Below are positions 1-64,000 of a stretch of 64,000 nucleotides of DNA, piece by piece. Made by a program: the position numbers and the translations under genes. The DNA is taken from the NCBI RefSeq assembly GCF_014280235.1, contig NZ_CP047940.1:2046001-2110000 (forward strand), written 5' to 3'. Numbering within the stretch: the stretch's first letter is position 1; each line of letters opens with the position of its first letter. The notes beneath the pieces were generated by a model that was not told where the DNA came from, did no database searches, and saw only the letters and a program-made list of their open reading frames with translations. The DNA is from Cyanobium sp. NS01 (GTDB lineage Bacteria > Cyanobacteriota > Cyanobacteriia > PCC-6307 > Cyanobiaceae).

Positions 1-742
1 GGCACCAGCTCTTGGAGAGGGAAAAGAACTCGATGCCATGGCTGCGCCAGCCCGGGTGGCGCAGCAGGGCCGGGGCCTCCCCGTCGAGGGCCAGGTCCAC
101 GTAGGGGTTGTCATGGGCCAGCACCACGTCGTGGCGCAGGGCCTTGTGCATGGCCGCATCCACCCAGGCCTGCTCCCCGGTGGTGGCCGTGGGGTTGTGG
201 GGGAACCCCAGCACCATCAGCTTGAGGGCCTCCCACTCGGCGGTGGACACCCGCTCGAAATCGGGACGCCAGCCGCTGGCTGCATCGAGGCGCAACAGCT
301 GGGGCCGGGCCGAGGCGAGCTGCAGGCCCCCCAGGTGGGAGGGGTAGTAGGGGTCGAGCAGCAGGGCGGCATCGCCGGGATTCAGCACCGCCAAGGGAAG
401 GTGGGCCGTGCCCTCCTGGGATCCCACCAGCAGCAGCACTTCGCGCTGCGGATCGACGGACACCCCGAAACGCCGCTGCGCCCAGGCCGCGGCGGCCTCC
501 CGGAAGGGCAGCGTGGCGTGGTGCAGGCAATAGGCCGCACTCGAGGGGGCGTCGAGGACGCGCTGCATCGCCGCGATCGCCTCGGGCGGCGGCAGCAGAT
601 CGGTGGATCCCAGGGAGAGATCGAGCAGGGGCTCCAGGCCGCTGTCGGCAGCGGCGGCCCTCAGGCTGTAGGCGCTCTTGCGTCGGTCGTTGCGGGCGAA
701 GACGCCACTTCCCAGCTGGGCCAGGCGCTCAGAGATGGGCAT
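1..742 (-). CDS. Class I PLP-dependent aminotransferase, partial (cut by window start)
   Basis: This is the N-terminal 247 codons of a fold-type I aminotransferase that runs off the left edge. The product starts MPISERLAQLGSG, contains a substrate-loop segment reading GFPHNPTATTG, and ends just after SLSKSWC, where the lysine of the LSKS motif should form the Schiff base with PLP. Overall similarity is to the LL-diaminopimelate aminotransferase/aspartate aminotransferase group. The ATG at 742 overlaps the stop of the upstream thioredoxin gene by 14 bases, so the two are probably cotranscribed. The exact substrate cannot be settled because the C-terminal half is missing. Confidence 0.85.
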   Translation of the reverse strand, partial: MPISERLAQLGSGVFARNDRRKSAYSLRAAAADSGLEPLLDLSLGSTDLLPPPEAIAAMQRVLDAPSSAAYCLHHATLPFREAAAAWAQRRFGVSVDPQREVLLLVGSQEGTAHLPLAVLNPGDAALLLDPYYPSHLGGLQLASARPQLLRLDAASGWRPDFERVSTAEWEALKLMVLGFPHNPTATTGEQAWVDAAMHKALRHDVVLAHDNPYVDLALDGEAPALLRHPGWRSHGIEFFSLSKSWC

Positions 743-1061
743 CCAGGAAGGCCTTGAGCTGGGCCTTGGCCATGGCGCCCTCATGGCGAGCCACCGGGGC
801 GCCGGCCTTGAACAGCACCAGGGTCGGCAGGCCCTGCACCTGCAGGCGGTCGCGGCTGCCGGGGTTGGGATCGGCCTCGAGCTTGCCCACCTTGAGGCGG
901 CCGGCGTAGTCGCTGGCAGCCCAGTCCATCAGCGGTGCCATCAGACGGCAGGGGCCGCACCACTGGGCCCAGACATCCACCAGCACCGCCTCGCTGCAGG
1001 CGATCACTTCAGCGTCGAAGTTGGCGTCGGTGAGATGAACGACGGACACGGCAGTGGACAC
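729..1061 (-). CDS. Thioredoxin
   Basis: A single thioredoxin domain of about 110 residues with the redox-active WCGPC motif at residues 34-38 and the expected cis-proline segment (QGLPTLVLF) near residue 75. It should act as a cytoplasmic disulfide reductase. I chose the GTG at 1061 (protein begins with STAVSVVHL) because it gives the usual family length; a GTG two codons upstream and an ATG at 1160 are also in frame, but the extra N-terminus from the latter looks like noncoding Pro/Arg-rich translation. It lies immediately upstream of, and overlaps, the aminotransferase gene. Confidence 0.9.
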   Translation of the reverse strand: MSTAVSVVHLTDANFDAEVIACSEAVLVDVWAQWCGPCRLMAPLMDWAASDYAGRLKVGKLEADPNPGSRDRLQVQGLPTLVLFKAGAPVARHEGAMAKAQLKAFLDAHL

Positions 1062-1217
1062 GGGAACAGCAGAGGGAAAGAACGGGAGCGTGGAGGGAGG
1101 GAACCCTTCGGAGCGAGGCTTCAAGGTAGGGGCCCGCCGGCACCGCTCAGGGGCAGCCAACGGTCAAGCCATGACCCCCGCGGGTGGTTCAGGGCCCATG
1201 GCGAGCAGAACGGGGGA

Positions 1218-1997
1218 TCAGAGCTTGTCGATCGAGCGCTTGAGCTCTTCGAGTTCGGCATCCACCTGGGCCACCTTCACCGGCTCCAGCTGGGGCACCG
1301 GATCGCTGTCCTTGGGCAGGGCCACAGGTTCCGGGCCGGCGGCGCCGGAGAGCCGGTTCTTGAGAGCGGCGAGCTCATCGTCCACATCGCTGCTCTCAAG
1401 CGCAGCGAACTGGCTCTCGAGGTCGGCGCCGGCCAGCTCGGCCGCCGCCTGGCTGCGGGCCTCCAGGTTCTGCACCTTTTCCTCCATGCGCTCGAAGGCC
1501 GCCATCGAGGAGTTGGTGCCGAGGTTGCCCACGGCGCTCTGGAGCTGCTCCTGGGCCTGGGCAGCCTGGGCCCGGGCCTTGAGCATGTCCTTCTTGGTCT
1601 TGGCCTCGGCGATCTTGGCCTCCAGCGCCACCAGGCTCTTCTTGAGCGCGTCCACCTGGCCGGCCTGGCTGTTGAGCTGGGCGTTGAGCGCGGTGGCGGT
1701 GTCGTCGTAGGTCTTGCGGCGGGTGAGGGCCTCGCGGGCGAGGTCGTCCTCCCCCTTCTGGAGGGCCAGTTCGGCGCGCTGATACCAGGTCTTGGACTGG
1801 CTCTCCGCCTGTTCGGCCTGGTTGGCGATCCGCTTCTGACTGGCAATGGCCGTGGCCACCGCCTGGCGGAGCTTGATCAGGTCGGACTGCATGTCCGCGA
1901 CGGACTGGTCAAGGATCTTGGAGGGATCCTCCATGCTGCCGATCGCCGCATTGGCGTTGGCACGGAGCAGTCGGCTGAGGCGGTCAAAAAAGCCCAT
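1218..1997 (-). CDS. vipp1: Vipp1/IM30 (PspA family) membrane remodelling protein
   Basis: A 259-residue, almost wholly helical protein beginning MGFFDRLSRLLRANANAA, the classic amphipathic N-terminal helix of PspA/IM30. Long coiled-coil segments follow, with MEDPSKILDQ near residue 22. The C-terminus has an extra segment ending in a short helix (VDAELEELKRSIDKL) separated by a Pro-rich linker, the hallmark of Vipp1 as opposed to PspA. In cyanobacteria Vipp1 assembles ESCRT-III-like rings and maintains thylakoid membranes. It is a single-gene unit read leftwards, 156 bases from the thioredoxin start. Confidence 0.92.
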   Translation of the reverse strand: MGFFDRLSRLLRANANAAIGSMEDPSKILDQSVADMQSDLIKLRQAVATAIASQKRIANQAEQAESQSKTWYQRAELALQKGEDDLAREALTRRKTYDDTATALNAQLNSQAGQVDALKKSLVALEAKIAEAKTKKDMLKARAQAAQAQEQLQSAVGNLGTNSSMAAFERMEEKVQNLEARSQAAAELAGADLESQFAALESSDVDDELAALKNRLSGAAGPEPVALPKDSDPVPQLEPVKVAQVDAELEELKRSIDKL

Positions 1998-2186
1998 GGC
2001 GCAGCTGGGGGCAAGGCCAGAGGCTAACCATGAACGCCACCGGCGTCTGATCGGAGCGGCACCATCGCGCTCAGGACTCAGAATGGGGGCAGGATCTGAT
2101 TGGCGGCAATGGCAGGGTCGCAGCGACAGCGGAGCCGCGGCAATGCCCCGGCCACGGGTCAGCGCCGTATCGGCAGCATCACGGTG

Positions 2187-2684
2187 ATGGTGCCGGCCAG
2201 CCACCCGCCGGCCACGGCCCTGGCCCAGTGCCTCGACACCCTGCAGCAGCAGTGGCAGCGCCAGGGCAACCTGGGGGCGCTCTGGCAGCGCTGGCCGACG
2301 CTGGCGGGTCCCCAACTGGCCCCACACTGCCGCCCCCTGCGCCTGCAGGGCTCGGTGCTCACGGTGGGAGCCGCCCCCGGCCCCTGGCTGCAGGCCCTGC
2401 AGTACAACCGCCACCAGTTGCTGGGCAGCCTGCGGGCCGCCGGCTTTGCCGTGCGGGAAGTGCGCCTCACCCAGCACCATCCAGTCACCCAGCCCGGTCT
2501 GGCCGCTGAAGAGACAGCAGGCAGCTGGGCCCGGCACCCCAGCCGGGTGGATGTGCACGGCATGGCCACCTGCCCCGGCTGCCACTGCCCAGCCCCCGCC
2601 GGGGAGATGGCCCGCTGGGGCAGCTGCAGCTTCTGCCGCCGCCAGCTCCTCGCCGAGAACCCCGTCAGCGGCAGCCCTCAGTAG
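2187..2684 (+). CDS. DUF721 (DciA-like) protein with C-terminal zinc-ribbon-like motif
   Basis: About 165 residues. The central part (LDTLQQQWQRQGNLGALW, then WPTLAGPQLAPHCRPLRL) is the DUF721 domain found in DciA, the DnaB helicase operator of many bacteria that lack DnaC. The C-terminus adds two CxxC-type knuckles (CPGC and CSFC, 17 residues apart), which suggests a bound zinc ion. The start is uncertain: ATG 2187 is used, a GTG directly precedes it, and an ATG at 2100 in the same frame would add 29 basic residues. It converges with the glycosyltransferase on the other strand and overlaps it by 7 bases. Confidence 0.75.
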   Translation: MVPASHPPATALAQCLDTLQQQWQRQGNLGALWQRWPTLAGPQLAPHCRPLRLQGSVLTVGAAPGPWLQALQYNRHQLLGSLRAAGFAVREVRLTQHHPVTQPGLAAEETAGSWARHPSRVDVHGMATCPGCHCPAPAGEMARWGSCSFCRRQLLAENPVSGSPQ

Positions 2685-4504
2685 CGCTCGGGCCGCGGAT
2701 CCTGCCAATCGGGCCGTACACCGGCGGCGGCCAGTGCCGCGGCCCGGCGCTCCAGGCGCTGGCGATCCAGGCGCCAGAGCCGATAGATGCCGGAGGAGGC
2801 CAGCAGCTCGGGCTCCAGAGCGCGCCAGTGGGGCCGCTCAGCCGTGGCGGCATCGATCACCAGCAGCACCGAAGGCTGCTGCTCCGCCCCGCTCGGCTCC
2901 TGACCCCGGCGACGCTCCCGGCCCAGGCGATCGGCCAGGTTCACCAGCCCCGTGGCCGGTGCCCCCTCGTAGATCACCACACGGCGGCTGTAGTAGTGCA
3001 GCGAGGGCTTCAACATGCCCACCATGGCCAGGGGCTGGTCAGGCGTCTGGTGCTGCCGCACGGCGCTGGCCATGGCCCGCACCGGCAGGCCCCGCAGCCG
3101 ATCCCCCAGCTGCCAGCTGGGCAGCAGCACCAGCGGCACGAACAGCAGCAGCGGCACCTGCAGGGCCGCCAGCCCCGGCAGCGGCTGACGCCGCCACCAC
3201 AGCACCGCCCCCACTAGGGCCGCCAGGCCGTAACAGGCGGCGGCGAGGGCCAGCAGCCTCGACTCCAACAGCTCCTGGGGCAGCGACGGCATCTCCGGCG
3301 TGATCACCAGCGGCAGCCACAGGGGGGCAGCGGCGAAAGCAAGGGCCATCACCAGGCTCAACAGCACCGTGCTGACTGCAGCCCAACCCCAGCCCCAGCG
3401 CTTCGCCTGGGCCCGCTGGGCCGCCAGGGCCACCAGCCCCCCCGCCGCAGGCGTGGCGGGCAGCCAGTAACTGGGCAGTTTGGTGGCCGCCAGGGTGAAG
3501 AACAGCAGCACCGCCAGCAGCCAGCAGGCGCTGTAGCGCTGCAGCGACAGGGCCGGGGGCAGCGGCGCCACCGGAACCGGGCGCCAGCGCCAGGCCTCGC
3601 CCCCCCTGAGGCCCTGCACCAGGCCCAGCAGCAGCACGGGGCTCCAGGGCAGGCTGGCCAGCAGCAGCACCGGCCCGAAAAACCACCAGGGCTGGGAGTG
3701 GTTGTTCACCGCAGCCGTGAAGCGCTGCAGGTTGTGGTAGCCGAAGAAACTGCGCCAGAAGGGCTCCCCCTCCACCGCCAGGGCCAGGCCGTACCAGGGC
3801 AGGCTCAGGGCCGCCGTGATCGCCAGTCCCGGCAGCGGCCGCAGCCGACACCAGAGCCGCGCCAGGTCACCCTGCAGCCAGCCGAACAGCAGCTGGGTGA
3901 GGCCGAGCAACAGCACCGCCACCGGCCCCTTGGCGAGCACCGCCAGGCCCAGCCAGAGCCAGCCCCACCACCAGCCGCGGCCGCCCGCGGCGTAGCAGCG
4001 CCAGCAGAGCAGCAGGCTGAGGCCCAGGCAACCGGAAAAGAGGCCGTCGCTCACCGCGATCCGTCCCCACAGCAGCACCAGAGGCGAGAGGGCGAAGGCC
4101 ACGGCGGCCGTCAGGGCAGCCAGGGCGGCACGGCGGCCGTGCTGGGGCCAGCGCAGCAGGGTGTCGGCCAGGGCCAGCATCAGCCCGATCGTGGCCAGGG
4201 CTGAGGGCAGCCGGGCCGCCCAGGTGCCCAGGGGGTTCCACCACCCCTGGCCGGGAAGGGCATAGACCAGGCCCATCCCCCAGTACACCAGTGGCGGCTT
4301 GTCGTAGCGCGGCAGGCCGTTGACCCACGGAATCAGCCAGTCGCCGGCCTCGGCCATCGCCCGGGCCGAGGCGGCGAACAGCGGCGGCGTCTCGTCCACC
4401 AGGCCGCTGACCCCCAGCTGCCACAGAAACAGCACCACCCCCAGGCCAAGACACAGCAGCAGCACCCGGCGACGCTGGCAGGTGGGAACTGGAGCAGGGG
4501 TCAC
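2678..4504 (-). CDS. ArnT/PMT-like membrane glycosyltransferase
   Basis: A 608-residue integral membrane protein with at least ten hydrophobic segments. Near the N-terminus it has GLVDETPPLFAASARAMAE, matching the first periplasmic loop of the GT-C (family 39/83) glycosyltransferases, where an acidic residue of a D-E pair is catalytic. RYDKPPLVYW follows at about residue 65, again typical of ArnT-like enzymes. Such proteins transfer a sugar from a polyprenyl-phosphate donor to a lipid or protein on the outer face of the membrane. The acceptor is unknown. It is the last gene of a leftward group with the pteridine glucosyltransferase and a DMT transporter. Confidence 0.85.
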   Translation of the reverse strand: MTPAPVPTCQRRRVLLLCLGLGVVLFLWQLGVSGLVDETPPLFAASARAMAEAGDWLIPWVNGLPRYDKPPLVYWGMGLVYALPGQGWWNPLGTWAARLPSALATIGLMLALADTLLRWPQHGRRAALAALTAAVAFALSPLVLLWGRIAVSDGLFSGCLGLSLLLCWRCYAAGGRGWWWGWLWLGLAVLAKGPVAVLLLGLTQLLFGWLQGDLARLWCRLRPLPGLAITAALSLPWYGLALAVEGEPFWRSFFGYHNLQRFTAAVNNHSQPWWFFGPVLLLASLPWSPVLLLGLVQGLRGGEAWRWRPVPVAPLPPALSLQRYSACWLLAVLLFFTLAATKLPSYWLPATPAAGGLVALAAQRAQAKRWGWGWAAVSTVLLSLVMALAFAAAPLWLPLVITPEMPSLPQELLESRLLALAAACYGLAALVGAVLWWRRQPLPGLAALQVPLLLFVPLVLLPSWQLGDRLRGLPVRAMASAVRQHQTPDQPLAMVGMLKPSLHYYSRRVVIYEGAPATGLVNLADRLGRERRRGQEPSGAEQQPSVLLVIDAATAERPHWRALEPELLASSGIYRLWRLDRQRLERRAAALAAAGVRPDWQDPRPERY

Positions 4505-4528
4505 AGGGCCCAGGGAACTGGGGCGACC

Positions 4529-5653
4529 CTATCTGCGCCGGGCGGGGCCACCCTCCGCTGCAGCACCTCCCCCCTGCAGTCCCGCCTCCCGCCACACCTC
4601 CTCCAGCCAGCCCTCGATCCGCTCGGCGAACACCGCCCGCGAGCAGTGGCGCTCCGCCCAGCGTCGGCAGGCCGCCCGCTCCACCCCCAGCGCCCGTTCG
4701 GTGGCCAACGCCAGGGCCGCCCGGTCATCGGCAGCCGCGAGGGCACCGGTAAGCCCCTCCTGCACCAGTTCCCCCGGGCCACCGCGGGCATAGGCGGCCA
4801 CCGGCACACCACAGGCCATGGCCTCCACCACCACGTTGCCGAAGGCCTCGTTCCACTTCGGGGTGTTGAGCAGCACCGCGCAGCGCCCCAGCTCGCGCTG
4901 CAACTGCTCGGTGGGCAGAAACCCCCGCCACTGCAGCGTGCCGGGGGGCACAGAGCTCTCCACCCAGCGGGCATAGGCCGGATCCTGGGGCAGACCCCAC
5001 ACCGCCAGGGGAATCTGCAGCTGAGCCGCCACGGCCGCCGCATCCTCCAGGCCCTTCTCGGGGGCGATGCGGCCGGCCCAGCCCAGCAGCCGCTCCGGCT
5101 GGGGATTGAAGCCGTACTGATCCAGATCAAAACCGTTGCCCACCAGCCGCGGCGCTGCCGGCAGGCTGAAATCGGCGGCCTGGGCGGCGGTGTGAAAGGC
5201 CAGGCGCCCCGGCTGGCGGGCCGCCACCTCGGCGATCACCGCATCCATCGCCTCGCCCACCGATCCCATGCTGATCAGGTGGGCCAGGGGCGTGGTCACG
5301 TGGGGCGTGAGCCAGAGCGGCAGCCAGTCGTAGGCAAGGTTCAGGATCACATCGGCGCGATGCTGCTCGCTCAGGGCCCGTCGCCAGAGGCGGGGCAGCA
5401 GGCCATCGGCCGGGATCAGCAGCGGGCTGTGGCGCTCCTGGTGCTGGCAGCTGGGCTGGGCCTCACCACGCTCCAGCCAGAGCTCAGCGCCGCCGCAGCT
5501 GGCCGGCAGCCGGGAGCCCTCGGCGGCCAGCACCATCACCTGGTGGCCGCGCTGCAGCAGCCCCGCCACCAGGGAGAGGGCCGTGAGCTCCACACCGCCA
5601 CCGGCGCCGCTGCCCAGGGGGCCCATCGGGGTGGTCACCACCAGGATGCGCAT
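4529..5653 (-). CDS. UDP-glucose:tetrahydrobiopterin glucosyltransferase-like (GT4)
   Basis: A GT-B fold family 4 glycosyltransferase of 374 residues. The N-terminus (PMGPLGSGAGGGVELTA) is very close to cyanobacterial BGluT, which attaches glucose to tetrahydrobiopterin. The C-terminal donor domain has GWAGRIAPEKGLEDA and the acidic pair of WNEAFGNVVVEAMACGVPV typical of GT4 enzymes. Pteridine glucosides are abundant in cyanobacteria and are tied to light sensing and UV tolerance. The ATG at 5653 shares one base with the TGA of the upstream DMT gene, so the two are translationally coupled. The family call is firm; the biopterin acceptor is inferred from the N-terminal similarity. Confidence 0.82.
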   Translation of the reverse strand: MRILVVTTPMGPLGSGAGGGVELTALSLVAGLLQRGHQVMVLAAEGSRLPASCGGAELWLERGEAQPSCQHQERHSPLLIPADGLLPRLWRRALSEQHRADVILNLAYDWLPLWLTPHVTTPLAHLISMGSVGEAMDAVIAEVAARQPGRLAFHTAAQAADFSLPAAPRLVGNGFDLDQYGFNPQPERLLGWAGRIAPEKGLEDAAAVAAQLQIPLAVWGLPQDPAYARWVESSVPPGTLQWRGFLPTEQLQRELGRCAVLLNTPKWNEAFGNVVVEAMACGVPVAAYARGGPGELVQEGLTGALAAADDRAALALATERALGVERAACRRWAERHCSRAVFAERIEGWLEEVWREAGLQGGGAAAEGGPARRR

Positions 5654-6588
5654 CAGAGCGGTCCTCCCCAGAGCTGCTGGCGGCGGTTGATCAGCAGCAC
5701 CGACACCATCGCCAGCCCGGCCCCCAGCCACTGCAGCGGCGAGAGCCGCTCCTGCAGCCACACCACCCCACAGAGCACGGCAAACACGGGAGTCAGGAAG
5801 GTGAGAGCGGTGAAGCCGGTGAGATCACCGCTGCTCGCGAACCAGAAGAACAAGCCGTAGGCCAGGGCGCTGCCCAGCAGGCTGGCGTAGGCCATCAGGC
5901 CCCACTGCAGCGACGACCAGGCCGGCAGCCAGGGGCCACCCGAGGCCAGCAGCGGCGCCCCGTGCAGCGCCAGCAGCGGCAGACCCCCCAGCAGCATGTG
6001 CCAGCCGGTGACCGCCAGCGGATCGCTGTGGCGCACGGCATAGCGGCAGAGCACCGTGCCCACCGCCATCGCCACCGCCGCGGCCAGCATCCAGAGCTCG
6101 CCATGGCTCCAGGCCCGCTGATCCGGCACCAGGGGTCCTTCCAGCCACCAGTGGCGCAGCACGGCGGCCGGCAGACCCAGGCAGAGGATGCCCAGCAGCC
6201 CGAGCACCAGCCCCAGCCAGCCCACCGGGTTGATCGCCTCGCCGAACAGGCTGCGGGCCATCAGGGCCACCAGCAGGGGCTGGGAGTCGATCAGCACCGA
6301 GCCCAGGCCAGCCCCGGTCTGCACCAGGCCCCGGGCCAGCAAGCCCTGGAACAGGGCCCCGTCCACCAGGGCGAAGGCGAGCAGCCAGGGCCAGTCAGCG
6401 CGGTGGATGGCAAGGGGACGGCCCAGCAGCAGCGCCGCCAGCAGCAGCAGCACCCCGGCCGGCAGCAGCCGCAGGGTGGCCACCAGCAGGGGCCCGCCGT
6501 CGCTGAGCAGCGGGCGCATGGCCGCCATCGCCGTGCCCCAGAGGGCGAACGGCAACAGCATCAGCAGCCAGCGCAGGGCCTGGGGCAT
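5653..6588 (-). CDS. EamA/DMT-family transporter
   Basis: A 311-residue protein with about ten membrane helices in two tandem EamA repeats (roughly residues 8-140 and 160-305). Each repeat ends with the typical pattern, for example TALTFLTPVFAVLCGVVWLQE before the final helices. These transporters export or exchange small metabolites; the substrate cannot be read from sequence. It is the first gene of the leftward trio with the pteridine glucosyltransferase and the ArnT-like enzyme, so export of a glycosylated metabolite is a possible but unproven link. It diverges from sppA with 63 bases between the two starts. Confidence 0.88.
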   Translation of the reverse strand: MPQALRWLLMLLPFALWGTAMAAMRPLLSDGGPLLVATLRLLPAGVLLLLAALLLGRPLAIHRADWPWLLAFALVDGALFQGLLARGLVQTGAGLGSVLIDSQPLLVALMARSLFGEAINPVGWLGLVLGLLGILCLGLPAAVLRHWWLEGPLVPDQRAWSHGELWMLAAAVAMAVGTVLCRYAVRHSDPLAVTGWHMLLGGLPLLALHGAPLLASGGPWLPAWSSLQWGLMAYASLLGSALAYGLFFWFASSGDLTGFTALTFLTPVFAVLCGVVWLQERLSPLQWLGAGLAMVSVLLINRRQQLWGGPL

Positions 6589-6651
6589 GGGGGCGGTTTT
6601 CAAGGCCGGTGGAGGCTTCTTTTTAAGATCCGGCAACCACACAAGAGTTCC

Positions 6652-7464
6652 ATGGTCTGGCCCTGGCGCCGCAAGACACGCCGCACCATGGCGCGGATCG
6701 CCATCGAAGGCCCCATCGGCGGGGGCACGCGCACCAGGGTGCTGAAGGCCCTGCGCCAGGTGGAGCAACGGGAGTGCCCGGCCCTGCTGCTGCGGATCGA
6801 CAGTCCCGGCGGCACGGTGGGCGACAGCCAGGAGATCCATGCCGCCCTGCTGCGGCTGCGTCAGAAGGGCTGCCGGGTGGTGGCCAGTTTCGGCAACATC
6901 TCCGCCTCCGGGGGGGTGTACATCGGCGTGGCGGCCGAGAAGATCGTGGCCAACCCCGGCAGCATCACCGGCTCGATCGGCGTGATCCTGCGGGGCAACA
7001 ACCTCTCGAAGCTGCTGAAGCGGCTCGGCGTGAGCTTCGAAACGGTGAAGAGCGGCCTCTACAAAGACATCCTCTCGCCGGATCGGGCCCTGAGCGAGGC
7101 GGAACGGGAGCTGCTGCAGAGCCTGATCGACTCCAGCTATCACCAGTTCGTGGGCGCCGTGGCCGAGGGCCGCGGGCTCGAGACCAAGGCGGTGCGGGCC
7201 TTCGCCGATGGGCGCGTGTTCAGTGGGGCCCAGGCGCTGGAGCTGGGGCTGGTGGACGCGCTGGGGGATGAGGAGGCCGCCCGCCGCCTGGTGGCCGACC
7301 TGGCCGGGCTGGATGCGGAGAAGACCCGGCCGATCACCTTCGGGGCGCCACCCAGGCGCTTCGCCGGCCTGATCCCCGGCCGCAGCCAGGTGGATCGGCT
7401 GCAGCAGCTGCTCAGCCTGGAGCTCGGCTGGTGCGGCCAGCCCCTGTGGCTGTTCCGCCCATGA
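6652..7464 (+). CDS. sppA: Signal peptide peptidase SppA (S49 family, short form)
   Basis: A 270-residue serine protease of the S49 family. Motifs are LLRIDSPGGTVGDS near residue 45, the nucleophile serine in NISASGGVYIG near residue 85, and the general-base lysine in KSGLYKDILSP near residue 140, which form the Ser-Lys dyad. The short single-domain form resembles Bacillus SppA, but no N-terminal membrane helix is visible with this start. It degrades cleaved signal peptides and membrane fragments. ATG 6652 is used because upstream in-frame sequence lies inside the divergent transporter. Its stop overlaps the aroH start (ATGA). Confidence 0.9.
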   Translation: MVWPWRRKTRRTMARIAIEGPIGGGTRTRVLKALRQVEQRECPALLLRIDSPGGTVGDSQEIHAALLRLRQKGCRVVASFGNISASGGVYIGVAAEKIVANPGSITGSIGVILRGNNLSKLLKRLGVSFETVKSGLYKDILSPDRALSEAERELLQSLIDSSYHQFVGAVAEGRGLETKAVRAFADGRVFSGAQALELGLVDALGDEEAARRLVADLAGLDAEKTRPITFGAPPRRFAGLIPGRSQVDRLQQLLSLELGWCGQPLWLFRP

Positions 7465-7835
7465 GCGGCGGGCTGCAGCTGCGGGCCCTGCGCGGGGCCA
7501 CCACCTGCCAGGCGAACACGGCGGCTGCCATCGACGAGGCCGTGGCGGAACTGATGCAGGCGCTGGTGGAGCGCAATGGCCTGGAAGGCCATCAGGTGCT
7601 CTCGGTGACCTTCTCGGTGACCACGGACCTCGACGCCTGCTTCCCGGCCGCGATCGCCAGGCGCCGCGCTGGCTGGGAGCATGTTGCCCTGCTCGACTGT
7701 CAGCAGATGGCGGTGGCAGGGGATCTGACCCACTGCATCCGCCTGCTGGCCCACGCCTGGATGGATCCGGATCGCCAGCCCTGCCATCCCTATCTGCGGG
7801 GCGCGAGCCGCCTGCGGCCCGACCGCGCCAGCTAG
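7461..7835 (+). CDS. aroH: Chorismate mutase, AroH class
   Basis: A 124-residue monofunctional AroH-type chorismate mutase, converting chorismate to prephenate for Phe/Tyr synthesis. The N-terminal arginine of LRALRGAT corresponds to the active-site Arg7 of the Bacillus enzyme and the arginine of CIRLLAHAW to Arg90. The position matching the Bacillus active-site glutamate (Glu78) appears to be glutamine in LLDCQQMAV; I believe this is shared by other cyanobacterial homologues but could not check. The gene overlaps sppA by four bases, implying coupled translation. Confidence 0.9.
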   Translation: MSGGLQLRALRGATTCQANTAAAIDEAVAELMQALVERNGLEGHQVLSVTFSVTTDLDACFPAAIARRRAGWEHVALLDCQQMAVAGDLTHCIRLLAHAWMDPDRQPCHPYLRGASRLRPDRAS

Positions 7836-7907
7836 CCCGCCGACCACCTGAGCCCGCAGCGCTCCGTCCGCTCTGCTGGGATTGAGGGATTGATCGGAGC
7901 AGGCCCC

Positions 7908-8510
7908 ATGGGTTTCCACCCACCACGCCGCCCCCTGGCCCTTGCCGTGGCAGCGGGTCTCGGTACCGCCGCCCTCAGCGCCCTGAGTCTGCTGAGCCCT
8001 GCGGCCCTGCAGCCGCCGGCCCGTGCCCAGGGCACCCCTGGCTTGCTGGAGTTCCGCTGGGAGAACAGCCGCGACTACCGCAAGCTCTATTTCTTCATGA
8101 CCAACACCCAGCGCCTGCAGCGCTCGGAGTACTACCTGGTGCTGCGCCCGAAGGACCGCAAGACGGCCATCCTCAAGCTCAGCGTCACGATCCCCGATCA
8201 CTTTGACGCCAAGATCGATCCCAGCCGGGTGGAGCTCTGCAGGATGAGCAAGGGCGGCATGCTGTCGCGCACGCGCTGCCTGGAGACCATCCCCGCCACG
8301 ATCGAGATCGCCGAGAACGGCGGTGCCATTGAGATCTTCCCCGACACGCCGGTGTCTGACACCGACACCATCGGTGTGTACATGCGGCTGTTCAACCCCT
8401 TTGACGTGGGGATGTACCAGTTCAATGCCCTGGCCCAGGCCCCCGGCGAGGTGCCGATCTCGGGCTACCTGGGCAGCTGGCTGATCCAGATCGACCCGCC
8501 CAGCAACTGA
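7908..8510 (+). CDS. Secreted DUF2808 family protein
   Basis: About 200 residues with an N-terminal signal peptide: basic residues, a hydrophobic stretch to about residue 33, then a probable cleavage site near PPARAQG. The mature part contains [19 protein letters not shown] and [19 protein letters not shown], which match the cyanobacteria-specific DUF2808 family. The function of the family is not known; an envelope location is likely. ATG 7908 is chosen because it begins directly before the signal peptide; an in-frame start at 7890 would add six residues. Confidence 0.82.
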
Positions 8511-8592
8511 GTTCAGGCCAGGCGGCGCAAGCTGGCCTGATAGCTTGATCGATCACCAGTCAACACGCGACGGAAGGAGCGAACAGAGAGCC

Positions 8593-8730
8593 ATGACCAA
8601 GCGAACCCTGGGGGGCACGAGCCGCAAGCGCAAGCGGGTTTCTGGTTTCCGAGTGCGCATGCGCAGTCACACCGGCCGCCGTGTGATCCGCACCCGTCGT
8701 CGTCGCGGCCGCTCCCGCCTGGCCGTCTGA
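8593..8730 (+). CDS. rpmH: 50S ribosomal protein L34
   Basis: A 45-residue, extremely basic protein starting [19 protein letters not shown] and containing the [14 protein letters not shown] core of L34. It sits in the large ribosomal subunit. A purine-rich ribosome binding site (GAAGGAGCG) lies about 15-20 bases upstream of the ATG. The gene is followed after four bases by rnpA, the ancient rpmH-rnpA order near yidC. Confidence 0.97.
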
Positions 8731-8734
8731 ACCC

Positions 8735-9118
8735 ATGGCTCTGCCCCGCCGCCACCGCCTGAAGGGGCAGCGGGTCTTTGACGCCCTCTACCGCCGGGGC
8801 CGACAGCTCCACAGCCCCCACCTCAGCCTGCGCTGGCATCCCGTCAAGCCGGCTCTCGAGCCCGCCGCCGAGCGTGGCCATGCCCAGAGTCCCTGGCGCT
8901 GTGGGGTGGTGATCAGCTCCAAAGTGCACAAGCGGGCCGTGCGGCGCAACCACCTGCGCCGGCTGCTGCACAACCACCTGACCAACCAGGGGATCGCCCC
9001 GTGCCAGGGGCCGATCTGGCTGCTGCTCAGCCTCAAGCCAGGCAGTGTCGATCGCGAAGACGACGCCCTGCTGGAAGAATGTGAACAGCTTCTGCACCGG
9101 GCAGGTCTGAGACGATGA
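8735..9118 (+). CDS. rnpA: Ribonuclease P protein component
   Basis: A 127-residue basic protein. The N-terminus (RRHRLKGQRVFDALYRRG) and the RNR-type motif KRAVRRNHLRRLL near residue 68 identify the RnpA subunit, which assists the RNase P ribozyme in 5' maturation of tRNA. It is about ten residues longer than many homologues because of a loop around residues 40-55. It follows rpmH after four bases and its stop overlaps the next gene (ATGA), so the four genes rpmH to yidC likely form one transcription unit. Confidence 0.95.
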   Translation: MALPRRHRLKGQRVFDALYRRGRQLHSPHLSLRWHPVKPALEPAAERGHAQSPWRCGVVISSKVHKRAVRRNHLRRLLHNHLTNQGIAPCQGPIWLLLSLKPGSVDREDDALLEECEQLLHRAGLRR

Positions 9119-9525
9119 GCAAGCAGAGCCCCACCGAGATCCAGGAAACGGTGTTCTACGAAGGGGGCCCGGCCAAGGGCGACCTGATCACCAACCTGCT
9201 CTTCGGCCTCACCGTGATCGGCCTGCCCTTTGCGGTGGGCGCCGTGGTGCGCGCCCTGTGGCTGCGCTTCCGCATCACCAGCCGCCGCATCGAGATCAAT
9301 GGCGGCTGGCTGGGCCGCGACCGCACCCAGGTGGTGTACAGCCAGATCCGGGAGGTGCGCAGCGTGCCCCGGGGCTTCGGCGCCTGGGGCGACATGGTGC
9401 TGGTGCTCAACGACGGCGCCAAGCTCGAAATGCGCTCCATGCCCAGGTTTCGTGAGCTGGAGGCCTACATCGAGGAACGCCGTCAGGCCAGGCGTCCGGC
9501 CGCCCCCAAGGGCATGGCCGCCTGA
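9115..9525 (+). CDS. PH-domain membrane protein (bPH2 type)
   Basis: 136 residues. A hydrophobic segment around residues 25-50 (ITNLLFGLTVIGLPFAVGAV) is followed by LRFRITSRRIEINGGWLGRDRTQV, the signature of the bacterial PH domain family (bPH2). The gene lies between rnpA and yidC in many cyanobacteria, so a role linked to membrane insertion is possible but not shown. It overlaps rnpA by four bases. No catalytic motif is visible. Confidence 0.82.
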   Translation: MSKQSPTEIQETVFYEGGPAKGDLITNLLFGLTVIGLPFAVGAVVRALWLRFRITSRRIEINGGWLGRDRTQVVYSQIREVRSVPRGFGAWGDMVLVLNDGAKLEMRSMPRFRELEAYIEERRQARRPAAPKGMAA

Positions 9526-9586
9526 ACCCCCGCCTGCTCAGGCACACTGAGCCTCGCCCTCCTTCAACCCCCAGGCCCCCACCGCT

Positions 9587-10735
9587 GTGATCGGCTACAT
9601 TTCCGACAACCTGCTCCTCCCGATCCTCGATTTCTTCTACGGATTGGTGCCGAGCTACGGGCTGGCGATCATTGCCCTCACGGTGGTGATCCGGCTCGCC
9701 CTGTTTCCGCTCAGCGCCGGATCGATCCGCAATGCCCGCCGCATGCGCATCGCCCAGCCGGTGATGCAGAAGCGCCAGGCCGAGATCAAGGCTCGGCACG
9801 CCAGCAACCCCCAGAAACAACAGGAGGAGCTGGGCAAGCTGATGAAGGAGTTCGGCAGCCCTCTGGCGGGCTGTCTGCCCCTGCTGGTGCAGATGCCGAT
9901 CCTGTTCGCCCTGTTCGCCACCCTGCGGGGCTCACCCTTCGCCGATGTGCCCTACACCGTGAACCTCAAGGTGCTGCCCGCCGACCAGGTGGCCACGATC
10001 GAGACCAAGCCCTTCAACACGGCCAGCCACTCGATCTTCGTCACCAGCACCAGCCATGTGCCGGTGATCGCCAGCCTCGAGGCCGGCAACAAGCTGGCGG
10101 TGGGCAGCAGCGAAACCGTGACGCTGCACACCAAGACCGATGAGAGCTTCGCCTCGGTGCTGGCCGGGGTGGAGAACGGCGACGCCTTCCAGCCCAGCTG
10201 GAGCGTGACGAAGGGCGAGGAGGTGGTGCGGGTGGATCAGAACGGCACCATCACCGCCATCGCCCCCGGCGACGCCACGGTGGAGGCCAAGATTCCAGGC
10301 CTGGCGGCCCGCAGCGGCTTCCTGTTCATCAAGGCCCTGGGTCAGGTGGGCTTCATGAGCGAAGGCCAGGTGAACTGGGACATCGCCGGCCTGGTGGCCG
10401 GCTTCGGCGCCACCCTGTTCATCTCCCAGATCCTCTCGGGGATGGGCATGCCGGCCAATCCGCAGCAGTCCACGGCCAACAAGATCACCCCCGTGATGAT
10501 CACGGCCATGTTCCTGTTCTTCCCCCTGCCGGCCGGGGTGCTGCTCTACATGGTGGTGGCGAATATCTTTCAGGCTCTGCAGACCTTTCTGCTCAGCCGC
10601 GAGGCCCTGCCCGACAACCTGCAGGCCATCCTCGATCAGCAGAGGTCGCAGCAGGCCATCACCGTGGCAGCCGGCGGCGTCGGCATCGGCGAGCGGGGCG
10701 GCCGGCTTCCCTTCGAGCCCAAGGGCAAGAAATGA
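9587..10735 (+). CDS. yidC: Membrane protein insertase YidC/Oxa1/Alb3
   Basis: A 382-residue insertase that places proteins in the membrane alone or with Sec. The conserved groove arginine lies in the first core helix ([15 protein letters not shown], near residue 36), followed by the charged cytoplasmic hairpin (to about residue 85) and the helix pair [17 protein letters not shown] soluble insert of about 140 residues (roughly 120-260) separates this from the last helices; its end, [19 protein letters not shown], resembles a bacterial Ig-like (Big_2) repeat. The start codon is GTG. It follows the PH-domain gene and precedes DUF177. Confidence 0.93.
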
Positions 10736-10818
10736 TCCCGCGCCGGTGATGCCAGCGGGTCCACCGCAGCGGCATGGAGGACTGCGGCCACCGGTGCTTC
10801 CCGCCCCACCACCCCCCG

Positions 10819-11439
10819 ATGGATTCTCCCCACGCCACCCCCCCTGCGCCGCCACGGCTGCGGCCCGTGCCGATCCGTGAGCTCCAGGCCCTCAAGGGCG
10901 GCCTCGAATGGCCTCTGGAGCACCACCTCAACGGCCTGGACAGCCTCACGCCGGTGCGGGGCGTGGTGCGGGCGCGGCACCGCGGCGACGCCCTGGAGGT
11001 GGAGGGGGAGGCGGCCACGATCGTGACCCTCTGCTGCGACCGCTGCCTGGGCCACTACAACCACTCCCTGGAAGCCAAGGCTCAGGAGCTGATCTGGCTG
11101 GGCTCGGCCGACCCCCAGAGCCTGGATGTGGCCCTGACCCGGGCGCTGGATCCCCGCCTCGATCTCGACGCCGACAACCTCAGCGAATCCCTCGATCCCC
11201 GCGGCGACTTCGACCCGGCCCACTGGATCTTCGAGCAGCTGAGCCTGCAGCTGCCCCTGGTGAACCGCTGCGGTGCCGACTGCCCAGGCCCGGCCCACTG
11301 GGGCAGCGGCCCACCCGTGGGGGAGCCCGCTGGCGAGCTGCCTGGCGAGGCCGCCGGCGGCGACCCCCGCTGGGCAGCCCTGGCCGCTCTGCGCCAGAAC
11401 GCCGCCAAGGGGCCAAACCATCCCAGACCGCAACCATGA
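10819..11439 (+). CDS. YceD/DUF177 protein
   Basis: About 206 residues. The motif CCDRCLGHYNHSLEAKAQE and a second cysteine cluster (NRCGADCPG) near residue 155 are typical of the YceD/DUF177 family, linked in bacteria and plants to accumulation of 23S rRNA and often found near rpmF. ATG 10819 is chosen; an in-frame ATG at 10774 would add 15 residues. Its stop overlaps the start of the Ycf46-like ATPase (ATGA). The tail after the second cysteine cluster is Gly/Pro/Ala-rich. Confidence 0.8.
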   Translation: MDSPHATPPAPPRLRPVPIRELQALKGGLEWPLEHHLNGLDSLTPVRGVVRARHRGDALEVEGEAATIVTLCCDRCLGHYNHSLEAKAQELIWLGSADPQSLDVALTRALDPRLDLDADNLSESLDPRGDFDPAHWIFEQLSLQLPLVNRCGADCPGPAHWGSGPPVGEPAGELPGEAAGGDPRWAALAALRQNAAKGPNHPRPQP

Positions 11440-12953
11440 GCGAAACCAGCTGGGCCGACCACCTCGACCTGATGATCCGGGCCCGCACCCCGATCATCTG
11501 GATCCGCAGCCTCGAGGAGCAGCGGGTGGAGGCCCTGCTGGAGCAGGCGGCGCGGCGGCTGGGCAACCGCACCCTGCTGCGCTGGGACTTCGTGGATGGC
11601 CTGCGCGGCGCCCCGAACCGCGAGGGCGAGGCCAGCCGCAATCCGATGGCGGCCCTGAGCTGCCTCGATTCCCTGCCTGCTGAGCAGGGCGCGATCCTGC
11701 TGCTGCGCGACTTCCACCGCTACGGCGAGGATGCCGGCATCTGCCGCCGCCTGCGCAACCTGGCCGGCAGCCTGCGCCAGACCCCCCGCACCCTGATCAT
11801 CACGGCGCCGGACTGGAAGGTGCCGCCGGACCTCGATGACTGCATCACCCTGCTGGATCTGCCGCTGCCGGATGCCGAGGAGATCGGCCAGCTGCTGAGC
11901 TCGATCGCCGCCGCCAGTGGCCGGGCGCTCGATCCGCCGGTGCTGCGCCAGCTCACGGCGGCCTGCCACGGCCTCAGCGAACAGCGCGTGCGCCAGCTGG
12001 CGGCCCGCGCCCTGGCCCGCCGCGGCCAGCTGGGTGCCGACGACCTGGCCGAGGTGCTGGAGGAAAAGCGCCAGGCGATCGCCAAGAGCGACCTGCTGGA
12101 GTACTGCCCCAGCAGCTCCAGCCCGGCCGACATCGGCGGGCTCGAATCCCTCAAGCACTGGCTGGAGCAACGGCGCCGGGCCTTCAGCGAGGAGGCCCGG
12201 GCCTACGGGTTGCCCCTGCCCCGGGGGGTGCTGCTGGTGGGCCCCCAGGGAACGGGCAAGTCGCTCACGGCCAAGGCCATTGCCCACAGCTGGTCGATGC
12301 CCCTGCTGCGACTGGATGTGGGGCGCCTGTTCGCCGGCCTGGTGGGGGCCTCGGAGGCCCGCACCCGCGACATGATCCAGAGGGTGGAGGCCATGGCGCC
12401 CTGCGTGCTCTGGATCGATGAGGTGGACAAGGGCTTCGGTCTCGGGGCCAGCAGCGACGGCCGCAGTGACGGCGGCACCAGCCAGCGGGTGCTGGGCACG
12501 GTGCTCACCTGGATGGCGGAAAAGACCAGCCCGGTGTTCGTGGTGGCCACGGCCAACGCGGCCGAGAGGCTGCCCCCCGAACTGCTGCGCAAGGGTCGCT
12601 TCGATGAGATTTTTCTGCTGGCACTGCCGGGAGCGGAGGAACGGCGCGCCATCCTCGACCTGCAATTGCGCCAGCGCCGGCCGGGCCACAGCCTGCCGCT
12701 GGAGGTGTTGGTGGATCGCACGGCGGGCTTCTCCGGAGCGGAGCTGGAGCAGACGGTGATCGAGGCCATGCACCTGGCCTTTGCCGAGCGGCGCGAGTTC
12801 GGCGAAGCCGACCTGATCGCCGCGGCCAGCCAGGTGGTTCCCCTCAGCCGCACGGCCCGCGAGCAGCTCGAGGCCCTGGAGCAATGGGCCAGCACGGGGC
12901 GAGCCCGACCCGCCTCCAGGTTGCGGGGCGTAACGAACTCCGACGCCAGGTAA
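11436..12953 (+). CDS. ycf46: Ycf46-type AAA ATPase
   Basis: A 505-residue AAA protein matching the cyanobacterial/algal plastid Ycf46 family. Residues 1-220 form an N-terminal domain that resembles a degenerate ATPase module (ILLLRDFHRYG, LIITAPDW). The C-terminal AAA module carries a Walker A (GPQGTGKS, 269-276), a Walker B (VLWIDEVDKGF) and a second-region arginine (LLRKGRFDEIF). Ycf46 has been connected to regulation of photosynthesis, especially CO2 use, but its biochemical role is unresolved. It is coupled to the DUF177 gene by a four-base overlap. Confidence 0.88.
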   Translation: MSETSWADHLDLMIRARTPIIWIRSLEEQRVEALLEQAARRLGNRTLLRWDFVDGLRGAPNREGEASRNPMAALSCLDSLPAEQGAILLLRDFHRYGEDAGICRRLRNLAGSLRQTPRTLIITAPDWKVPPDLDDCITLLDLPLPDAEEIGQLLSSIAAASGRALDPPVLRQLTAACHGLSEQRVRQLAARALARRGQLGADDLAEVLEEKRQAIAKSDLLEYCPSSSSPADIGGLESLKHWLEQRRRAFSEEARAYGLPLPRGVLLVGPQGTGKSLTAKAIAHSWSMPLLRLDVGRLFAGLVGASEARTRDMIQRVEAMAPCVLWIDEVDKGFGLGASSDGRSDGGTSQRVLGTVLTWMAEKTSPVFVVATANAAERLPPELLRKGRFDEIFLLALPGAEERRAILDLQLRQRRPGHSLPLEVLVDRTAGFSGAELEQTVIEAMHLAFAERREFGEADLIAAASQVVPLSRTAREQLEALEQWASTGRARPASRLRGVTNSDAR

Positions 12954-13023
12954 CAAGCCCGTGGTTCCAGCTGGGTCGGCCTGTCCACCCCCCTTACGGT
13001 CTGCTGACGACCTTGGCAGCGCC

Positions 13024-13203
13024 ATGACCCCCAGCCCCACGCCTCGTGACCGCGGTGAACTGTTCACCCAGCTGGCCGTGGCCTGCATCGGTGCCGGGGT
13101 GGTGACCACCGTCGCGGTGGCCCAGGGACAGAACCCGATCACCGCGCTCGGCATCACCCTGTTTTCGGCCATCGCGGCCGTGGCCCTCGGCCAGGTGCTC
13201 TGA
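13024..13203 (+). CDS. Small membrane protein of unknown function
   Basis: A 59-residue protein with a polar N-terminus (to about residue 13) and two closely spaced hydrophobic stretches (LAVACIGAGVVTTVAVA and ITALGITLFSAIAAVALG). I do not recognise a named family. It follows the Ycf46-like gene after 70 bases on the same strand, starts at an ATG, and shows GC-rich third positions like its neighbours, so it is probably real. Confidence 0.65.
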   Translation: MTPSPTPRDRGELFTQLAVACIGAGVVTTVAVAQGQNPITALGITLFSAIAAVALGQVL

Positions 13204-13227
13204 GGCTGAACGCCGCTGAGTGGTTGG

Positions 13228-13250
13228 CCTCTGCGGCTGCCACGCAGGGG
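13228..13250 (+). terminator. Weak hairpin downstream of the small membrane protein gene
   Basis: An 8-bp stem (CCTCTGCG with CGCAGGGG, one G-U pair) with a 7-base loop sits 25 bases after the stop at 13203. There is no proper T-run after it, so a terminator role is only suggested by position. The rest of the 153-base gap before the next gene shows nothing clear apart from lower GC near the following start. Confidence 0.3.
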
Positions 13251-13356
13251 CGTTACTTCAGAACACAATCAGCACCACCTTGGGAACTGGAAAGCCAAGC
13301 TTGTCAAGCCCCCTCCAGGCTGTCCATAGTGCCTTCATCGCCAATTTGACCTTGGC

Positions 13357-14499
13357 ATGACACTCCACTCAAAACACAAGGCTGGTCTGAGTCTGCCCGC
13401 CATCAGCATGGCTTTGCTGATGGCGGGCGCCACCGCCCTGCCCTCCGTGGCTGCTCTGCGGCAGTCCCAGCAGCAACCCTCAGTCCAACGGGCCAACCCT
13501 GCCATGGTGGGCGGCGGCGACAGCGGCCCAGTGCTGATCGCCAAGGAGAAAAACAAGGATAAAGACCGGGATAAGAAAAAGAAGAAGAACCGCGATCAGA
13601 AATCTGAGAAGCGCCAGAATAACAACCGCAAGACAAGCGACAGGAATCAGAAAAACAACGGCAATCGAAAGACCAGCAACAACCAGAAGAACGATCGCAA
13701 GGAGCGAGCCGAACGGAAAGAGCGAGCCGAACGGAAGCAGAAAAACGATCGAGCCAGGGATCGGAACGCCAAAAACAACAACAACGGCAACAACAAAAAA
13801 GGCAGAACACCAAGATCCGATCGCAGCCTCACCAAGGCTGAACGCGATCGTATCTATCGCCAGGGTCTGCGCGAAGGCAAAGACCGTGGCTACAACAAAG
13901 GCGTCAGGACCGGCTACCGGGAGGGGGTCGACAAGGGCCGCAAGCGCGGCTACCACCGGGGTTATGACCGCGGCTACCGCAAGGCCGAAAACCGCTACAG
14001 AGGCTGGGACAGCAACCGCTGGCGCAGCTACAACCGCACCAAGCGGAACCAATGGCGCCGTCCGGTGGTGGTCAACAACTACTACGGACGCGGCGGCTGG
14101 GCCCGTCAACGCGGCTGGTACAACTCCCGTCCCTGGGGCGGTGGCTGGTACGGCGGTTGGTCCAGTTCACCACCGTGGGGCTGGTGGCTCGGGCAGTCCG
14201 TGGTGTGGGGCGTGACCGCCCTCACCACCGCGGCGATCATCAACGACTCCATTGATCGGGCCATCGAGCGCCGTCAGCCCACCGTGCTGGTGCCCGATAC
14301 CAATTGGCAGCTCTATTACGGCAGCGTTGAACCTATGGAAGACACGGGAGTCACGTTTGCCGTCTACAACGGTTCAGGCACCTATGAGATGGAGGCCGAC
14401 TGCGAAGAGGGGCTGCTGAACGGCGAGGTGCCCACCACACCGGCGGAAGCCCAGCTGATCAATACGGCCTGCCAGGTGACCTTCGGCACCCAGGCCTGA
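13357..14499 (+). CDS. Secreted Lys/Asn/Arg-rich low-complexity protein
   Basis: A 380-residue protein with a likely signal peptide (ISMALLMAGATALPSVAAL, residues 16-34). Residues 63-150 are almost entirely Lys, Arg, Asn, Asp and Gln, with a tandem repeat of KERAER. A region of repeated GYxxG/YRxG units follows (residues 165-210), then a Trp/Gly/Tyr-rich stretch, a hydrophobic segment near 285-300 and a small C-terminal globular part with two cysteines. The coding sequence is A-rich in the Lys/Asn part, unlike its neighbours. I do not recognise a function; a basic outer-envelope or RNA/DNA- or polysaccharide-binding protein would fit. Confidence 0.75.
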   Translation: MTLHSKHKAGLSLPAISMALLMAGATALPSVAALRQSQQQPSVQRANPAMVGGGDSGPVLIAKEKNKDKDRDKKKKKNRDQKSEKRQNNNRKTSDRNQKNNGNRKTSNNQKNDRKERAERKERAERKQKNDRARDRNAKNNNNGNNKKGRTPRSDRSLTKAERDRIYRQGLREGKDRGYNKGVRTGYREGVDKGRKRGYHRGYDRGYRKAENRYRGWDSNRWRSYNRTKRNQWRRPVVVNNYYGRGGWARQRGWYNSRPWGGGWYGGWSSSPPWGWWLGQSVVWGVTALTTAAIINDSIDRAIERRQPTVLVPDTNWQLYYGSVEPMEDTGVTFAVYNGSGTYEMEADCEEGLLNGEVPTTPAEAQLINTACQVTFGTQA

Positions 14500-15684
14500 A
14501 TGACCAGCGGCTTTCGCGACCAGCTGCCAGCCCTGGCCAACAAGACCTACTTCAACTACGGCGGCCAGGGCCCCCTGCCGACCGCGAGTCTGGAGGCCAT
14601 GGTTGCGGCCTGGGGCCAGTTGCAGGAGCTGGGACCATTCACTGGGGATGTGTGGCCCTTTGTGGAGTCAACGGTGGCCGGCCTGCGCAGGCGCCTGGGC
14701 CGCTGGCTCGGGGTACCGCCTCAGCGCCTGGCCTTCACCGAGAACGTGACCAGCGGCTGCGTGCTTCCCCTCTGGGGCCTGCCCTGGCAGCAGGGAGACG
14801 TGCTGCTGCTGAGCGATTGTGAGCACCCCGGCGTGGTGGCGGCCTGCCAGGAGCTGGCCCGACGCCAGCAACTCACGATTGAGCGCTTCAAGGTTGCTGA
14901 CCTGCTGCAGGACCCAGCGGCCACCGACGCCGCAGTGCTGCAGCGGCTGGAGAACGCCCTCGGCCCCCGCACCCGCCTGGTGGTGCTCTCCCACCTGCTC
15001 TGGAACACCGGGCAGGTGATGCCGATCGCCGCTGTGGCCAGCCGGCTGGACCAGCACCCGCAGCGACCCTGGCTCCTGGTGGATGCTGCCCAGTCACTGG
15101 GCAGCATCCCCGTGGCCGAGGCAGCCGAGGCGGCCGACATCTACGCCTGCACAGGTCACAAGTGGTGCTGTGGGCCGGAGGGCCTGGGCGTGGTGGCCCT
15201 CTCTGAGCGGCTGCTGGCGGAAGCCCAGCCCACCCTGATCGGCTGGCGCAGCCTCAGCCATGAGGGCAGCGCCACCAGTGGCTTTCACACCGACGGGCGC
15301 CGCTTTGAGGTGGCCACGTCCTGCATCCCCCTGTTCGCCGGCCTGGATCGCTCCCTGGAACTGCTGGAGGGTGAAGGCACCGACGCCCCGCGCCTCGATC
15401 AGATCCAGGCGCGGGCCGGGTCCCTGTGGCAGCAGCTGCAGGGGCTGGCAGGCGTACGGACGCTGCTGCACCAGCCCCCACCCGCAGGGCTGGTGAGCTT
15501 CGTGGTGGAGGGCATGGAGCCGGGGGTTCTGGTGCGCAAGCTGGGGAAGCGGGGCCTCTGGCTTCGCACCCTGGACGCCCCCCACTGCCTGCGCGCCTGC
15601 ACCCACATCACCACAACAGAAGCTGAGCTGGCCCAGCTGGTGGGAACTCTGGCCGAGTTCACCGCGCCGGGCCTGATCAGTTGA
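14500..15684 (+). CDS. Class V aminotransferase family, cyst(e)ine C-S lyase-like
   Basis: A 394-residue fold-type I PLP enzyme of the NifS-like superfamily. The Schiff-base lysine is in CTGHKWCCGPEG near residue 222, preceded by LVDAAQSLGSIP, which carries the PLP-binding aspartate. No cysteine-desulfurase loop (RSGHHCA) is seen, and the N-terminus (YFNYGGQGPLP) resembles the cyanobacterial C-DES cyst(e)ine lyase, which releases sulfide or persulfide for Fe-S assembly. The ATG follows the stop of the secreted protein gene with no gap, so they may be cotranscribed. The exact substrate remains inferred. Confidence 0.82.
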   Translation: MTSGFRDQLPALANKTYFNYGGQGPLPTASLEAMVAAWGQLQELGPFTGDVWPFVESTVAGLRRRLGRWLGVPPQRLAFTENVTSGCVLPLWGLPWQQGDVLLLSDCEHPGVVAACQELARRQQLTIERFKVADLLQDPAATDAAVLQRLENALGPRTRLVVLSHLLWNTGQVMPIAAVASRLDQHPQRPWLLVDAAQSLGSIPVAEAAEAADIYACTGHKWCCGPEGLGVVALSERLLAEAQPTLIGWRSLSHEGSATSGFHTDGRRFEVATSCIPLFAGLDRSLELLEGEGTDAPRLDQIQARAGSLWQQLQGLAGVRTLLHQPPPAGLVSFVVEGMEPGVLVRKLGKRGLWLRTLDAPHCLRACTHITTTEAELAQLVGTLAEFTAPGLIS

Positions 15685-15700
15685 TCACTCCGTTGATCCC

Positions 15701-16441
15701 TCAGTCACTGCGGCCATCCAGCAGCTGACGCTGGACCCAGCCAGCCAGCAGCGCACCGACGATCGGCGCCAGCCAGAACAGCCACAGCTGGCCCACGGCA
15801 TCACCACCCACCCAGAGGGCCACGCCCGTGCTGCGGGCGGGGTTCACCGAGGTGTTGGTGACGGGGATGCTGATCAGGTGGATCAGCACCAGGCTCAGGC
15901 CGATCGGCACGCCGGCGAGGTCCTTGATCGCATCCTTGTGAGTGACGCCCAGGATCACCAGCAGAAAGATGAAGGTGAGCACCACTTCAATGATCAGCGC
16001 CGACAGCAGGCCATAGCCCCCGGGGGAGTGGGCCCCGAAGCCGTTGGTGGCCAGGGGATTGCTGCCGCTGAGCTCAAAGCCGGGTCGGCCATTGGCAATG
16101 CCCAGCAGCAGGCCGCCGGCGATCACGCCGCCGATCACCTGGGCGGCGATGTAGGGAAGCAGTTGCGAGCCGGGATGGCGGCCGCTGGCCCAGAGGCCGA
16201 AGGTCACGGCCGGGTTGATGTGGCAACCGGAGATATGGCCGATGGCGTAGGCCATGGTGAGCAGCGTGAGGCCAAAAGCGAGGGAGACCCCGAGGAAACC
16301 GAGACCGAGGGGATTGACCGCAGCATCGTCATAGGGGAAGACGGCGGCCAGCACGGCGCTGCCGCAGCCACCGAACACCAGCCAGAACGTACCGATCAAC
16401 TCGGCGAGGAATTTCCTCGACATGGGCACGGAAGAAGCCAT
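15701..16441 (-). CDS. aqpZ: Aquaporin Z
   Basis: A 246-residue aquaporin with six membrane helices and both NPA boxes (HINPAVTFG and SVNPARSTG). Water-selectivity residues match E. coli AqpZ: the phenylalanine of [12 protein letters not shown], the histidine of [11 protein letters not shown] and the arginine after the second NPA. It should conduct water across the plasma membrane. ATG 16423, beginning [12 protein letters not shown], is an equally good start and matches family length better. It converges with the C-S lyase gene. Confidence 0.95.
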
Positions 16442-16529
16442 GGAGCGGTGACATCAGATACCGGACGAGGTAAACGTACTGGCCAAGGGTCGCCCTGGCA
16501 GCGTGTTTGCTCCGAGTTCACCATCCTTG

Positions 16530-18047
16530 TCACTTCAAGCCGGCTAAGCCCAGCCTGGAGCCGAGGGCCTTCTGGGCCTCCTCCCTGTCGTCGAAGTGAA
16601 TCTTGGTGGTGCCCAGGATCTGGTAATCCTCATGGCCCTTGCCAGCGATCAGCACCAGATCCTCGGGCTGCGCTGCCCTGATCGCCGCGGCGATCGCGCC
16701 GGCCCGGTCGCCTTCCACCTCCAGGTCGGTGCCGGCGGGGATGCCGGCCACCACGTCGTCGAGGATGGCCTGGGGATCCTCCGTGCGCGGATTGTCGGAG
16801 GTCACCACGACGCGATCGGCCAGGCGCGCGGCGATGGCGCCCATCTGGGGGCGTTTGCTGCGGTCGCGATCACCGCCGCAGCCGAACACGCAGATCAGTT
16901 GCCCCCTGGTGAAGGGCCGGCTGGCCTGCAGGGCATTGTCCAGACCATCGGGCGTATGGGCGTAGTCCACCAACACCACCGGCTGGGGCTGGCTGCCGGC
17001 GGGGCTCACCCGCTCCATGCGTCCGGGCACCCCGCGGAAACTGGCCAGTCCAGGCAGCAGCAGGTCCAGGGGGATCCCCTGCTGCACCAGGGCTCCCACG
17101 GCCTGCAGCAGGTTCATCAGGTTGAAGCGGCCCAGCAGCGGCGACTGGAAGCGGCCCTCTCCCAGGGGCGTCACCAGCCGGCCGCGCACGCCACTGCTCT
17201 CCATCTCGAGGGAATCGATGAACAGCTCGGCGCCGGGGTCGAGCAGGGAACTGCGCCAGCAGCGCGGCCCCAGCTGGCGGGCCAGTTGGGCACCCCAGGG
17301 GTCGTCGCCGTTCACCACCACGGTGGGGCTGGCACTGGCCTTGAGCAGGGGGGAGGTGAACAGCAGCGCCTTGGCGGCGAAGTAGGCCTCCATTGAGGCG
17401 TGGTAGTCGAGGTGGTCCTGGGTGAGATTGGTGAACACCGCCCCGGCGAACTGGCAGCCGGCCACCCGCTGCTGATCGAGGGCGTGGGAGCTCACCTCCA
17501 TGGCCGCGATCCGGGCGCCGGCCTCGACCGCGCGGGCCAGCTGGGCCTGCAGCAGATCGGCGAAGGCGGTGGTGTGCTGGGCTGTGACGCTGTAGCCGGG
17601 CCAGCGGTTCTCCAGGGTGCCGAACAGGGCGGTCGGCAGACCCGCCGCCCCCGCCAGGTGCTCGATCAGGTGGGTGGTGGTGGTCTTGCCGTTGGTGCCG
17701 GTGACCCCGATCAGGCCCAGGCGGGCGCTGGGTTGTGCCCAATAGGCGGCGGCCAGGGCTCCGGCCCAGCGGGCCACGGGTTCCTCCACCACCAGCACCG
17801 GATCGCCGTCGCCGGGGCGGTCGTCGAGGATCGCCCCGGGACCCACCACTGCCAGGCAGGCCCCCGCTTCGAGGGCAGCGCGCCAGTAGCGGCCGCCATC
17901 CACCTGGGTGCCGGGCAGACCGATGAACAGGGTGGCGGGACCCACCCGGCGCGAGTCACAGCTGATCGAGCGCACCGTCGCGTCGGGAAGGCCCTCAGGC
18001 ACCTGCAGTCCCACTTCGCTCAGCAGGGGGTGAAGCAGGGTGGGCAT
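16530..18047 (-). CDS. murE: UDP-MurNAc-tripeptide synthetase MurE
   Basis: A 505-residue Mur ligase adding the third amino acid to the peptidoglycan precursor. The ATP-binding loop is [14 protein letters not shown] near residue 115, and the central domain has the expected EVSSHALDQ and DHLDYHASM motifs. The DNPRTEDP motif near residue 410 is the DNPR signature for meso-diaminopimelate, so the substrate is meso-DAP and not lysine. ATG 18047 is chosen, since the upstream in-frame extension is not conserved-looking. The glutaredoxin-like gene lies 29 bases upstream on the same strand. Confidence 0.95.
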
Positions 18048-18076
18048 GGCGGGGCAACGGGTGGGCTGGCGCCGTT

Positions 18077-18352
18077 CTAGACGCTTCCCCCAGGAAAACC
18101 GTTCTTGCCCAACCAAACCAGCAGGGCCGTGTCCACCAGGCGAGGCGGCACCCGGGGCAGCAGCTGCTCGCCCGTGGCCGTGCGCCAGCCCAGCACCGGC
18201 ACCTCCAGCCCGAAGCGGGCCTGCAGGGAAGGATCGTCGTCCACATTCACCACCACCAGGGGCGGCGGCGGCGTCAGCCGGCGCAGCTTCTCCTCCAACC
18301 CCTCACACAGGCAGCAGCCCGGGCGGGAGTAGAGCACCAGGTGATCGGCCAT
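18077..18352 (-). CDS. Glutaredoxin-like (DUF836) protein
   Basis: A 91-residue thioredoxin-fold protein starting [19 protein letters not shown], with a CCLC redox motif near residues 13-16, and a VPVLGWR segment supplying the cis-proline. It belongs to the short glutaredoxin-like family (DUF836) of bacteria, whose partners are mostly unknown. It lies upstream of murE with 29 bases between them, but no functional link to peptidoglycan synthesis is evident. Confidence 0.82.
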
Positions 18353-18412
18353 CGGGGACGCAGGGCGAAACAGGAAGGTGAGAGCAGGGTTGAGGGGAGC
18401 CCTCGGGCCGGT

Positions 18413-18685
18413 TCAGTCGGGCACCGGATCACAGCCGCAGGGCGTGAAGGGGTGGCAGCGCAGCAGCCGCCGCAGGGTGAGCCAGCCGCCGCGCCAGGGT
18501 CCATGGCGGCTGATCGCCTCCAGGCCATAGGCACTGCAGCTGGGAATGAAGCGGCAACGGGGGCCCAGCAGGGGGGAGAGCAAGCGGCGGTAGAGGCCGA
18601 TCAGCCCCAGCAGAAGCCAGGCCAGCCAGCGGGAGGGGCCCGCAGGCCCGGGCAACTCAGGGGATGGGGCCAGTCCGAGGGCCAC
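18413..18685 (-). CDS. yidD: Membrane protein insertion efficiency factor YidD
   Basis: A small protein of about 90 residues with [19 protein letters not shown] and [12 protein letters not shown], then [13 protein letters not shown] at the C-terminus, all diagnostic of YidD, which assists YidC-dependent membrane insertion. The start is uncertain because no ATG lies close: GTG 18685 gives about 90 residues, near the family norm. Unlike in many bacteria, yidD is not next to rnpA/yidC here but about 8 kb away. It diverges from rpsD. Confidence 0.88.
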
Positions 18686-18812
18686 GGGGCCAACCGATAA
18701 GATCGATCGTTGGCGCGTCAAGGCGCGGGCAGCGGACTTGATCCAGCATGCCCCAGCTGCGGCCGCCATGGGACCCACCTGGGGTCCCGTTCCGTCCCAC
18801 CACCTTGTTTTC

Positions 18813-19421
18813 ATGTCTCGTTACCGCGGCCCTCGTCTGAGGATCACGCGGCGCTTGGGAGACCTTCCCGGTCTCACCCGTAAGTCCGCCAAGCGGTCTT
18901 ATCCCCCCGGTCAGCACGGCCAAGCCCGTCGCAAGCGCTCCGAATACGCCATCCGCTTGGAAGAGAAGCAGAAGCTTCGCTTCAACTACGGCATCTCCGA
19001 GCGCCAGCTGGTGCGCTACGTCAAGAAAGCGCGAGCCCAGGGAGGCTCCAGCGGCACCAACCTGCTCAAGCTGCTCGAGAGCCGGCTCGACAACATCTGT
19101 TTCCGCCTCGGCTTCGGGCCCACCGTGCCCGGCGCTCGCCAGTTCGTGAACCATGGCCATGTGACCGTGAACGGCCGGGTCGTGGACATTGCCAGCTTCC
19201 AGTGCAAGCCCGGCGACGTGGTCGCCGTGCGCGAGCGCAAGCAGAGCCGCAAGCTGGCGGAGGGCAACCTGGAATTCCCGGGCCTGGCCAACATCCCGCC
19301 CCACCTGGAACTGGACAAGGGCAAGTTCACCGCCAAGGTGATCAGCCGCTGCGAGCGCGAATGGGTCGCCCTCGAAATCAACGAGCTGCTGGTGGTGGAG
19401 TTCTATTCCCGCAAGGTGTAG
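18813..19421 (+). CDS. rpsD: 30S ribosomal protein S4
   Basis: A 202-residue S4 protein starting [20 protein letters not shown], with the S4 RNA-binding domain ([26 protein letters not shown]) around residues 90-150. It nucleates 30S assembly on 16S rRNA. The gene stands alone, unlike in the alpha operon of E. coli, and is followed by a strong hairpin terminator. The ATG at 18813 gives the canonical cyanobacterial N-terminus. Confidence 0.97.
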
Positions 19422-19443
19422 GACTCCCAGTCAGAGGCACAGC

Positions 19444-19509
19444 AAGGGGTCTGGGGGCTGTGGTCAGCCTGCTCATCGGGCAGCTCTGACCACAGCCCCC
19501 AGAGCCCTT
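19444..19509 (+). terminator. Long hairpin terminator after rpsD
   Basis: A perfect 18-bp inverted repeat (arms 19450-19467 and 19486-19503) is extended outward by a single mismatch and five more pairs (19444-19448 with 19505-19509), and inward by a CTGC/GCAG pair. It begins 23 bases after the rpsD stop and the distal arm runs into TTT. It is by far the strongest hairpin I noticed in the window and should end rpsD transcription; it may also stop transcription arriving from the opposite strand. Confidence 0.8.
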
Positions 19510-19550
19510 TGCTCGCCCGCTGCGTGAGCACGTGCAGGTGCATCCCCTGA

Positions 19551-20300
19551 TCACCAAGTCCAATAATCCTTTGGCTTGCCGATGTAGGCGAGAAAGGCTT
19601 CCGCATCAGGACGGAGCCGTTGAATCACAGAGGCACGCATCGGGCCTGGCCAGTCGGGCTCCGATACATGGGCACGACCCTTTTGTCCCACCTTGTTGAG
19701 CTTGGGCAACTCTCCTGCTTCCAGAATGCTGTGCGTCTGAGGCGGAAGCCCCAGAAAAACCAGCAGCTCCCCGAGCACGGCAGCAGGATCAGCGATCAGA
19801 TCCTCAAACGTCAAGCAATGGATCTGCTGATCCGGGAAATATCTTCGATAGGCGTTGATTCTTTCGTAGTAACTGGAACAACCGATCAACAGGCGAGCGG
19901 CTCGACGATCGGAAAGAATTCGCTCAAATGCCACATAGTCAGGGCATCGTCCTTTGACGTGGCGCCACTGAGACACGAGCCGATCAAGCGGATGACGCAC
20001 GACATAGACGATTTTCATTCCTGGGAAGTATCGATGCATCAGCCCAGGAGCATCCCGAAATTCCCTCAGCGGGCTGGCATACATTGTGCTCGCCTCACCG
20101 CGCCAGGCAAAGCCCGATCCGGCCCTGAAGAGGCCCCGATACCATGGCCAGCCCTTACCGTAATGGCGCCCAAAAAACTTCGGCTCTTTGGGCCGGCTGA
20201 TGAAAATATCAGTATGGCTTGAGAGCACGGCTGCAAGTGTTGTCGTGGCCGACTTGGCGGCACCGATGATGATGAAATTAGGCAAGTATCGCCTGCCCAT
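19551..20300 (-). CDS. Sulfotransferase domain protein
   Basis: About 249 residues. The N-terminal FIIIGAAKSATTTLAAVL is the 5'-phosphosulfate loop that binds PAPS, and YVVRHPLDRLVSQWRH near residue 100 is the 3'-phosphate motif of P-loop sulfotransferases. It should transfer sulfate from PAPS to a sugar or small molecule, perhaps in the cell envelope. ATG 20300 is preferred because a good ribosome binding site (AGGTGAGA) lies just before it; a GTG at 20378 would add 26 residues. The gene is visibly less GC-rich than the window average and lies between rpsD and trpC, which suggests horizontal acquisition. Confidence 0.85.
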   Translation of the reverse strand: MGRRYLPNFIIIGAAKSATTTLAAVLSSHTDIFISRPKEPKFFGRHYGKGWPWYRGLFRAGSGFAWRGEASTMYASPLREFRDAPGLMHRYFPGMKIVYVVRHPLDRLVSQWRHVKGRCPDYVAFERILSDRRAARLLIGCSSYYERINAYRRYFPDQQIHCLTFEDLIADPAAVLGELLVFLGLPPQTHSILEAGELPKLNKVGQKGRAHVSEPDWPGPMRASVIQRLRPDAEAFLAYIGKPKDYWTW

Positions 20301-20556
20301 TCTCACCTGTCTGGCGTGTAACCCAGCAAGACCATCTGCAATTTCGGCGTAAGGCCTTCGTTCAAGTCTTAATCCCACAAGGCTCCGTCAACGCATTGCC
20401 ACAATGGCATTCCAGCCTGGACTATCAAGAGTGGCATTCTGTTCCTGCAAGGTCTGATCTCCGGGATTAATCCCAGCTTGTCTTGTTTCACCCCGCCCCG
20501 CCTCTGGCGGCTTGTGTCATGGTCGAGCCACCAACGCCTGTTCAAGACCAGGCCTC

Positions 20557-21522
20557 TCATGCCAGGCGCAGGACGCGCCGCGCATTGGTGCAGCACACCC
20601 TGATCCGCTGGTCTTCTGTGATGGCAGCCTGCTCGATCCAGTCAGCCGCCAACTGAATGTCTTCATAGGGATAATCGGTGGAAAACATCACCGCGTGGTC
20701 GCCCATGGCTTCAAGGGCGCAACGCAGGGGGACATCCGCACAGACTCCAGACGTCGTCACCGTGACATGACGCTTGAGGGTCTCTGATGGGGGGCGGATC
20801 AAGGCACGACCGACGGTTGTCACCGCAGCCCGGCTGTCCAAGCGCCAGAGCATGTAGGGAAGGGTTTCCCCCATATGACCCAGGATCAGCCTTGCCCGAG
20901 GGTGGCGATCCAGCAGCTGAGCAAACACCAGACGGAGTAAGTGGGTGGCGGTGTCACAGGTCCAGCTCCACACGGCACCTTCGAGCTCTGGATGGCCGCG
21001 GAAAGCCGCATCGTGCTCACTCACCAGGCCAGGGTGGAGATAAAGCGGTACATCAAGCTGCTCCAAGGTATGCCAGAAAGGAGCAAAATGGGGCTCGTCC
21101 AAGTAGACGCCATTAGTGGCACCGTTCACAAGCACGCCGACAAATCCAAGTTCCTGAATACAACGTTTGAGCTCGTTGCAGGCGGCATCCACATCCTGTA
21201 AAGCCACACACGCGAAGCCACGAAACCGCGCCGGGGCCAGCGCCATGCGTGTGTGCAGGAAATCATTCACCCGTTGGGCAAGCTCCACCGCCAGGGCTTT
21301 ATCCCTGATGGACTGCACACCCGGTGCCGTCTGGGACAGCACGGCTATCGCGATGCCGGCCCTGTCCATGGCGAGGAGGCGCTGTTCGGCCAGCTCCGGC
21401 AAAGCCGCCTCAATGCCCGCAAGCACCCCGGGATCAAAGAAGGCCACCTCGTTGATCGTTGGCTCAAGGCCCGGGGCGCTGAAGTGTTCCTCCAGAGCAA
21501 TCTTGTTGAGGATCCTTGGCAT
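20557..21522 (-). CDS. Amidohydrolase-family decarboxylase (resorcylate/dihydroxybenzoate decarboxylase-like)
   Basis: A 321-residue metal-dependent TIM-barrel protein of the ACMSD group. The N-terminus KIALEEHF supplies the ExH metal motif, LHPGL and ILGHMGETLPYMLWRLD supply histidines, and STDYPYED near residue 290 supplies the catalytic aspartate. This set matches gamma-resorcylate and 2,3-dihydroxybenzoate decarboxylases, which act on aromatic acids. The true substrate is unknown. It lies beside the sulfotransferase on the same strand, with about 250 bases between them in which I see no gene, and upstream of it on the same strand is trpC. Confidence 0.82.
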   Translation of the reverse strand: MPRILNKIALEEHFSAPGLEPTINEVAFFDPGVLAGIEAALPELAEQRLLAMDRAGIAIAVLSQTAPGVQSIRDKALAVELAQRVNDFLHTRMALAPARFRGFACVALQDVDAACNELKRCIQELGFVGVLVNGATNGVYLDEPHFAPFWHTLEQLDVPLYLHPGLVSEHDAAFRGHPELEGAVWSWTCDTATHLLRLVFAQLLDRHPRARLILGHMGETLPYMLWRLDSRAAVTTVGRALIRPPSETLKRHVTVTTSGVCADVPLRCALEAMGDHAVMFSTDYPYEDIQLAADWIEQAAITEDQRIRVCCTNARRVLRLA

Positions 21523-21558
21523 GGGGTGCAGTGCAGCAGAGACCTGAACAGGCCGCCT

Positions 21559-22443
21559 TCAGCCGCCGATCAGGGCCTCCAGCGCGGCGGTCACATCGTC
21601 CTGGCGCATCAGCGCTTCGCCCACCAGCACCGCGTCCGCCCCGGCGCTCTGCACCCGATCGAGGTCATCGCGGCTGAACAGGCCCGATTCGCTCACCAGC
21701 AGGGCGCCCTTGGCGCGCAGCGCCGCGCCGTGGCGCGCCATCAGCTGCTCGGTGGTGGCCAGGTCGGTGTGGAAGCTGGCGAGATCCCGGTTGTTGATCC
21801 CGATCAGCCGCACCCCCTCCAGGGCCAGCACCCGCTCCAGCTCGGCCTTGTCATGCACCTCCACCAGCGTGGCCAGGCCGAGGCTGCGGGCCGCCTTGAG
21901 CAGGTAGGTCAGATCCTGATCCGTGAGGATGGCGGCGATCAGCAAGGCGGCATCGGCGCCGGCGGCGCGGGCCTGGTAGAGCTGGTAGGGGCTGAGGATG
22001 AAGTCCTTGCAGAGCAGGGGCAGCTCCACCACCTGGCGCACCTGCACCAGCACCTCAAAGCCTCCCTGGAAGAAGACTTTGTCGGTGAGCACCGACAGAC
22101 AGCTGGCCCCTCCGGCGGCGTAGCCGCGGGCAAGGGCCTCGGGGTCGAAGTGCTCGCGGATCACGCCCTTGCTGGGGCTGGCCTTCTTGATCTCGGCGAT
22201 CACGGCCGGCTTGCGGCAGCTGGCCCGCAGGGCGGCCTCGAAGTCGCGGGTGGGGGGCAGATCGGCCACCTGGCGGGCCAGTTTCTGCAGGGGCACCCGC
22301 TCGCGGGCCGTGGCCACCTCCCGGTCCTTCTCCCACACGATCTCCTCGAGGATGTGGCGCGGCGCCGCCTCGGCGTGGGGCACGCCGTACTCCAGGAAGG
22401 CCACCTTCACCTTGGGGTTCGGGGGGCGGCGACGAATCTGCAT
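21559..22443 (-). CDS. trpC: Indole-3-glycerol phosphate synthase
   Basis: A 294-residue TIM-barrel enzyme catalysing ring closure in tryptophan synthesis. Motifs are [14 protein letters not shown] near residue 95 (substrate-binding lysine), [22 protein letters not shown] (catalytic lysine), [20 protein letters not shown] and [11 protein letters not shown]. An N-terminal extension of about 35 residues ([14 protein letters not shown]) is usual in cyanobacteria. It stands alone, not in a trp operon, 41 bases downstream of lpdA on the same strand. Confidence 0.96.
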
Positions 22444-22484
22444 GGATCAACGGACGAGAGGAAGGGACAGAACGGGGCCGGCCC

Positions 22485-23939
22485 TCAGGCCACGGCCATG
22501 GCGGCCTGCTTGTAGGCCACCTCCACCACCTCACTGAGGGTGGGATGGGTGTGCACTTCGTTCACGAGCTGGATCACACTCTGGCGGCGTGCCACCGCGT
22601 TGGCGATCTCCTGGATCAGGTCGGCGGCGTGCAGCCCGTAGATGTGGGCGCCCAGCACCTCACCGGTGCTCTTGTTGAACAGCAGCTTCATCAGCCCGTC
22701 GCTCTCCAGCTCCGCCAGGGCCTTGGAGTTGGCCTTGAAGTAGCTGCGCACGCTGCCCAGCGCGAAGCCCTCGGCGGCCGCCAGCTCCTTGGCCTCAACC
22801 TCACTCAGCCCCACCGAACTGATCTCCGGATGGGTGAAGGTGGCCGCGGGAATCGAGCGGTAATCGATACGGCGGACATGGCCCAGGATGTTGTCCACCG
22901 CCACGCTGCCCTGGGCGGCGGCGGTGTGGGCCAGCATCATCTTGCCGGTCACATCCCCCACGGCCCAGAGGTGGGGCACGGGCTCGCCGTTCAGCAGCAC
23001 CTGCATCCGCTCATCCACGGGGATGAAGCCCCGGTTGGTCTCCACCCCTACGGAGGCCAGGTTGAGCTGCTTGCTGCTGGGCACGCGGCCGGTGGCCACC
23101 AGCACCGCATCCACCTCCAGGGTTTCCACCAGCTCGCGGCTCTGCATGTCGGCCAGCTCGATCGTCACCGGGCAGCCCGGCGTCACCTTGCGGGCCAGCA
23201 GGCCGGCGCGGGCGTCGATGTCACGGCCGTCGATCAGATGGCGGGCGGCGATCTTGGCGATGTCGGGATCGAAGGTGGGCATCACCCGATCCAGGGCCTC
23301 GATCATGGTGACCTCACAGCCCAGGGCGGTGTAGACGTCGGCGAACTCCAGGCCGATGTAGCCGCTGCCCACGATCGCCAGCCAGCGCGGCAGCCACTCC
23401 AGGCTCACCGCCTCGTCGCTGGTGAACACGGTGCGGCCGTCGGTCTCGATGCCGGGGGGCACGAAGGGCTCCGACCCCGTGGCCAGGATCACGTCGCGGG
23501 CGCTGTAGGTGCGCTCCACGCCGCCACCGCTGGCCCGCACGGTCACCTGCTGGCTGCCGGCGAGGCGGCCCTGGCCCCGCAGGATCGTGGCGCCGGCGCG
23601 CTCCAGGGTCTTGGTGAGGTTGGTGCGGATCGTGGCCACCAGCTGGTTGGCGTGGTCGGCGATCTTCTGGCGCTCAAAGCGCACCGGCGCGGCGTGGATG
23701 CCGAAGCCGGCCAGGTGCTCGGCATCGGCCAGTTCCCGCACCCGGCCGCTGGCTGCGAGCAGGGCCTTGCTGGGCACGCAGCCGCGGTTCACGCAGGTGC
23801 CGCCCATCTCCGCCGCTTCCACGATCGCCACCGAGAGGCCATGCTCGGCGGCGTGCTTGGCCGCATCGAAGCCGCCGTAGCCGGCGCCGATCACGATCAG
23901 GTCGAAGTCGAAGCTGCGGTCGTCAGGGGCGTCGCTCAC
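22485..23939 (-). CDS. lpdA: Dihydrolipoamide dehydrogenase (E3)
   Basis: A 484-residue FAD/NAD flavoprotein. It has an FAD-binding GAGYGGFDAAKHA motif near residue 18, the redox disulfide in GGTCVNRGCVPSK near residue 46, an NAD-binding GSGYIGLEFADV segment near residue 190, and the C-terminal HTHPTLSEVVE that provides the catalytic His-Glu pair at the dimer interface. It reoxidises lipoamide in pyruvate dehydrogenase and the glycine cleavage system. The gene is read leftwards between the rRNA methyltransferase and trpC. Confidence 0.96.
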   Translation of the reverse strand: MSDAPDDRSFDFDLIVIGAGYGGFDAAKHAAEHGLSVAIVEAAEMGGTCVNRGCVPSKALLAASGRVRELADAEHLAGFGIHAAPVRFERQKIADHANQLVATIRTNLTKTLERAGATILRGQGRLAGSQQVTVRASGGGVERTYSARDVILATGSEPFVPPGIETDGRTVFTSDEAVSLEWLPRWLAIVGSGYIGLEFADVYTALGCEVTMIEALDRVMPTFDPDIAKIAARHLIDGRDIDARAGLLARKVTPGCPVTIELADMQSRELVETLEVDAVLVATGRVPSSKQLNLASVGVETNRGFIPVDERMQVLLNGEPVPHLWAVGDVTGKMMLAHTAAAQGSVAVDNILGHVRRIDYRSIPAATFTHPEISSVGLSEVEAKELAAAEGFALGSVRSYFKANSKALAELESDGLMKLLFNKSTGEVLGAHIYGLHAADLIQEIANAVARRQSVIQLVNEVHTHPTLSEVVEVAYKQAAMAVA

Positions 23940-24003
23940 CAGGGGCCGTGCACAGATGGCGGCATTCTCCCTCGCCAGTGGTCGCCTGTCTGCCGCTCGG
24001 GCC

Positions 24004-24825
24004 TCAGGCCGTGAGCCGCTGGCGCTGGCGTTCCAGCAGCAACGGCGCCGCCGCCACCGCCACGTTCAGCGACTCCACCGCCGGGCTGTGGGGAATCGTG
24101 ACGCAGTGGCTGGCGCAGGCCAGCAGCTCCGGCGCCAGGCCTGAGCCCTCCTGGCCCAGCAGCAGCACGGTGGGGCGTTGCCAGTCGAGCTGCCAGTAGG
24201 GCAGGGCGGCGGGGCCGGGGGGCACGGCGGCCACCACCTGGGGGGGCTGGCACCCATGGTGAGCAGCGACGGCGCCCAGCTCATGCAGGCGCGCCAGCAG
24301 CTGGGCGCGACTGCAGCGCTGCAGCGGCAGGGCCAGGGCGGCGCCGGCCGAGGCCCGCAGCACCTTGGGCTGGAACGGGTCGGCCCCCTCCACCAGCCAC
24401 AGCGCCTCCACGCCGCTGGCCAGGGCGGTGCGCATCAAGGTGCCGAGGTTGCCTGGATCCTGAAGCCGATCCAGGGCCAGCACCAGCGACGGGACGGGCG
24501 GCCCCCAGCCGAGCCCTGGCATGGACAGGCTGAGCACCACGCCGTCGGGGTGCTCCGTGGTGGCCACCGCCGCCAGCACCTCCGGCGTCACCGGCACGGG
24601 CTGCAGGGGCAGCGGCAGGCTGTCGAGCCAGCTCCGGTGCGTCTCGAGCCAGGCCTGCGTGGCCAGCAGGTCGACGGGCTGCAGACCGAGGCGCACCGCC
24701 TCCTGCAACAGGTGGGTGCCCTCCAGCAGCAGCAACTGCAGATCCCGGCGGCCCTTGCCCGCGTGCAGCTGGCGCAGGCGACGCACGAGGGGATTGCGGC
24801 GGCTGCTGATCAGCTCCGGGAGCAA
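24004..24825 (-). CDS. SpoU/TrmH-family RNA 2'-O-methyltransferase
   Basis: A 273-residue SPOUT methyltransferase. It has an N-terminal substrate-binding domain (LLLLEGTHLLQEAVRLG, residues 30-50) and a knotted catalytic domain with the three SpoU motifs: QDPGNLGTLMRTA, LLGQEGSGLAPEL and IPHSPAVESLNVAVAAA. It should methylate ribose in rRNA or tRNA in the manner of RlmB or TrmH; the exact nucleotide is not predictable. The start follows the adjacent small conserved gene by 10 bases, so they are likely cotranscribed. Confidence 0.9.
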   Translation of the reverse strand: MLPELISSRRNPLVRRLRQLHAGKGRRDLQLLLLEGTHLLQEAVRLGLQPVDLLATQAWLETHRSWLDSLPLPLQPVPVTPEVLAAVATTEHPDGVVLSLSMPGLGWGPPVPSLVLALDRLQDPGNLGTLMRTALASGVEALWLVEGADPFQPKVLRASAGAALALPLQRCSRAQLLARLHELGAVAAHHGCQPPQVVAAVPPGPAALPYWQLDWQRPTVLLLGQEGSGLAPELLACASHCVTIPHSPAVESLNVAVAAAPLLLERQRQRLTA

Positions 24826-24835
24826 GCGGCCGGCC

Positions 24836-25084
24836 TCAGAAGCGCTCGTGGCGGCGCACCCGCATGGCGTCCTGCATCACGATCTCGGCCTCCTCCAGCT
24901 CCATCCCCTTAACAGCGGCCACTTCACCCTTGATGCCCTCGGCCCTCAAGTTTTCAATGAGCTTGCCCACCACGATGTCCTCAACGGTGGTCTGATCCAT
25001 GGCGTCAGGCGTGAGACTCTCCAGAAACTTGCCCACCTTCGAAGCAACCACTTCGGAGGAATTGGTGATTTTTAGAAGAATCAT
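24836..25084 (-). CDS. Small conserved acidic protein of unknown function
   Basis: An 82-residue soluble protein starting MILLKITNSSEVVASKVGKFL, predicted to be mostly helical, with a highly charged C-terminus ending in RVRRHERF. No catalytic motif or membrane segment is seen and I do not recognise a named family. It sits between a tRNA-Leu gene and the SpoU methyltransferase, 10 bases upstream of the latter, so a link to RNA metabolism is possible. The regular codon use and clean ATG support a real gene. Confidence 0.75.
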   Translation of the reverse strand: MILLKITNSSEVVASKVGKFLESLTPDAMDQTTVEDIVVGKLIENLRAEGIKGEVAAVKGMELEEAEIVMQDAMRVRRHERF

Positions 25085-25095
25085 GGAATCTCAAA

Positions 25096-25179
25096 TGCGG
25101 ATGGGGAGACTTGAACTCCCACGACATTGCTGCCACTAGTACCTGAAACTAGCGCGTCTACCAATTCCGCCACATCCGC
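25096..25179 (-). tRNA. tRNA-Leu (anticodon CAG)
   Basis: On the minus strand the acceptor stem GCGGATG pairs with CATCCGC, followed by discriminator A (at 25096). The anticodon arm is CTAGT-TTCAGGT-ACTAG with anticodon CAG. There is a long variable arm as expected for leucine tRNA, and the T arm is GGGAG-TTCAAGT-CTCCC. Total length is 84 nt; CCA is not encoded. Confidence 0.95.
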
Positions 25180-25451
25180 GTGGCCGTCGCTCTGCGACTT
25201 CGGAACCATACGGCATCGGCCCGACGCGCCGCTCCCGGGGCCCTTCCCCGCAGGACACCCCATCTCCCCGTGTGCGCACGGGCACATCCACCTGGCCACA
25301 CCCAAGCGCCCCGTTGCGCCTGCCGCTGCAGCCCCCCTGGGCCAGCAAACCGGATGGCGCCAGGGATCGCCCTGAATCAGCCGATAGCGGGTCTTCCCCC
25401 CTGACTGCCAGGGGCATGGTGCAGTTCCCGCAGCGGCCACCTAGACGATCT

Positions 25452-25487
25452 GGCCTTTTGTTGTCAACATGCCCAGACAAAAAGGCC
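25452..25487. repeat. Inverted repeat in the murA upstream region
   Basis: Arms GGCCTTTTGT (25452-25461) and ACAAAAAGGCC (25477-25487) pair with one bulged A across a 15-base spacer, 19 bases before the murA ATG. It could be a regulator site or a leader hairpin. The remainder of the 326-base stretch between tRNA-Leu and murA (25180-25505) is C-rich with no convincing ORF on either strand; promoters for both divergent genes should lie there. Confidence 0.45.
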
Positions 25488-25505
25488 GGGGATGTCCGGG
25501 AATTC

Positions 25506-26867
25506 ATGACAGCCCTATCCCTGCCATCCCTCGCGACCGACCTGAGCAAGGCCCAACCGGAGCTCCAGATCACCGGTGGCCGGCGTCTTGAGGGTGAGCT
25601 GCGCGTCGATGGCGCCAAGAACTCGGCCCTGGTGCTGATGGCCGCCTGCCTGCTCACTCGCGATCAGATCAGGCTGCGCAACGTGCCTCCCCTCACCGAC
25701 ATCGTGGGCATGGGCGAGATGCTGCAGAGCCTGGGCGGCCAGGTCAGCCGCGAGGCGAACAGCCTCGTGCTGGACGGCTCCGGCATCCACAGCACCACGG
25801 CTCCCTATGAGCTGGTGAACAGCCTGCGGGCGAGCTTCTTCTGCATCGGTCCCCTGCTGGCCCGGATGGGCATGGCCAAGGTGCCTCTTCCCGGCGGCTG
25901 CAAGATCGGCACCCGGCCAGTGGAGGAGCACGTCAAGGGGCTCAAGGCGCTTGGGGCCCAGGTCACCATCGAGCATGGCGTGGTCACGGCGGTGGTACCC
26001 GGCCGCGGCAAGCGCCTCAGCGGTGGCCGCATCTATTTCGACTGTCCCAGCGTGGGCGCCACCGAAACCCTGATGATGGCCGCCGTGCTCGCCCAGGGCG
26101 AAACGGTGATGGCCAACGCCGCCCAGGAGCCTGAGGTGGCCGACCTGGCCGGCCTGCTGATCGCCATGGGCGCCCGCATCCGCGGCGCCGGCACCCAGAC
26201 GATCACCATCACGGGGGTGGAGCGCCTGCATGGCGCCGACTACGCCGTGATCCCTGACCGCATCGAGGCCGGCACCCTGCTTCTGGCTGCGGCGATCACC
26301 CGTTCGCGGCTGCGCGTCACCCCCGTGATCACCGACCATCTGGGGGCTGTGCTCACCAAGCTGGAGGCGGCGGGCTGTCGCCTCGACCACGACGGCGTCG
26401 GCATGACCATTGAGGCCAGCGACATCCAGGCCGTGGACCTGCGCACCCAGCCCTTCCCCGCCTTCCCCACCGATCTTCAGGCCCCCTTCATGAGCCTGCT
26501 GGCCACGGCCCGTGGCACCAGTGTGGTCACCGAGAACATCTTCGAGAATCGGATGCAGCACGTGGCTGAGCTGCAGCGCATGGGGGCCGCCATCCGCCTG
26601 CAGAGCAACATCGCCTTTGTCGAGGGGGTGGCCCAGCTCAGCGGCGCCCCGGTGCAGGGCACCGACCTCAGGGCTTCCGCCGCCATGGTGCTGGCCGGCC
26701 TGGCGGCTGAGGGGGTCACCAGCGTGCGTGGCCTGGAGTACCTCGATCGCGGCTACGCCGGCCTGGAGCACAAGCTGGCCTCCGTGGGCGCCTGCATCCA
26801 GCGGATCGGCGCTCGGCCGGCGCCGGCCGAGCGCCATCTCCAGACCCAGGGGAGCAGCGCCGCCTAA
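25506..26867 (+). CDS. murA: UDP-N-acetylglucosamine 1-carboxyvinyltransferase
   Basis: A 453-residue EPSP-synthase-fold enzyme carrying out the first committed step of peptidoglycan synthesis, adding enolpyruvate from PEP to UDP-GlcNAc. The N-terminal half has LRVDGAKNSALVLMAA, and the active-site cysteine targeted by fosfomycin lies in PGGCKIGTRPVEEHV near residue 140. The C-terminal half has the PTDLQAPFMSLL segment and the RLRVTPV repeat motif. ATG 25506 is chosen. The gene is followed closely by tRNA-Leu(CAA) and argD on the same strand. Confidence 0.96.
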   Translation: MTALSLPSLATDLSKAQPELQITGGRRLEGELRVDGAKNSALVLMAACLLTRDQIRLRNVPPLTDIVGMGEMLQSLGGQVSREANSLVLDGSGIHSTTAPYELVNSLRASFFCIGPLLARMGMAKVPLPGGCKIGTRPVEEHVKGLKALGAQVTIEHGVVTAVVPGRGKRLSGGRIYFDCPSVGATETLMMAAVLAQGETVMANAAQEPEVADLAGLLIAMGARIRGAGTQTITITGVERLHGADYAVIPDRIEAGTLLLAAAITRSRLRVTPVITDHLGAVLTKLEAAGCRLDHDGVGMTIEASDIQAVDLRTQPFPAFPTDLQAPFMSLLATARGTSVVTENIFENRMQHVAELQRMGAAIRLQSNIAFVEGVAQLSGAPVQGTDLRASAAMVLAGLAAEGVTSVRGLEYLDRGYAGLEHKLASVGACIQRIGARPAPAERHLQTQGSSAA

Positions 26868-26879
26868 GCTCCACTCCAG

Positions 26880-26961
26880 GGGAGCGTGCCGGAATTGGTA
26901 GACGGACTCGACTCAAAATCGAGCGCCTTCGGGCATGTGGGTTCAAGTCCCACCGCTCCTA
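26880..26961 (+). tRNA. tRNA-Leu (anticodon CAA)
   Basis: The 7-bp acceptor stem GGGAGCG/CGCTCCT has a G-U first pair and discriminator A at 26961. The anticodon arm is CTCGA-CTCAAAA-TCGAG with anticodon CAA. A leucine-type variable arm and a GTGGG-TTCAAGT-CCCAC T arm follow. Length is 82 nt. It lies between murA and argD on the same strand, 12 bases after the murA stop, so it may be processed from a murA transcript. Confidence 0.93.
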
Positions 26962-26993
26962 TCGCCACGGCCACCGACCCCGGGTCGCCGTTG

Positions 26994-28187
26994 ATGCAAA
27001 CCTACCCCCGCCTGCCGGTGAGCCTCTGCCGCGGCCGCGGCGTGTGGGTGTGGGACAGCGAGGGCCGGCGCTATCTCGATTGCGTCGCCGGCATCGCGGT
27101 GTGCAGCCTGGGCCACAGCAACGGCCGTCTGCGGCGGGCCCTGACCCGCCAGCTGGGCCGGCTGCAGCACGTGTCCAACCTCTACCGGATTCCAGAACAG
27201 GAGCAGCTCGCTGCCACGATCACGGCCCGCAGCTGCTTCGATCGCGTCTTCTTCTGCAACTCCGGCGCCGAGGCCAACGAGGCCGCCATCAAGCTGGCCC
27301 GCAAGCACGCCCAGGTGGTCCGGGGCCTGGTGGGCACGGTGGAGCGGCCGCCGCTGATCCTCACGGCGGAAGCCAGTTTTCACGGCCGCACCCTGGCCAC
27401 CGTGACGGCCACGGGCCAGCCGAAATACCACCAGGGGTTCACCCCCATGGTGCAGGGCTTCCGCTACTTCCCCTACAACGACACCGCCGCCTTCGAAGCC
27501 CTGCTCGAGGCCTCCGAGGCCGAGGGACCACAGGTGGCGGCCGTGCTGCTGGAGCCCCTGCAGGGGGAAGGGGGCGTGCACCCTGGCGAGCGGGCCTTCT
27601 TCCAGAGGGTGCGCCAGCTCTGCGACGCCCATCAGATCCTGCTGATCTTCGATGAGGTGCAGATCGGCGTGGGCCGCAGCGGCCGCCTCTGGGGCTACGA
27701 GCGCCTGGGGGTGGAGCCCGATGCGATCACCCTGGCCAAGGGTCTGGGAGGCGGCATCCCCATCGGTGCCCTGGCCGTGAAACGGGCCGTGGATCACTTC
27801 CGCCCGGGCGATCACGCCAGCACCTTCGGGGGCAATCCCTTCGCCTGCCGGGCCGCTCTCACGGTGCTGGCCGAAATCGAGCGGCGGCAGCTGCTCCAGC
27901 ACGTGCAGGCGATGGAAGCGCTGCTGTGCCAGGAACTCTCCGCCCTGGTGCAGCGCCACCCACACCAGCTCACCGGCGTACGCGGCTGGGGCCTGCTGCA
28001 GGGACTGGTGCTCAGCGGGGCAGGGCCCAGCGCTCCGGAGCTGGTGAAGGCGGCCCTGGCCCAGGGGCTGCTTGTGGTGCCGGCCGGACCGACGGTCGTG
28101 CGCTTTGTACCCCCCCTCACCATCCGCCCCCGGGAGCTGCACCAGGCCGTGGCGCTGCTGGAGCGGGCCCTGCTCAGCCTTGCCTGA
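26994..28187 (+). CDS. argD: Acetylornithine aminotransferase
   Basis: A 397-residue class III PLP aminotransferase of arginine synthesis. The N-terminal half has SLGHSNGRLRRAL and FFCNSGAEANEAAIKLARK near residue 95. LIFDEVQIGVGRSG carries the PLP-interacting aspartate and TLAKGLGGGIPIGA the Schiff-base lysine near residue 250. It may also serve as succinyldiaminopimelate aminotransferase, as in other bacteria. ATG 26994 follows the tRNA by 32 bases. The 3' end overlaps the presumed TTG start of folC. Confidence 0.92.
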   Translation: MQTYPRLPVSLCRGRGVWVWDSEGRRYLDCVAGIAVCSLGHSNGRLRRALTRQLGRLQHVSNLYRIPEQEQLAATITARSCFDRVFFCNSGAEANEAAIKLARKHAQVVRGLVGTVERPPLILTAEASFHGRTLATVTATGQPKYHQGFTPMVQGFRYFPYNDTAAFEALLEASEAEGPQVAAVLLEPLQGEGGVHPGERAFFQRVRQLCDAHQILLIFDEVQIGVGRSGRLWGYERLGVEPDAITLAKGLGGGIPIGALAVKRAVDHFRPGDHASTFGGNPFACRAALTVLAEIERRQLLQHVQAMEALLCQELSALVQRHPHQLTGVRGWGLLQGLVLSGAGPSAPELVKAALAQGLLVVPAGPTVVRFVPPLTIRPRELHQAVALLERALLSLA

Positions 28188-29451
28188 CGTCATCCCTCGA
28201 GCCGGGTCCGCCGGGACCCTGCCCAGCTCCGATCCGTTCGCCGACCTGATCCAGCCCTTCAGCCACCGGGGCGTGGAGCTCGGCCTGGAGCGCCTGCAGG
28301 CTGCCCTGGCGGAGCTCGGCCACCCAGAGCGCCGCTTCGCCGCGGTTCAGGTGGCGGGCACCAATGGCAAGGGGTCGATCTGCACCCTCGTGCATGCCGC
28401 CCTGCTCGCCGCCGGCATCCGCGCCGGCCTCTACACCTCGCCCCACCTGAGCAGCTGGACCGAGCGCATCCAGCTCGGCGGCGCACCGATCTCGGAGCTG
28501 CAGCTGCGGGCCCAGCTGCAGGCGGCGCGGCCCGTGGCCGAACGCCACCGGCTCACCCCCTTCGAACTGGTGACGGCCGCCGCCTTCCTGGCCTTCGCCG
28601 AGGCGGATCTGGAGCTGGTGGTGCTGGAGGTGGGCCTGGGGGGCCGGCTCGATGCCACCAGCTGCCATCCGGATCGGCGCGTGGTGGGCTTCGCCAGCAT
28701 CGGCCTCGATCACCTGGAGGTGCTGGGCCCGGATGCGGCCAGCATCGCCCTGGAGAAGGCAGGCGCCCTGGGGGCGGGGGTGGAAGCCGTCAGCGGCCCC
28801 CAGATGCCGGCGGTGGAAGCGGTGCTGCGGCAGCAGGCGGCCCGGCTGGGCGTGCGCCTGAGGTGGGTGACCCCCCTGGATGACAACACCTGGACGCTGG
28901 GGCTGCCGGGGCAGGTGCAGCAGCTCAATGCCGCCGTGGCCCTGGGCATGCTGCAGGCCCTGGGGCGCCAGGGCTGGGATCTGCCCGAGCAGGCGATCCG
29001 GGAGGGCTTTGCCGCGGCCCGCTGGCCGGGGCGGTTGCAGCGGCTCCAGTGGCAGGGCCTGCCGCTGCTGATCGACGGCGCCCACAACGCGCCGGCGGCC
29101 CAGCGACTGAGGGCAGAGCTCGATCAGCACGGCCGGCGCCACGGCCTGCCCCCCGGTGCCCGCCGCTGGGTGCTGGGAATGCTGGCCAACAAGCAGGGGG
29201 CCGAGATCCTCCAGGCCCTGCTCGGCCCTGGGGATCAGGCCTGGATCGTGCCGGTGCCCGGCCATGCCTCGTGGCGCCAGAGCGCACTGCTGGGCGGTCT
29301 GGGCCCAGGCCAGGCCGCCCGGCTGCACAGCGCCCCAGACCTGCCCACCGCGCTGCGGGCCGCCGCCCGGCAGGGCCGGGGGCCGGTGCTGGTGGCGGGA
29401 TCCCTCTACCTGCTGGGCCACCTGCTCGCCAGCGCGGCAGCGCCAGGCTGA
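28180..29451 (+). CDS. folC: Folylpolyglutamate/dihydrofolate synthase
   Basis: A roughly 423-residue Mur-ligase-like enzyme that adds glutamate to dihydropteroate or folate. The ATP loop is AAVQVAGTNGKGSI near residue 60, followed by YTSPHLSSWTERI, LEVGLGGRLDAT, FASIGLDHLEVLG and the C-terminal LIDGAHNAPAAQRL. There is no ATG near the start: the N-terminal sequence begins inside the end of argD, so a TTG at 28180 (8-base overlap) is the best candidate. The lysine normally carbamoylated in this family is in IALEKAGAL. Confidence 0.9.
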   Translation: MPDVIPRAGSAGTLPSSDPFADLIQPFSHRGVELGLERLQAALAELGHPERRFAAVQVAGTNGKGSICTLVHAALLAAGIRAGLYTSPHLSSWTERIQLGGAPISELQLRAQLQAARPVAERHRLTPFELVTAAAFLAFAEADLELVVLEVGLGGRLDATSCHPDRRVVGFASIGLDHLEVLGPDAASIALEKAGALGAGVEAVSGPQMPAVEAVLRQQAARLGVRLRWVTPLDDNTWTLGLPGQVQQLNAAVALGMLQALGRQGWDLPEQAIREGFAAARWPGRLQRLQWQGLPLLIDGAHNAPAAQRLRAELDQHGRRHGLPPGARRWVLGMLANKQGAEILQALLGPGDQAWIVPVPGHASWRQSALLGGLGPGQAARLHSAPDLPTALRAAARQGRGPVLVAGSLYLLGHLLASAAAPG

Positions 29452-29498
29452 CGGCAGCGCCCCGTGGGCCCAGAGTGAAGACCACCGCCCCGCTCGCC

Positions 29499-30104
29499 AT
29501 GGCCCCCCGCCTCCGCACCATTTCACCGGCAGGGCTTTGGGACCAGGGGCTGAGCCAGGTGCTGAGCCGTTGCCACCAGCTGCTGCAGCCATGGCGGCGG
29601 CGGCGGCCGTTGCTGCGCATGGCCCTGGGGCTCGGCCTGATGCTGGGCCTGCTGGCCGGCGGACTCACCGCCGGGGCAGGTCCAGCAGCAGCGGAATTCT
29701 CCGGAGTGGACTACACCCTCACCAACCAGAGCGGCAAGGACTTCAGCGGCCAGGACCTGGCCAACACCTCCTTTGCGGGGGCCTCCGGCCGCCAGGCCGA
29801 CTTCTCCGGCGCCAACCTGCATGGCGCCATCCTCACCCAGGCCGCCTTCCCCGAGGCCAGCTTCGCCGGGGCCGACCTCAGTGGCGTGCTGATGGACAAG
29901 GTGGACTTCAGCGGCGCCGATTTCAGTGGCGCCAACCTCAGCGACGTGATCGCCGCCGGCAGCAATTTCAGCGGCGCCACGGTGACCGATGCCGACTTCA
30001 GCGGCGCCCTGCTCGACCGGGTCGACCAGCGCCTGCTTTGCCGCGACGCCGAGGGCACCCACCCCGTGACCGGCGCCGACACCCGGCTCAGCCTGGGCTG
30101 CTAG
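29499..30104 (+). CDS. Pentapeptide-repeat protein, exported or membrane-anchored
   Basis: About 200 residues. A hydrophobic segment (MALGLGLMLGLLAGGLTAGAG, around residues 43-63) follows a basic N-terminus and may be a signal peptide ending at AAAEFSG. From about residue 75 to 170 there are roughly fifteen A(D/N)(L/F)xx pentapeptide repeats such as DFSGANLHGAIL and ADFSGANLSDVI, which form a right-handed quadrilateral beta helix. Cyanobacteria have many such lumenal or periplasmic proteins without known function. ATG 29499 is used; a GTG at 29475 is possible. It converges with the FAD oxidase and overlaps it by four bases. Confidence 0.85.
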   Translation: MAPRLRTISPAGLWDQGLSQVLSRCHQLLQPWRRRRPLLRMALGLGLMLGLLAGGLTAGAGPAAAEFSGVDYTLTNQSGKDFSGQDLANTSFAGASGRQADFSGANLHGAILTQAAFPEASFAGADLSGVLMDKVDFSGADFSGANLSDVIAAGSNFSGATVTDADFSGALLDRVDQRLLCRDAEGTHPVTGADTRLSLGC

Positions 30105-31579
30105 GGCTGGGGCTGCTGGCGCTGACGCTCCAGCCAGCCCCTGAGCTTGCCGGGGTTGAGCAGGCCGCCCGGGTCATAGGCCGCCTTGGCGGCCACCTGG
30201 TCGGCGTCGATGGCGCCCAGGCCGCCGTCCTCCACCGTGATCGCATGGGGGTTGAAGATCACCGCCCCCTGCTGGCGCGCCTGCTGCATCAGGGCCGCCA
30301 GGGGAGCTTCCCCCTGCCAGCGCAGCAGGGGCAGGGCCGCCAGGCGGGCGCATCCCTGCTGGCGCACCGCCTCCAGATGCCAGAGCAGGTCGTCGCCCCA
30401 GCGCTCGCTGAGGGCCGCCAGGCAGGGGGCTTCCGGCTGGGGCAGCAGCATCTGCAGGTAGGTCCAGCCCTGCTGCTGGGCACGCCAGTGCAGGGTGGTG
30501 TGGTTCCAGCTGAGCTCGCGCAGGGGCAGGCCCCGGCTCTCCCCCTGGGGGGCCTGCCAGCGCAGGCAGCCGCCCCTGGCCTGCAGCCAGCCCGGCAGCA
30601 GCTCCAGGCTGTCGGGCGCGGCCAGCAGCAGCAGCCGGTGTTCGCCGGGCGCCGCGGCCGGGCAGCCCGCCGGCCAGGGGGAGCGGGCCGCAATCGGTGC
30701 CTCCAGCAGGGTGATGGCCTGGAGCAGCAGGGCGGTGCCGGCCAGAGCGGACGCCGCCGCCACGGCCTGCTGCCAGGACTCGAAGCCCACCACCAGCTGC
30801 TGCCAGGCCACGGCCTCGGTGGTGGGCAGCCGCAGGGCCGTGAGGATGCCGTTGGTGCCATAGGCATGGTTGAGCGGCTGGCTGGCCGTCGCATCCAGCC
30901 GCAGCAGCCGCGGTTCAGGCTCCACCGTGACCACCTCCAGACCCAGCAGGTTGCCCGGATCCCGCAGGAAGCCCCAGCGCAGCGAGCCGATCCCGCCGGA
31001 TCCCCCCGCCACGAAGCCGCCGATGCTGGCGCTGCGGGCGGTGCTGGGCTGGAGCCGCAGGGCCCGGCCATGGGGAGCCAGCTGCTGCTCGAGGGTCGCC
31101 ATCACCAGGCCCGCCTCCACCTCGATCACGCCGCTGCGGGGATCCAGGCTGCGCAGGCGATTCAGCCCCATCAGCTCCAGCACCACGCCACCGGCCAGCG
31201 GCACGCACTGGCCGTAATTGCCGGTGCCGGCCCCCCGCACGGTGAGAGGCACCTCCAGCCGGGCGCAGCCGGCTGCCACGGCCCGCACCTGCTCCACCGT
31301 CGAGGCCCTTACAGCGAGCTGGGCCCGCTGAGCCTGGAACACCGGCACCAGCAGGGGGGAGTAGTCGAAAAAATCCCGCGACAGGCGCTGGAGCTCCGCC
31401 GGCTGCCCCTCCCCCACCAGCTCCAGGCCAGCACCAGCAGCGGCCTGGTCTGGGGCCTGCTCTGGGGCCAGCTCACCAGCGAGCTCCTCTGCCAACTGGG
31501 CGATCACGGCCGGATCCGGCCTCGGCGGCAGCCCCTCCAGGCAGAGAGCCGATCCAGCAGCGGGGGGAGGTGAGGCCAT
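30101..31579 (-). CDS. FAD-binding oxidoreductase (glycolate oxidase GlcD/FAD_binding_4 type)
   Basis: A 492-residue flavoprotein of the vanillyl-alcohol-oxidase superfamily. The FAD-binding part has VPLTVRGAGTGNYGQCVPLAGG near residue 112 and RLQPSTARSASIGGFVAGGSGGIGS near residue 180. The C-terminus ends DPGGLLNPGKLRG, typical of GlcD-like oxidases. The substrate is unknown; a 2-hydroxyacid is a reasonable guess. It sits 42 bases downstream of a cytosine-deaminase-like amidohydrolase on the same strand, and the two are likely expressed together. Confidence 0.87.
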   Translation of the reverse strand: MASPPPAAGSALCLEGLPPRPDPAVIAQLAEELAGELAPEQAPDQAAAGAGLELVGEGQPAELQRLSRDFFDYSPLLVPVFQAQRAQLAVRASTVEQVRAVAAGCARLEVPLTVRGAGTGNYGQCVPLAGGVVLELMGLNRLRSLDPRSGVIEVEAGLVMATLEQQLAPHGRALRLQPSTARSASIGGFVAGGSGGIGSLRWGFLRDPGNLLGLEVVTVEPEPRLLRLDATASQPLNHAYGTNGILTALRLPTTEAVAWQQLVVGFESWQQAVAAASALAGTALLLQAITLLEAPIAARSPWPAGCPAAAPGEHRLLLLAAPDSLELLPGWLQARGGCLRWQAPQGESRGLPLRELSWNHTTLHWRAQQQGWTYLQMLLPQPEAPCLAALSERWGDDLLWHLEAVRQQGCARLAALPLLRWQGEAPLAALMQQARQQGAVIFNPHAITVEDGGLGAIDADQVAAKAAYDPGGLLNPGKLRGWLERQRQQPQP

Positions 31580-31621
31580 CGCAGCGCAACCCAGGGGAGC
31601 CCACAGGCCCCGAGCTCACCA

Positions 31622-32962
31622 TCATTGGCGCGGCGTTGGCCCCACTGCGCGGAGCAGAGGGGAGGGCTGCTCCATCGGTGGCGGCTCCAGCCACACCCCG
31701 GCCCGCAGCACCCGGCGCTGGGGGCTGCGGGCCAGCAGCTCGCCCCAGCTGCGCGCCGCCAGCACCACCAGGTCGGCCGGGGCGCCGGTCCGCAGCACCC
31801 CATCCCACTCCAGCCCCAGCAAAGCGGCGGCCGCGGTGCTGAAGGGCGCCAGGCCCTGGCGGCGGCTGGGCACCACGTGGCTGGTGATGGCCGCCAGGCG
31901 CAGCAGCTCGATCGGATCGAAGTCACCGCCTGGGAACCAGGGATCCTGCACGTTGTCGGCCCCGATCGCCACCCGCACGCCGGCCCGCTGCAGCGTGGCG
32001 ATCGGGGCCTGCACCCGTCGGTCCGGCGTGCGGCCAGGGCGCCGGCCCAGCAGCCAGAGGTTGGTGAGCGGCAGGGCCACCACGCCGATGCCGGCCTGGG
32101 CCAGCCGCTCCGCCAGCCGGTCGGCGCGGCGATCCGACAGCAGGGCCAGGCTGGCGGCATGGCTGCAGACGATCGGCACCTCGCAGCGCTGCTCCAGGGC
32201 CAGGCGCACCACCAGCTCCACCCCCCGGGCGGGCTGGGTGTCGGCCTCGTCCACGTGCAGATCCACCGCCGCCCCATGGCGCTCGGCCAGGGCCAGCAGG
32301 GCCGCCAGGGCCTCGCGGTCGGAGAGGCTGGCGCCGTAGGGCGGGCCGAGCACCCCGCCGAGCAGGCCACCCCGCTCGGCCACCCAGCGGGCCAGCTCCT
32401 CGCCCTGGGGGGTGAGCCAGTGCAGCAGGGGCGTCAGGGCCACCAGCTGCAGCTCCACCCGGCCGGCCCAGCGGCGACGGATCTCGAGCAGGGCCTCCCA
32501 GCTCGCCACGGCCCCTGGACCGACGCTGTCCACATGGCTGCGCAGGGCCCGAACCCCCTGGCGCCAGGCCAGCTGCAGGGCGCGCTCGGCCCGCTCCAGC
32601 ACCTGGGCCTCGCTGCGCTCGCCGTACTCCCTCTGGTTCTGGGCCAGGGCGCCGGCCATGGTGCCGTCCCAGTTGGGGAAGCGCGGGGCCGAAAAGGCCT
32701 TGTCGAGATGGGCGTGGGGCTCCACCAGGGGGGGCAGGGCCAGGGGCAGCGACTCGGCAGCGGCTTCCGGCCCCAGGGGGCGCAGACCGGTGATCCGTCC
32801 CTCCTGCCAGCTGAGCTCCACGGCCACCAGGCCCTCGGCATCCACCGGAGCGAGATCCGACTGCCGCGCCTCCAGCAGGGCCCTGGGCAGGCGCAACTCC
32901 AGACGGCCCGCCCTGCTCCCGAGGGCGCTGGCGGGGGTGGCGCCGGGTGGATGGGCGCTCAT
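31622..32962 (-). CDS. Cytosine-deaminase-like amidohydrolase
   Basis: A 446-residue metal-dependent hydrolase. Metal and catalytic motifs follow the CodA order: EPHAHLDKAF near residue 82, LRSHVDSVGPG, LHVDEADTQPARG near residue 238, VCSHAASLALL and the aspartate of IGADNVQDPWFPGGDFDPIE near residue 335. Cytosine, isoguanine or a related N-heterocycle would be a suitable substrate, but specificity is not readable. The start overlaps the DUF4359 gene by four bases (ATGA), and the FAD oxidase follows, suggesting a three-gene unit. Confidence 0.85.
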   Translation of the reverse strand: MSAHPPGATPASALGSRAGRLELRLPRALLEARQSDLAPVDAEGLVAVELSWQEGRITGLRPLGPEAAAESLPLALPPLVEPHAHLDKAFSAPRFPNWDGTMAGALAQNQREYGERSEAQVLERAERALQLAWRQGVRALRSHVDSVGPGAVASWEALLEIRRRWAGRVELQLVALTPLLHWLTPQGEELARWVAERGGLLGGVLGPPYGASLSDREALAALLALAERHGAAVDLHVDEADTQPARGVELVVRLALEQRCEVPIVCSHAASLALLSDRRADRLAERLAQAGIGVVALPLTNLWLLGRRPGRTPDRRVQAPIATLQRAGVRVAIGADNVQDPWFPGGDFDPIELLRLAAITSHVVPSRRQGLAPFSTAAAALLGLEWDGVLRTGAPADLVVLAARSWGELLARSPQRRVLRAGVWLEPPPMEQPSPLLRAVGPTPRQ

Positions 32963-33336
32963 GAACCAGGCTCCCGCGCCTGCACGATCACGAACCGTCC
33001 TGCCACACCCACAACGGTGGCCTCGAAGCGGGGCACCCGCCAGCGCAGCACCTGCTGACCACCCAGCTGGCTGTGATACACGCTCAGCACCCCGAAATTG
33101 GTGCGGCGGGTCTGTCGCTGCACCACCGCGCCCAAGGAGGTGCGCTGGGAGGCCACCAGGGCGGCGCAGTCGGCCACCGCCAGGCCCAGCACCGAGGGGA
33201 GCGTGCTGCTCTCACACACCCGGCTGGAGATCTCCTCCACCAACCGGCCCGCGGCGAAGTCGGCGAACTCGGCAGGGCCGGGGTTGGTCCAGGCCAGCAT
33301 CCCCCCGGCCCCAGCGAGCAGGACGGCGCCTCCCAC
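32959..33336 (-). CDS. DUF4359-like exported or membrane-anchored protein
   Basis: A 125-residue protein beginning at a GTG with a hydrophobic N-terminus (GGAVLLAGAGGMLAW) followed by TNPGPAEFADFAAGRLVEEI. Two cysteines (ISSRVCESS and AVADCAALV) may form a disulfide. The pattern matches DUF4359, a family common in cyanobacteria with no known function. It likely sits outside the cytoplasmic membrane. It overlaps the start of the amidohydrolase gene, so it heads the leftward three-gene unit. Confidence 0.72.
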   Translation of the reverse strand: MGGAVLLAGAGGMLAWTNPGPAEFADFAAGRLVEEISSRVCESSTLPSVLGLAVADCAALVASQRTSLGAVVQRQTRRTNFGVLSVYHSQLGGQQVLRWRVPRFEATVVGVAGRFVIVQAREPGS

Positions 33337-33494
33337 CAGGGGTGCACACCAGGCGGAGCTGCGCGGGTCAGGCAGGGCGGAGGAGGCCGGAAGTGCTGCC
33401 AGCCTGGCACCAGGAGGAGGCGTTCAGCGCAGGACCGGAGCCCCGGGCCAGCCCCGGACGCCAGCGCACGACTTGGTACATTGGCCCAGGCCAT

Positions 33495-33568
33495 GGCGGG
33501 CGTCGCCAAGTGGTTAAGGCAGCGGCTTGTGGCGCCGCCATTCGGGGGTTCGAATCCCCTCGCTCGCC
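33495..33568 (+). tRNA. tRNA-His (anticodon GTG)
   Basis: The acceptor stem GCGGGCG/CGCTCGC (one G-U pair) has the extra G at position -1 (33495) opposite discriminator C (33568), the identity signature of histidine tRNA. The anticodon arm is GCGGC-TTGTGGC-GCCGC with anticodon GTG, and the T arm is GGGGG-TTCGAAT-CCCCT. CCA is not encoded. Confidence 0.95.
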
Positions 33569-33592
33569 CTTCCATCCCCGCTCAGGGGGCCG

Positions 33593-34708
33593 TCAGGAGG
33601 CCAGGAGATCAGCCCCGGCTGACCCATCCAGGGCCTCCAGAAGCATCCCGGCGCCCTGGCGTACGGGATCGGCGCAGGCAAGCCCCAGCTGCTCCGCCGT
33701 GCGGGCGGTGGCCGCAACGGCCTCCTGCTCCGCCAGCTGCATGGTGTTGAGGGCCACCGCCCGCACCCTGGGCCGCAGGCCGTCGGCACGGCCGAGGGCC
33801 GCCAGGCCCTCCACCACGGCGATCAGCTCCTGCAGCGGCGGGATCACCAGGTGGGGCAGACCCTTGATGTGGCGCTGCCCGGCCCGGTGCACCAGCAGCA
33901 GCTCGGTGGGCTGACTGCCCCGCAGCAGCGGCAGGGTGGCGGTGGAGCCCGGGTGGCAGAGAGAGCCCTGCCCCTCCACCAGCAGCAGACCGTCCCGGCC
34001 GAGGCCAGCGCCCGCCTCGAGCACGGCGGCCTCCACGGCACCGGCGGCATAGTCCACCCGCACAGCGTCCAGGGGCACACCGCCACCGGCGATCAGGATG
34101 CCGGCCTGGCCGGTGCCCACGAAGCGCGCCGCGCGGCCGCGCCGCCGGGCTTCCGCCAGCAGCTCCAGGCAGGCGCTCATCTTGCCCACGGCCATGTCGC
34201 TGCCCACGGCCAGCAGGCGCCGGCAGGGCAGATCGGCCGCCCGCGCCGACGCCACCGCCAGCCCGGAGGGCTCCTGACGCAGGTCCCAGATCCAGGCCCC
34301 AGGCGCCAGCAGGGCCGCCAAGCCGGGGTCGTCGCCGATGCGGCTGTGCAGGCCACTGGCCACCGACCAGCCCGCCCCCAGGGCCGTCGCCAGGTCGGCC
34401 CGCAGCGCCGGCGGCAGCAGCCCCCCGGAGGGCGCCAGTCCCACCACCGCCACCGCCGGCCCCAGGGGCAGGGCTGCCGCCACGCTCTCCAGCACCGGCA
34501 CGGCGCGATCGATGCCGGTCACCTCCTTCAGGCTGCGGCCGGCATGGGCCGGATCCACCACGGCCAGCAGCGGCCCGGGCCGGTAGCGCAGCATCGCCAG
34601 GCCGGTCTTGCCGGAGAGGTTGTCGAGGCCGTCGTGGAGCAGCAGCACCACCGGATCCTGGGCCTGCAGGCAGGTGCGGGCGCCCCCCCCTGGCGGCTCG
34701 GCTCTCAC
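33593..34708 (-). CDS. DUF1611 family protein (DgcN-like)
   Basis: A 371-residue protein of the DUF1611 family. The N-terminal domain has a Rossmann-like pattern (LLLHDGLDNLSGKTGLAML, VVGLAPSGGLLPP); the C-terminal domain has a P-loop-like VGSDMAVGKMSACLELL near residue 170 and RFVGTGQAGILIAGGGVPLDAV. In marine bacteria a DUF1611 enzyme (DgcN) N-acetylates D-glutamate and works with an enolase-family racemase (DgcA). Here the gene overlaps the enolase-family gene by four bases (GTGA), the same pairing. The D-glutamate role is inferred from that pairing and not shown. Confidence 0.78.
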   Translation of the reverse strand: MRAEPPGGGARTCLQAQDPVVLLLHDGLDNLSGKTGLAMLRYRPGPLLAVVDPAHAGRSLKEVTGIDRAVPVLESVAAALPLGPAVAVVGLAPSGGLLPPALRADLATALGAGWSVASGLHSRIGDDPGLAALLAPGAWIWDLRQEPSGLAVASARAADLPCRRLLAVGSDMAVGKMSACLELLAEARRRGRAARFVGTGQAGILIAGGGVPLDAVRVDYAAGAVEAAVLEAGAGLGRDGLLLVEGQGSLCHPGSTATLPLLRGSQPTELLLVHRAGQRHIKGLPHLVIPPLQELIAVVEGLAALGRADGLRPRVRAVALNTMQLAEQEAVAATARTAEQLGLACADPVRQGAGMLLEALDGSAGADLLAS

Positions 34709-35838
34709 GGCAGCCCCTCCGGCGCCAGCCCCGCAGCCGCCCTGGGCACCAGCCCGGGCCAGGCCTCCGCCACACCGATCCCCAGGCCCGGCTCACCGGG
34801 CAGCAGCAGCTGATCGCCCTGGCAGTCCAGGCCCGTGAAGGGGTCGTCCACCAGGTTGAGGTGGCTGTCGAGATCGGGCCAGCGCACCAGCGGCAGCAGC
34901 TGGGCCGCGGCGCCGTTCAGCAGGGCGCCGTCGGAGTAGCAGCCCAGCATCACCCCCAGCCCCAGACGCCGCGCCGTCTGGGCCATCAGCAGGGCCTCCG
35001 TGAGTCCGCCGCTCTTGAGCAGCTTGATGTTGACCCCATCGGTGTGGGGGGCCAGCCGCAGCAGATCCTCGAGGTTCCAGCAGCTCTCATCGGCCACCAG
35101 GGGCAGGGGGCAGTGGGGATGCAGGGCCGCGAAGCCGGCCCTGTCGCGCGTCGGGTCAAGCTGCGGCGCCAGCGGCTGCTCCAGGAGCACCACCCCATGG
35201 GCCTGGAGCTCAGGCAGCAGGCGCAGGGCGTCCTCCAGGCTCCAGCCCCCGTTGGCATCCACCTGCAGCTCACAGGCCGCGCCAGCCTGCTGCCGTTTGC
35301 GCTCCAGGGCCTCCGCCACCGCCTGCAGCAGGGCGCGGTCGTGATCGAGGCCCTCCGGGCTGCCCAGCTTGAGCTTGATGCGGCTGGCGGGCAGCTGCTG
35401 CCACCAGCGCTCGAGCCGCGCCAGCACCGCCGAGGGCGTGCCCAGCCCCAGGGTGACGCTGGTGGCGACACAGGCGCCTGGATCCAGGCCCCAGAGCCGC
35501 CAGAGGGGCTGCCCGAGGCGCTTGCCCCGCCAGTCGTGCAGGGCCAGATCGAGGCCACAGCGGGCGGGGGGCGAGAGCTGCGCCAGCAGCGGTTCCAGGC
35601 TCTGCGACCCCAGGGGTGAGGCCCCCTGCAGATGCGGGGCCAGGGCCTCCAGTTCGGCGGCGACGGCGGCGGTGTCGTAGTGGCGATGGCCGGTGTCGAA
35701 ACCGCCGGTTTCCCCCAGGCCCGTGAGGCCCTCGTGACTCACCTCCACCAGCAGATGCTCCACCGCGCTGGTGCTGCCACGGCTGATCGCCAGGGGCACG
35801 GCCTTGGTGAGGCGGAACGGGCGCAGGCGGCAGCGCAT
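34705..35838 (-). CDS. Enolase-superfamily racemase/epimerase (DgcA / dipeptide epimerase-like)
   Basis: A 377-residue muconate-lactonizing subgroup enzyme. Catalytic lysine pair in RIKLKLGSPEGLD near residue 165, metal ligands in QVDANGGW, VLLEQPL and VADESCWN, and the second lysine in GVNIKLLKSGG near residue 265, which together support 1,1-proton transfer (racemisation or epimerisation). The family is usually annotated L-Ala-D/L-Glu epimerase, but the DUF1611 neighbour points to N-acetyl-D-glutamate racemisation. ATG 35838 (MRCRLRPFRLTKAVPL) is preferred over a GTG at 35883. It is divergent from the glutaminase fusion gene. Confidence 0.82.
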   Translation of the reverse strand: MRCRLRPFRLTKAVPLAISRGSTSAVEHLLVEVSHEGLTGLGETGGFDTGHRHYDTAAVAAELEALAPHLQGASPLGSQSLEPLLAQLSPPARCGLDLALHDWRGKRLGQPLWRLWGLDPGACVATSVTLGLGTPSAVLARLERWWQQLPASRIKLKLGSPEGLDHDRALLQAVAEALERKRQQAGAACELQVDANGGWSLEDALRLLPELQAHGVVLLEQPLAPQLDPTRDRAGFAALHPHCPLPLVADESCWNLEDLLRLAPHTDGVNIKLLKSGGLTEALLMAQTARRLGLGVMLGCYSDGALLNGAAAQLLPLVRWPDLDSHLNLVDDPFTGLDCQGDQLLLPGEPGLGIGVAEAWPGLVPRAAAGLAPEGLP

Positions 35839-35996
35839 CGGTTCGGGCCCCTGGCGGGTGCGGCGTTGAAACCACGCTGGCACGGGGTCGGTCGCACCGA
35901 AGGGCCTGCGGGCCAGCGGGGGGCTGGGGCTGGGCGGGGCTCCAGACTCCAGGCGTCGGCCGGCCCCGGCATCGGCCCCCTCCCCGCAGCCTCGCG

Positions 35997-37838
35997 ATGG
36001 CCCCGTCCAGCGTCAACGCCACAGCGATCCAGGAGATTCTCAACGAGGCCCACGCCCGCTTCTCAGACCTGAAGGATGGCCAGCCGGCCCGCTACATCCC
36101 GGAGCTGGCCAAGGCCAACCCCGACCATTTCGGCATTGCCCTGGCCACCACCAGCGGCCATGTGTACAGCGTCGGAGACGCCGCTGAGTGCTTCACGATT
36201 CAGTCGATCTCCAAGCCATTCACCTACGCCCTGGCCCTGAAACTGCTGCCGGCGGGCCAGCTGCTGCAGACGGTGGGGGTGGAGCCCTCGGGGGATGCCT
36301 TCAACGCCATCAGCCTGGATGGGGCGTCAGGCCGGCCGCGCAACCCGATGATCAATGCCGGCGCAATCGCCACCACGGCCCAGGTGATGGCCCAGGCCCC
36401 GGACCATGCCGCGGGCCTGCTGCTCGACTTCTATTCCAGCCTGGCCGGCCGGCCCCTGACGGTGGATGAGGCGGTGTTCCGCTCCGAGCGGGACAGCGGC
36501 CACCGCAACCGCGCCATCGGCCACCTGCTGCGCCAGTTCGGGATCATCGGCAGCGACCCTGAGCCCAGCCTGCAGCTGTACTTCCGGCAGTGCGCCGTGT
36601 CGGTGAGCTGCCTCGATCTGGCCAGCATGGCCGCCACCCTCGCCTGCCAGGGCCGCCATCCCCGCACCGGCGTCAGCGTGATCGAGCCGCAGACCACCAC
36701 CAACGTGCTGGCCGTGATGGGCAGCTGCGGCATGTACAACTACGCCGGCCAGTGGCTGCACGATGTGGGCATGCCGGCCAAGAGCGGCGTGGCCGGCGGC
36801 CTGCTGGCCGTGGTGCCCGGCCGTCTTGGGCTGGCGGTGTACTCCCCGCCCCTGGACAGTCTGGGCAACTCCGTTCGAGGCGTTGCGGTGTGTGAGTGGT
36901 TGTCTCGGCAGCTGGATCTGCACCTGTTCAACCAGCCAGCCCCGGCGGGGCGCTGCCTGCGCTCCAGCAGCGACGGCTGCCGGCGCCATTCGCGCCGCTG
37001 GCGCCAGCAGGGGGAGCGCGACTGGCTCGATCGCCAGGGCGCCCGGCTGAAGCTGCTGGAGGTGCAGGGGGTGCTCGATTTCGCCGCCGGCGAGGAGCTC
37101 CTGGCGGAGATCGACCGCCAGGCCAAGGCGGGGTCCGTGCTGGTGCTCGACCTGACCAGGGTCAGCAGCCTGCCCGCCGTGGGCGCCAGGTTGATGCGGC
37201 AGCAGCTCGGCAGCCTCGGCCCCCGGCACAGCACCGTGTTGCTCTGCATGGGCAGGCACGGGGAGGCGCTGTGGCCAGAAGGCCTGGGCGTGCCGACGCC
37301 AATCCCCTGGCTGCAGACCTTCAGCAGCCTGGATGAGGCCTTGGAGCACGCCGAGGAGCTGCTGCTGGCGGAGCGGCCCGCTCCGGCCGCTCCACCCCTG
37401 GAGCAGCGGCCGGGGCTGCTGGAGCGCTTGCCACAAGCGAGTCGCAAGCTGCTCGAGCCCCTGCTGCAGCGGCGGAGGTTCCAGGCCGGAGAGCTGGCCT
37501 GCCGTGGCGGGGGCCCCGGCAGCGATCTGTTTCTGATCGAATCGGGCCGCTTCAGCGTGCTGAACGCCGTGGGCTCCGACGGGCGCCAGGATCGTCTCGC
37601 CAGCTTCGGCGCCGGCTGCTGGTTCGGGGAAGTGGCCTTCCTGGGCAGCGGCGAGGGCAGTGCCGATGTGCTGGCCGAGGCCCCCGGAAGCTGCCTGGTG
37701 CTGGGCCGCGCGGGCCTCGAGCAGCTGGAGCTGCAGCATCCCGCCGTGCTGATCCAGCTGATGCGGTTGCTCCACGGCGAGCTGGCCTGCAAGCTCGAGC
37801 GCACCAACCAGGAGCTGGTGCTGCTGGAGGAGGGCTGA
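35997..37838 (+). CDS. glsA: Glutaminase fused to STAS and cyclic-nucleotide-binding-like domains
   Basis: A 613-residue three-domain protein. Residues 10-310 are a beta-lactamase-fold glutaminase (Gln to Glu and ammonia) with SxxK at S70-K73, N120 in [33 protein letters not shown] and AKSGVAGG. Residues 345-445 look like a STAS domain ([38 protein letters not shown]). Residues 475-605 resemble a cNMP-binding barrel ([34 protein letters not shown]), but the arginine that contacts the cyclic phosphate appears replaced by glycine. The extra domains suggest regulated glutaminase activity. Confidence 0.88.
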
Positions 37839-37841
37839 AGC

Positions 37842-37884
37842 CGGCCCCGGCCGCCATGGGTTAAAGGCGGCCCCGGCCGCCATG
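37842..37884. repeat. Tandem 17-base direct repeat between glsA and miaB
   Basis: The 17-base unit CGGCCCCGGCCGCCATG occurs at 37842-37858 and again at 37868-37884, a 26-base period. Both copies end in ATG; the second ATG is in frame with miaB but six codons before the preferred start. It looks like a small duplication of the glsA-miaB spacer. Confidence 0.7.
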
Positions 37885-37899
37885 CGGGAAAATGGTGCA

Positions 37900-39324
37900 A
37901 TGACGGCAACCCACTCCCTCCAACTGGCGCCACCAGCTGCCCAGAGCCCCGCGGGGCCGGGCCCGGGCAGCTACTGGATCACCACCTTCGGCTGCCAGAT
38001 GAACAAGGCGGATTCCGAGCGCATGGCCGGAATCCTCGAGACCCTGGGCTACCGCCAGGCCAGCGCCGAGCTCAGCGCCGATCTGGTGCTCTACAACACC
38101 TGCACCATCCGCGACAACGCCGAGCAGAAGGTGTACAGCTACCTGGGCCGCCAGGCCCAGCGCAAGCGCCTCAACCCCCACCTCACCCTGGTGGTGGCGG
38201 GCTGTGTGGCTCAGCAGGAGGGTGAGGCGCTGCTGCGGCGCGTGCCTGAGCTCGATCTGGTGATGGGCCCCCAGCACGCCAACCGGCTCGACACCCTGCT
38301 GGCCCAGGTGGAGCAGGGCCAGCAGGTGGTGGCCACCGGCGAGCACCACATCCTTGAGGACATCACCACCGCCCGCCGCGACAGCGCCGTGTGCGCCTGG
38401 GTGAACGTGATCTACGGCTGCAACGAACGCTGCACCTACTGCGTGGTGCCCTCGGTGCGCGGCCAGGAGCAGAGCCGCCGGCCCGAGGCCATCCGCCTCG
38501 AGATGGAGGGGCTGGCGGCGCGGGGCTTCCGCGAGATCACCCTGCTCGGGCAGAACATCGATGCCTATGGCCGCGACCTGCCCGGCATCACCCCCGAGGG
38601 CCGCCGCCAGCACACCCTCACCGACCTGCTGCACCACGTCCACGACGTGGAGGGCCTGGAGCGGATCCGCTTTGCCACCAGCCACCCCCGCTACTTCACC
38701 GAGCGGCTGATCGATGCCTGCGCCGCCCTGCCGAAGGTGTGTGAGCATTTCCATATCCCCTTCCAGAGCGGCGATGACGCCGTGCTGAAGGCGATGGCCC
38801 GGGGCTACACGGTGGAGCGCTACCGCCGCATCCTCAGCCGCATCCGTGAGCGCATGCCCGATGCGGCGATCAGCGCCGATGTGATCGTGGCGTTTCCAGG
38901 CGAATCCGAGGCCCAGTTCCGCCGCACCCTGGCCCTGATCGAGGAGATCGGCTTCGATCAGGTGAACACCGCCGCCTACTCGCCACGCCCCAACACCCCT
39001 GCCGCTGACTGGCCTGATCAGCTCAGCGAGACCGTGAAGGTGGAGCGTCTGCAGGAGCTCAATGCCCTGGTGGAGCGCACGGCACGGCGGCGCAGCGCCC
39101 GCTATCAGGGCCGCCTCGAGCAGGTGCTGGTGGAGGGCCCCAACCCCCGCCAGGCCAGTCAGTGGATGGGCCGCACCCGCACCAACCGGCTCACCTTCTT
39201 CAGCGCTGATCAGCCGGCCGGGGCCGGCCCTGGCTCAGGGGCTCCGGCCGTGCAGGCCGGCGATCTGGTGAACGTGCGCATCGAGGAGGTGCGGGCCTTC
39301 TCGCTGAGCGGCACACTGGCCTGA
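37900..39324 (+). CDS. miaB: tRNA-2-methylthio-N6-dimethylallyladenosine synthase MiaB
   Basis: A 474-residue radical SAM methylthiotransferase that modifies A37 of tRNAs reading U-starting codons. The N-terminal UPF0004 domain binds one Fe-S cluster through the cysteines in [24 protein letters not shown] and [11 protein letters not shown]. The radical SAM cluster motif is [18 protein letters not shown] near residue 170. A TRAM domain closes the protein ([10 protein letters not shown] to the end). ATG 37900 (MTATHSLQ) is chosen over an ATG at 37882 that lies within the spacer duplication. Confidence 0.95.
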
Positions 39325-39353
39325 GTTACAGCCCGGGATGGCTGCCCGCCGCG

Positions 39354-40523
39354 ATGACCCCTGCCCCAAGCCAAGGCCGGATCCATGTGGGCCTGATCTT
39401 CGGCGGGGCTTCCGGCGAGCACGCCATCTCCATCCGCTCGGCCGCCACGGTGGCCGCCGCCCTGCGGGCTGAAGCCAATGCCGCCCGCTACGCCCTGAGC
39501 TGTTTCTACATCGACCAGCGCGGCCGCTGGTGGGGTCCGGAACTGGCCGACCGGGTGCTGGCCCAGGGCACTCCGGCGAACGCGACCCAGCTCGCTCCCG
39601 GCACGGAACGCTCCGGCTTCCAGGGCTTTCCCGATGCAGCCCTGGCGGTGCAGGTGTGGTTCCCGGTGCTGCACGGCCCCAACGGCGAGGACGGCACGAT
39701 CCAGGGCTTGTTCGCCCTCATGCAGGTGCCGTTCGTGGGCTCCGGGGTGCTCGGTTCGGCCGTGGGCATGGACAAGCTGGCCATGAAGGCCGCCTTTGCC
39801 GCCTCAGGACTTCCTCAGGTGCCCTATGCCGCCGTGAGCGCCGCCGAAGTCCAGAGCGATGCCGAGGCCGTGCTGGATCGGCTGGAGGCCCAGCTCAGTT
39901 ACCCCTGCTTCGTGAAGCCCGCCAACCTGGGCTCCTCCGTGGGCATCAGCAAGGCCAGGGATCGGCCCTCGCTGCTTGAGGGCCTGCGCGATGCCGCCGA
40001 CCTCGATCCGCGGGTGGTGGTGGAGCAGGGCGTCACCGCCCGGGAGCTGGAGTGCGCCGTGCGCGGCGGCGGCCCCAGGCCCTTCAGTGCCTCGGTGCTG
40101 GGGGAAATCCGCTTCGACGCCGACTGGTACGACTACGAGACCAAGTACAGCGATGGCAGGAGCCGCACCCTGATCCCCGCACCGGTGCCGGAGGCGGTGG
40201 CGGAGCGGGCCCGCAGCATGGCCGTGCAGGCCTGCGAGGCCCTGAACGCCTCGGGGCTGGCCCGGGTCGATTTCTTCTACGCCGAGGGCGAGGTGGGGAG
40301 CAAGGCTGAGGGCGAGGCGGGGAGCGAGACGGCGGGTGGCGGCCTCTGGCTCAATGAAATCAACACCCTGCCTGGCTTCACCAGCCTCAGCATGTACCCG
40401 ATGCTGTGGCAGGCCACGGGCGTCGACCTGGACACCCTGGTGGATGAACTGATCCAGGCCGCCCTGGAGTGGCCTTCCCCTGCCGACCCGGCCCCAGGAC
40501 GCTTCAAAGGAGTCTCCCCATGA
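39354..40523 (+). CDS. ddl: D-alanine--D-alanine ligase
   Basis: A 389-residue ATP-grasp ligase that makes the D-Ala-D-Ala end of peptidoglycan precursors. Motifs are [16 protein letters not shown] near residue 15, [14 protein letters not shown] near residue 105, [14 protein letters not shown] and the closing [17 protein letters not shown]. Before the last motif there is an acidic Gly/Ser/Glu insertion ([16 protein letters not shown], near residue 310) containing an imperfect repeat, absent from typical Ddl. Its TGA overlaps the next ATG, and the gene heads the ddl-ftsQ-ftsZ division cluster. Confidence 0.95.
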
Positions 40524-40930
40524 TTCACGGCTTGCTCTGGCTGCCCCTGCTGCTCGTCTTCGTGCTGCTCACGTCCCTGGGCTGGCTGGAGCGGCGGCGG
40601 CAACAGCTGTTCCGGGACTGGGCCGAGGGGTCTGAACTGGCCAAGCTCGACGGCTGCGGTGCCGCCCGGCTGGTGGACGGGGTGCTGAGCTGGAGCACCT
40701 TCGATGCCGGCGCCCTGGTGGAGCAGGACTCCTTCAGCATCAAGCAACTGGAGCTGGTGGAACTGCTGGCGCTCGGATCGGGCGAGGCGCCCCTCACCGA
40801 GGAATCCCAGGGGGCCTGCCGGCTGCGCCTGGTGGGGGGCGGCGCCCAGAAGGATCTCCCCTTCGCCGATGCCGAGCGAGCCCGGCGCTGGATGGATGAA
40901 CTGATGGCCAGTTCCCGCTGCGAGCTGTGA
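40520..40930 (+). CDS. Membrane-anchored protein of the ddl-ftsQ cluster, unknown function
   Basis: 136 residues with one N-terminal membrane helix ([19 protein letters not shown], residues 5-23) followed by a basic stretch and a soluble domain. It has no enzyme motif I recognise. It overlaps ddl by four bases (ATGA) and ftsQ by four bases (GTGA), so it is translated as part of this division cluster. Cyanobacteria keep a gene of this kind at this position, which suggests a role in division or wall synthesis, by context only. Confidence 0.75.
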
Positions 40931-41742
40931 GTCCGTCCAGGCCCCTTCCCCCAGGAGCTGAGCGCAGACGCCAGCTGCGCCTTGAGCGCCGCCGCGAGCG
41001 GCTGCGCAACGGCTGGCGGCTGCTGGTGCTGCTCGGCCTCGCCGGCGGCCTGGGCTACACCCTGCTGCGCCAGGGCTGGACCCTCAGCGACCCGCAGCAG
41101 GTGGAGGTGCTGGGCAGCAAGCAGGTGGGCGCCGAGCAGGTGATCGAGGCTGCGGGGCTGACCTTCCCCCAGACCCTGCTCAGCCTGGAGCCCAGCCAGG
41201 TCGCCGCCTCCCTCGCCGAGGCCCTGCCCGTGGAGGAGGTGCGGGTGACGCGGCTGATGGCACCGCCGCGGCTGCAGGTGCAGCTCACCGACCGCCAGGC
41301 CGTGGCCCGCGCCCGGCGGCGCACCGCCCAGGGCAACGAGACCGGCTTCGTGGATCGCTCCGGCTACTGGATGAACAGCCGCCAGGGGGCGCTGATGGCC
41401 GATGCAGCGGCTTCGGGCCTGCTGGTGAGCGGCTGGCAACCGCGGCTTCGGCCGGTGCTGGCTGAGGTTCTGGAGCGCCGCGACGCCCTGGGCAGCGATC
41501 TGCTGGAGATCCGTTTTGCTCCTGATGGAGGCCTGTGGCTGCGAAGCGCCAGCCTGGGGCTGGTGCGCCTGGGGCCAGCCGACGCCCAGCTCCCCCGCCG
41601 CCTGGAGGTGCTGGCTCACCTCGTCAAGACCCTCCCAGCTCAGCTCAAGGGCAAACCACTCAGAACTCTCGACCTCACTGATCCGGAACAGCCCGAGCTC
41701 GCCCTCAAGAAAGCGCCCACAGCCAAGCCAGCCTCCCCTTGA
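40927..41742 (+). CDS. ftsQ: Cell division protein FtsQ
   Basis: A 271-residue bitopic membrane protein: a basic cytoplasmic N-terminus, one membrane helix (WRLLVLLGLAGGLGYTLL, residues 30-47), a POTRA domain (VEVLGSKQVGAEQVIEAAG), and the FtsQ beta domain (VEEVRVTRLMAPPRLQVQLTD followed by FVDRSGYWM). It links early and late divisome proteins. The GTG start at 40927 overlaps the upstream gene. The C-terminus becomes Lys/Pro-rich. It is followed by a short palindrome and the ftsZ upstream region. Confidence 0.9.
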   Translation: MSPSRPLPPGAERRRQLRLERRRERLRNGWRLLVLLGLAGGLGYTLLRQGWTLSDPQQVEVLGSKQVGAEQVIEAAGLTFPQTLLSLEPSQVAASLAEALPVEEVRVTRLMAPPRLQVQLTDRQAVARARRRTAQGNETGFVDRSGYWMNSRQGALMADAAASGLLVSGWQPRLRPVLAEVLERRDALGSDLLEIRFAPDGGLWLRSASLGLVRLGPADAQLPRRLEVLAHLVKTLPAQLKGKPLRTLDLTDPEQPELALKKAPTAKPASP

Positions 41743-41900
41743 GCCTCTGCTCAGCAGAGGTTGATCGGGCCTTCAACCGGCTTGGCCGATGAGATAAGCC
41801 CACCCGTTCCGTGGGCAAAAGAGCAAAGGGTCGCCATCGAACAAAGTCACGGTGGCCACTTGCGGACATAATGCGCCCAGCTCACCGGCATTCCAGCCCC

Positions 41901-43121
41901 ATGGCGCAAGACGACGGCCCCAATTCCGTGCCGCCGATCCCAACGGGTGATTCGATTACTCTGCCTGCGAGCCCGACGGCCAATGGTGCCCTCACCAACC
42001 GCGACGCGATGACCCATACCCCGACTCATGCCGCCGGCATTGTTCCCAGCCAGACGGCCCGGATCGAGGTGATCGGTGTAGGTGGTGGCGGCAGCAACGC
42101 CGTGAATCGGATGATTGCCTCTGAGCTGCACGGGCTGGGCTACAGGGTGCTGAACACCGATGCCCAGGCGCTGTTGCAGTCGGCGGCCCAGAAGCGCACT
42201 CAGCTGGGGCAGAAGCTCACCCGTGGTCTCGGTGCCGGCGGCAACCCGGTGATCGGCCAGAAGGCCGCGGAGGAATCCCGGGCTGAACTGCAGGAGTCGC
42301 TCCAGGGTGCCGATCTCATCTTCATTGCCGCCGGCATGGGCGGCGGCACCGGCACGGGCGCGGCGCCGATCCTGGCGGAAGTGGCCAAGGAGGTGGGGGC
42401 GCTCACCGTGGGCATCGTCACCAAGCCGTTCGGATTCGAGGGCCGTAAGCGGATGCGCCAGGCCGAGGAGGGCATTGCCCGGCTGGCCGAGCATGTCGAT
42501 ACCCTGATCGTGATTCCCAATGACCGCCTGCGGGACGAGATCGCCGGCGCTCCCCTCAATGAGGCCTTCCGCGCCGCCGATGACGTGCTGCGCATGGGCG
42601 TGAAGGGCATCAGCGACATCATCACCAAACCCGGCCTGGTGAACGTGGACTTCGCTGACGTGCGCTCGGTGATGGCCGATGCCGGCACCGCCCTGCTGGG
42701 CATCGGCGTGGGCTCGGGTCGCAGCCGCGCCAGCGAGGCGGCCCAGGCCGCCATGAGCAGCCCGCTGCTGGAGTCGGCCCGCATCGATGGCGCCAAGGGC
42801 TGCGTGATCAACATCAGCGGCGGCATCGACATGACCCTGGAGGACATGACCACGGCCTCGGAGGTGATCTATGACGTGGTCGACCCCGACGCCAACATCA
42901 TCGTGGGCGCCGTCGTGGACGAGCGGCTGGAGGGCGAGATCCATGTGACGGTGATCGCCACCGGCTTCGCAGGTGGCACCACCTACCGCCCCGAACGACC
43001 GGCGGTGAGCTTCGCCACCAGCCCGCCGTTCACCCCCACTCCCACACCCGAAGAGCGCGGCGCCAAGATCCCGCCGTTCCTGCTGAACCGCCAGACGCGG
43101 CCGGGTGATCAGGAGAGCTGA
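41901..43121 (+). CDS. ftsZ: Cell division protein FtsZ
   Basis: A 406-residue tubulin-like GTPase that forms the division ring. A 60-residue polar N-terminal extension precedes [17 protein letters not shown]. The GTP signature is [14 protein letters not shown] near residue 150, and the T7 loop reads [12 protein letters not shown] shortened linker leads to the conserved C-terminal peptide ([10 protein letters not shown]). ATG 41901 is preferred; ATGs at 41871 and 41811 would lengthen the tail. The 158-base gap after ftsQ holds a 17-base palindrome (41744-41760) and presumably promoter sequence. Confidence 0.95.
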
Positions 43122-43254
43122 GGGCTACCGCCGCCATCGCTTAGCAGCTCCAACAGAGAGCCCAATCAGACGTGAGTGGTGAACTCCGCCGGCCGATCCA
43201 TTCATGGCCGCGCTGGCGGTGCTGCACGGCTGCGGATGGGCAGCCCGAAGGGGG

Positions 43255-43344
43255 TGACCCGGATTCCACGCCTGCCCTGAGCATCCCGTGTGGCTGCTGC
43301 CTTCCGGTCCTGACCAGGTTTGGGCGTCTGGGCCGCGTGGGTCC
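43255..43344 (-). ncRNA. ffs: Signal recognition particle RNA (4.5S type)
   Basis: Read on the minus strand, the segment 43284-43320 contains GTCAGGACCGGAAGGCAGC, the near-universal GGAA-tetraloop/Ffh-binding core of SRP RNA. Flanking sequence pairs: GACCC at the 5' end with GGGTC at the 3' end and ACGCC with GGCGT inside, giving a hairpin of about 90 nt. It binds Ffh for cotranslational targeting. The exact ends are estimated from pairing. The gene is antisense to the ftsZ-panB gap, which means panB cannot start upstream of it without overlap. Confidence 0.9.
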
Positions 43345-43393
43345 GAGTCGTGTGGATGCTAGCAATGGCCCCCTCCCTCTCGCCCTGCGCCCC

Positions 43394-44212
43394 GTGCCCG
43401 TGCGCCCCGCCGATCTGGCCCGTCGCAAACAGGCGGGCCTGCCGATCACCGTGCTCACCGCCTGGGATGCCCTCTCCGGTGCCCTCGTGGCCGAAGCGGG
43501 AGCCGATGCGGTGCTGGTGGGCGATTCGCTCGCCATGGTGGTGCTGGGCCACCCCACCACCCTGCCGGTGACCCTCGACGAGATGCTGCATCACTGCCGC
43601 GCCACGGCGCGCGGCATGGCCAGCGCCTGCGCGGCGGGCCATGAACCCCTGCTCATCTGCGATCTGCCTTTCCTCAGCTATCAGTGTCAACCCGATGACG
43701 CCGTGGCGGCCGCCGGCCGGGTGCTGAAGGAGAGCCCCGCAGCGGCGGTGAAGCTGGAAGGTGCTGAACCCGAAACCCTGGCGGTGATCGACCGGCTGGT
43801 GCGCAGCGGCATTCCGGTGATGGGCCATGTGGGGCTGACGCCCCAGTCCGTGCACCGCACGGGCTACCGGCGCCAGGCCACCGATGCCGCCAGCCGTGAA
43901 CGGCTGCGGACCGCGGCCCGCGCCCTGGAGCAGGCCGGCTGCTTCGCCCTGGTGGTGGAGCATGTGCCGGCGGAGGCCGCCACAGAACTCAGCCACACGC
44001 TCACCATCCCCGTGATCGGCATCGGTGCCGGCGACAGCTGTGACGGACAGGTGCGGGTGACCGCCGACCTGCTCGGGCTCACCGGCAGCCAACCGCCCTT
44101 CAGCCCGCCGCTGCTGCAGGGTCGCTCCCTGGCGCTGGAGGCGCTGCGCCTGTGGCTTGCAGCCCAGAGTCGTCCATCCAGCACCACAGCTCCCGCAACA
44201 CCGCATTGCTGA
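43394..44212 (+). CDS. panB: 3-methyl-2-oxobutanoate hydroxymethyltransferase
   Basis: About 272 residues, a TIM-barrel enzyme making ketopantoate for pantothenate and CoA. Motifs are [48 protein letters not shown] and PVMGHVGLTPQSVH, with IPVIGIGAGDSCDGQV near residue 215. No ATG lies near: the GTG at 43394 is the best start, giving a normal length. Its 3' end overlaps the 3' end of hemW on the opposite strand by 113 bases. Confidence 0.92.
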   Translation: MPVRPADLARRKQAGLPITVLTAWDALSGALVAEAGADAVLVGDSLAMVVLGHPTTLPVTLDEMLHHCRATARGMASACAAGHEPLLICDLPFLSYQCQPDDAVAAAGRVLKESPAAAVKLEGAEPETLAVIDRLVRSGIPVMGHVGLTPQSVHRTGYRRQATDAASRERLRTAARALEQAGCFALVVEHVPAEAATELSHTLTIPVIGIGAGDSCDGQVRVTADLLGLTGSQPPFSPPLLQGRSLALEALRLWLAAQSRPSSTTAPATPHC

Positions 44213-45452
44213 GGGCCAGGCCCTGGGGATCACTCAACCGCCAGCGCTCCCCTTCCAGCAGCAGCAGCTCCCGGGCCAGCCAGGGCTGCAGCCGTTGCCT
44301 GAGCTGGCCCAGCTCGGCCCTGATCCTCTGCTCCTGCCAGCCCTCAGCCCGCAGCAGCTGGGCAGGCCGCACCCCCTCCCGCCGCCGCAACCCCACCATC
44401 AGGCGCTCATCGAGGGGCATCCCCACCGCCTGGAACGCGCCGGCCTGGCCCAGCGTCCCGACCTGAGCCAGCGACGCGGCCTGCTGCTCCAGCCAGCGGG
44501 CGTAGGCCTCCCGCGTGCGGGGCCTGGCCTGGCGCTCCCCCCAGGGGGCCGCCGTGGCCCCCATGCCAAAGCCCCACCAGCCCGCCCCGCTCCAGTACAC
44601 GCGGTTATGGCGCGAGGCGTGGCCGGCCAGGGCGTAGTTGGACACCTCGTAGTGGCCATAGCCGGCCGCCCCCAGCGCGGCGCTGCTGAGCTCCATCAGG
44701 TCGGCGGCCAGATCGTCGTCGGGCAGGGCCAGCCGGCCCTGCTCCAGGCGCCTCGCGAACACGGTGCCGGGCTCGATCGTGAGGTCGTACACCGAGAGGT
44801 GGGGAGCGCCCGTGGCAACCGCCTGGCGCAGCTGGTCTCGCCAGCCCTCCAGGTTCTGGCCGGGCACCGCCTGGATCAGATCCAGGCTCCAGCTGGCCAG
44901 GCCGCCGTCGCGCCGGGCCTGGGCCAGCCAGCGGCAGGCCTGGCGCAGGTCGTGGCCGCTGTGGCGTCGCCCCAGCTGCTGCAGCACGGTGTCGTCAAAG
45001 CTCTGGCCACCGAGGCTCACCCGGTTCACGCCGGCGTCCAGGTAGGCCAGCAGGCGGGCGCGATCGAAGCTGGCGGGATCCAGTTCCAGGCTGATCTCCG
45101 CCCCTGGCACCAGCCCGAAGCGCCGCTCCAGGGCCCCCAGCAGCGCCCCCACCTGCTGCGGCTCCAGCAGCGAGGGGGTGCCGCCGCCCAGATACACCGT
45201 GGACAGTGGCGGCGGTGGCGGGCCCACGGGCCAGGGGGCCAGGGCGATCTCCCGCAGCAACAGCTCCAGGTAGGCCGCAATCGAGGCGGAACCGGGCTGG
45301 CCCTGGGCCGCCCCGGCCCGGTCGCCCAGGGGCACCACAGGAAAGTCGCAGTAGAAGCAGCGCCGGTGACAGAAGGGGATGTGCAGGTAGGCGCTGCGGG
45401 GGGGCAGGGCGGCGGACCCCAGCGGCCGCACCAACGGTGTGGAGGCGATCAA
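44100..45452 (-). CDS. hemW: Radical SAM heme chaperone HemW (oxygen-independent coproporphyrinogen oxidase-like)
   Basis: A roughly 450-residue radical SAM protein of the HemN family. The cluster motif is HIPFCHRRCFYCDF near residue 25, which lacks the fourth cysteine of true HemN, followed by YLGGGTPSLL and NRVSLGGQSF. This pattern fits HemW, which binds heme and passes it to client proteins. The C-terminal HemN domain includes HYEVSNYALAGHASRHN. No ATG is available; TTG 45452 is used. The last 38 codons are antisense to the end of panB. Confidence 0.88.
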   Translation of the reverse strand: MIASTPLVRPLGSAALPPRSAYLHIPFCHRRCFYCDFPVVPLGDRAGAAQGQPGSASIAAYLELLLREIALAPWPVGPPPPPLSTVYLGGGTPSLLEPQQVGALLGALERRFGLVPGAEISLELDPASFDRARLLAYLDAGVNRVSLGGQSFDDTVLQQLGRRHSGHDLRQACRWLAQARRDGGLASWSLDLIQAVPGQNLEGWRDQLRQAVATGAPHLSVYDLTIEPGTVFARRLEQGRLALPDDDLAADLMELSSAALGAAGYGHYEVSNYALAGHASRHNRVYWSGAGWWGFGMGATAAPWGERQARPRTREAYARWLEQQAASLAQVGTLGQAGAFQAVGMPLDERLMVGLRRREGVRPAQLLRAEGWQEQRIRAELGQLRQRLQPWLARELLLLEGERWRLSDPQGLALSNAVLRELWCWMDDSGLQATGAAPPAPGSDPAAAAG

Positions 45453-45534
45453 GTGCGGTTACCTCCGCAGGCCAAACCGGCGGGTTTCAGCCATGCTGCG
45501 CACTGGATCGCCCGGAGCTCGCCACACAGCGTCA

Positions 45535-46701
45535 ATGGTGGACTCCCTCATCCTCATCCTGTTCATGATCTCCGGTGCCGCCGCCGGATGGCTGGGGGTG
45601 GACCTGCTGCCCAGGGCGATGCTGGCCGAGGTGGACAACCCCGAGGGCCTGCGCACGGTGCTGGGCGGCTTCGGGGCCTTCTTCGGGCTGATCGCCGGGG
45701 TGTTCTTCGGCCAGCTGCGCCGCAGCCTGATGCGCCAGGTGCGCAGCATGCCCACCGACCTGCTGGTCAGCCGCGCCGTTGGGCTGATTCTCGGCCTGCT
45801 GGTGGCCAACCTGCTGCTGGCACCGATCCTGCTGCTCCCCCTGCCCTGGGAGGTGGTGTTCGTGAAGCCCCTAGCAGCGGTGCTGAGCAACGTGTTTTTC
45901 GGCGTGTCCGGCTACAACCTGGCCGAGGTGCATGGCCGCACCCTGCTGCGCCTGTTCAACCCCAGCAGCACCGAGGCCCTGCTGGTGGCCGAAGGGGTGC
46001 TGCAGCCTGCCAGCGCCAAGATCCTCGACACCAGCGTGGTGATCGATGGGCGCCTGCGCGGCCTGCTCGACTCCGGTGTGCTGGAGGGCCAGGTGATCGT
46101 GGCCCAGTGCGTGATCGACGAACTCCAGGCCCTGGCCGATTCCAGCAATGCCGAGAAGCGCGGCCGCGGCCGCCGCGGCCTCAAGCTGCTCACCGAGCTG
46201 CGCGAGCAGTACGTGCGCCGCCTGGTGGTGAACAGCACCCGCTACGAGGGCAAGGGGGTGGACGACAAGCTGCAGGCCCTCACCGCCGACACCGGCGGCA
46301 CCCTGCTCACCACCGACTACAACCTGGCCAAGGTGGCCGAGCTGAAGAGCCTCAAGGTGCTCAACCTCAGTGAGCTGGTGATCGCCCTGCGGCCCGAGGT
46401 GCAGCCCGGCGATGAGTTCCAGCTCAAGATCGCCCGTGAGGGCAAGGAGGCCGACCAGGGCGTGGGCTACCTGGATGACGGCACCATGGTGGTGGTGGAG
46501 GGAGCCCGCGAGAACATCGGCGAGCGCCTGCCGGTGGTGGTCACCGGCGCCCTGCAGAACCCAACCGGCCGCATCGTCTTCGCCCGGCGCGAGCCCGTGC
46601 TCCATGCCACCGCCACCGAGGCGGGCAGCCATGGCAACGAGCGGGGGGGGGAGCGATCCACACCTCCCGCCAGCAAGCGCAAGCCGAGGGCCTCCCGCTA
46701 G
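45535..46701 (+). CDS. Membrane-anchored PIN/TRAM domain protein (YacL-like)
   Basis: 388 residues. The N-terminus has about four membrane helices (residues 4-150). A PIN nuclease-like domain follows (ILDTSVVIDGRLRGLLDSGVLEG near residue 165, VIDELQALADS, GGTLLTTDYNLAKVAEL) with its acidic residues intact, then a TRAM domain (GVGYLDDGTMVVVEGARENIG) near residue 315. The order matches YacL-type integral membrane nucleases; an RNA substrate is likely but not known. ATG 45535 is used; the same frame is open to 45439. The gene diverges from hemW. Confidence 0.88.
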   Translation: MVDSLILILFMISGAAAGWLGVDLLPRAMLAEVDNPEGLRTVLGGFGAFFGLIAGVFFGQLRRSLMRQVRSMPTDLLVSRAVGLILGLLVANLLLAPILLLPLPWEVVFVKPLAAVLSNVFFGVSGYNLAEVHGRTLLRLFNPSSTEALLVAEGVLQPASAKILDTSVVIDGRLRGLLDSGVLEGQVIVAQCVIDELQALADSSNAEKRGRGRRGLKLLTELREQYVRRLVVNSTRYEGKGVDDKLQALTADTGGTLLTTDYNLAKVAELKSLKVLNLSELVIALRPEVQPGDEFQLKIAREGKEADQGVGYLDDGTMVVVEGARENIGERLPVVVTGALQNPTGRIVFARREPVLHATATEAGSHGNERGGERSTPPASKRKPRASR

Positions 46702-46732
46702 GCTCCGATCCAGTGCCTGTCAGGGTCAACGG

Positions 46733-47431
46733 ATGTCGGTGTCAGCTCCTTACTACGGCGATTCCGCCGTGATGCGCACACCGCCGCCGGACCTCCCCTC
46801 CCTGCTGCTCAAGGAGCGGATTGTGTATCTGGGCTTGCCGCTGTTCAGCGACGACGAGGCCAAGCGCCAGATGGGCATCGATGTGACCGAGCTGATCATC
46901 GCGCAACTGCTCTATCTGGAGTTCGACAACCCAGACAAGCCCATTTTCTTCTACATCAACTCCACCGGCACCTCCTGGTTCACAGGCGATGCGATCGGCT
47001 TCGAAACCGAGGCCTTCGCCATTGCTGACACGATCAGTTATGTGAAGCCACCGGTGCACACCATCTGCATCGGCCAGGCGATGGGCACCGCGGCGATGAT
47101 CCTCAGCGCCGGCACCAAGGGACAGCGGGCGGCCCTGCCCCACGCCACGATCGTGCTGCACCAACCCCGCAGCGGCGCCCGCGGTCAGGCCAGCGACATC
47201 CAGATCCGGGCCCAGGAAGTGCTGCACAACAAGCGCACCATGCTGGGCATGCTGGCCACGAACACCGGCCGCAGCGTTGAGGAGCTCTCCCGCGACTCCG
47301 ACCGCATGACCTACCTCACCGCCGACCAGGCCCTGGAGTACGGACTGATCGACCGCGTGCTCACCAGCCAGAAGGACCTCCCCAGCGGCACCCCCCTGGC
47401 CGCCCAGCGCAGCCCCGCCGGCATCGGCTGA
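46733..47431 (+). CDS. clpR: ClpR, catalytically inactive ClpP-like subunit
   Basis: A 232-residue ClpP-fold protein. At the position of the catalytic serine ([10 protein letters not shown] in ClpP) it reads QAMGTAAMIL, so the serine is replaced by glycine, while the histidine region (IVLHQPRSGARGQ) and the rest of the fold are kept. This is the ClpR subunit of cyanobacteria and plastids, which assembles with ClpP3 in a mixed heptamer ring and is served by ClpC. clpP3 follows after 60 bases, the conserved operon order. Confidence 0.93.
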   Translation: MSVSAPYYGDSAVMRTPPPDLPSLLLKERIVYLGLPLFSDDEAKRQMGIDVTELIIAQLLYLEFDNPDKPIFFYINSTGTSWFTGDAIGFETEAFAIADTISYVKPPVHTICIGQAMGTAAMILSAGTKGQRAALPHATIVLHQPRSGARGQASDIQIRAQEVLHNKRTMLGMLATNTGRSVEELSRDSDRMTYLTADQALEYGLIDRVLTSQKDLPSGTPLAAQRSPAGIG

Positions 47432-47491
47432 TCCGGGCCCAGGGCCCACCCCCCAGTTCACTCCACCACCAACACCCGCCGCCTCCCAGCC

Positions 47492-49153
<1,662 letters not shown>

Positions 49154-49154
<1 letters not shown>

Positions 49155-50188
49155 TTCCCCCCTCCCTGCTCTGGGGCAGCACCCAGGCAGGGGGCAGCCT
49201 CACCCTGGCTTCCACGGCCTGGCTGGTGAGCGGGCTCAGCCCCTCACCGCTGCTCAACAGCCTGCTGCCGGCCCTCGGCACCCTGCCGGCCCTGCTGCCG
49301 CTGCGGCGTCGTGCCTGGGCCTATGCCCTGCAGCTGCTGGCGGTGCTGGCACTGCTGGCGGTGGCAGCGGCCCAGGCGCTGCAGTGGCTGCCTGCGCCGT
49401 TGCTGCTGGCGGCATCGCTGCTGGCCGTGCTGCTGTTCGCCCTCGGCGCTGAACTCTCCGGGCTGCCCCTGCAGCGGCGACTGCTGCGCCAGCCGGGCAG
49501 CTCGATCGAGCAGCTGCGGCGCGGCTCCGACCTGGGCTCCCTGGTGGGCTATCTGCTCACGGCCCTGCTGTTCCCGGCAGCCCTGCAGTTCGGGCCGGCC
49601 CTGCTGCTGTTGCTGCCACTGGGGCTGCTGCTGGCCGTGCGGGGCCGGGGCAGGGGCCCCGCGGTCGCCGAGGGTGAGCTCCCGAAGGCTCCGGCTCAGA
49701 CCATCCCCTTCAGCCGGCTCTGCGCACTGCAGGGCCTGCTCTTCGGGGGTCTGTTCGCCCTGTTACCCCTGTGGGTGCGGGCGGTGGGCGAGGGCGACTG
49801 CTTTGATTTCGCCATGCTGCTGGCGGCCTACGGGCTCGGCCGGGGCTTGACGGGACTGCTGCCGCCCCTGAACGGGCCGCTGCGCTATGGCCTGATGGCG
49901 GTCCTGCTGGGGACGTCCCAGCTGGTTCCGGGCTGGAGCGCGGTGCTGCTGTTCCTGCCCCTGGGGGGGCTGGCCGCGGCCAGTGATGCCGCCCTGGTGG
50001 GAGCCCTGGGCCCCCTGGGAGACGCCCCCCTGCGCTGGACGGTGCTGCAGCGCTCCGGGGCGGTGGGCGGCCTGGCCGGCAGCCTCGGCATGGGTCTGCT
50101 GAGCCAGCTGCTCGGCCTCGGCCTGGCCCTGCCGCTGCAGCTGCTGGCCTTCGCGGCGCTGGCCTGGCCCCTGGGCCGCTGCCGCTGA
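49154..50188 (+). CDS. Multi-spanning membrane protein, possible MFS-type transporter
   Basis: About 345 residues, with roughly ten hydrophobic segments and very few charged residues. It resembles a reduced major-facilitator-type protein, but I see no sharp MFS motif, so substrate and family remain open. The start is doubtful: the coding frame opens right at the ilvC stop, where only ATT (49154) or CTG (49151) are available; the next GTG at 49226 would remove a membrane segment. It precedes cbiB by 34 bases. Confidence 0.6.
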
Positions 50189-50222
50189 TCCCGTTGATCC
50201 CGCCGATCCCACTTTCACGCTG

Positions 50223-51236
50223 ATGCCGCTGCTGCTGGTGTTGCAGGTGCTCACGGCCGCCCTGCTCGATCGCGGCCTGGGCGATCCCCAGCGCTGGCTC
50301 CATCCGGTGCAGGTGATGGGCTGGGGCATTGCCCGGCTGCGACGGCTGGCCGAGGGCTGGGCCGCCGGCCGCCCCGGCCGGCTGCGCCTGGCCGGGGCGG
50401 CGATCACGCTGCTGGTGGTGGGGCTCAGCGGTGCTGCCGGCTGGCTGCTGGAGCGCTGGGCGGCCCAGAGCGCCCTGGGGGTGGCGGTGCTGGTGGTGGG
50501 GCTGGCCAGCGCCCTGGCCGGCCGCAGCCTCGACGACGCCGTGAACGGGGTGCTGGCGCTGCTGCCGGCGGCGGATCCGGAGCCGGCCCGGCGGCAGCTG
50601 GGGCGCATCGTGGGCCGCGACACCGACCAGCTCAGCAGGGAGGAGATCCTGCGCGCCCTGGCAGAAACCGCCAGTGAGAACGCCGTGGACGGCCTGTTCG
50701 CTCCCCTGTTCTGGATGCTGGCCGGGGCGGTTCTGAGCCCGTTGGCACCGGGCCTGCCTGGTCCTCTGGCCCTGGGCTGGAGCTTCAAGGCGGCCAGCAC
50801 CCTCGATTCGATGCTGGGCTACCGCCGCGGCAGCCTGGCCTGGCTGGGCACGGCCGGAGCCCGGCTCGACGACCTGCTGGTGTGGCTGCCCTGCCGCCTG
50901 GTGGCCGTGAGCCTGCCGCTCGCCGCCGGCCAGGGGCTGGCGGGAGCCTGGCGGGGGCTGGAGCTCGCCCTGCGGGATGGAGCGCCCGATCCCTCGCCGA
51001 ATGCGGGGGTGTCCCAGGCGGCCTATGCCCACGCCGTGGGGGTGCAGCTGGGGGGCAGCAACCGCTATGGCGGCTGCCTGCGCCGCAAACCGCTGCTGGC
51101 GCAGGGCCGGCCGGCAGCGGATGCCGCTGCTGTGCGGCGCATGCTGCGGCTGTCGCTGCGGCTGCAAGCGCTCTGGCTGGCCGCAGCCCTTCTGGTGGCG
51201 GGGCTGCCGCCTTTCATCACGAAAGCTCTCAGCTGA
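50223..51236 (+). CDS. cbiB: Adenosylcobinamide-phosphate synthase CbiB/CobD
   Basis: A 337-residue membrane protein of late cobalamin synthesis, which joins aminopropanol phosphate to adenosylcobyric acid. Typical motifs are RWLHPVQVMGWGI near residue 24, GRDTDQLSREEILRALAETASENAVDG near residue 135 split across conserved blocks, and KAASTLDSMLGYR near residue 185. Five membrane helices are apparent. In picocyanobacteria the product feeds pseudocobalamin synthesis. It lies downstream of the unknown membrane protein on the same strand, without other cob genes nearby. Confidence 0.92.
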   Translation: MPLLLVLQVLTAALLDRGLGDPQRWLHPVQVMGWGIARLRRLAEGWAAGRPGRLRLAGAAITLLVVGLSGAAGWLLERWAAQSALGVAVLVVGLASALAGRSLDDAVNGVLALLPAADPEPARRQLGRIVGRDTDQLSREEILRALAETASENAVDGLFAPLFWMLAGAVLSPLAPGLPGPLALGWSFKAASTLDSMLGYRRGSLAWLGTAGARLDDLLVWLPCRLVAVSLPLAAGQGLAGAWRGLELALRDGAPDPSPNAGVSQAAYAHAVGVQLGGSNRYGGCLRRKPLLAQGRPAADAAAVRRMLRLSLRLQALWLAAALLVAGLPPFITKALS

Positions 51237-51286
51237 TTGCCCGGATGGACGGATCCTGCCGAAGCTGCGGGCACGTCCCAGGGCCC

Positions 51287-51529
51287 ATGCCGATTCGCGA
51301 CCTCCTTGAAGAAGCCCTCCAGGAGCCGGACATCGGGACCACAGCCTGCTTCCGGTGGCATGCCACACCCGTGGGCATCGCCGCGCTCTGGCATGCCGGC
51401 ACCGCACCCTCGGCCCCGCCCTATGAGGACGCCCTCAAGGAGGCCTTGCAGGTGGGGCTCGACCTCAGCCGCGAGGAGCGGGAATTTCACCAGATCAGCT
51501 CAGGACTGGTGCTGCTGTTTCATTCCTGA
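51287..51529 (+). CDS. Small hypothetical protein
   Basis: 80 residues starting MPIRDLLEEALQEPDIG, soluble, with no motif I recognise. An in-frame ATG at 51245 would give a 94-residue form with a CRSC pair near its start. It follows cbiB after 50 bases and its 3' end overlaps the YciI-like gene on the other strand by 30 bases. Codon use is like its neighbours. Confidence 0.6.
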   Translation: MPIRDLLEEALQEPDIGTTACFRWHATPVGIAALWHAGTAPSAPPYEDALKEALQVGLDLSREEREFHQISSGLVLLFHS

Positions 51530-51847
51530 GGCAGCGGCGGTGGCAGGCGGCGAGACCGGAGCCGGAACGCCGAACACCGGTGTCCATTCGTGCAGGGTCC
51601 AGCTCACACATCCCTGCTCGATCAGGGGATCGTGGCGCACCAGCCGGGAGGCCTGATCCCACGACCCGGCCCAGAACAGCAGCATGCCGCCGGCACCCTC
51701 AGCACCACGGCGGTCGGCCCAGTAGCCACTCACGGGGCGATGGCCCTGGGCTTCGAGCTCAGCCAACCAGGCCAGATGCAACGGCACCACCGCATCGAAG
51801 TGGGCCTTGTCCACCAGACCCTCCTCCAGCTTCACAAACCAGGGCAT
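51500..51847 (-). CDS. YciI-like protein
   Basis: About 115 residues: MPWFVKLEEGLVDKAHF, then HLAWLAELEAQGHRPVSGYW and LLFWAGSWDQASRLVRHDPL near residue 75. This is the ferredoxin-like YciI fold, with the histidine-aspartate (HDP) motif proposed to be catalytic. The physiological role is unknown. The last 20 residues are Pro/Ala-rich and unlike the family; they overlap the small gene on the opposite strand. ATG 51847 is chosen over 51859. Confidence 0.75.
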   Translation of the reverse strand: MPWFVKLEEGLVDKAHFDAVVPLHLAWLAELEAQGHRPVSGYWADRRGAEGAGGMLLFWAGSWDQASRLVRHDPLIEQGCVSWTLHEWTPVFGVPAPVSPPATAAASGMKQQHQS

Positions 51848-51904
51848 CGCTCCGCCCACCTGCGACTTCGGGCACTCTGCTACCCCTGAGCCCCAGCGGA
51901 GGCG

Positions 51905-52096
51905 TCACTCCACACTCGCCTGGCTGCGCAGACCTTCCAGCAGATCGGCCAGCAGAGACGTCATCTCAACGGGCAAGGGCACGGCGGGTTCAGCATTGGC
52001 GGCCAGCACCACCACCGCGCAGGTGTCCATCAGCCTGGAGGCCTCCTGGGCACTGAGGGACATCAGAAACTGACCGTCGTACTGGGTGATGCGCAT
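51905..52096 (-). CDS. Small hypothetical protein
   Basis: 63 residues starting MRITQYDGQFLMSLSAQEASRL written in two parts: MRITQYDGQFL and MSLSAQEASRL. It is soluble, with an amphipathic C-terminal helix (TSLLADLLEGLRSQ). I do not recognise the family. It lies upstream of the YciI-like gene on the same strand with a 57-base gap. The 235-base region upstream contains a candidate small RNA on the other strand. Confidence 0.55.
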   Translation of the reverse strand: MRITQYDGQFLMSLSAQEASRLMDTCAVVVLAANAEPAVPLPVEMTSLLADLLEGLRSQASVE

Positions 52097-52226
52097 CGCC
52101 CTCGACGAGCAACCTGGCCATCCAGACGCTAGGGCGTTCAGCAGGAGGCCGCCACGAAAGCGGCGACCCACCAGAGCCCACCCTGGAGTAGGCCTGATCC
52201 TGAGAAAGCCCGTTCACGCTCTGTAA

Positions 52227-52232
52227 TACAAT
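52227..52232 (+). promoter_or_regulatory. Putative -10 box (TACAAT) of the small RNA
   Basis: TACAAT lies in the AT-rich stretch TGTAATACAATC within otherwise GC-rich DNA, 7-8 bases before the predicted start of the terminated transcript at about 52239. No convincing -35 box is seen, which is common in cyanobacteria. Confidence 0.45.
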
Positions 52233-52238
52233 CTTTCA

Positions 52239-52286
52239 CGAAGACGTTCCTCTGGGCGGGCACCCTCTTGGGTACCGCCTTTTTTC
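52239..52286 (+). ncRNA. Candidate stand-alone small RNA of about 48 nt
   Basis: Between the -10-like TACAAT (52227-52232) and a textbook terminator (52255-52285) lies a short unstructured leader (GAAGACGTTCCTCTGG) with no ORF. No gene on the plus strand ends upstream within 700 bases, so the terminator is not explained by a coding gene. The layout matches the short Yfr-type RNAs of picocyanobacteria, but I cannot confirm membership of a known family from sequence alone. Confidence 0.5.
52255..52285 (+). terminator. Rho-independent terminator of the candidate small RNA
   Basis: Stem GGCGG (52255-52259) pairs with CCGCC (52275-52279) and ACCC (52262-52265) with GGGT (52270-52273) around a TCTT loop, followed by six T residues (52280-52285). 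It is oriented for plus-strand transcription. Confidence 0.8.
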
Positions 52287-52331
52287 TTGCCTGGTCCTGG
52301 GGCGCCGTTGGGCACGCCCAGCGGTGCTGGC

Positions 52332-53621
52332 TCAGGGGGTTGGTGGGGCTGGCTTGAACAGCAGCAGCTTGCGCCCCTGTCCGTCCTGGAGCAGCAGGTT
52401 GCGCTTGTCGATGCTCCAGCGGCGCACCTGGCCCAGCGCCTCCATGTAGCGCTGCTCCATGGCCATCAGCGCAGCTGGGCAGGCCATCTTGGTGCTGGCC
52501 AGCTCGGAAAAGCGGAGTTGTTCGCCCTCGAGCTGGAAGCCGCCGATGAGCCGGTTGCAGCCGCCGCTGCCACTCACCCGGTCGGCGTCGGCATCGAGCC
52601 GCAGCTCAGGGCCATCCCCATCCTGCAGGGCCTGCAGCCTCCAGAGCGTGCCCCTCAGGCTGGGCCCGGGCGCTGGGGCAGCCGAAGGCATGGCGGCGCC
52701 ATCGGTCTTCGGGCAGCCCTCGCCGGGGTGCACCCCCACGAAACGCTCCACCACCAGGGTGCGCCGCAGCCCCTGACCGGGCTCGGCGGAGGGGCGCTGG
52801 CTGATCAGTCCCTCCAGATTCACCAGCAGCGGCTGGCCGGCCGATCCCGCCGCCTGGGCCCCCAGGTAGGCCCGCTCCAGCGCCAGATAGTCGGCCTCCA
52901 TCGACACCGGCAGGCGCGCGCCGGTGGCACAGAGCCGGATGCTGGCGGCATCGGCCAGGTAGCGGAACATCCCCTGCAGATGGAGGCGGGGCTCAATCGG
53001 CTCCGCTGCCGGCAGCCGCATCAGGCGATCGTTCAGGGATGAGCGGATCGGCTCACCCTGCAGGTCGAGCTTGCGCAGGGCGGCACCGCCGTCGATGGGT
53101 TGCAGCAGCACGGGTGCTTCCCGGCCGCCCCGCAGCACCAGGCGAGGCCCCTGCGGCTCCAGGCGCCAGCGGCCGATGTCATCAAAGCTGTTGGGGGCAG
53201 GGCGATCCAGAAAAGTCTGGCGCAGCTGGAAGCTGCCATCGCTGAACAGGTCCACCTGCCAGCGGCTGCGGCCGCTGGCGGCGGGCAGTTCGCCGCGCCA
53301 GCTGGCCGGCAGACGGCCGAGGGCTGCCTGCGCGGATGGCTGGCGGCCCGTGGGGCTCAGATCACCCTCGCTGTAGGGGATGGAGAAACGAAAAGGCGGC
53401 TGGCCGGCGGGCTCCAGGCGCACCTGGCCCAGCGGAGTGGCGGGGGCATCGACCCGGGCGATGTCCTCGATCACCACCTCAAACACCGCATCGGGAGGCA
53501 GGGCGATCCGCTCCCGGTCACTGCCCGTGCCCGAGAGCGTGCCGGCCTGGGCGGGGGCCTGCAGCACCAGCGCCGCCGTGAGGATCCCTCCAACCAGGCA
53601 AACAGGGCTGTGATGCTTCAT
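52332..53621 (-). CDS. Secreted protein with YbaY-like and META domains
   Basis: A 429-residue protein with a signal peptide (LVGGILTAALVLQAPAQAG). Residues 35-110 resemble the YbaY/lipoprotein chaperone-like fold (ALPPDAVFEVVIEDIARVDAP, PFRFSIPY). A middle section (115-310) resembles NlpE-type copper/stress lipoproteins (FSDGSFQLRQTF, RWRLEPQGPRLVL). Residues 325-425 form a META domain (LRGTLWRLQALQDGDGPEL, GCNRLIGGFQLEGEQLRF, TKMACPAALMAMEQRY). No lipobox cysteine is seen at the cleavage site. A periplasmic stress role is plausible. The 5' end is preceded by tRNA-Ser. Confidence 0.8.
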   Translation of the reverse strand: MKHHSPVCLVGGILTAALVLQAPAQAGTLSGTGSDRERIALPPDAVFEVVIEDIARVDAPATPLGQVRLEPAGQPPFRFSIPYSEGDLSPTGRQPSAQAALGRLPASWRGELPAASGRSRWQVDLFSDGSFQLRQTFLDRPAPNSFDDIGRWRLEPQGPRLVLRGGREAPVLLQPIDGGAALRKLDLQGEPIRSSLNDRLMRLPAAEPIEPRLHLQGMFRYLADAASIRLCATGARLPVSMEADYLALERAYLGAQAAGSAGQPLLVNLEGLISQRPSAEPGQGLRRTLVVERFVGVHPGEGCPKTDGAAMPSAAPAPGPSLRGTLWRLQALQDGDGPELRLDADADRVSGSGGCNRLIGGFQLEGEQLRFSELASTKMACPAALMAMEQRYMEALGQVRRWSIDKRNLLLQDGQGRKLLLFKPAPPTP

Positions 53622-53677
53622 GGCCAGGCTGATGGACAACGGGGTCTCGGAGCGGGGCCTGGAAGTCGGGTGGGAAA

Positions 53678-53762
53678 CGGAGAGGGTGGGATTCGAACCC
53701 ACGGAAGGTTGCCCTTCAAACGATTTCGAGTCGTTCGCTTTCGACCACTCAGCCACCTCTCC
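53678..53762 (-). tRNA. tRNA-Ser (anticodon CGA)
   Basis: On the minus strand the acceptor stem GGAGAGG pairs with CCTCTCC followed by discriminator G (53678). The anticodon arm is AACGA-CTCGAAA-TCGTT with anticodon CGA, a long serine-type variable arm follows, and the T arm is GTGGG-TTCGAAT-CCCAC. Length is 85 nt. Confidence 0.95.
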
Positions 53763-53803
53763 AGCCAGGAGCCCGAAGCTCCGGCCACGACTTTACGGAC
53801 CGC

Positions 53804-55828
53804 TCAGCCCCAGCCCTGCTGCAGCCAGCCCCGCGGGCCGCTGGCGCTCCAGCCCGGCGGGGCATCGGCCGGCCCGCCGCCGCTCAGCCAGATGGCTCCG
53901 CGGCTGGCGGCGGTCACGGCCTGGCGCTCGGGCCGCCGCGGCAGCACCCCCAGCCAGATGCCGTCCCAAGCCTTGGCTTCGGTGGCCCGCCAGGCCCTGA
54001 GGGCCTGGCGGTCGGGTAGCAGCAGCCAGCGCCGCTGCCCCAGCACGAGGCTGATGGCCCGGCTGTCGGCGCTGAGGGGCTCGGCCACCAGCCCTGGGCT
54101 GCCCAGCCACTGGCCAGGCTGCAGCGGCAGGCTGCCATCGGCACTGGCCAGCACCAGCCCCGCCTGGGCCTGCCAGCAGGCGGGCTCGGCCGGGGCCACG
54201 GGATCCAGCAGCAGAGCCCAGTCCAGGCGGGGGATGCCGAAACCGGTGGCGAGCTGGCGGGCCTGACGGCAACTGAAGCCATCGGCCTGGAGGCTCACCA
54301 GCGCCGCCCGGCCCTGGTGGCGGGCCAGCAGCAGGTCGCGGTGGCCCTGGTGCACCAGCACGAGCTGGTCGGCCCGCAGCAGGGCCAGGTGGCCCAGGGC
54401 CGCCAGCAGCAGCAGCGCCGGCGCCAGCCGGCGGCCCAGCCGCGGCAGGCCCGCGGGGCCCGGCAAACTCAGCCCCAGCAGACCTGCGGCGAGCAGCAGC
54501 ACCAGCAGGGGCTCCGGCCTGCCCAGCTGCCACTGGGCCATGGGCAGCGCCGCGAAGCCCTTCACCACGAGCACCAGCAGGCCAGAGCACCAGGCCACCG
54601 GCGGCAACAGCAGGCCGAGCAGGGGAGGCACCAGCACGGCCACCAGGGCCAGGGCCATCGCCCCCAGGGTGAGGGGGGTGAGCAGCGGCGCCGCCACCAG
54701 ATTGGCCGGCACGGCGTAGAGGGGCACCACGCCGAAGTGGAACAGCTGCAGCGGCAGGGTCCAGAGCGAGGCGGCGAGGGGCACGGCGCTGGCGGCGGCG
54801 AGCCAGCCCGGGCACCAGGGCGGCAGCCGGCGGCGCAGGCCCTGCTCCAGGGGAGAGGCGCAGACCACGAGAGCGGCCGTGGCCACCACGCTGAGCTGGA
54901 AGCCCACATCGGCCAGCCACTCGGGCCGCCACAGCAACAGAATCAGGGCACTGGCCATCAGGATCCCAAAGGGCCGCCCGCGGCCGCCGCTCTCCAGCAC
55001 CGCCAGGGCCAGGCCGCCCATCAGCACGGCCCGCAGCACCGAGGGCTGCGGGCCGGCCAGCAGCACGAACAGCAGCATGGCCGCGCCAGCCAGCCCCAGC
55101 CGCGGCCAGCGCGGCAGGCGGCGCCCCAGGGGGAGCACCGCTCCCAGCAGCACGCTGAGATGGAAGCCGGAGGCGGCCAGGGCATGGGAGAGTCCCGCGG
55201 CGCGGAAGGCCTCCTTGAGCTCCAGCGGCAGGGGCACCCGCGCGCTGCCGAGCACCAGGGCCGCCAGCAGCCCGCCCCGCTCCGCTCCCACGCCAGCCAG
55301 CAGCCGCTGGGCCAGCTGGCGGCGCAGGTCGGCCAGGGGAGTTGGGGGACGGGCCAGCACCGTGGCCTGCTCCACCTGCAGCTGGGTGGCCGCCCCCTGG
55401 CGCCGCAGCCGCTCCGCCGGCCCGGCCAGGAGCGGGTGGGGAGCCGGCTGAGGCTGCCTGAGCCGGCCATGGGCCTCGACGCGCCAGCCCTGCTGGAGGC
55501 CGCCGCAGGAGGCCAGGCGCAGCTCGGTGCGCCCCTGGGGCAGCTGCAGCAGGGCCCGGCAGGTCCCATCCGGCCCCGTCGGCTGGGGATCACTGAGCAG
55601 GGTGCCGCGCAGCGTCACGACCAGTGGAGCGCCGCCACCAGCCCCTGGGGCATCGAGCTGCCACACCGGATCCCCGGGGGCCGCCAGGGGCGGCGTGAGC
55701 GACACCCACAGGGCCCGCAGCAGCACCAGCGCCACCAGGGCCGCCCAGACGATCCGCCGCCGCCTGGGGCGCGACCGCGATGGTGGCACTGGCACGGGCT
55801 CTCGCAGCGGGCCTGAGGGCAATCCCAT
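53804..55828 (-). CDS. comEC: ComEC/Rec2 DNA-uptake channel protein
   Basis: A 674-residue polytopic membrane protein for import of single-stranded DNA in natural transformation. A basic N-terminus and one helix precede an OB-like periplasmic domain (residues 50-165), then the competence domain with ALAASGFHLSVLLGAVLP near residue 215 and about eight helices. The C-terminal 170 residues correspond in position to the metallo-beta-lactamase-like domain, but I see no HxHxDH metal motif, so that domain seems degenerate. ATG 55828 is used. The gene is read leftwards downstream of glyQ. Confidence 0.88.
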   Translation of the reverse strand: MGLPSGPLREPVPVPPSRSRPRRRRIVWAALVALVLLRALWVSLTPPLAAPGDPVWQLDAPGAGGGAPLVVTLRGTLLSDPQPTGPDGTCRALLQLPQGRTELRLASCGGLQQGWRVEAHGRLRQPQPAPHPLLAGPAERLRRQGAATQLQVEQATVLARPPTPLADLRRQLAQRLLAGVGAERGGLLAALVLGSARVPLPLELKEAFRAAGLSHALAASGFHLSVLLGAVLPLGRRLPRWPRLGLAGAAMLLFVLLAGPQPSVLRAVLMGGLALAVLESGGRGRPFGILMASALILLLWRPEWLADVGFQLSVVATAALVVCASPLEQGLRRRLPPWCPGWLAAASAVPLAASLWTLPLQLFHFGVVPLYAVPANLVAAPLLTPLTLGAMALALVAVLVPPLLGLLLPPVAWCSGLLVLVVKGFAALPMAQWQLGRPEPLLVLLLAAGLLGLSLPGPAGLPRLGRRLAPALLLLAALGHLALLRADQLVLVHQGHRDLLLARHQGRAALVSLQADGFSCRQARQLATGFGIPRLDWALLLDPVAPAEPACWQAQAGLVLASADGSLPLQPGQWLGSPGLVAEPLSADSRAISLVLGQRRWLLLPDRQALRAWRATEAKAWDGIWLGVLPRRPERQAVTAASRGAIWLSGGGPADAPPGWSASGPRGWLQQGWG

Positions 55829-55882
55829 GGCCCCAGCGTTGCCACGGCGGCTTCATGCCCTCTGCCGCCCCCGGGCCAACCC

Positions 55883-56074
55883 TCAGCTGCCGGGCAGCCG
55901 CAGCAGCAGGTCGCACAGCTGCTCGCTGGGGAGCTCCCTCTGCAGCAGGGGCTCCACCAGGGCGGCCAGAGGCCGCAGCCGGCAGGGCCAGATCTGGCGC
56001 TCGCTGCTGCGCCCCAGCTGGAAACTGCCCAGCAGCAGCACCGCCAGCAGCAGGCGCCGACGCAGGGGCGTCAC
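55883..56074 (-). CDS. Small protein overlapping the end of glyQ
   Basis: A 63-residue product from a GTG that overlaps the glyQ stop (GTGA). It has a hydrophobic N-terminal stretch ([17 protein letters not shown]) resembling a signal anchor, followed by a cysteine-containing tail ([20 protein letters not shown]). No family is recognised. The overlap and coding-like composition support translation coupled to glyQ; comEC starts 54 bases further on. Confidence 0.6.
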
Positions 56075-56988
56075 GCCACGGGCTGCGGGGCCTGGGCCTC
56101 GAGCCAGGCCTGGCGCCGCTCGGGGCTGAGCAGCGGGAAGCCCAGCGCCGTGCGCTCCGCCAGCCAGGCCTCGGCCACCTGGCGGGCCAGCACGCGGATG
56201 CGGCCGATCGTGGCCGTGCGCTCGGTCACCGAGATCACGCCGCGGGCCTCCAGCAGGTTGAAGGTGTGGCTGCACTTGAGCACGTAATCCAGCGCCGGGG
56301 CCGGCAGGCCCCGCTCCACCAGATCGCCGGCCTCGGCCTCGTAGAGGGCGAACAGCTGCTGCAGCCGCTCGGGGTTGGAGGCCTCGAAGTTGTAGGTGCA
56401 CTGGCCCTTCTCGAAGGGCAGCCAGATGTCGCCGTAGCTGCGCACGCCGTTCCAGGCGAGATCCCAGATGCTCTCCACGTCCTGCAGATACATGGCCAGA
56501 CGCTCGAGGCCATAGGTGATCTCGATCGACACCGGCCGGCAGTCGAGCCCGCCGCACTGCTGGAAGTAGGTGAACTGGGTCACCTCCATGCCATCGAGCC
56601 ACACCTCCCAGCCCACGCCCCAGGCGCCGAGGGTGGGGGATTCCCAGTTGTCCTCCACGAAGCGGATGTCGTGGTCGGCGGCGCGGATGCCCAGGGTCTC
56701 CAGGGAAGCCAGGTAGGTCTCCTGGATGGCATCGGGCGACGGCTTGATCAGCACCTGGTACTGGAAGTAGTGCTGGGCCCGGTTGGGGTTGTCGCCGTAG
56801 CGGCCGTCGGTGGGGCGGCGGCAGGGCTCGGGGTAGGCCACCGCCCAGGGCTCGGGCCCGATCGCCCGCAGCACCGTGTGCGGACTCATGGTGCCGGCGC
56901 CCTTCTCGGTGTCGTAGGGCTGCAGGATCAGACAGCCCTGCTCAGCCCAGAAGCGGTTGAGGGTGCTGATGATGTCCTGGAAGTGCAT
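56071..56988 (-). CDS. glyQ: Glycyl-tRNA synthetase alpha subunit
   Basis: A 305-residue class II synthetase alpha subunit of the bacterial alpha2-beta2 type, starting [19 protein letters not shown]. Motif 2 and 3 elements include [39 protein letters not shown], and [13 protein letters not shown], with the aminoacyl-adenylate pocket in [20 protein letters not shown]. It charges glycine together with GlyS, which is not in the window. ATG 56988 is chosen; upstream in-frame sequence lacks conservation. The 172 bases before it, up to the sulfotransferase remnant, show nothing clear. Confidence 0.96.
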
Positions 56989-57161
56989 CGGGGCCTGGTG
57001 CCCGGCGGAGGGGGCAGAGAGGGAAGGGGCTTGGCCAGCGAACCGGCGCCGAACAACGTTGCCATGGCACAGCACCCTCTGGAGACGGCGCCAGCCCCGG
57101 CAGCCATTTGACAAGGGCAGGCCGGAGCTCGACAGTGAGCCGATCAGATCGGCCCTGAGCG

Positions 57162-57725
57162 TTGAAGTTTGTCGTCGGCACCCACCACAAGACCGGCTCG
57201 AAATTTTTCAGCAAAACCCTCAAAACCCTGAAGCGCCTCACGGGCCTACGGCTCTGGCTCGACACCAAGCACAATCAGCGCCAGCTGCGCCTGCCGGAGC
57301 AGTGGGATTGCTAGTTCCAGAACAACTGCCGCTGGCGCCTCGATCTCGACGCTCTTGACTTCAGGGGAATCCACAGCACCCGCAACCCGGCCCGGTTGAT
57401 TCTCTCCTCGGTGCGCTACCACCTCAGAACAGACGAGCGCTGGGCCCATAAGCCGCAGCAGGAATTTTCCGGCCTCACCTATGCCGAAAAACTCAGATCC
57501 CTGAACTCACTGGACGACCAGATCTGCGTTGAGATCGAGCATGTGGCCGGCCGCACGATCCGCCGCATGCTGGAGGTGAACGCCGATCCGCGCTTCCTGC
57601 CTGTGGATCTCGATCGCATCTCCAGCGACCCCGAAATGGACGACCTGAAGACCTGCCACAGCTTCTGCGGCCTGCAGCGCTGGTTTGCACTGGACACCTG
57701 GCTGGAGGCCTGCCCAGCCATCTGA
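57162..57725 (+). pseudogene. Sulfotransferase-like pseudogene with in-frame TAG
   Basis: Reading from TTG 57162, the frame gives [19 protein letters not shown], a PAPS-type P-loop, then runs into TAG at 57312-57314. The same frame continues with GIHSTRNPARLILSSVRYHL, which matches the second (3'-phosphate) sulfotransferase motif, and CVEIEHVAGRTIRRML before TGA at 57725. Both halves are in one frame, so a single nonsense change, and not a frameshift, separates them. The predicted full length (188 codons) is also short for the family. The GC content is somewhat lower than that of the flanking genes. Confidence 0.75.
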
Positions 57726-57789
57726 CCTCCAGCCCCGCTGACCTGGCCGAGAGCCTGGAGCTGTTCGGCCCCGGGGCCTGGCGACCCAC

Positions 57790-58512
57790 TCAGGCCTGCA
57801 GCTCCAGCAGGCCCATCAATCCAGCCGCCAGGGGCCGGTGATGCACCCGGCGGAAGCCGAGCCGGCGGGCCAGGCGTTCCTGCTCGGCGCCTGTGGGCAA
57901 GCGGGCCAGGCTGGGCTCGAGGTAGGCGTAGTGCTCCTCCAGGCCGGCCAGGCTGGCGGCCGGCACCACCAGGCCACGCAGGCAGAGCTTCTGCAGGCCC
58001 GCCGTGAGCCGCCCCTGCAGGCCAGCGCCATCCGGGCGGTTGAAATCCAGCACGGCGGCCCGCCCGCCGGGCCGCAGCAGGCGCCGCACCTCCGCCAGCC
58101 CCGCGGCGGGATCGGCCAGGTTGCGCAGCCCGTAGGCCATGGCCACGCCCGCCGCCATCCCGTCCGGCAGACCACTGGCCAGGGCATCGCCCTGGCGCCA
58201 CTCCAAGACCAGCCAGGGGGCGCGGGCGGAACGGCGGGCCGCCAGCTGCAGGGGCGCCGCGGCGGCATCCAGACCGATCACCCTGCCGGCAGGGCGCACC
58301 CTTGAGGCCAGCACCAGGGCCAGATCGCCCGTGCCGCAGCAGAGATCGAGCAGGGTCTGACCCGGACGCGGGCTCAGCCAGGCGATCGCCTGGCACTTCC
58401 ACACCCGGTGCAGGCCGAGGCTGAGCAGGTCGTTGAGGAGGTCGTAGCGCGGGGCAATCTGCTCGAACAGGCTCTGAACCTGCTGCGGCTGCCCCGGCTC
58501 AAAGCTGCCCAT
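57790..58512 (-). CDS. menG: MenG/UbiE-type quinone C-methyltransferase
   Basis: A 240-residue SAM-dependent methyltransferase. MGSFEPGQPQQVQSLFEQIA and YDLLNDLLSLGLHRVWK are the N-terminal UbiE signature, LLDLCCGTGDLALVLA near residue 55 is the SAM-binding motif, and AYGLRNLADPAAGLAEVRRLLRPGG near residue 125 covers the second family pattern. In cyanobacteria this enzyme methylates demethylphylloquinone, completing the photosystem I quinone. The 5' end overlaps the 3' end of the upstream small membrane protein gene by 14 bases. Confidence 0.92.
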   Translation of the reverse strand: MGSFEPGQPQQVQSLFEQIAPRYDLLNDLLSLGLHRVWKCQAIAWLSPRPGQTLLDLCCGTGDLALVLASRVRPAGRVIGLDAAAAPLQLAARRSARAPWLVLEWRQGDALASGLPDGMAAGVAMAYGLRNLADPAAGLAEVRRLLRPGGRAAVLDFNRPDGAGLQGRLTAGLQKLCLRGLVVPAASLAGLEEHYAYLEPSLARLPTGAEQERLARRLGFRRVHHRPLAAGLMGLLELQA

Positions 58513-58825
58513 CCCAGGGGAACACCAGTGAATCCGGCAGCATCTCAGGCAGTGACACGGCGTCGAGGCTGACGCCACCCGGCGGCGACGACTCCAGACT
58601 CAGCACCGGCAGCCGCTGGGGGGCCGTGACCATGATCACCGTCACGGTGGCCAGGCCCACGGCGGCGGAGCACACCATGCAGCCGGCCAGCATCAGGGAG
58701 AACTCCTGGCGGTCATTGGCGGCCTGCATCAGCTGCAGCGCCCAGGCCACCAGGGCCACCACGGCCACCAGCATCACCAGCGGCAGCACGGTGGCGTAGG
58801 GGGGTGGCAAGGGGTGGAAGAACAT
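58499..58825 (-). CDS. Small two-helix membrane protein of unknown function
   Basis: About 108 residues starting MFFHPLPPPYATVLPLVML, with two membrane helices (VLPLVMLVAVVALVAWALQL and FSLMLAGCMVCSAAVGLATVTVIMV written as parts of residues 13-32 and 43-67) and a soluble acidic C-terminal tail ending in FPWDGQL. No named family is recognised. ATG 58876 would add 17 residues. It overlaps menG by 14 bases, suggesting coexpression. Confidence 0.68.
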   Translation of the reverse strand: MFFHPLPPPYATVLPLVMLVAVVALVAWALQLMQAANDRQEFSLMLAGCMVCSAAVGLATVTVIMVTAPQRLPVLSLESSPPGGVSLDAVSLPEMLPDSLVFPWDGQL

Positions 58826-58901
58826 CTCTGGCGCTGGCCTGCCGTGGAGGGAAGCACGAGCGGAACGCCACGCCATCTTCCGTAACCAAAGTAACAAGCC
58901 G

Positions 58902-59705
58902 TTACGTCCCGGCGTGACGATGCGGCAGGGGCCTGATCGGCAGGCCCCTGGCCAGCAGATCGGTCTTGATCGCCTCCACGCTGAGAATGCCGTCGTGGAG
59001 CAGGGAGGCCAGCAGGGCCGCCGAGGCGCCGCCGCCGCCTGGCCCGTCCGACAGCGCCGCAGCGATGTGGTCGAGACAGCCGGCCCCGCCGGAGGCGATC
59101 ACGGGCACCGCCACCGCCTCGGCCACGGCGCGGGTGAGGGGCAGGTCGTAGCCGGCCTGGGTGCCGTCCCCATCCATCGAGGTGAGCAGGATCTCGCCGG
59201 CCCCCAGGGCCACCACCCGCCGCGCCCAGGCCAGGGCATCGAGCCCGGTGTTCTCGCGGCCCCCCTTCACGTACACATCCCAGCCCGGCCGCTCGCCGGC
59301 GCCGCGGCGGCGAGCATCGATCGCCACCACGATGCACTGCACCCCGAAGCGCTCGGCGCCGCGGCTCACCAGTTCGGGATCGCGCACGGCGGCGGAGTTG
59401 AGGCTCACCTTGTCGGCGCCGGCCCGGAGCAGGGCCGTGATCCCCTCCACGCTGGCGATGCCGCCGCCCACGGTGAAGGGGATCGTCACCGCCTCGGCGG
59501 TGCGCTGCACCAGTTCCACCAGGGTGGAGCGGCCCTGGTGGCTGGCGGCGATGTCGAGGAACACGAGCTCATCGGCACCGGCGGCGCTGTAGCGGCAGGC
59601 CAGCTCCACGGGGTCGCCGGCATCGCGCAGACCGACGAAATTGATGCCCTTCACCACCCGGCCATCGGCCACGTCGAGGCAGGGAATGATGCGCTTGGCA
59701 ACCAT
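58902..59705 (-). CDS. hisF: Imidazole glycerol phosphate synthase subunit HisF
   Basis: A 267-residue TIM-barrel cyclase of histidine synthesis, which closes the imidazole ring using ammonia from His[21 protein letters not shown] begins the protein and carries the first catalytic aspartate; [10 protein letters not shown] near residue 130 carries the second. Phosphate-binding motifs are [25 protein letters not shown] and [13 protein letters not shown] 20-residue Gly/Asp insertion ([11 protein letters not shown]) lies near the C-terminus. ATG 59705 is used. It diverges from petP. Confidence 0.95.
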
Positions 59706-59818
59706 GGCGGAGGGGCAGGCCGGTGGGTGCGCACCATGCTGGGCCAGTGCAGCCTCAGGGCAGCGGTCCAACGGCTCTTCGCTGTTAAGGTTGCTGGACT
59801 TTGACTGTCTCGACGGTG

Positions 59819-60034
59819 ATGGTGCATGCAGCCCCGATCACGATCGGCTCCAAGGTGCGCGTGCTGCGTGTGCGTGATCGCATCCCCGCCGTTCTGGTCG
59901 AGGCCCTCAAGAGCGACCCCACCGGCACGGTGACCGGCTTCCGCACCGTGGATGGCCAGGGCATCGGCCTGGTGGTGGATCTCGGCGCCGGCCAGAGCGC
60001 CTGGTTCTTCGACGATGAAGTCACCCTCGCCTGA
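59819..60034 (+). CDS. petP: DUF2862 protein, PetP-like cytochrome b6f accessory subunit
   Basis: A 71-residue beta-rich protein ([52 protein letters not shown]), which matches the cyanobacterial DUF2862 family. Synechocystis Ssr2998 of this family (PetP) associates with cytochrome b6f and tunes linear electron flow. ATG 59819 is chosen; a TTG at 59801 would add six residues. chlG follows after eight bases, so a cotranscribed photosynthesis pair is likely. Confidence 0.82.
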
Positions 60035-60042
60035 AACCGGCC

Positions 60043-61023
60043 TTGACCAACAGCCCAAACCCTGAGGCCCCAAGGGGTTCGGCGGCCCGTCAGCTGCTGG
60101 GCATGAAGGGTGCCGGCGGCAGCAGCAGCATCTGGAAGATCCGGCTGCAGCTGATGAAGCCGGTCACCTGGATTCCCCTGATCTGGGGCGTGCTCTGTGG
60201 CGCGGCCGCTTCGGGCCAGTTCACCTGGACCCTGCCGAACGTGGCCGCTTCGATCGCCTGCATGCTGATGAGCGGCCCGCTGCTGGCGGGCTACACCCAG
60301 ACGATCAACGACTACTACGACCGCGACATCGACGCGATCAACGAGCCCTACCGGCCCATTCCCTCCGGCGCCATTCCCCTGCCCCAGGTGAAGCTTCAGA
60401 TCTGGGTGCTGCTGCTGGCAGGCCTGGCCGTGGCCTGGGGGCTGGACCGCTGGGCCGGCCACACCACGCCGGTGCTGCTGCTGCTGGCCCTGGGGGGCTC
60501 CTTCGTGAGCTTCATCTATTCAGCCCCGCCCCTGAAGCTCAAGCAGAACGGCTGGCTCGGCAACTACGCCCTGGGCGCCAGCTACATCGCCCTGCCCTGG
60601 TGGGCTGGACAGGCCCTGTTCGGCCACCTCACCTGGACCACCGCCCTGCTCACCCTGGCCTACTCCCTGGCCGGCCTCGGCATTGCCGTGGTGAACGACT
60701 TCAAGAGCGTGGAGGGCGACCGGGCCCTGGGGCTGCAATCCCTGCCTGTGGTGTTCGGCATCACCGGCGCAAGCTGGATCAGCGCCGCCATGATTGATGT
60801 GTTCCAGCTGGCCATGGTGGCGGTGCTGATCGCCATCGGCCAGCACTTCGCCGCCGTGCTGCTGGTGTTGCTGATCGTGCCCCAGATCACCTTTCAGGAT
60901 GTGTGGCTGCTGCGCGATCCGGTGGCCTTCGATGTGAAGTATCAGGCCAGCGCCCAGCCGTTCCTGGTGCTGGGCATGTTGGTCACAGCCCTGGCCATCG
61001 GCCACAGCGCCCTGGTGGCATGA
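60043..61023 (+). CDS. chlG: Chlorophyll synthase ChlG
   Basis: A 326-residue UbiA-family prenyltransferase that attaches phytyl or geranylgeranyl to chlorophyllide. The aspartate-rich motif is NDYYDRDIDAINEPYRPIPS near residue 90, and the second motif is VVNDFKSVEGDRALGLQSLP near residue 220. Around eight to nine membrane helices are present. The start codon appears to be TTG (60043), eight bases after petP; an ATG at 60103 would trim 20 residues. The penicillin-binding protein gene begins two bases after its stop. Confidence 0.94.
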   Translation: MTNSPNPEAPRGSAARQLLGMKGAGGSSSIWKIRLQLMKPVTWIPLIWGVLCGAAASGQFTWTLPNVAASIACMLMSGPLLAGYTQTINDYYDRDIDAINEPYRPIPSGAIPLPQVKLQIWVLLLAGLAVAWGLDRWAGHTTPVLLLLALGGSFVSFIYSAPPLKLKQNGWLGNYALGASYIALPWWAGQALFGHLTWTTALLTLAYSLAGLGIAVVNDFKSVEGDRALGLQSLPVVFGITGASWISAAMIDVFQLAMVAVLIAIGQHFAAVLLVLLIVPQITFQDVWLLRDPVAFDVKYQASAQPFLVLGMLVTALAIGHSALVA

Positions 61024-61024
61024 G

Positions 61025-63259
61025 GTGAGCACCGCCGTTCCTGCCAAAGCGCGCCAGCCCCGCCGTACGGGAGGCGGCAAGCGCAACCTGGTGATCATCG
61101 CCGCAGTGGCCACCACCCTCGGTGCTGGGGTGGCCGTGGGCCAGGCGGCGTTGGTGGCCAGCTTCGACAGCCTGCTGCCGGATGCCCGCGGCATCAACCA
61201 CTTCAACCGGCCCGGCACCCTCACCATCCTCGCGGCCGATGGCCAGGTGGTGCACAAGGTGGGCCCGGTGTCGCGGGAGAAGCTCTCCGCCAGCTCGATC
61301 CCGCCCCTGGTGGAGCAGGCCTTCGTGGCGGCGGAAGACCGTCGCTTCTACCAGCACGACGGCATCGACCCCACCGGCATCGCCCGGGCCATGGTGCGCA
61401 ACATCTCGCGCGGCTCGGTGGAGGAGGGAGCCAGCACGATCACCCAGCAGCTGGCCCGCACCGTGTTCCTCAGCCAGGACCGCACCATCGCCCGCAAGCT
61501 GAAGGAAGCGGCCCTGGCCAGCAAGCTCGAGCGCCAGCTCAGCAAACGCCAGATCCTCACCGAGTATCTGAATCTGGTGTATCTGGGCTCCAGCGCCTAC
61601 GGGGTGGCGGATGCGGCCTGGATCTACTTCTCCAAGGCTCCCAGCGACCTCAACCTGGCGGAGGCCGCCCTGATCGCCGGGCTGCCCCCCGCCCCCTCGG
61701 TGTACTCGCCGCTGGTGAACCCCGATCTGGCCCTGCAACGCCGGGCGATCGTGCTGCGCCGCATGCGCGAGGAGGGCTACATCACGCTGGCCCAGCAGAT
61801 GGAGGCCGAGGGCTCACCCCTGGCCCTCAAACCGGCCGACCCCAAATACTGGGTGAGCCAGGCACCCTTCTTCAGCACCTGGGTGGAACAGGAGCTCACC
61901 GAGGTGCTCACCCCCGAGCAGCTGGAGGTGGGCGGGGTGACGGTGCGCAGCAGCGTCAATCTCGACTGGCAGGAACAGGCCCAGAAGGCGATCACGGCAT
62001 CCACCCCCGGCGGCCTGGAGGGGGCCCTGGTGGCCATGGAGCCCGGCACCGGGCTGGTGCGGGCCATGGTGGGCGGCCGCGACTACGAAGAAAGCCAGTT
62101 CAACCGGGCCACCCAGGCCCTGCGCTCCACCGGCTCCACGTTCAAGCTGTTCGTGTATCTCACAGCCCTCAAGGAGGGCATGCGACCGGAGCGCACGGTG
62201 GAGGACCGCAGGCGCTGTTTTGCCGGCTATTGCCCCAAGAACTTCAGCAAGGGCTTCCTGGGCAAGATCACGATGGTGCGAGCCTTCCAGAACTCGGTGA
62301 ACACCGTGGCGGTGGGGCTGCTGCAGGAGGTGGGCTTCGACAAGGTGATCGCCACGGCCCGCAGCCTGGGCATCACCCAGCCCCTGGGCAAGTTCTATCC
62401 CCTTGCTCTGGGCGCAGAGGAGGACAGGGTGCTCGACATGACCGCCGCCTACGCCGCCATCAACAACCGGGGCGTGTTTGTGAAGCCCACGCCGTTCGAG
62501 GAGATCCTCGGCCCCGATGGCGAACTGCTCTGGAGCCGCCGCACCGACGGGGACCCCGGCCGCAGGGCCGTGGACAGCACGATCGCCGACGCCATGACCT
62601 GGATGCTGCAGCAGGTGGTGCGCGGTGGCACCGGCGGCCCCGCCTCCCTCGGCCGGCACCCCGTGGCCGGCAAGACCGGAACCTCGGAAGGGGGCCGCGA
62701 CCTCTGGTTCATCGGCTCGATCCCCCAGCTCACCACGGGCGTGTGGCTCGGCTACGACAACAGCCGCGAGACCAAGAGCACCAGCGTGGTGGCCGCCTAT
62801 ACCTGGCGGCGCTTCATGGGCGCGATCACCAAAGACCTGCCGGTGCAGGCGTTCCCGCCCAAACCCGCCCTCGCTGACACCTTCAAGAAGCCCGCCAAAC
62901 CGGCCCGGCCGAGCAGCCCGCGCCAGGCCCCCAGGTCCGATGCGCCGGCGCAGCGTGCCCCCAGGAATGAGGCCCCGCAAGATCCCGCCTCCACGGGCGA
63001 ACCGGAATCGTCCTGGACCCCGCCGCCCCGCTCGGCTGAACCACCGGCCCGCCCGGCAGCAGAGCGAGCACCAGCCGCCGCACCAAGGCCTGCCCCTGCT
63101 CCAGCTCCGGCGCCCGCTCCAGCCCGAGCCCCAGCAGCGGCGCCTACGCCCGCTCCAGCCCCGGCACCCTCCCCACCAGCCCCGGTTGCTGCGCCTGCGC
63201 CAGCCCCGGCGCCACCGCCGCCGCCACCACCGGCCCCCGCACCACCACCGCCGCCCTGA
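61025..63259 (+). CDS. Class A penicillin-binding protein (bifunctional transglycosylase/transpeptidase)
   Basis: A 744-residue PBP1A-type protein: a cytoplasmic basic N-terminus, one membrane helix (residues 21-45), a GT51 domain with VAAEDRRFYQHDGIDPTGIA and EGASTITQQLARTVFLS, and a transpeptidase domain with SxxK in STGSTFKLF, SxN in QNSVNTVAV and KTG in GKTGTSEGG. It polymerises and cross-links peptidoglycan. Residues after about 630 form a Pro/Ala-rich tail, ending in long Pro runs. The GTG start is two bases after chlG. A signal helix not cleaved is expected. Confidence 0.93.
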   Translation: MSTAVPAKARQPRRTGGGKRNLVIIAAVATTLGAGVAVGQAALVASFDSLLPDARGINHFNRPGTLTILAADGQVVHKVGPVSREKLSASSIPPLVEQAFVAAEDRRFYQHDGIDPTGIARAMVRNISRGSVEEGASTITQQLARTVFLSQDRTIARKLKEAALASKLERQLSKRQILTEYLNLVYLGSSAYGVADAAWIYFSKAPSDLNLAEAALIAGLPPAPSVYSPLVNPDLALQRRAIVLRRMREEGYITLAQQMEAEGSPLALKPADPKYWVSQAPFFSTWVEQELTEVLTPEQLEVGGVTVRSSVNLDWQEQAQKAITASTPGGLEGALVAMEPGTGLVRAMVGGRDYEESQFNRATQALRSTGSTFKLFVYLTALKEGMRPERTVEDRRRCFAGYCPKNFSKGFLGKITMVRAFQNSVNTVAVGLLQEVGFDKVIATARSLGITQPLGKFYPLALGAEEDRVLDMTAAYAAINNRGVFVKPTPFEEILGPDGELLWSRRTDGDPGRRAVDSTIADAMTWMLQQVVRGGTGGPASLGRHPVAGKTGTSEGGRDLWFIGSIPQLTTGVWLGYDNSRETKSTSVVAAYTWRRFMGAITKDLPVQAFPPKPALADTFKKPAKPARPSSPRQAPRSDAPAQRAPRNEAPQDPASTGEPESSWTPPPRSAEPPARPAAERAPAAAPRPAPAPAPAPAPARAPAAAPTPAPAPAPSPPAPVAAPAPAPAPPPPPPPAPAPPPPP

Positions 63260-63271
63260 GGCCCTTCAGCG

Positions 63272-64000
63272 CTACCCCCCTGGTGCCCGCAACAGGGCGG
63301 CAAAGAAGCCATCGCCGCCGCCGGGCCGGGGCCAGGCCTGCCACTGCCGCAGCAGCTCCCAGCCCGGATGGGCGGCCAGCAGGGCCTTCACCTGTTCGTC
63401 GTTCTCGGCCGGATGCACGGTGCAGGTGGCGTACACCAGCTGGCCGCCGGGCCGCAACAGCGGCAGCACCCCCTCCAGCAGGGCCCGCTGCAGCCGCACC
63501 AGCTCCGGGATCGCGGCGGGCTGCAGCCGCCAGCGGGCATCGGCGTGGCGGGCCAGGGTGCCCAGCCCCGAACAGGGGGCGTCCACGAGGATGCGATCAA
63601 AGTGGCCCAACCAGTCGGGACGCACCACCGCCAGCTCGGCCGCATCGGCCGCCAGGCTGCTGACACAGCCCAGACCCAGCCGGGCGGCATTGCGCTCCAG
63701 CCGCTGCAAGCGCGCCGCGGAGCGGTCGATGGCCCACACCTCGCCCCGATCCCCGATCCGCTCCGCCATCTGGGTGCACTTGCCGCCAGGGGCGGCACAG
63801 GCATCGAGCAGTCGCTCGCCGGGCTGGGGATCGAGCAGGGCCACCACCTGCTGGGCGGTGCGGTCCTGCACGCTCCAGTGGCCCTGCTGAAACCCGGGCA
63901 GGCGGCGCAGATCCCCCACCCGCCCCTCCAGGGCCAGGCCGTCATCGTTCCCTGGCAGCACCGCCGCCGCCAGCCCCGCCGATTCCAGGGCCTCAAGCAG
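63272..64000 (-). CDS. rsmB: 16S rRNA m5C methyltransferase RsmB, partial (cut by window end)
   Basis: The last 243 codons of an RsmB/Sun-type methyltransferase, open at the right edge. The SAM-binding motif is LLDACAAPGGKCTQMAE, and the two catalytic cysteines are in ILVDAPCSGLG and VYATCTVHPAEN. It methylates a cytosine in 16S rRNA. The N-terminal NusB-like domain should lie beyond the window. The stop converges with the PBP gene with only 12 bases between them. Confidence 0.93.
   Translation of the reverse strand: MLEALESAGLAAAVLPGNDDGLALEGRVGDLRRLPGFQQGHWSVQDRTAQQVVALLDPQPGERLLDACAAPGGKCTQMAERIGDRGEVWAIDRSAARLQRLERNAARLGLGCVSSLAADAAELAVVRPDWLGHFDRILVDAPCSGLGTLARHADARWRLQPAAIPELVRLQRALLEGVLPLLRPGGQLVYATCTVHPAENDEQVKALLAAHPGWELLRQWQAWPRPGGGDGFFAALLRAPGG

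Follow-up and report, generated by a model that had tools for sequence, protein, structure and literature searches.

The window, a stretch of 64,000 nucleotides from Cyanobium sp. NS01, contains two overlapping genes on the minus strand. The first (34705..35838) starts with ATG and encodes a DgcA-like protein of 377 amino acids, a member of the enolase superfamily of the MR/MLE type. The second (33593..34708) starts with GTG and encodes a DgcN-like DUF1611 protein of 371 amino acids. The DUF1611 start and the enolase stop share the motif GTGA (34705..34708, minus strand), confirming the four-base overlap reported in an earlier note on this DNA.

Divergent from the pair lies a glutaminase gene (35997..37838, plus strand), which serves as context; its product carries a cNMP-binding domain at the C-terminus and a STAS-like stretch scoring below the cut-off. 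Searches between the divergent genes found neither a regulatory RNA nor a sigma-70-type promoter. No glutaminase-like gene occurs in the gene sets of the stretches fetched from eight other genomes of the family, and because of this absence the neighbour was dropped as a pathway clue. Downstream, all on the minus strand, are genes for a DUF4359 protein (32959..33336), detected in a Pfam-type domain search and also context, a cytosine-deaminase-like amidohydrolase (31622..32962) and a FAD_binding_4 protein (30101..31579). The last two Pfam families occupy the same place in one relative. Beyond the divergent gene block there is a D-Ala-D-Ala ligase gene (Ddl; 39354..40523, plus strand), a cell-wall context common to picocyanobacteria and one further genome, G036. 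No DgcR-like or LysR regulator and no murein peptidase was found among the scanned flanks (glutaminase, amidohydrolase, FAD_binding_4, DUF4359 and Ddl). A LysR gene does lie beside the pair in another locus (L160), and none is annotated beside the Ruegeria reference.

Families, folds and residues of the two proteins

The DUF1611 protein matches Pfam DUF1611_N and DUF1611 (P-loop), both above the gathering scores, and consists of a Rossmann-like N domain followed by a P-loop domain. Its sole NCBIfam match is DgcN (NF041892), with 211.8 bits against a curated cut-off of 480. This cut-off is strict: a Bradyrhizobium gene adjoining an annotated dipeptide epimerase scores 470.1 bits with the DgcN model, and a haloarchaeal pair is about as distant from the DgcN and DgcA models as the pair studied here (250.8 bits for DgcN and 252.3 bits). 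The structural model aligns in Foldseek with the solved DgcN 7xrj over 349 columns (TM 0.78/0.87, 34% identity) and has the same two-domain fold. It is nearer to the DUF1611 protein Ava_3511 of Anabaena variabilis (PDB 2obn, chain D; TM 0.88/0.94, 52% identity, near full-length), an entry whose title gives no function. After its own family, the fold matches are kinase- and ligase-like P-loop proteins, and an ATP-using reaction is therefore conceivable. GNAT membership of DgcN was considered and dropped: the 50 fold matches listed for the DUF1611 model include no GNAT.

A second DUF1611 gene in this genome overlaps a gene for a PLP racemase (ornithine-racemase-like, Orr), but three DUF1611 genes in other places stand without an adjacent racemase gene. 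Residues G95, G96, D219, A224, S249, T322 and R350 are common to the DgcN references and 108 other DUF1611 sequences not paired with Orr; at the same positions the commonest residue differs in the eight Orr-paired sequences. H121 is kept in five of these eight.

The enolase matches Pfam MR_MLE_N and MR_MLE_C, both above the gathering scores. Its best NCBIfam model is DgcA (NF042940), with 169.5 bits against a curated cut-off of 400, a value reached in none of 244 cyanobacterial genomes. The L-Ala-D/L-Glu epimerase models NF011708 and NF041118 give 122.9 and 58.8 bits (cut-offs 343 and 500). The top PDB fold matches of its AlphaFold model (pLDDT 91.4) are the dipeptide epimerases 3iji and 3ijq, the top PDB sequence matches are likewise dipeptide epimerases, and the N-succinyl Arg/Lys racemase 2p88 is also among the fold matches. 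The structural comparison suggested in the earlier note thus bears out the DgcN half, through 7xrj, but places the enolase closest to dipeptide epimerases. The enolase has the KxK lysines K155/K157, lysines K272 and K275, and D194, E220 and D250 as metal ligands, in agreement with the same note, which had stated that both catalytic lysines and the three metal ligands are there. Of the 89 aligned enolases outside the references, among them that of the window, at least 88 retain these residues.

The DxD motif (D322, D324) and R20 are identical to those of E. coli YcjG, the arginine lying in the ISRG/IARG motif common to both proteins. The Arg and DxD belong to the substrate pocket, and earlier work ties DxD to the dipeptide ammonium. 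However, DxD occurs in all five DgcA-group references (5/5) and the Arg in 4/5. DxD was rejected as a discriminator because dipeptide epimerases and DgcA both have it. R20 is also kept in 46/49 cyanobacterial enolases, and this conservation would fit glutamate as substrate. Near the expected N-cap site, DLDGP and GCM of DgcA are replaced in the cyanobacterial enolases by DLDSH and GCY. Each of S325, H326, N328 and Y301 is found in at least 48 of the 49 cyanobacterial enolases, whereas all six references have G, P, L/W and M there. The residues after DxD are unlike those of every DgcA reference. The cap or the amino acid may therefore differ.

In trees, the nearest named relatives are from Synechococcus. 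The cyanobacterial DUF1611 and enolase sequences fall into separate clades that do not include the DgcN and DgcA references. The DgcA-group references and YcjG group together with a support of 99, and the cyanobacterial enolases fall outside this group. With a dipeptide epimerase nested in the DgcA references, the enolase alone does not separate N-acetyl-D-Glu from L-Ala-D-Glu, and for the same reason a dipeptide-epimerase role is possible for it. The system most like the pair is DgcN-DgcA (NF041892, NF042940; 7xrj), which shares adjacent genes of the same two families, the P-loop DUF1611 fold and the enolase catalytic residues, but differs in the scores, clades and motifs given above and in gene order: most cyanobacteria have the enolase as the leading gene, whereas the references from Pseudoalteromonas, Ruegeria, Sphingobium and V. 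pelagius lead with DgcN. The earlier note had assigned the families to DgcN and DgcA. Each half does find the right model as its best curated match, but with both below the cut-offs and outside the reference clades, the two proteins are, as judged from sequence, relatives and not certified members.

Pairing and neighbourhood across genomes

DUF1611 genes not paired with Orr were found in 71 of 244 cyanobacterial genomes, and the enolase is present in 71/71 of these. The two genes lie within 1 kb in 63 genomes, within 6 kb in three and elsewhere in five. Conversely, 71 of the 73 cyanobacterial enolases scoring at least 146 bits are in genomes with DUF1611. Before counting, eight weak or fragmentary DUF1611 matches (six genomes without another match), enolase matches below 91 bits and Orr matches of 54.5 bits or less were dropped. 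The distance matrices of the two families are congruent (r = 0.93 for 89 pairs, with 0.19 as the best of 1000 permutations), and the linkage spans many phyla and both gene orders. Within the family, 9/24 members have the pair. The pairing is far beyond chance, and the pair is inherited together and widespread through much of the cyanobacterial phylum, not special to strain NS01. The 'unrelated DUF1611 partner' offered as the alternative in the earlier note is very unlikely in view of this co-presence and correlation.

Neighbourhoods were counted in named loci, the best 80 of 585. The fetched stretch of 19 of these 80 lacks an enolase; leaving out L113 and L140, where the contig ends next to the gene, 14 of the other 17 genomes have a strong enolase elsewhere. 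Among the best 80 loci, no third gene family adjoins the pair more than 10 times, as for a self-contained two-step conversion, and neighbours were not retained as a pathway guide. Families present in at least six of these 80 loci stay within one phylum, and the single-lineage neighbours look unrelated (quinolinate synthesis genes, GH32, a sugar transporter, Uma2 and TIR). An S9-peptidase-like family (F34) is found in three of the 80 loci (L081, L120 and L129) and adjoins the enolase only in L120, the one locus covered by the domain scan of this family. Two single cases are suggestive: a histone-deacetylase-family gene overlaps the enolase in a Rhodobacteraceae MAG (L125), and a GH3 gene lies near DUF1611 in a Planctomycetota MAG (L154).

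Possible functions of the pair

We propose, at about an even chance, that the pair carries out N-acylation and then racemisation of D-glutamate, the substrate being predicted from sequence. The DUF1611 protein, a DgcN relative, would acylate D-glutamate at its amino group, the cap most probably being acetyl taken from acetyl-CoA. The enolase-fold protein, a DgcA relative, would then remove and replace the alpha proton with Mg2+ and the opposed lysines K157 and K272, the reaction probably running towards N-acyl-L-glutamate. With an acetyl cap, the product would be N-acetyl-L-glutamate, an arginine-pathway intermediate that could enter the arginine route or be deacylated to L-glutamate. The D-glutamate may come from the cell's own peptidoglycan or from outside; seawater, named as a source in the earlier note, found no support. 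This module has its observed basis in gene anatomy, families, fold, catalytic residues and joint inheritance. We favour it because DgcN and DgcA lead the NCBIfam matches, the DUF1611 fold matches 7xrj, the seven DUF1611 residues listed above are common to the DgcN references and the other sequences not paired with Orr, a haloarchaeal pair is similarly far from the models, no third family recurs beside the pair, the genes are inherited together and ArgJ is present in the genome. Against it stand scores well below the equivalog cut-offs, the position outside the reference clades, DLDSH/GCY, an enolase fold closest to dipeptide epimerases, the P-loop fold of the partner and the lack of a DgcR-like gene in the scanned flanks.

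The enolase could instead be an L-Ala-D/L-Glu (murein) dipeptide epimerase, with DUF1611 as a partner in murein peptide recycling that modifies, for example, the dipeptide or the freed glutamate. This is consistent with the PDB matches and with R20, the catalytic lysines and DxD, the same as in YcjG, which groups with DgcA. The enolase shares its fold, two-lysine mechanism, metal ligands and DxD with YcjG, B. subtilis YkfB and Bacteroides 3iji. The genome also encodes an NlpC/P60 peptidase like 2evr/2hbw, a type that presumably frees L-Ala-D-Glu from murein peptides. G123, one of the 71 genomes, carries an NlpC/P60 gene 2.7 kb upstream of its pair, a placement that suits this role and counts against the D-glutamate module, and in L120 an S9-family peptidase gene is directly upstream of the enolase. 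However, the DgcA score exceeds those of the epimerase models, all being below cut-off; the residues after DxD differ, and the partner is DUF1611 and not a murein peptidase. E. coli ycjG adjoins mpaA, whereas the scanned flanks of the window pair hold no murein peptidase. The enolase tracks DUF1611 and not the peptidase: NlpC/P60 is in 24/24 family members, against the pair in 9/24, and a match is absent from 11 of the 71 pair genomes, so that co-occurrence with a murein peptidase was rejected. The 38 neighbour proteins scanned include one S9 peptidase and no NlpC/P60 or murein amidase. We regard this role as unlikely.

The same two-step logic could also act with another cap (succinyl, another acyl group or one made with ATP) or on a D-amino acid other than glutamate, as a specificity of the subfamily. 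In N-succinylamino acid racemase pathways, a D-amino acid is capped, racemised and uncapped as the L-form, the acyltransferase being a GNAT. Those pathways are alike in logic only, their cap is succinyl, and the pair is not a member of them. The clade-specific S325, H326, N328 and Y301, the fold match to 2p88 and the P-loop fold of DUF1611 would agree with such a change, but the kept R20 would fit glutamate and the DUF1611 half also points to DgcN. We regard this reading as unlikely too, slightly more so than the epimerase role. That the genes are adjacent by chance and belong to unrelated pathways is highly improbable. The five of 71 cyanobacterial genomes in which they are unlinked within 6 kb and the 19 of the best 80 loci without an enolase in the stretch would allow it, but it is rejected by the co-presence in 71/71 genomes, the linkage in many phyla and both orders and the congruent distances.

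D-glutamate recovery in cyanobacteria

The DgcN-DgcA pathway has been described from marine Proteobacteria and halophilic archaea. If the proposed D-glutamate module is correct, it would extend this pathway to oxygenic phototrophs, and many cyanobacteria would recover D-glutamate through an acyl cap, with the arginine precursor N-acetylglutamate as product. A wider reading, which we consider unlikely, would make DUF1611 a general partner family of amino-acid racemases; the three DUF1611 genes without an adjacent racemase gene count against it. This genome would then have two modules built on unrelated racemase folds, one PLP-type and ornithine-racemase-like, the other enolase-type for glutamate and making N-acetyl-L-glutamate. 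The latter would tie wall-derived D-glutamate to the arginine/cyanophycin branch, which is controlled by PII and N-acetylglutamate kinase, and would be a route found phylum-wide in oxygenic phototrophs that has hitherto gone unrecognised. The D-glutamate module would also give a function to an uncharacterised family whose cyanobacterial structure (2obn) was released in 2007, and would open the line that divides dipeptide epimerases from N-acyl-Glu racemases to testing. Cell-wall turnover would, in that case, be linked to nitrogen storage.

Gene pair and family assignment

The pair consists of an enolase-superfamily gene (34705..35838, minus strand, ATG start, 377 aa) and, downstream of it, a DUF1611 gene (33593..34708, minus strand, GTG start, 371 aa). 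The host genome is a single contig of 2.75 Mb; by the DUF1611 tree, the named genomes closest to it belong to Synechococcus. The four-base overlap described in an earlier note was confirmed, the enolase stop and the DUF1611 start sharing GTGA. Both proteins score above the Pfam gathering levels. The same note had matched them to DgcN (D-Glu N-acetyltransferase) and DgcA (N-acetyl-D-Glu racemase); these are indeed the best NCBIfam models, but both scores lie below the cut-offs. DgcN is the sole family matched by the DUF1611 protein (211.8 bits, cut-off 480) and DgcA the top match of the enolase (169.5 bits, cut-off 400), which gives 122.9 bits (cut-off 343) and 58.8 bits (cut-off 500) with models of L-Ala-D/L-Glu epimerase. 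The DgcN and DgcA cut-offs are strict: paired proteins of a haloarchaeon, a Rhodobacteraceae MAG, a Bacteroidota genome, another cyanobacterium and the deep-branching f37 lineage of the same phylum score 222-251 and 187-252, respectively. Since the best models are DgcN and DgcA, the sequences point to one pathway for both halves, neither of which is a certified member.

In Mariana Trench genomes, dgcN was reported from 32 class-level clades (PMC12363236), in a paper whose main text does not contain the word cyanobacteria. Use of D-Glu by Shewanella has been tied to DgcN-DgcA (PMC10845958). AEE genes were noted in cyanobacteria and land plants, with no mention of DUF1611 (PMC3605383). In Nostoc, peptidoglycan-recycling proteins, including an L-alanyl-D-glutamate peptidase, were reported to increase on plant contact (PMC9620832). 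No role for the pair in cyanobacteria appeared in the titles or abstract openings of the matches listed, from a search covering few subscription journals.

Joint occurrence and genomic neighbourhood

There are 78 substantial DUF1611 matches in 72 of 244 Cyanobacteriota genomes, one of them (genome G174) interrupted by a stop. An enolase gene lies upstream on the same strand within 1 kb in 58 matches, downstream within 1 kb in five and upstream within 6 kb in three; seven adjoin an ornithine-racemase-like (Orr) gene instead, and five have no enolase within 6 kb, the enolase being at another site in the genome. These counts place an enolase in all 71 cyanobacterial genomes with DUF1611 of the non-Orr type, and 71 of the 73 enolases of at least 146 bits belong to DUF1611-bearing genomes. 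Within the window's own family, 9 of 24 genomes have the pair. Named genomes were represented by the best 80 of 585 loci, found with an alignment including DgcN and Orr-type members. An enolase is within the stretch in 61 of these, 53 upstream and 8 downstream, going by scripted frames that in some cases begin too early. For the other 19 loci, 17 genomes were searched: 14 have an enolase of at least 189 bits at another site and three have partial or weak matches. DUF1611 and enolase pairwise distances are correlated (r = 0.93, 89 pairs; best of 1000 permutations 0.19), also in a set selected so as to omit photosynthetic cyanobacteria (0.93, 44 pairs; best permutation 0.26). Because shared descent of the hosts contributes, the correlation demonstrates joint inheritance rather than function.

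Around the pair, no third gene family recurs in over 10 of the best 80 of 585 loci, and neighbour families seen in at least six are confined to one phylum each. The neighbour scan covered 40 proteins, two being pair members. In picocyanobacteria, FAD_binding_4, amidohydrolase and DUF4359 genes are found on one side and a divergent D-Ala-D-Ala ligase block on the other; this block, in which we read putative MiaB, FtsQ and FtsZ genes from the sequence, is also present in the class-level genome G036. A tRNA-His (gtg; 33496..33569) directly adjoins the DUF1611 gene end, and a gene for a glutaminase that also carries a cNMP-binding domain and a STAS-like stretch in one fusion (35997..37838) is divergent from the enolase. 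No such glutaminase-like gene was found in the gene sets of stretches fetched from eight other family genomes. Several filamentous cyanobacteria have Uma2-type nuclease genes between enolase and DUF1611 (loci L096, 3116..3862; L046, 6452..7264; L105; L107), two assigned by scanning and two by similarity, and L044 has a TIR-domain gene there (5978..7168). In the f37 loci L051, L052, L068, L069 and L070 the gene order is reversed, with quinolinate-synthesis genes and a GAF-GGDEF-HD protein gene ahead of the pair in L051. In a Rhodobacteraceae MAG (L125, 1859..3013), a histone-deacetylase-family gene overlaps the enolase; its product could provide an N-acyl-removing step.

In the window's genome a second DUF1611 gene overlaps an Orr-like PLP racemase gene by four bases (locus L002, 320..1447 and 1444..2613; G000:C1, about 336.6-338.9 kb), the racemase scoring 287.6 bits (cut-off 480). 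All seven strong Orr matches (at least 287 bits) in the 244 cyanobacterial genomes, this one included, adjoin DUF1611, and a Phaeobacter plasmid (L163) carries a similar overlapping pair. PLP racemases require a free amino group, so the Orr-paired DUF1611 would act on the substrate or product of the racemase, not ahead of it. In the PLSDB gene tables, which are incomplete, no racemase is annotated within about 4 kb of the plasmid DUF1611 genes of Natrononativus (L162, a haloarchaeon), Vibrio coralliilyticus (L164, Orr-type clade) and Streptomyces (L165); these genes count against a general racemase-partner role of DUF1611. The V. coralliilyticus gene precedes genes annotated hflK/hflC.

Trees, residues and predicted structures

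Both trees are quick ones with SH-aLRT support only and several long reference branches. The cyanobacterial DUF1611 group to which the window's protein belongs splits from the DgcN references (four annotated dgcN plus a Bradyrhizobium gene) with support 100 and a stem of 1.49; it is likewise distinct from the Orr-paired clade, again with support 100. The L-Ala-D/L-Glu epimerase YcjG of E. coli (L156, 4931..5896) is placed among the proteobacterial DgcA-group references (six sequences together at 99; inner branches 85-92), with the cyanobacterial enolases outside this cluster. The epimerase and DgcA activities may overlap, or may have switched within the clade.

Residues were counted in 49 cyanobacterial enolases, including that of the window, and 40 other DUF1611-paired enolases, including the five f37 loci. 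All 89 have K155, K157, D194, E220 and D324; D250, K272, K275 and D322 are kept by 48 or more of the 49 and by all 40, and R20 by 46 and 38. We take K157 and K272 to correspond to K162 and K268 of YkfB. Retention of both catalytic lysines and three metal ligands, as claimed earlier, holds (K157/K272, D194, E220, D250). The two bases of YkfB are K162 and K268 (PMC5808125). According to the same paper, YcjG takes a wide range of dipeptides that have L-Ala at the N terminus and a narrow range of those that have L-Glu at the C terminus. This might make a crossover to N-acyl-Glu possible. After the DxD motif the cyanobacterial enolases have S325 (48/49) and H326 (49/49), and also Y301 (48/49), positions occupied by G, P and M in YcjG and in each of the five DgcA-group references. 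This is the best hint of a cap or substrate other than that of classic DgcA. In DUF1611, the DgcN references share G95, G96, D219, A224, S249, T322 and R350 with the 108 other non-Orr rows, most but not all of which are enolase-linked; in the eight Orr-paired rows the commonest residue is a different one at all seven positions, most clearly at D219 (Gln in 8/8). H121 is conserved, yet also present in five of these eight.

Both AlphaFold models are confident, with pLDDT of 92.3 (DUF1611) and 91.4 (enolase). Leading fold matches of the DUF1611 model include Anabaena 2obn (52% identity), the solved N-acetyltransferase DgcN 7xrj (34% identity, TM 0.78/0.87) and Thermotoga 2g0t, followed by P-loop kinases, HypB, dethiobiotin synthetase, CTP synthetase and Mur ligases; no GNAT fold is among the 50 matches listed. 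In the P-loop fold of the model (33593..34708), G-x-D-x-x-x-G-K is invariant in an 11-row alignment. The cosubstrate in the wider family may be acyl-CoA or a nucleotide. The best fold matches of the enolase model are the dipeptide epimerases 3iji, 3ijq, 3jva and 1jpm, with 1jpd and 4gfi also matched.

Proposed role: D-Glu recovery or murein dipeptides

The enolase might instead be a dipeptide epimerase acting on murein L-Ala-D-Glu, which we consider rather unlikely. The window's genome encodes an NlpC/P60 protein resembling 2evr/2hbw, a cyanobacterial type that presumably cleaves murein peptides to free L-Ala-D-Glu, so this dipeptide would be available. However, all 24 genomes of the window's family have NlpC/P60 but 9 have the pair, and among the 71 pair-bearing genomes 11 lack an NlpC/P60 match. 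In favour of the dipeptide role, genome G123 has an NlpC/P60 gene 2.7 kb ahead of the pair (L075, 1733..2395), the one close murein-peptidase neighbour in the cyanobacterial sample, and in Pseudoalteromonas an M14 carboxypeptidase gene is close to the annotated dgcR-dgcN-dgcA genes.

D-Glu recovery, in which DUF1611 would acylate D-Glu and the enolase would then racemise N-acyl-D-Glu, is the best reading of the pair, and we give it about an even chance. N-acetyl-L-Glu, the product if the cap is acetyl, could enter arginine synthesis or be deacylated. ArgJ is present in the window's genome (454.8 bits), as are two M20 hydrolases; scanned in partial frames, one is above the cut-off of a broad amidohydrolase model and the other above that of a broad hydantoinase/carbamoylase model, and neither reaches an ArgE cut-off. 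The pair is real, conserved and functionally coupled, and is a distinct subfamily of a known module type.
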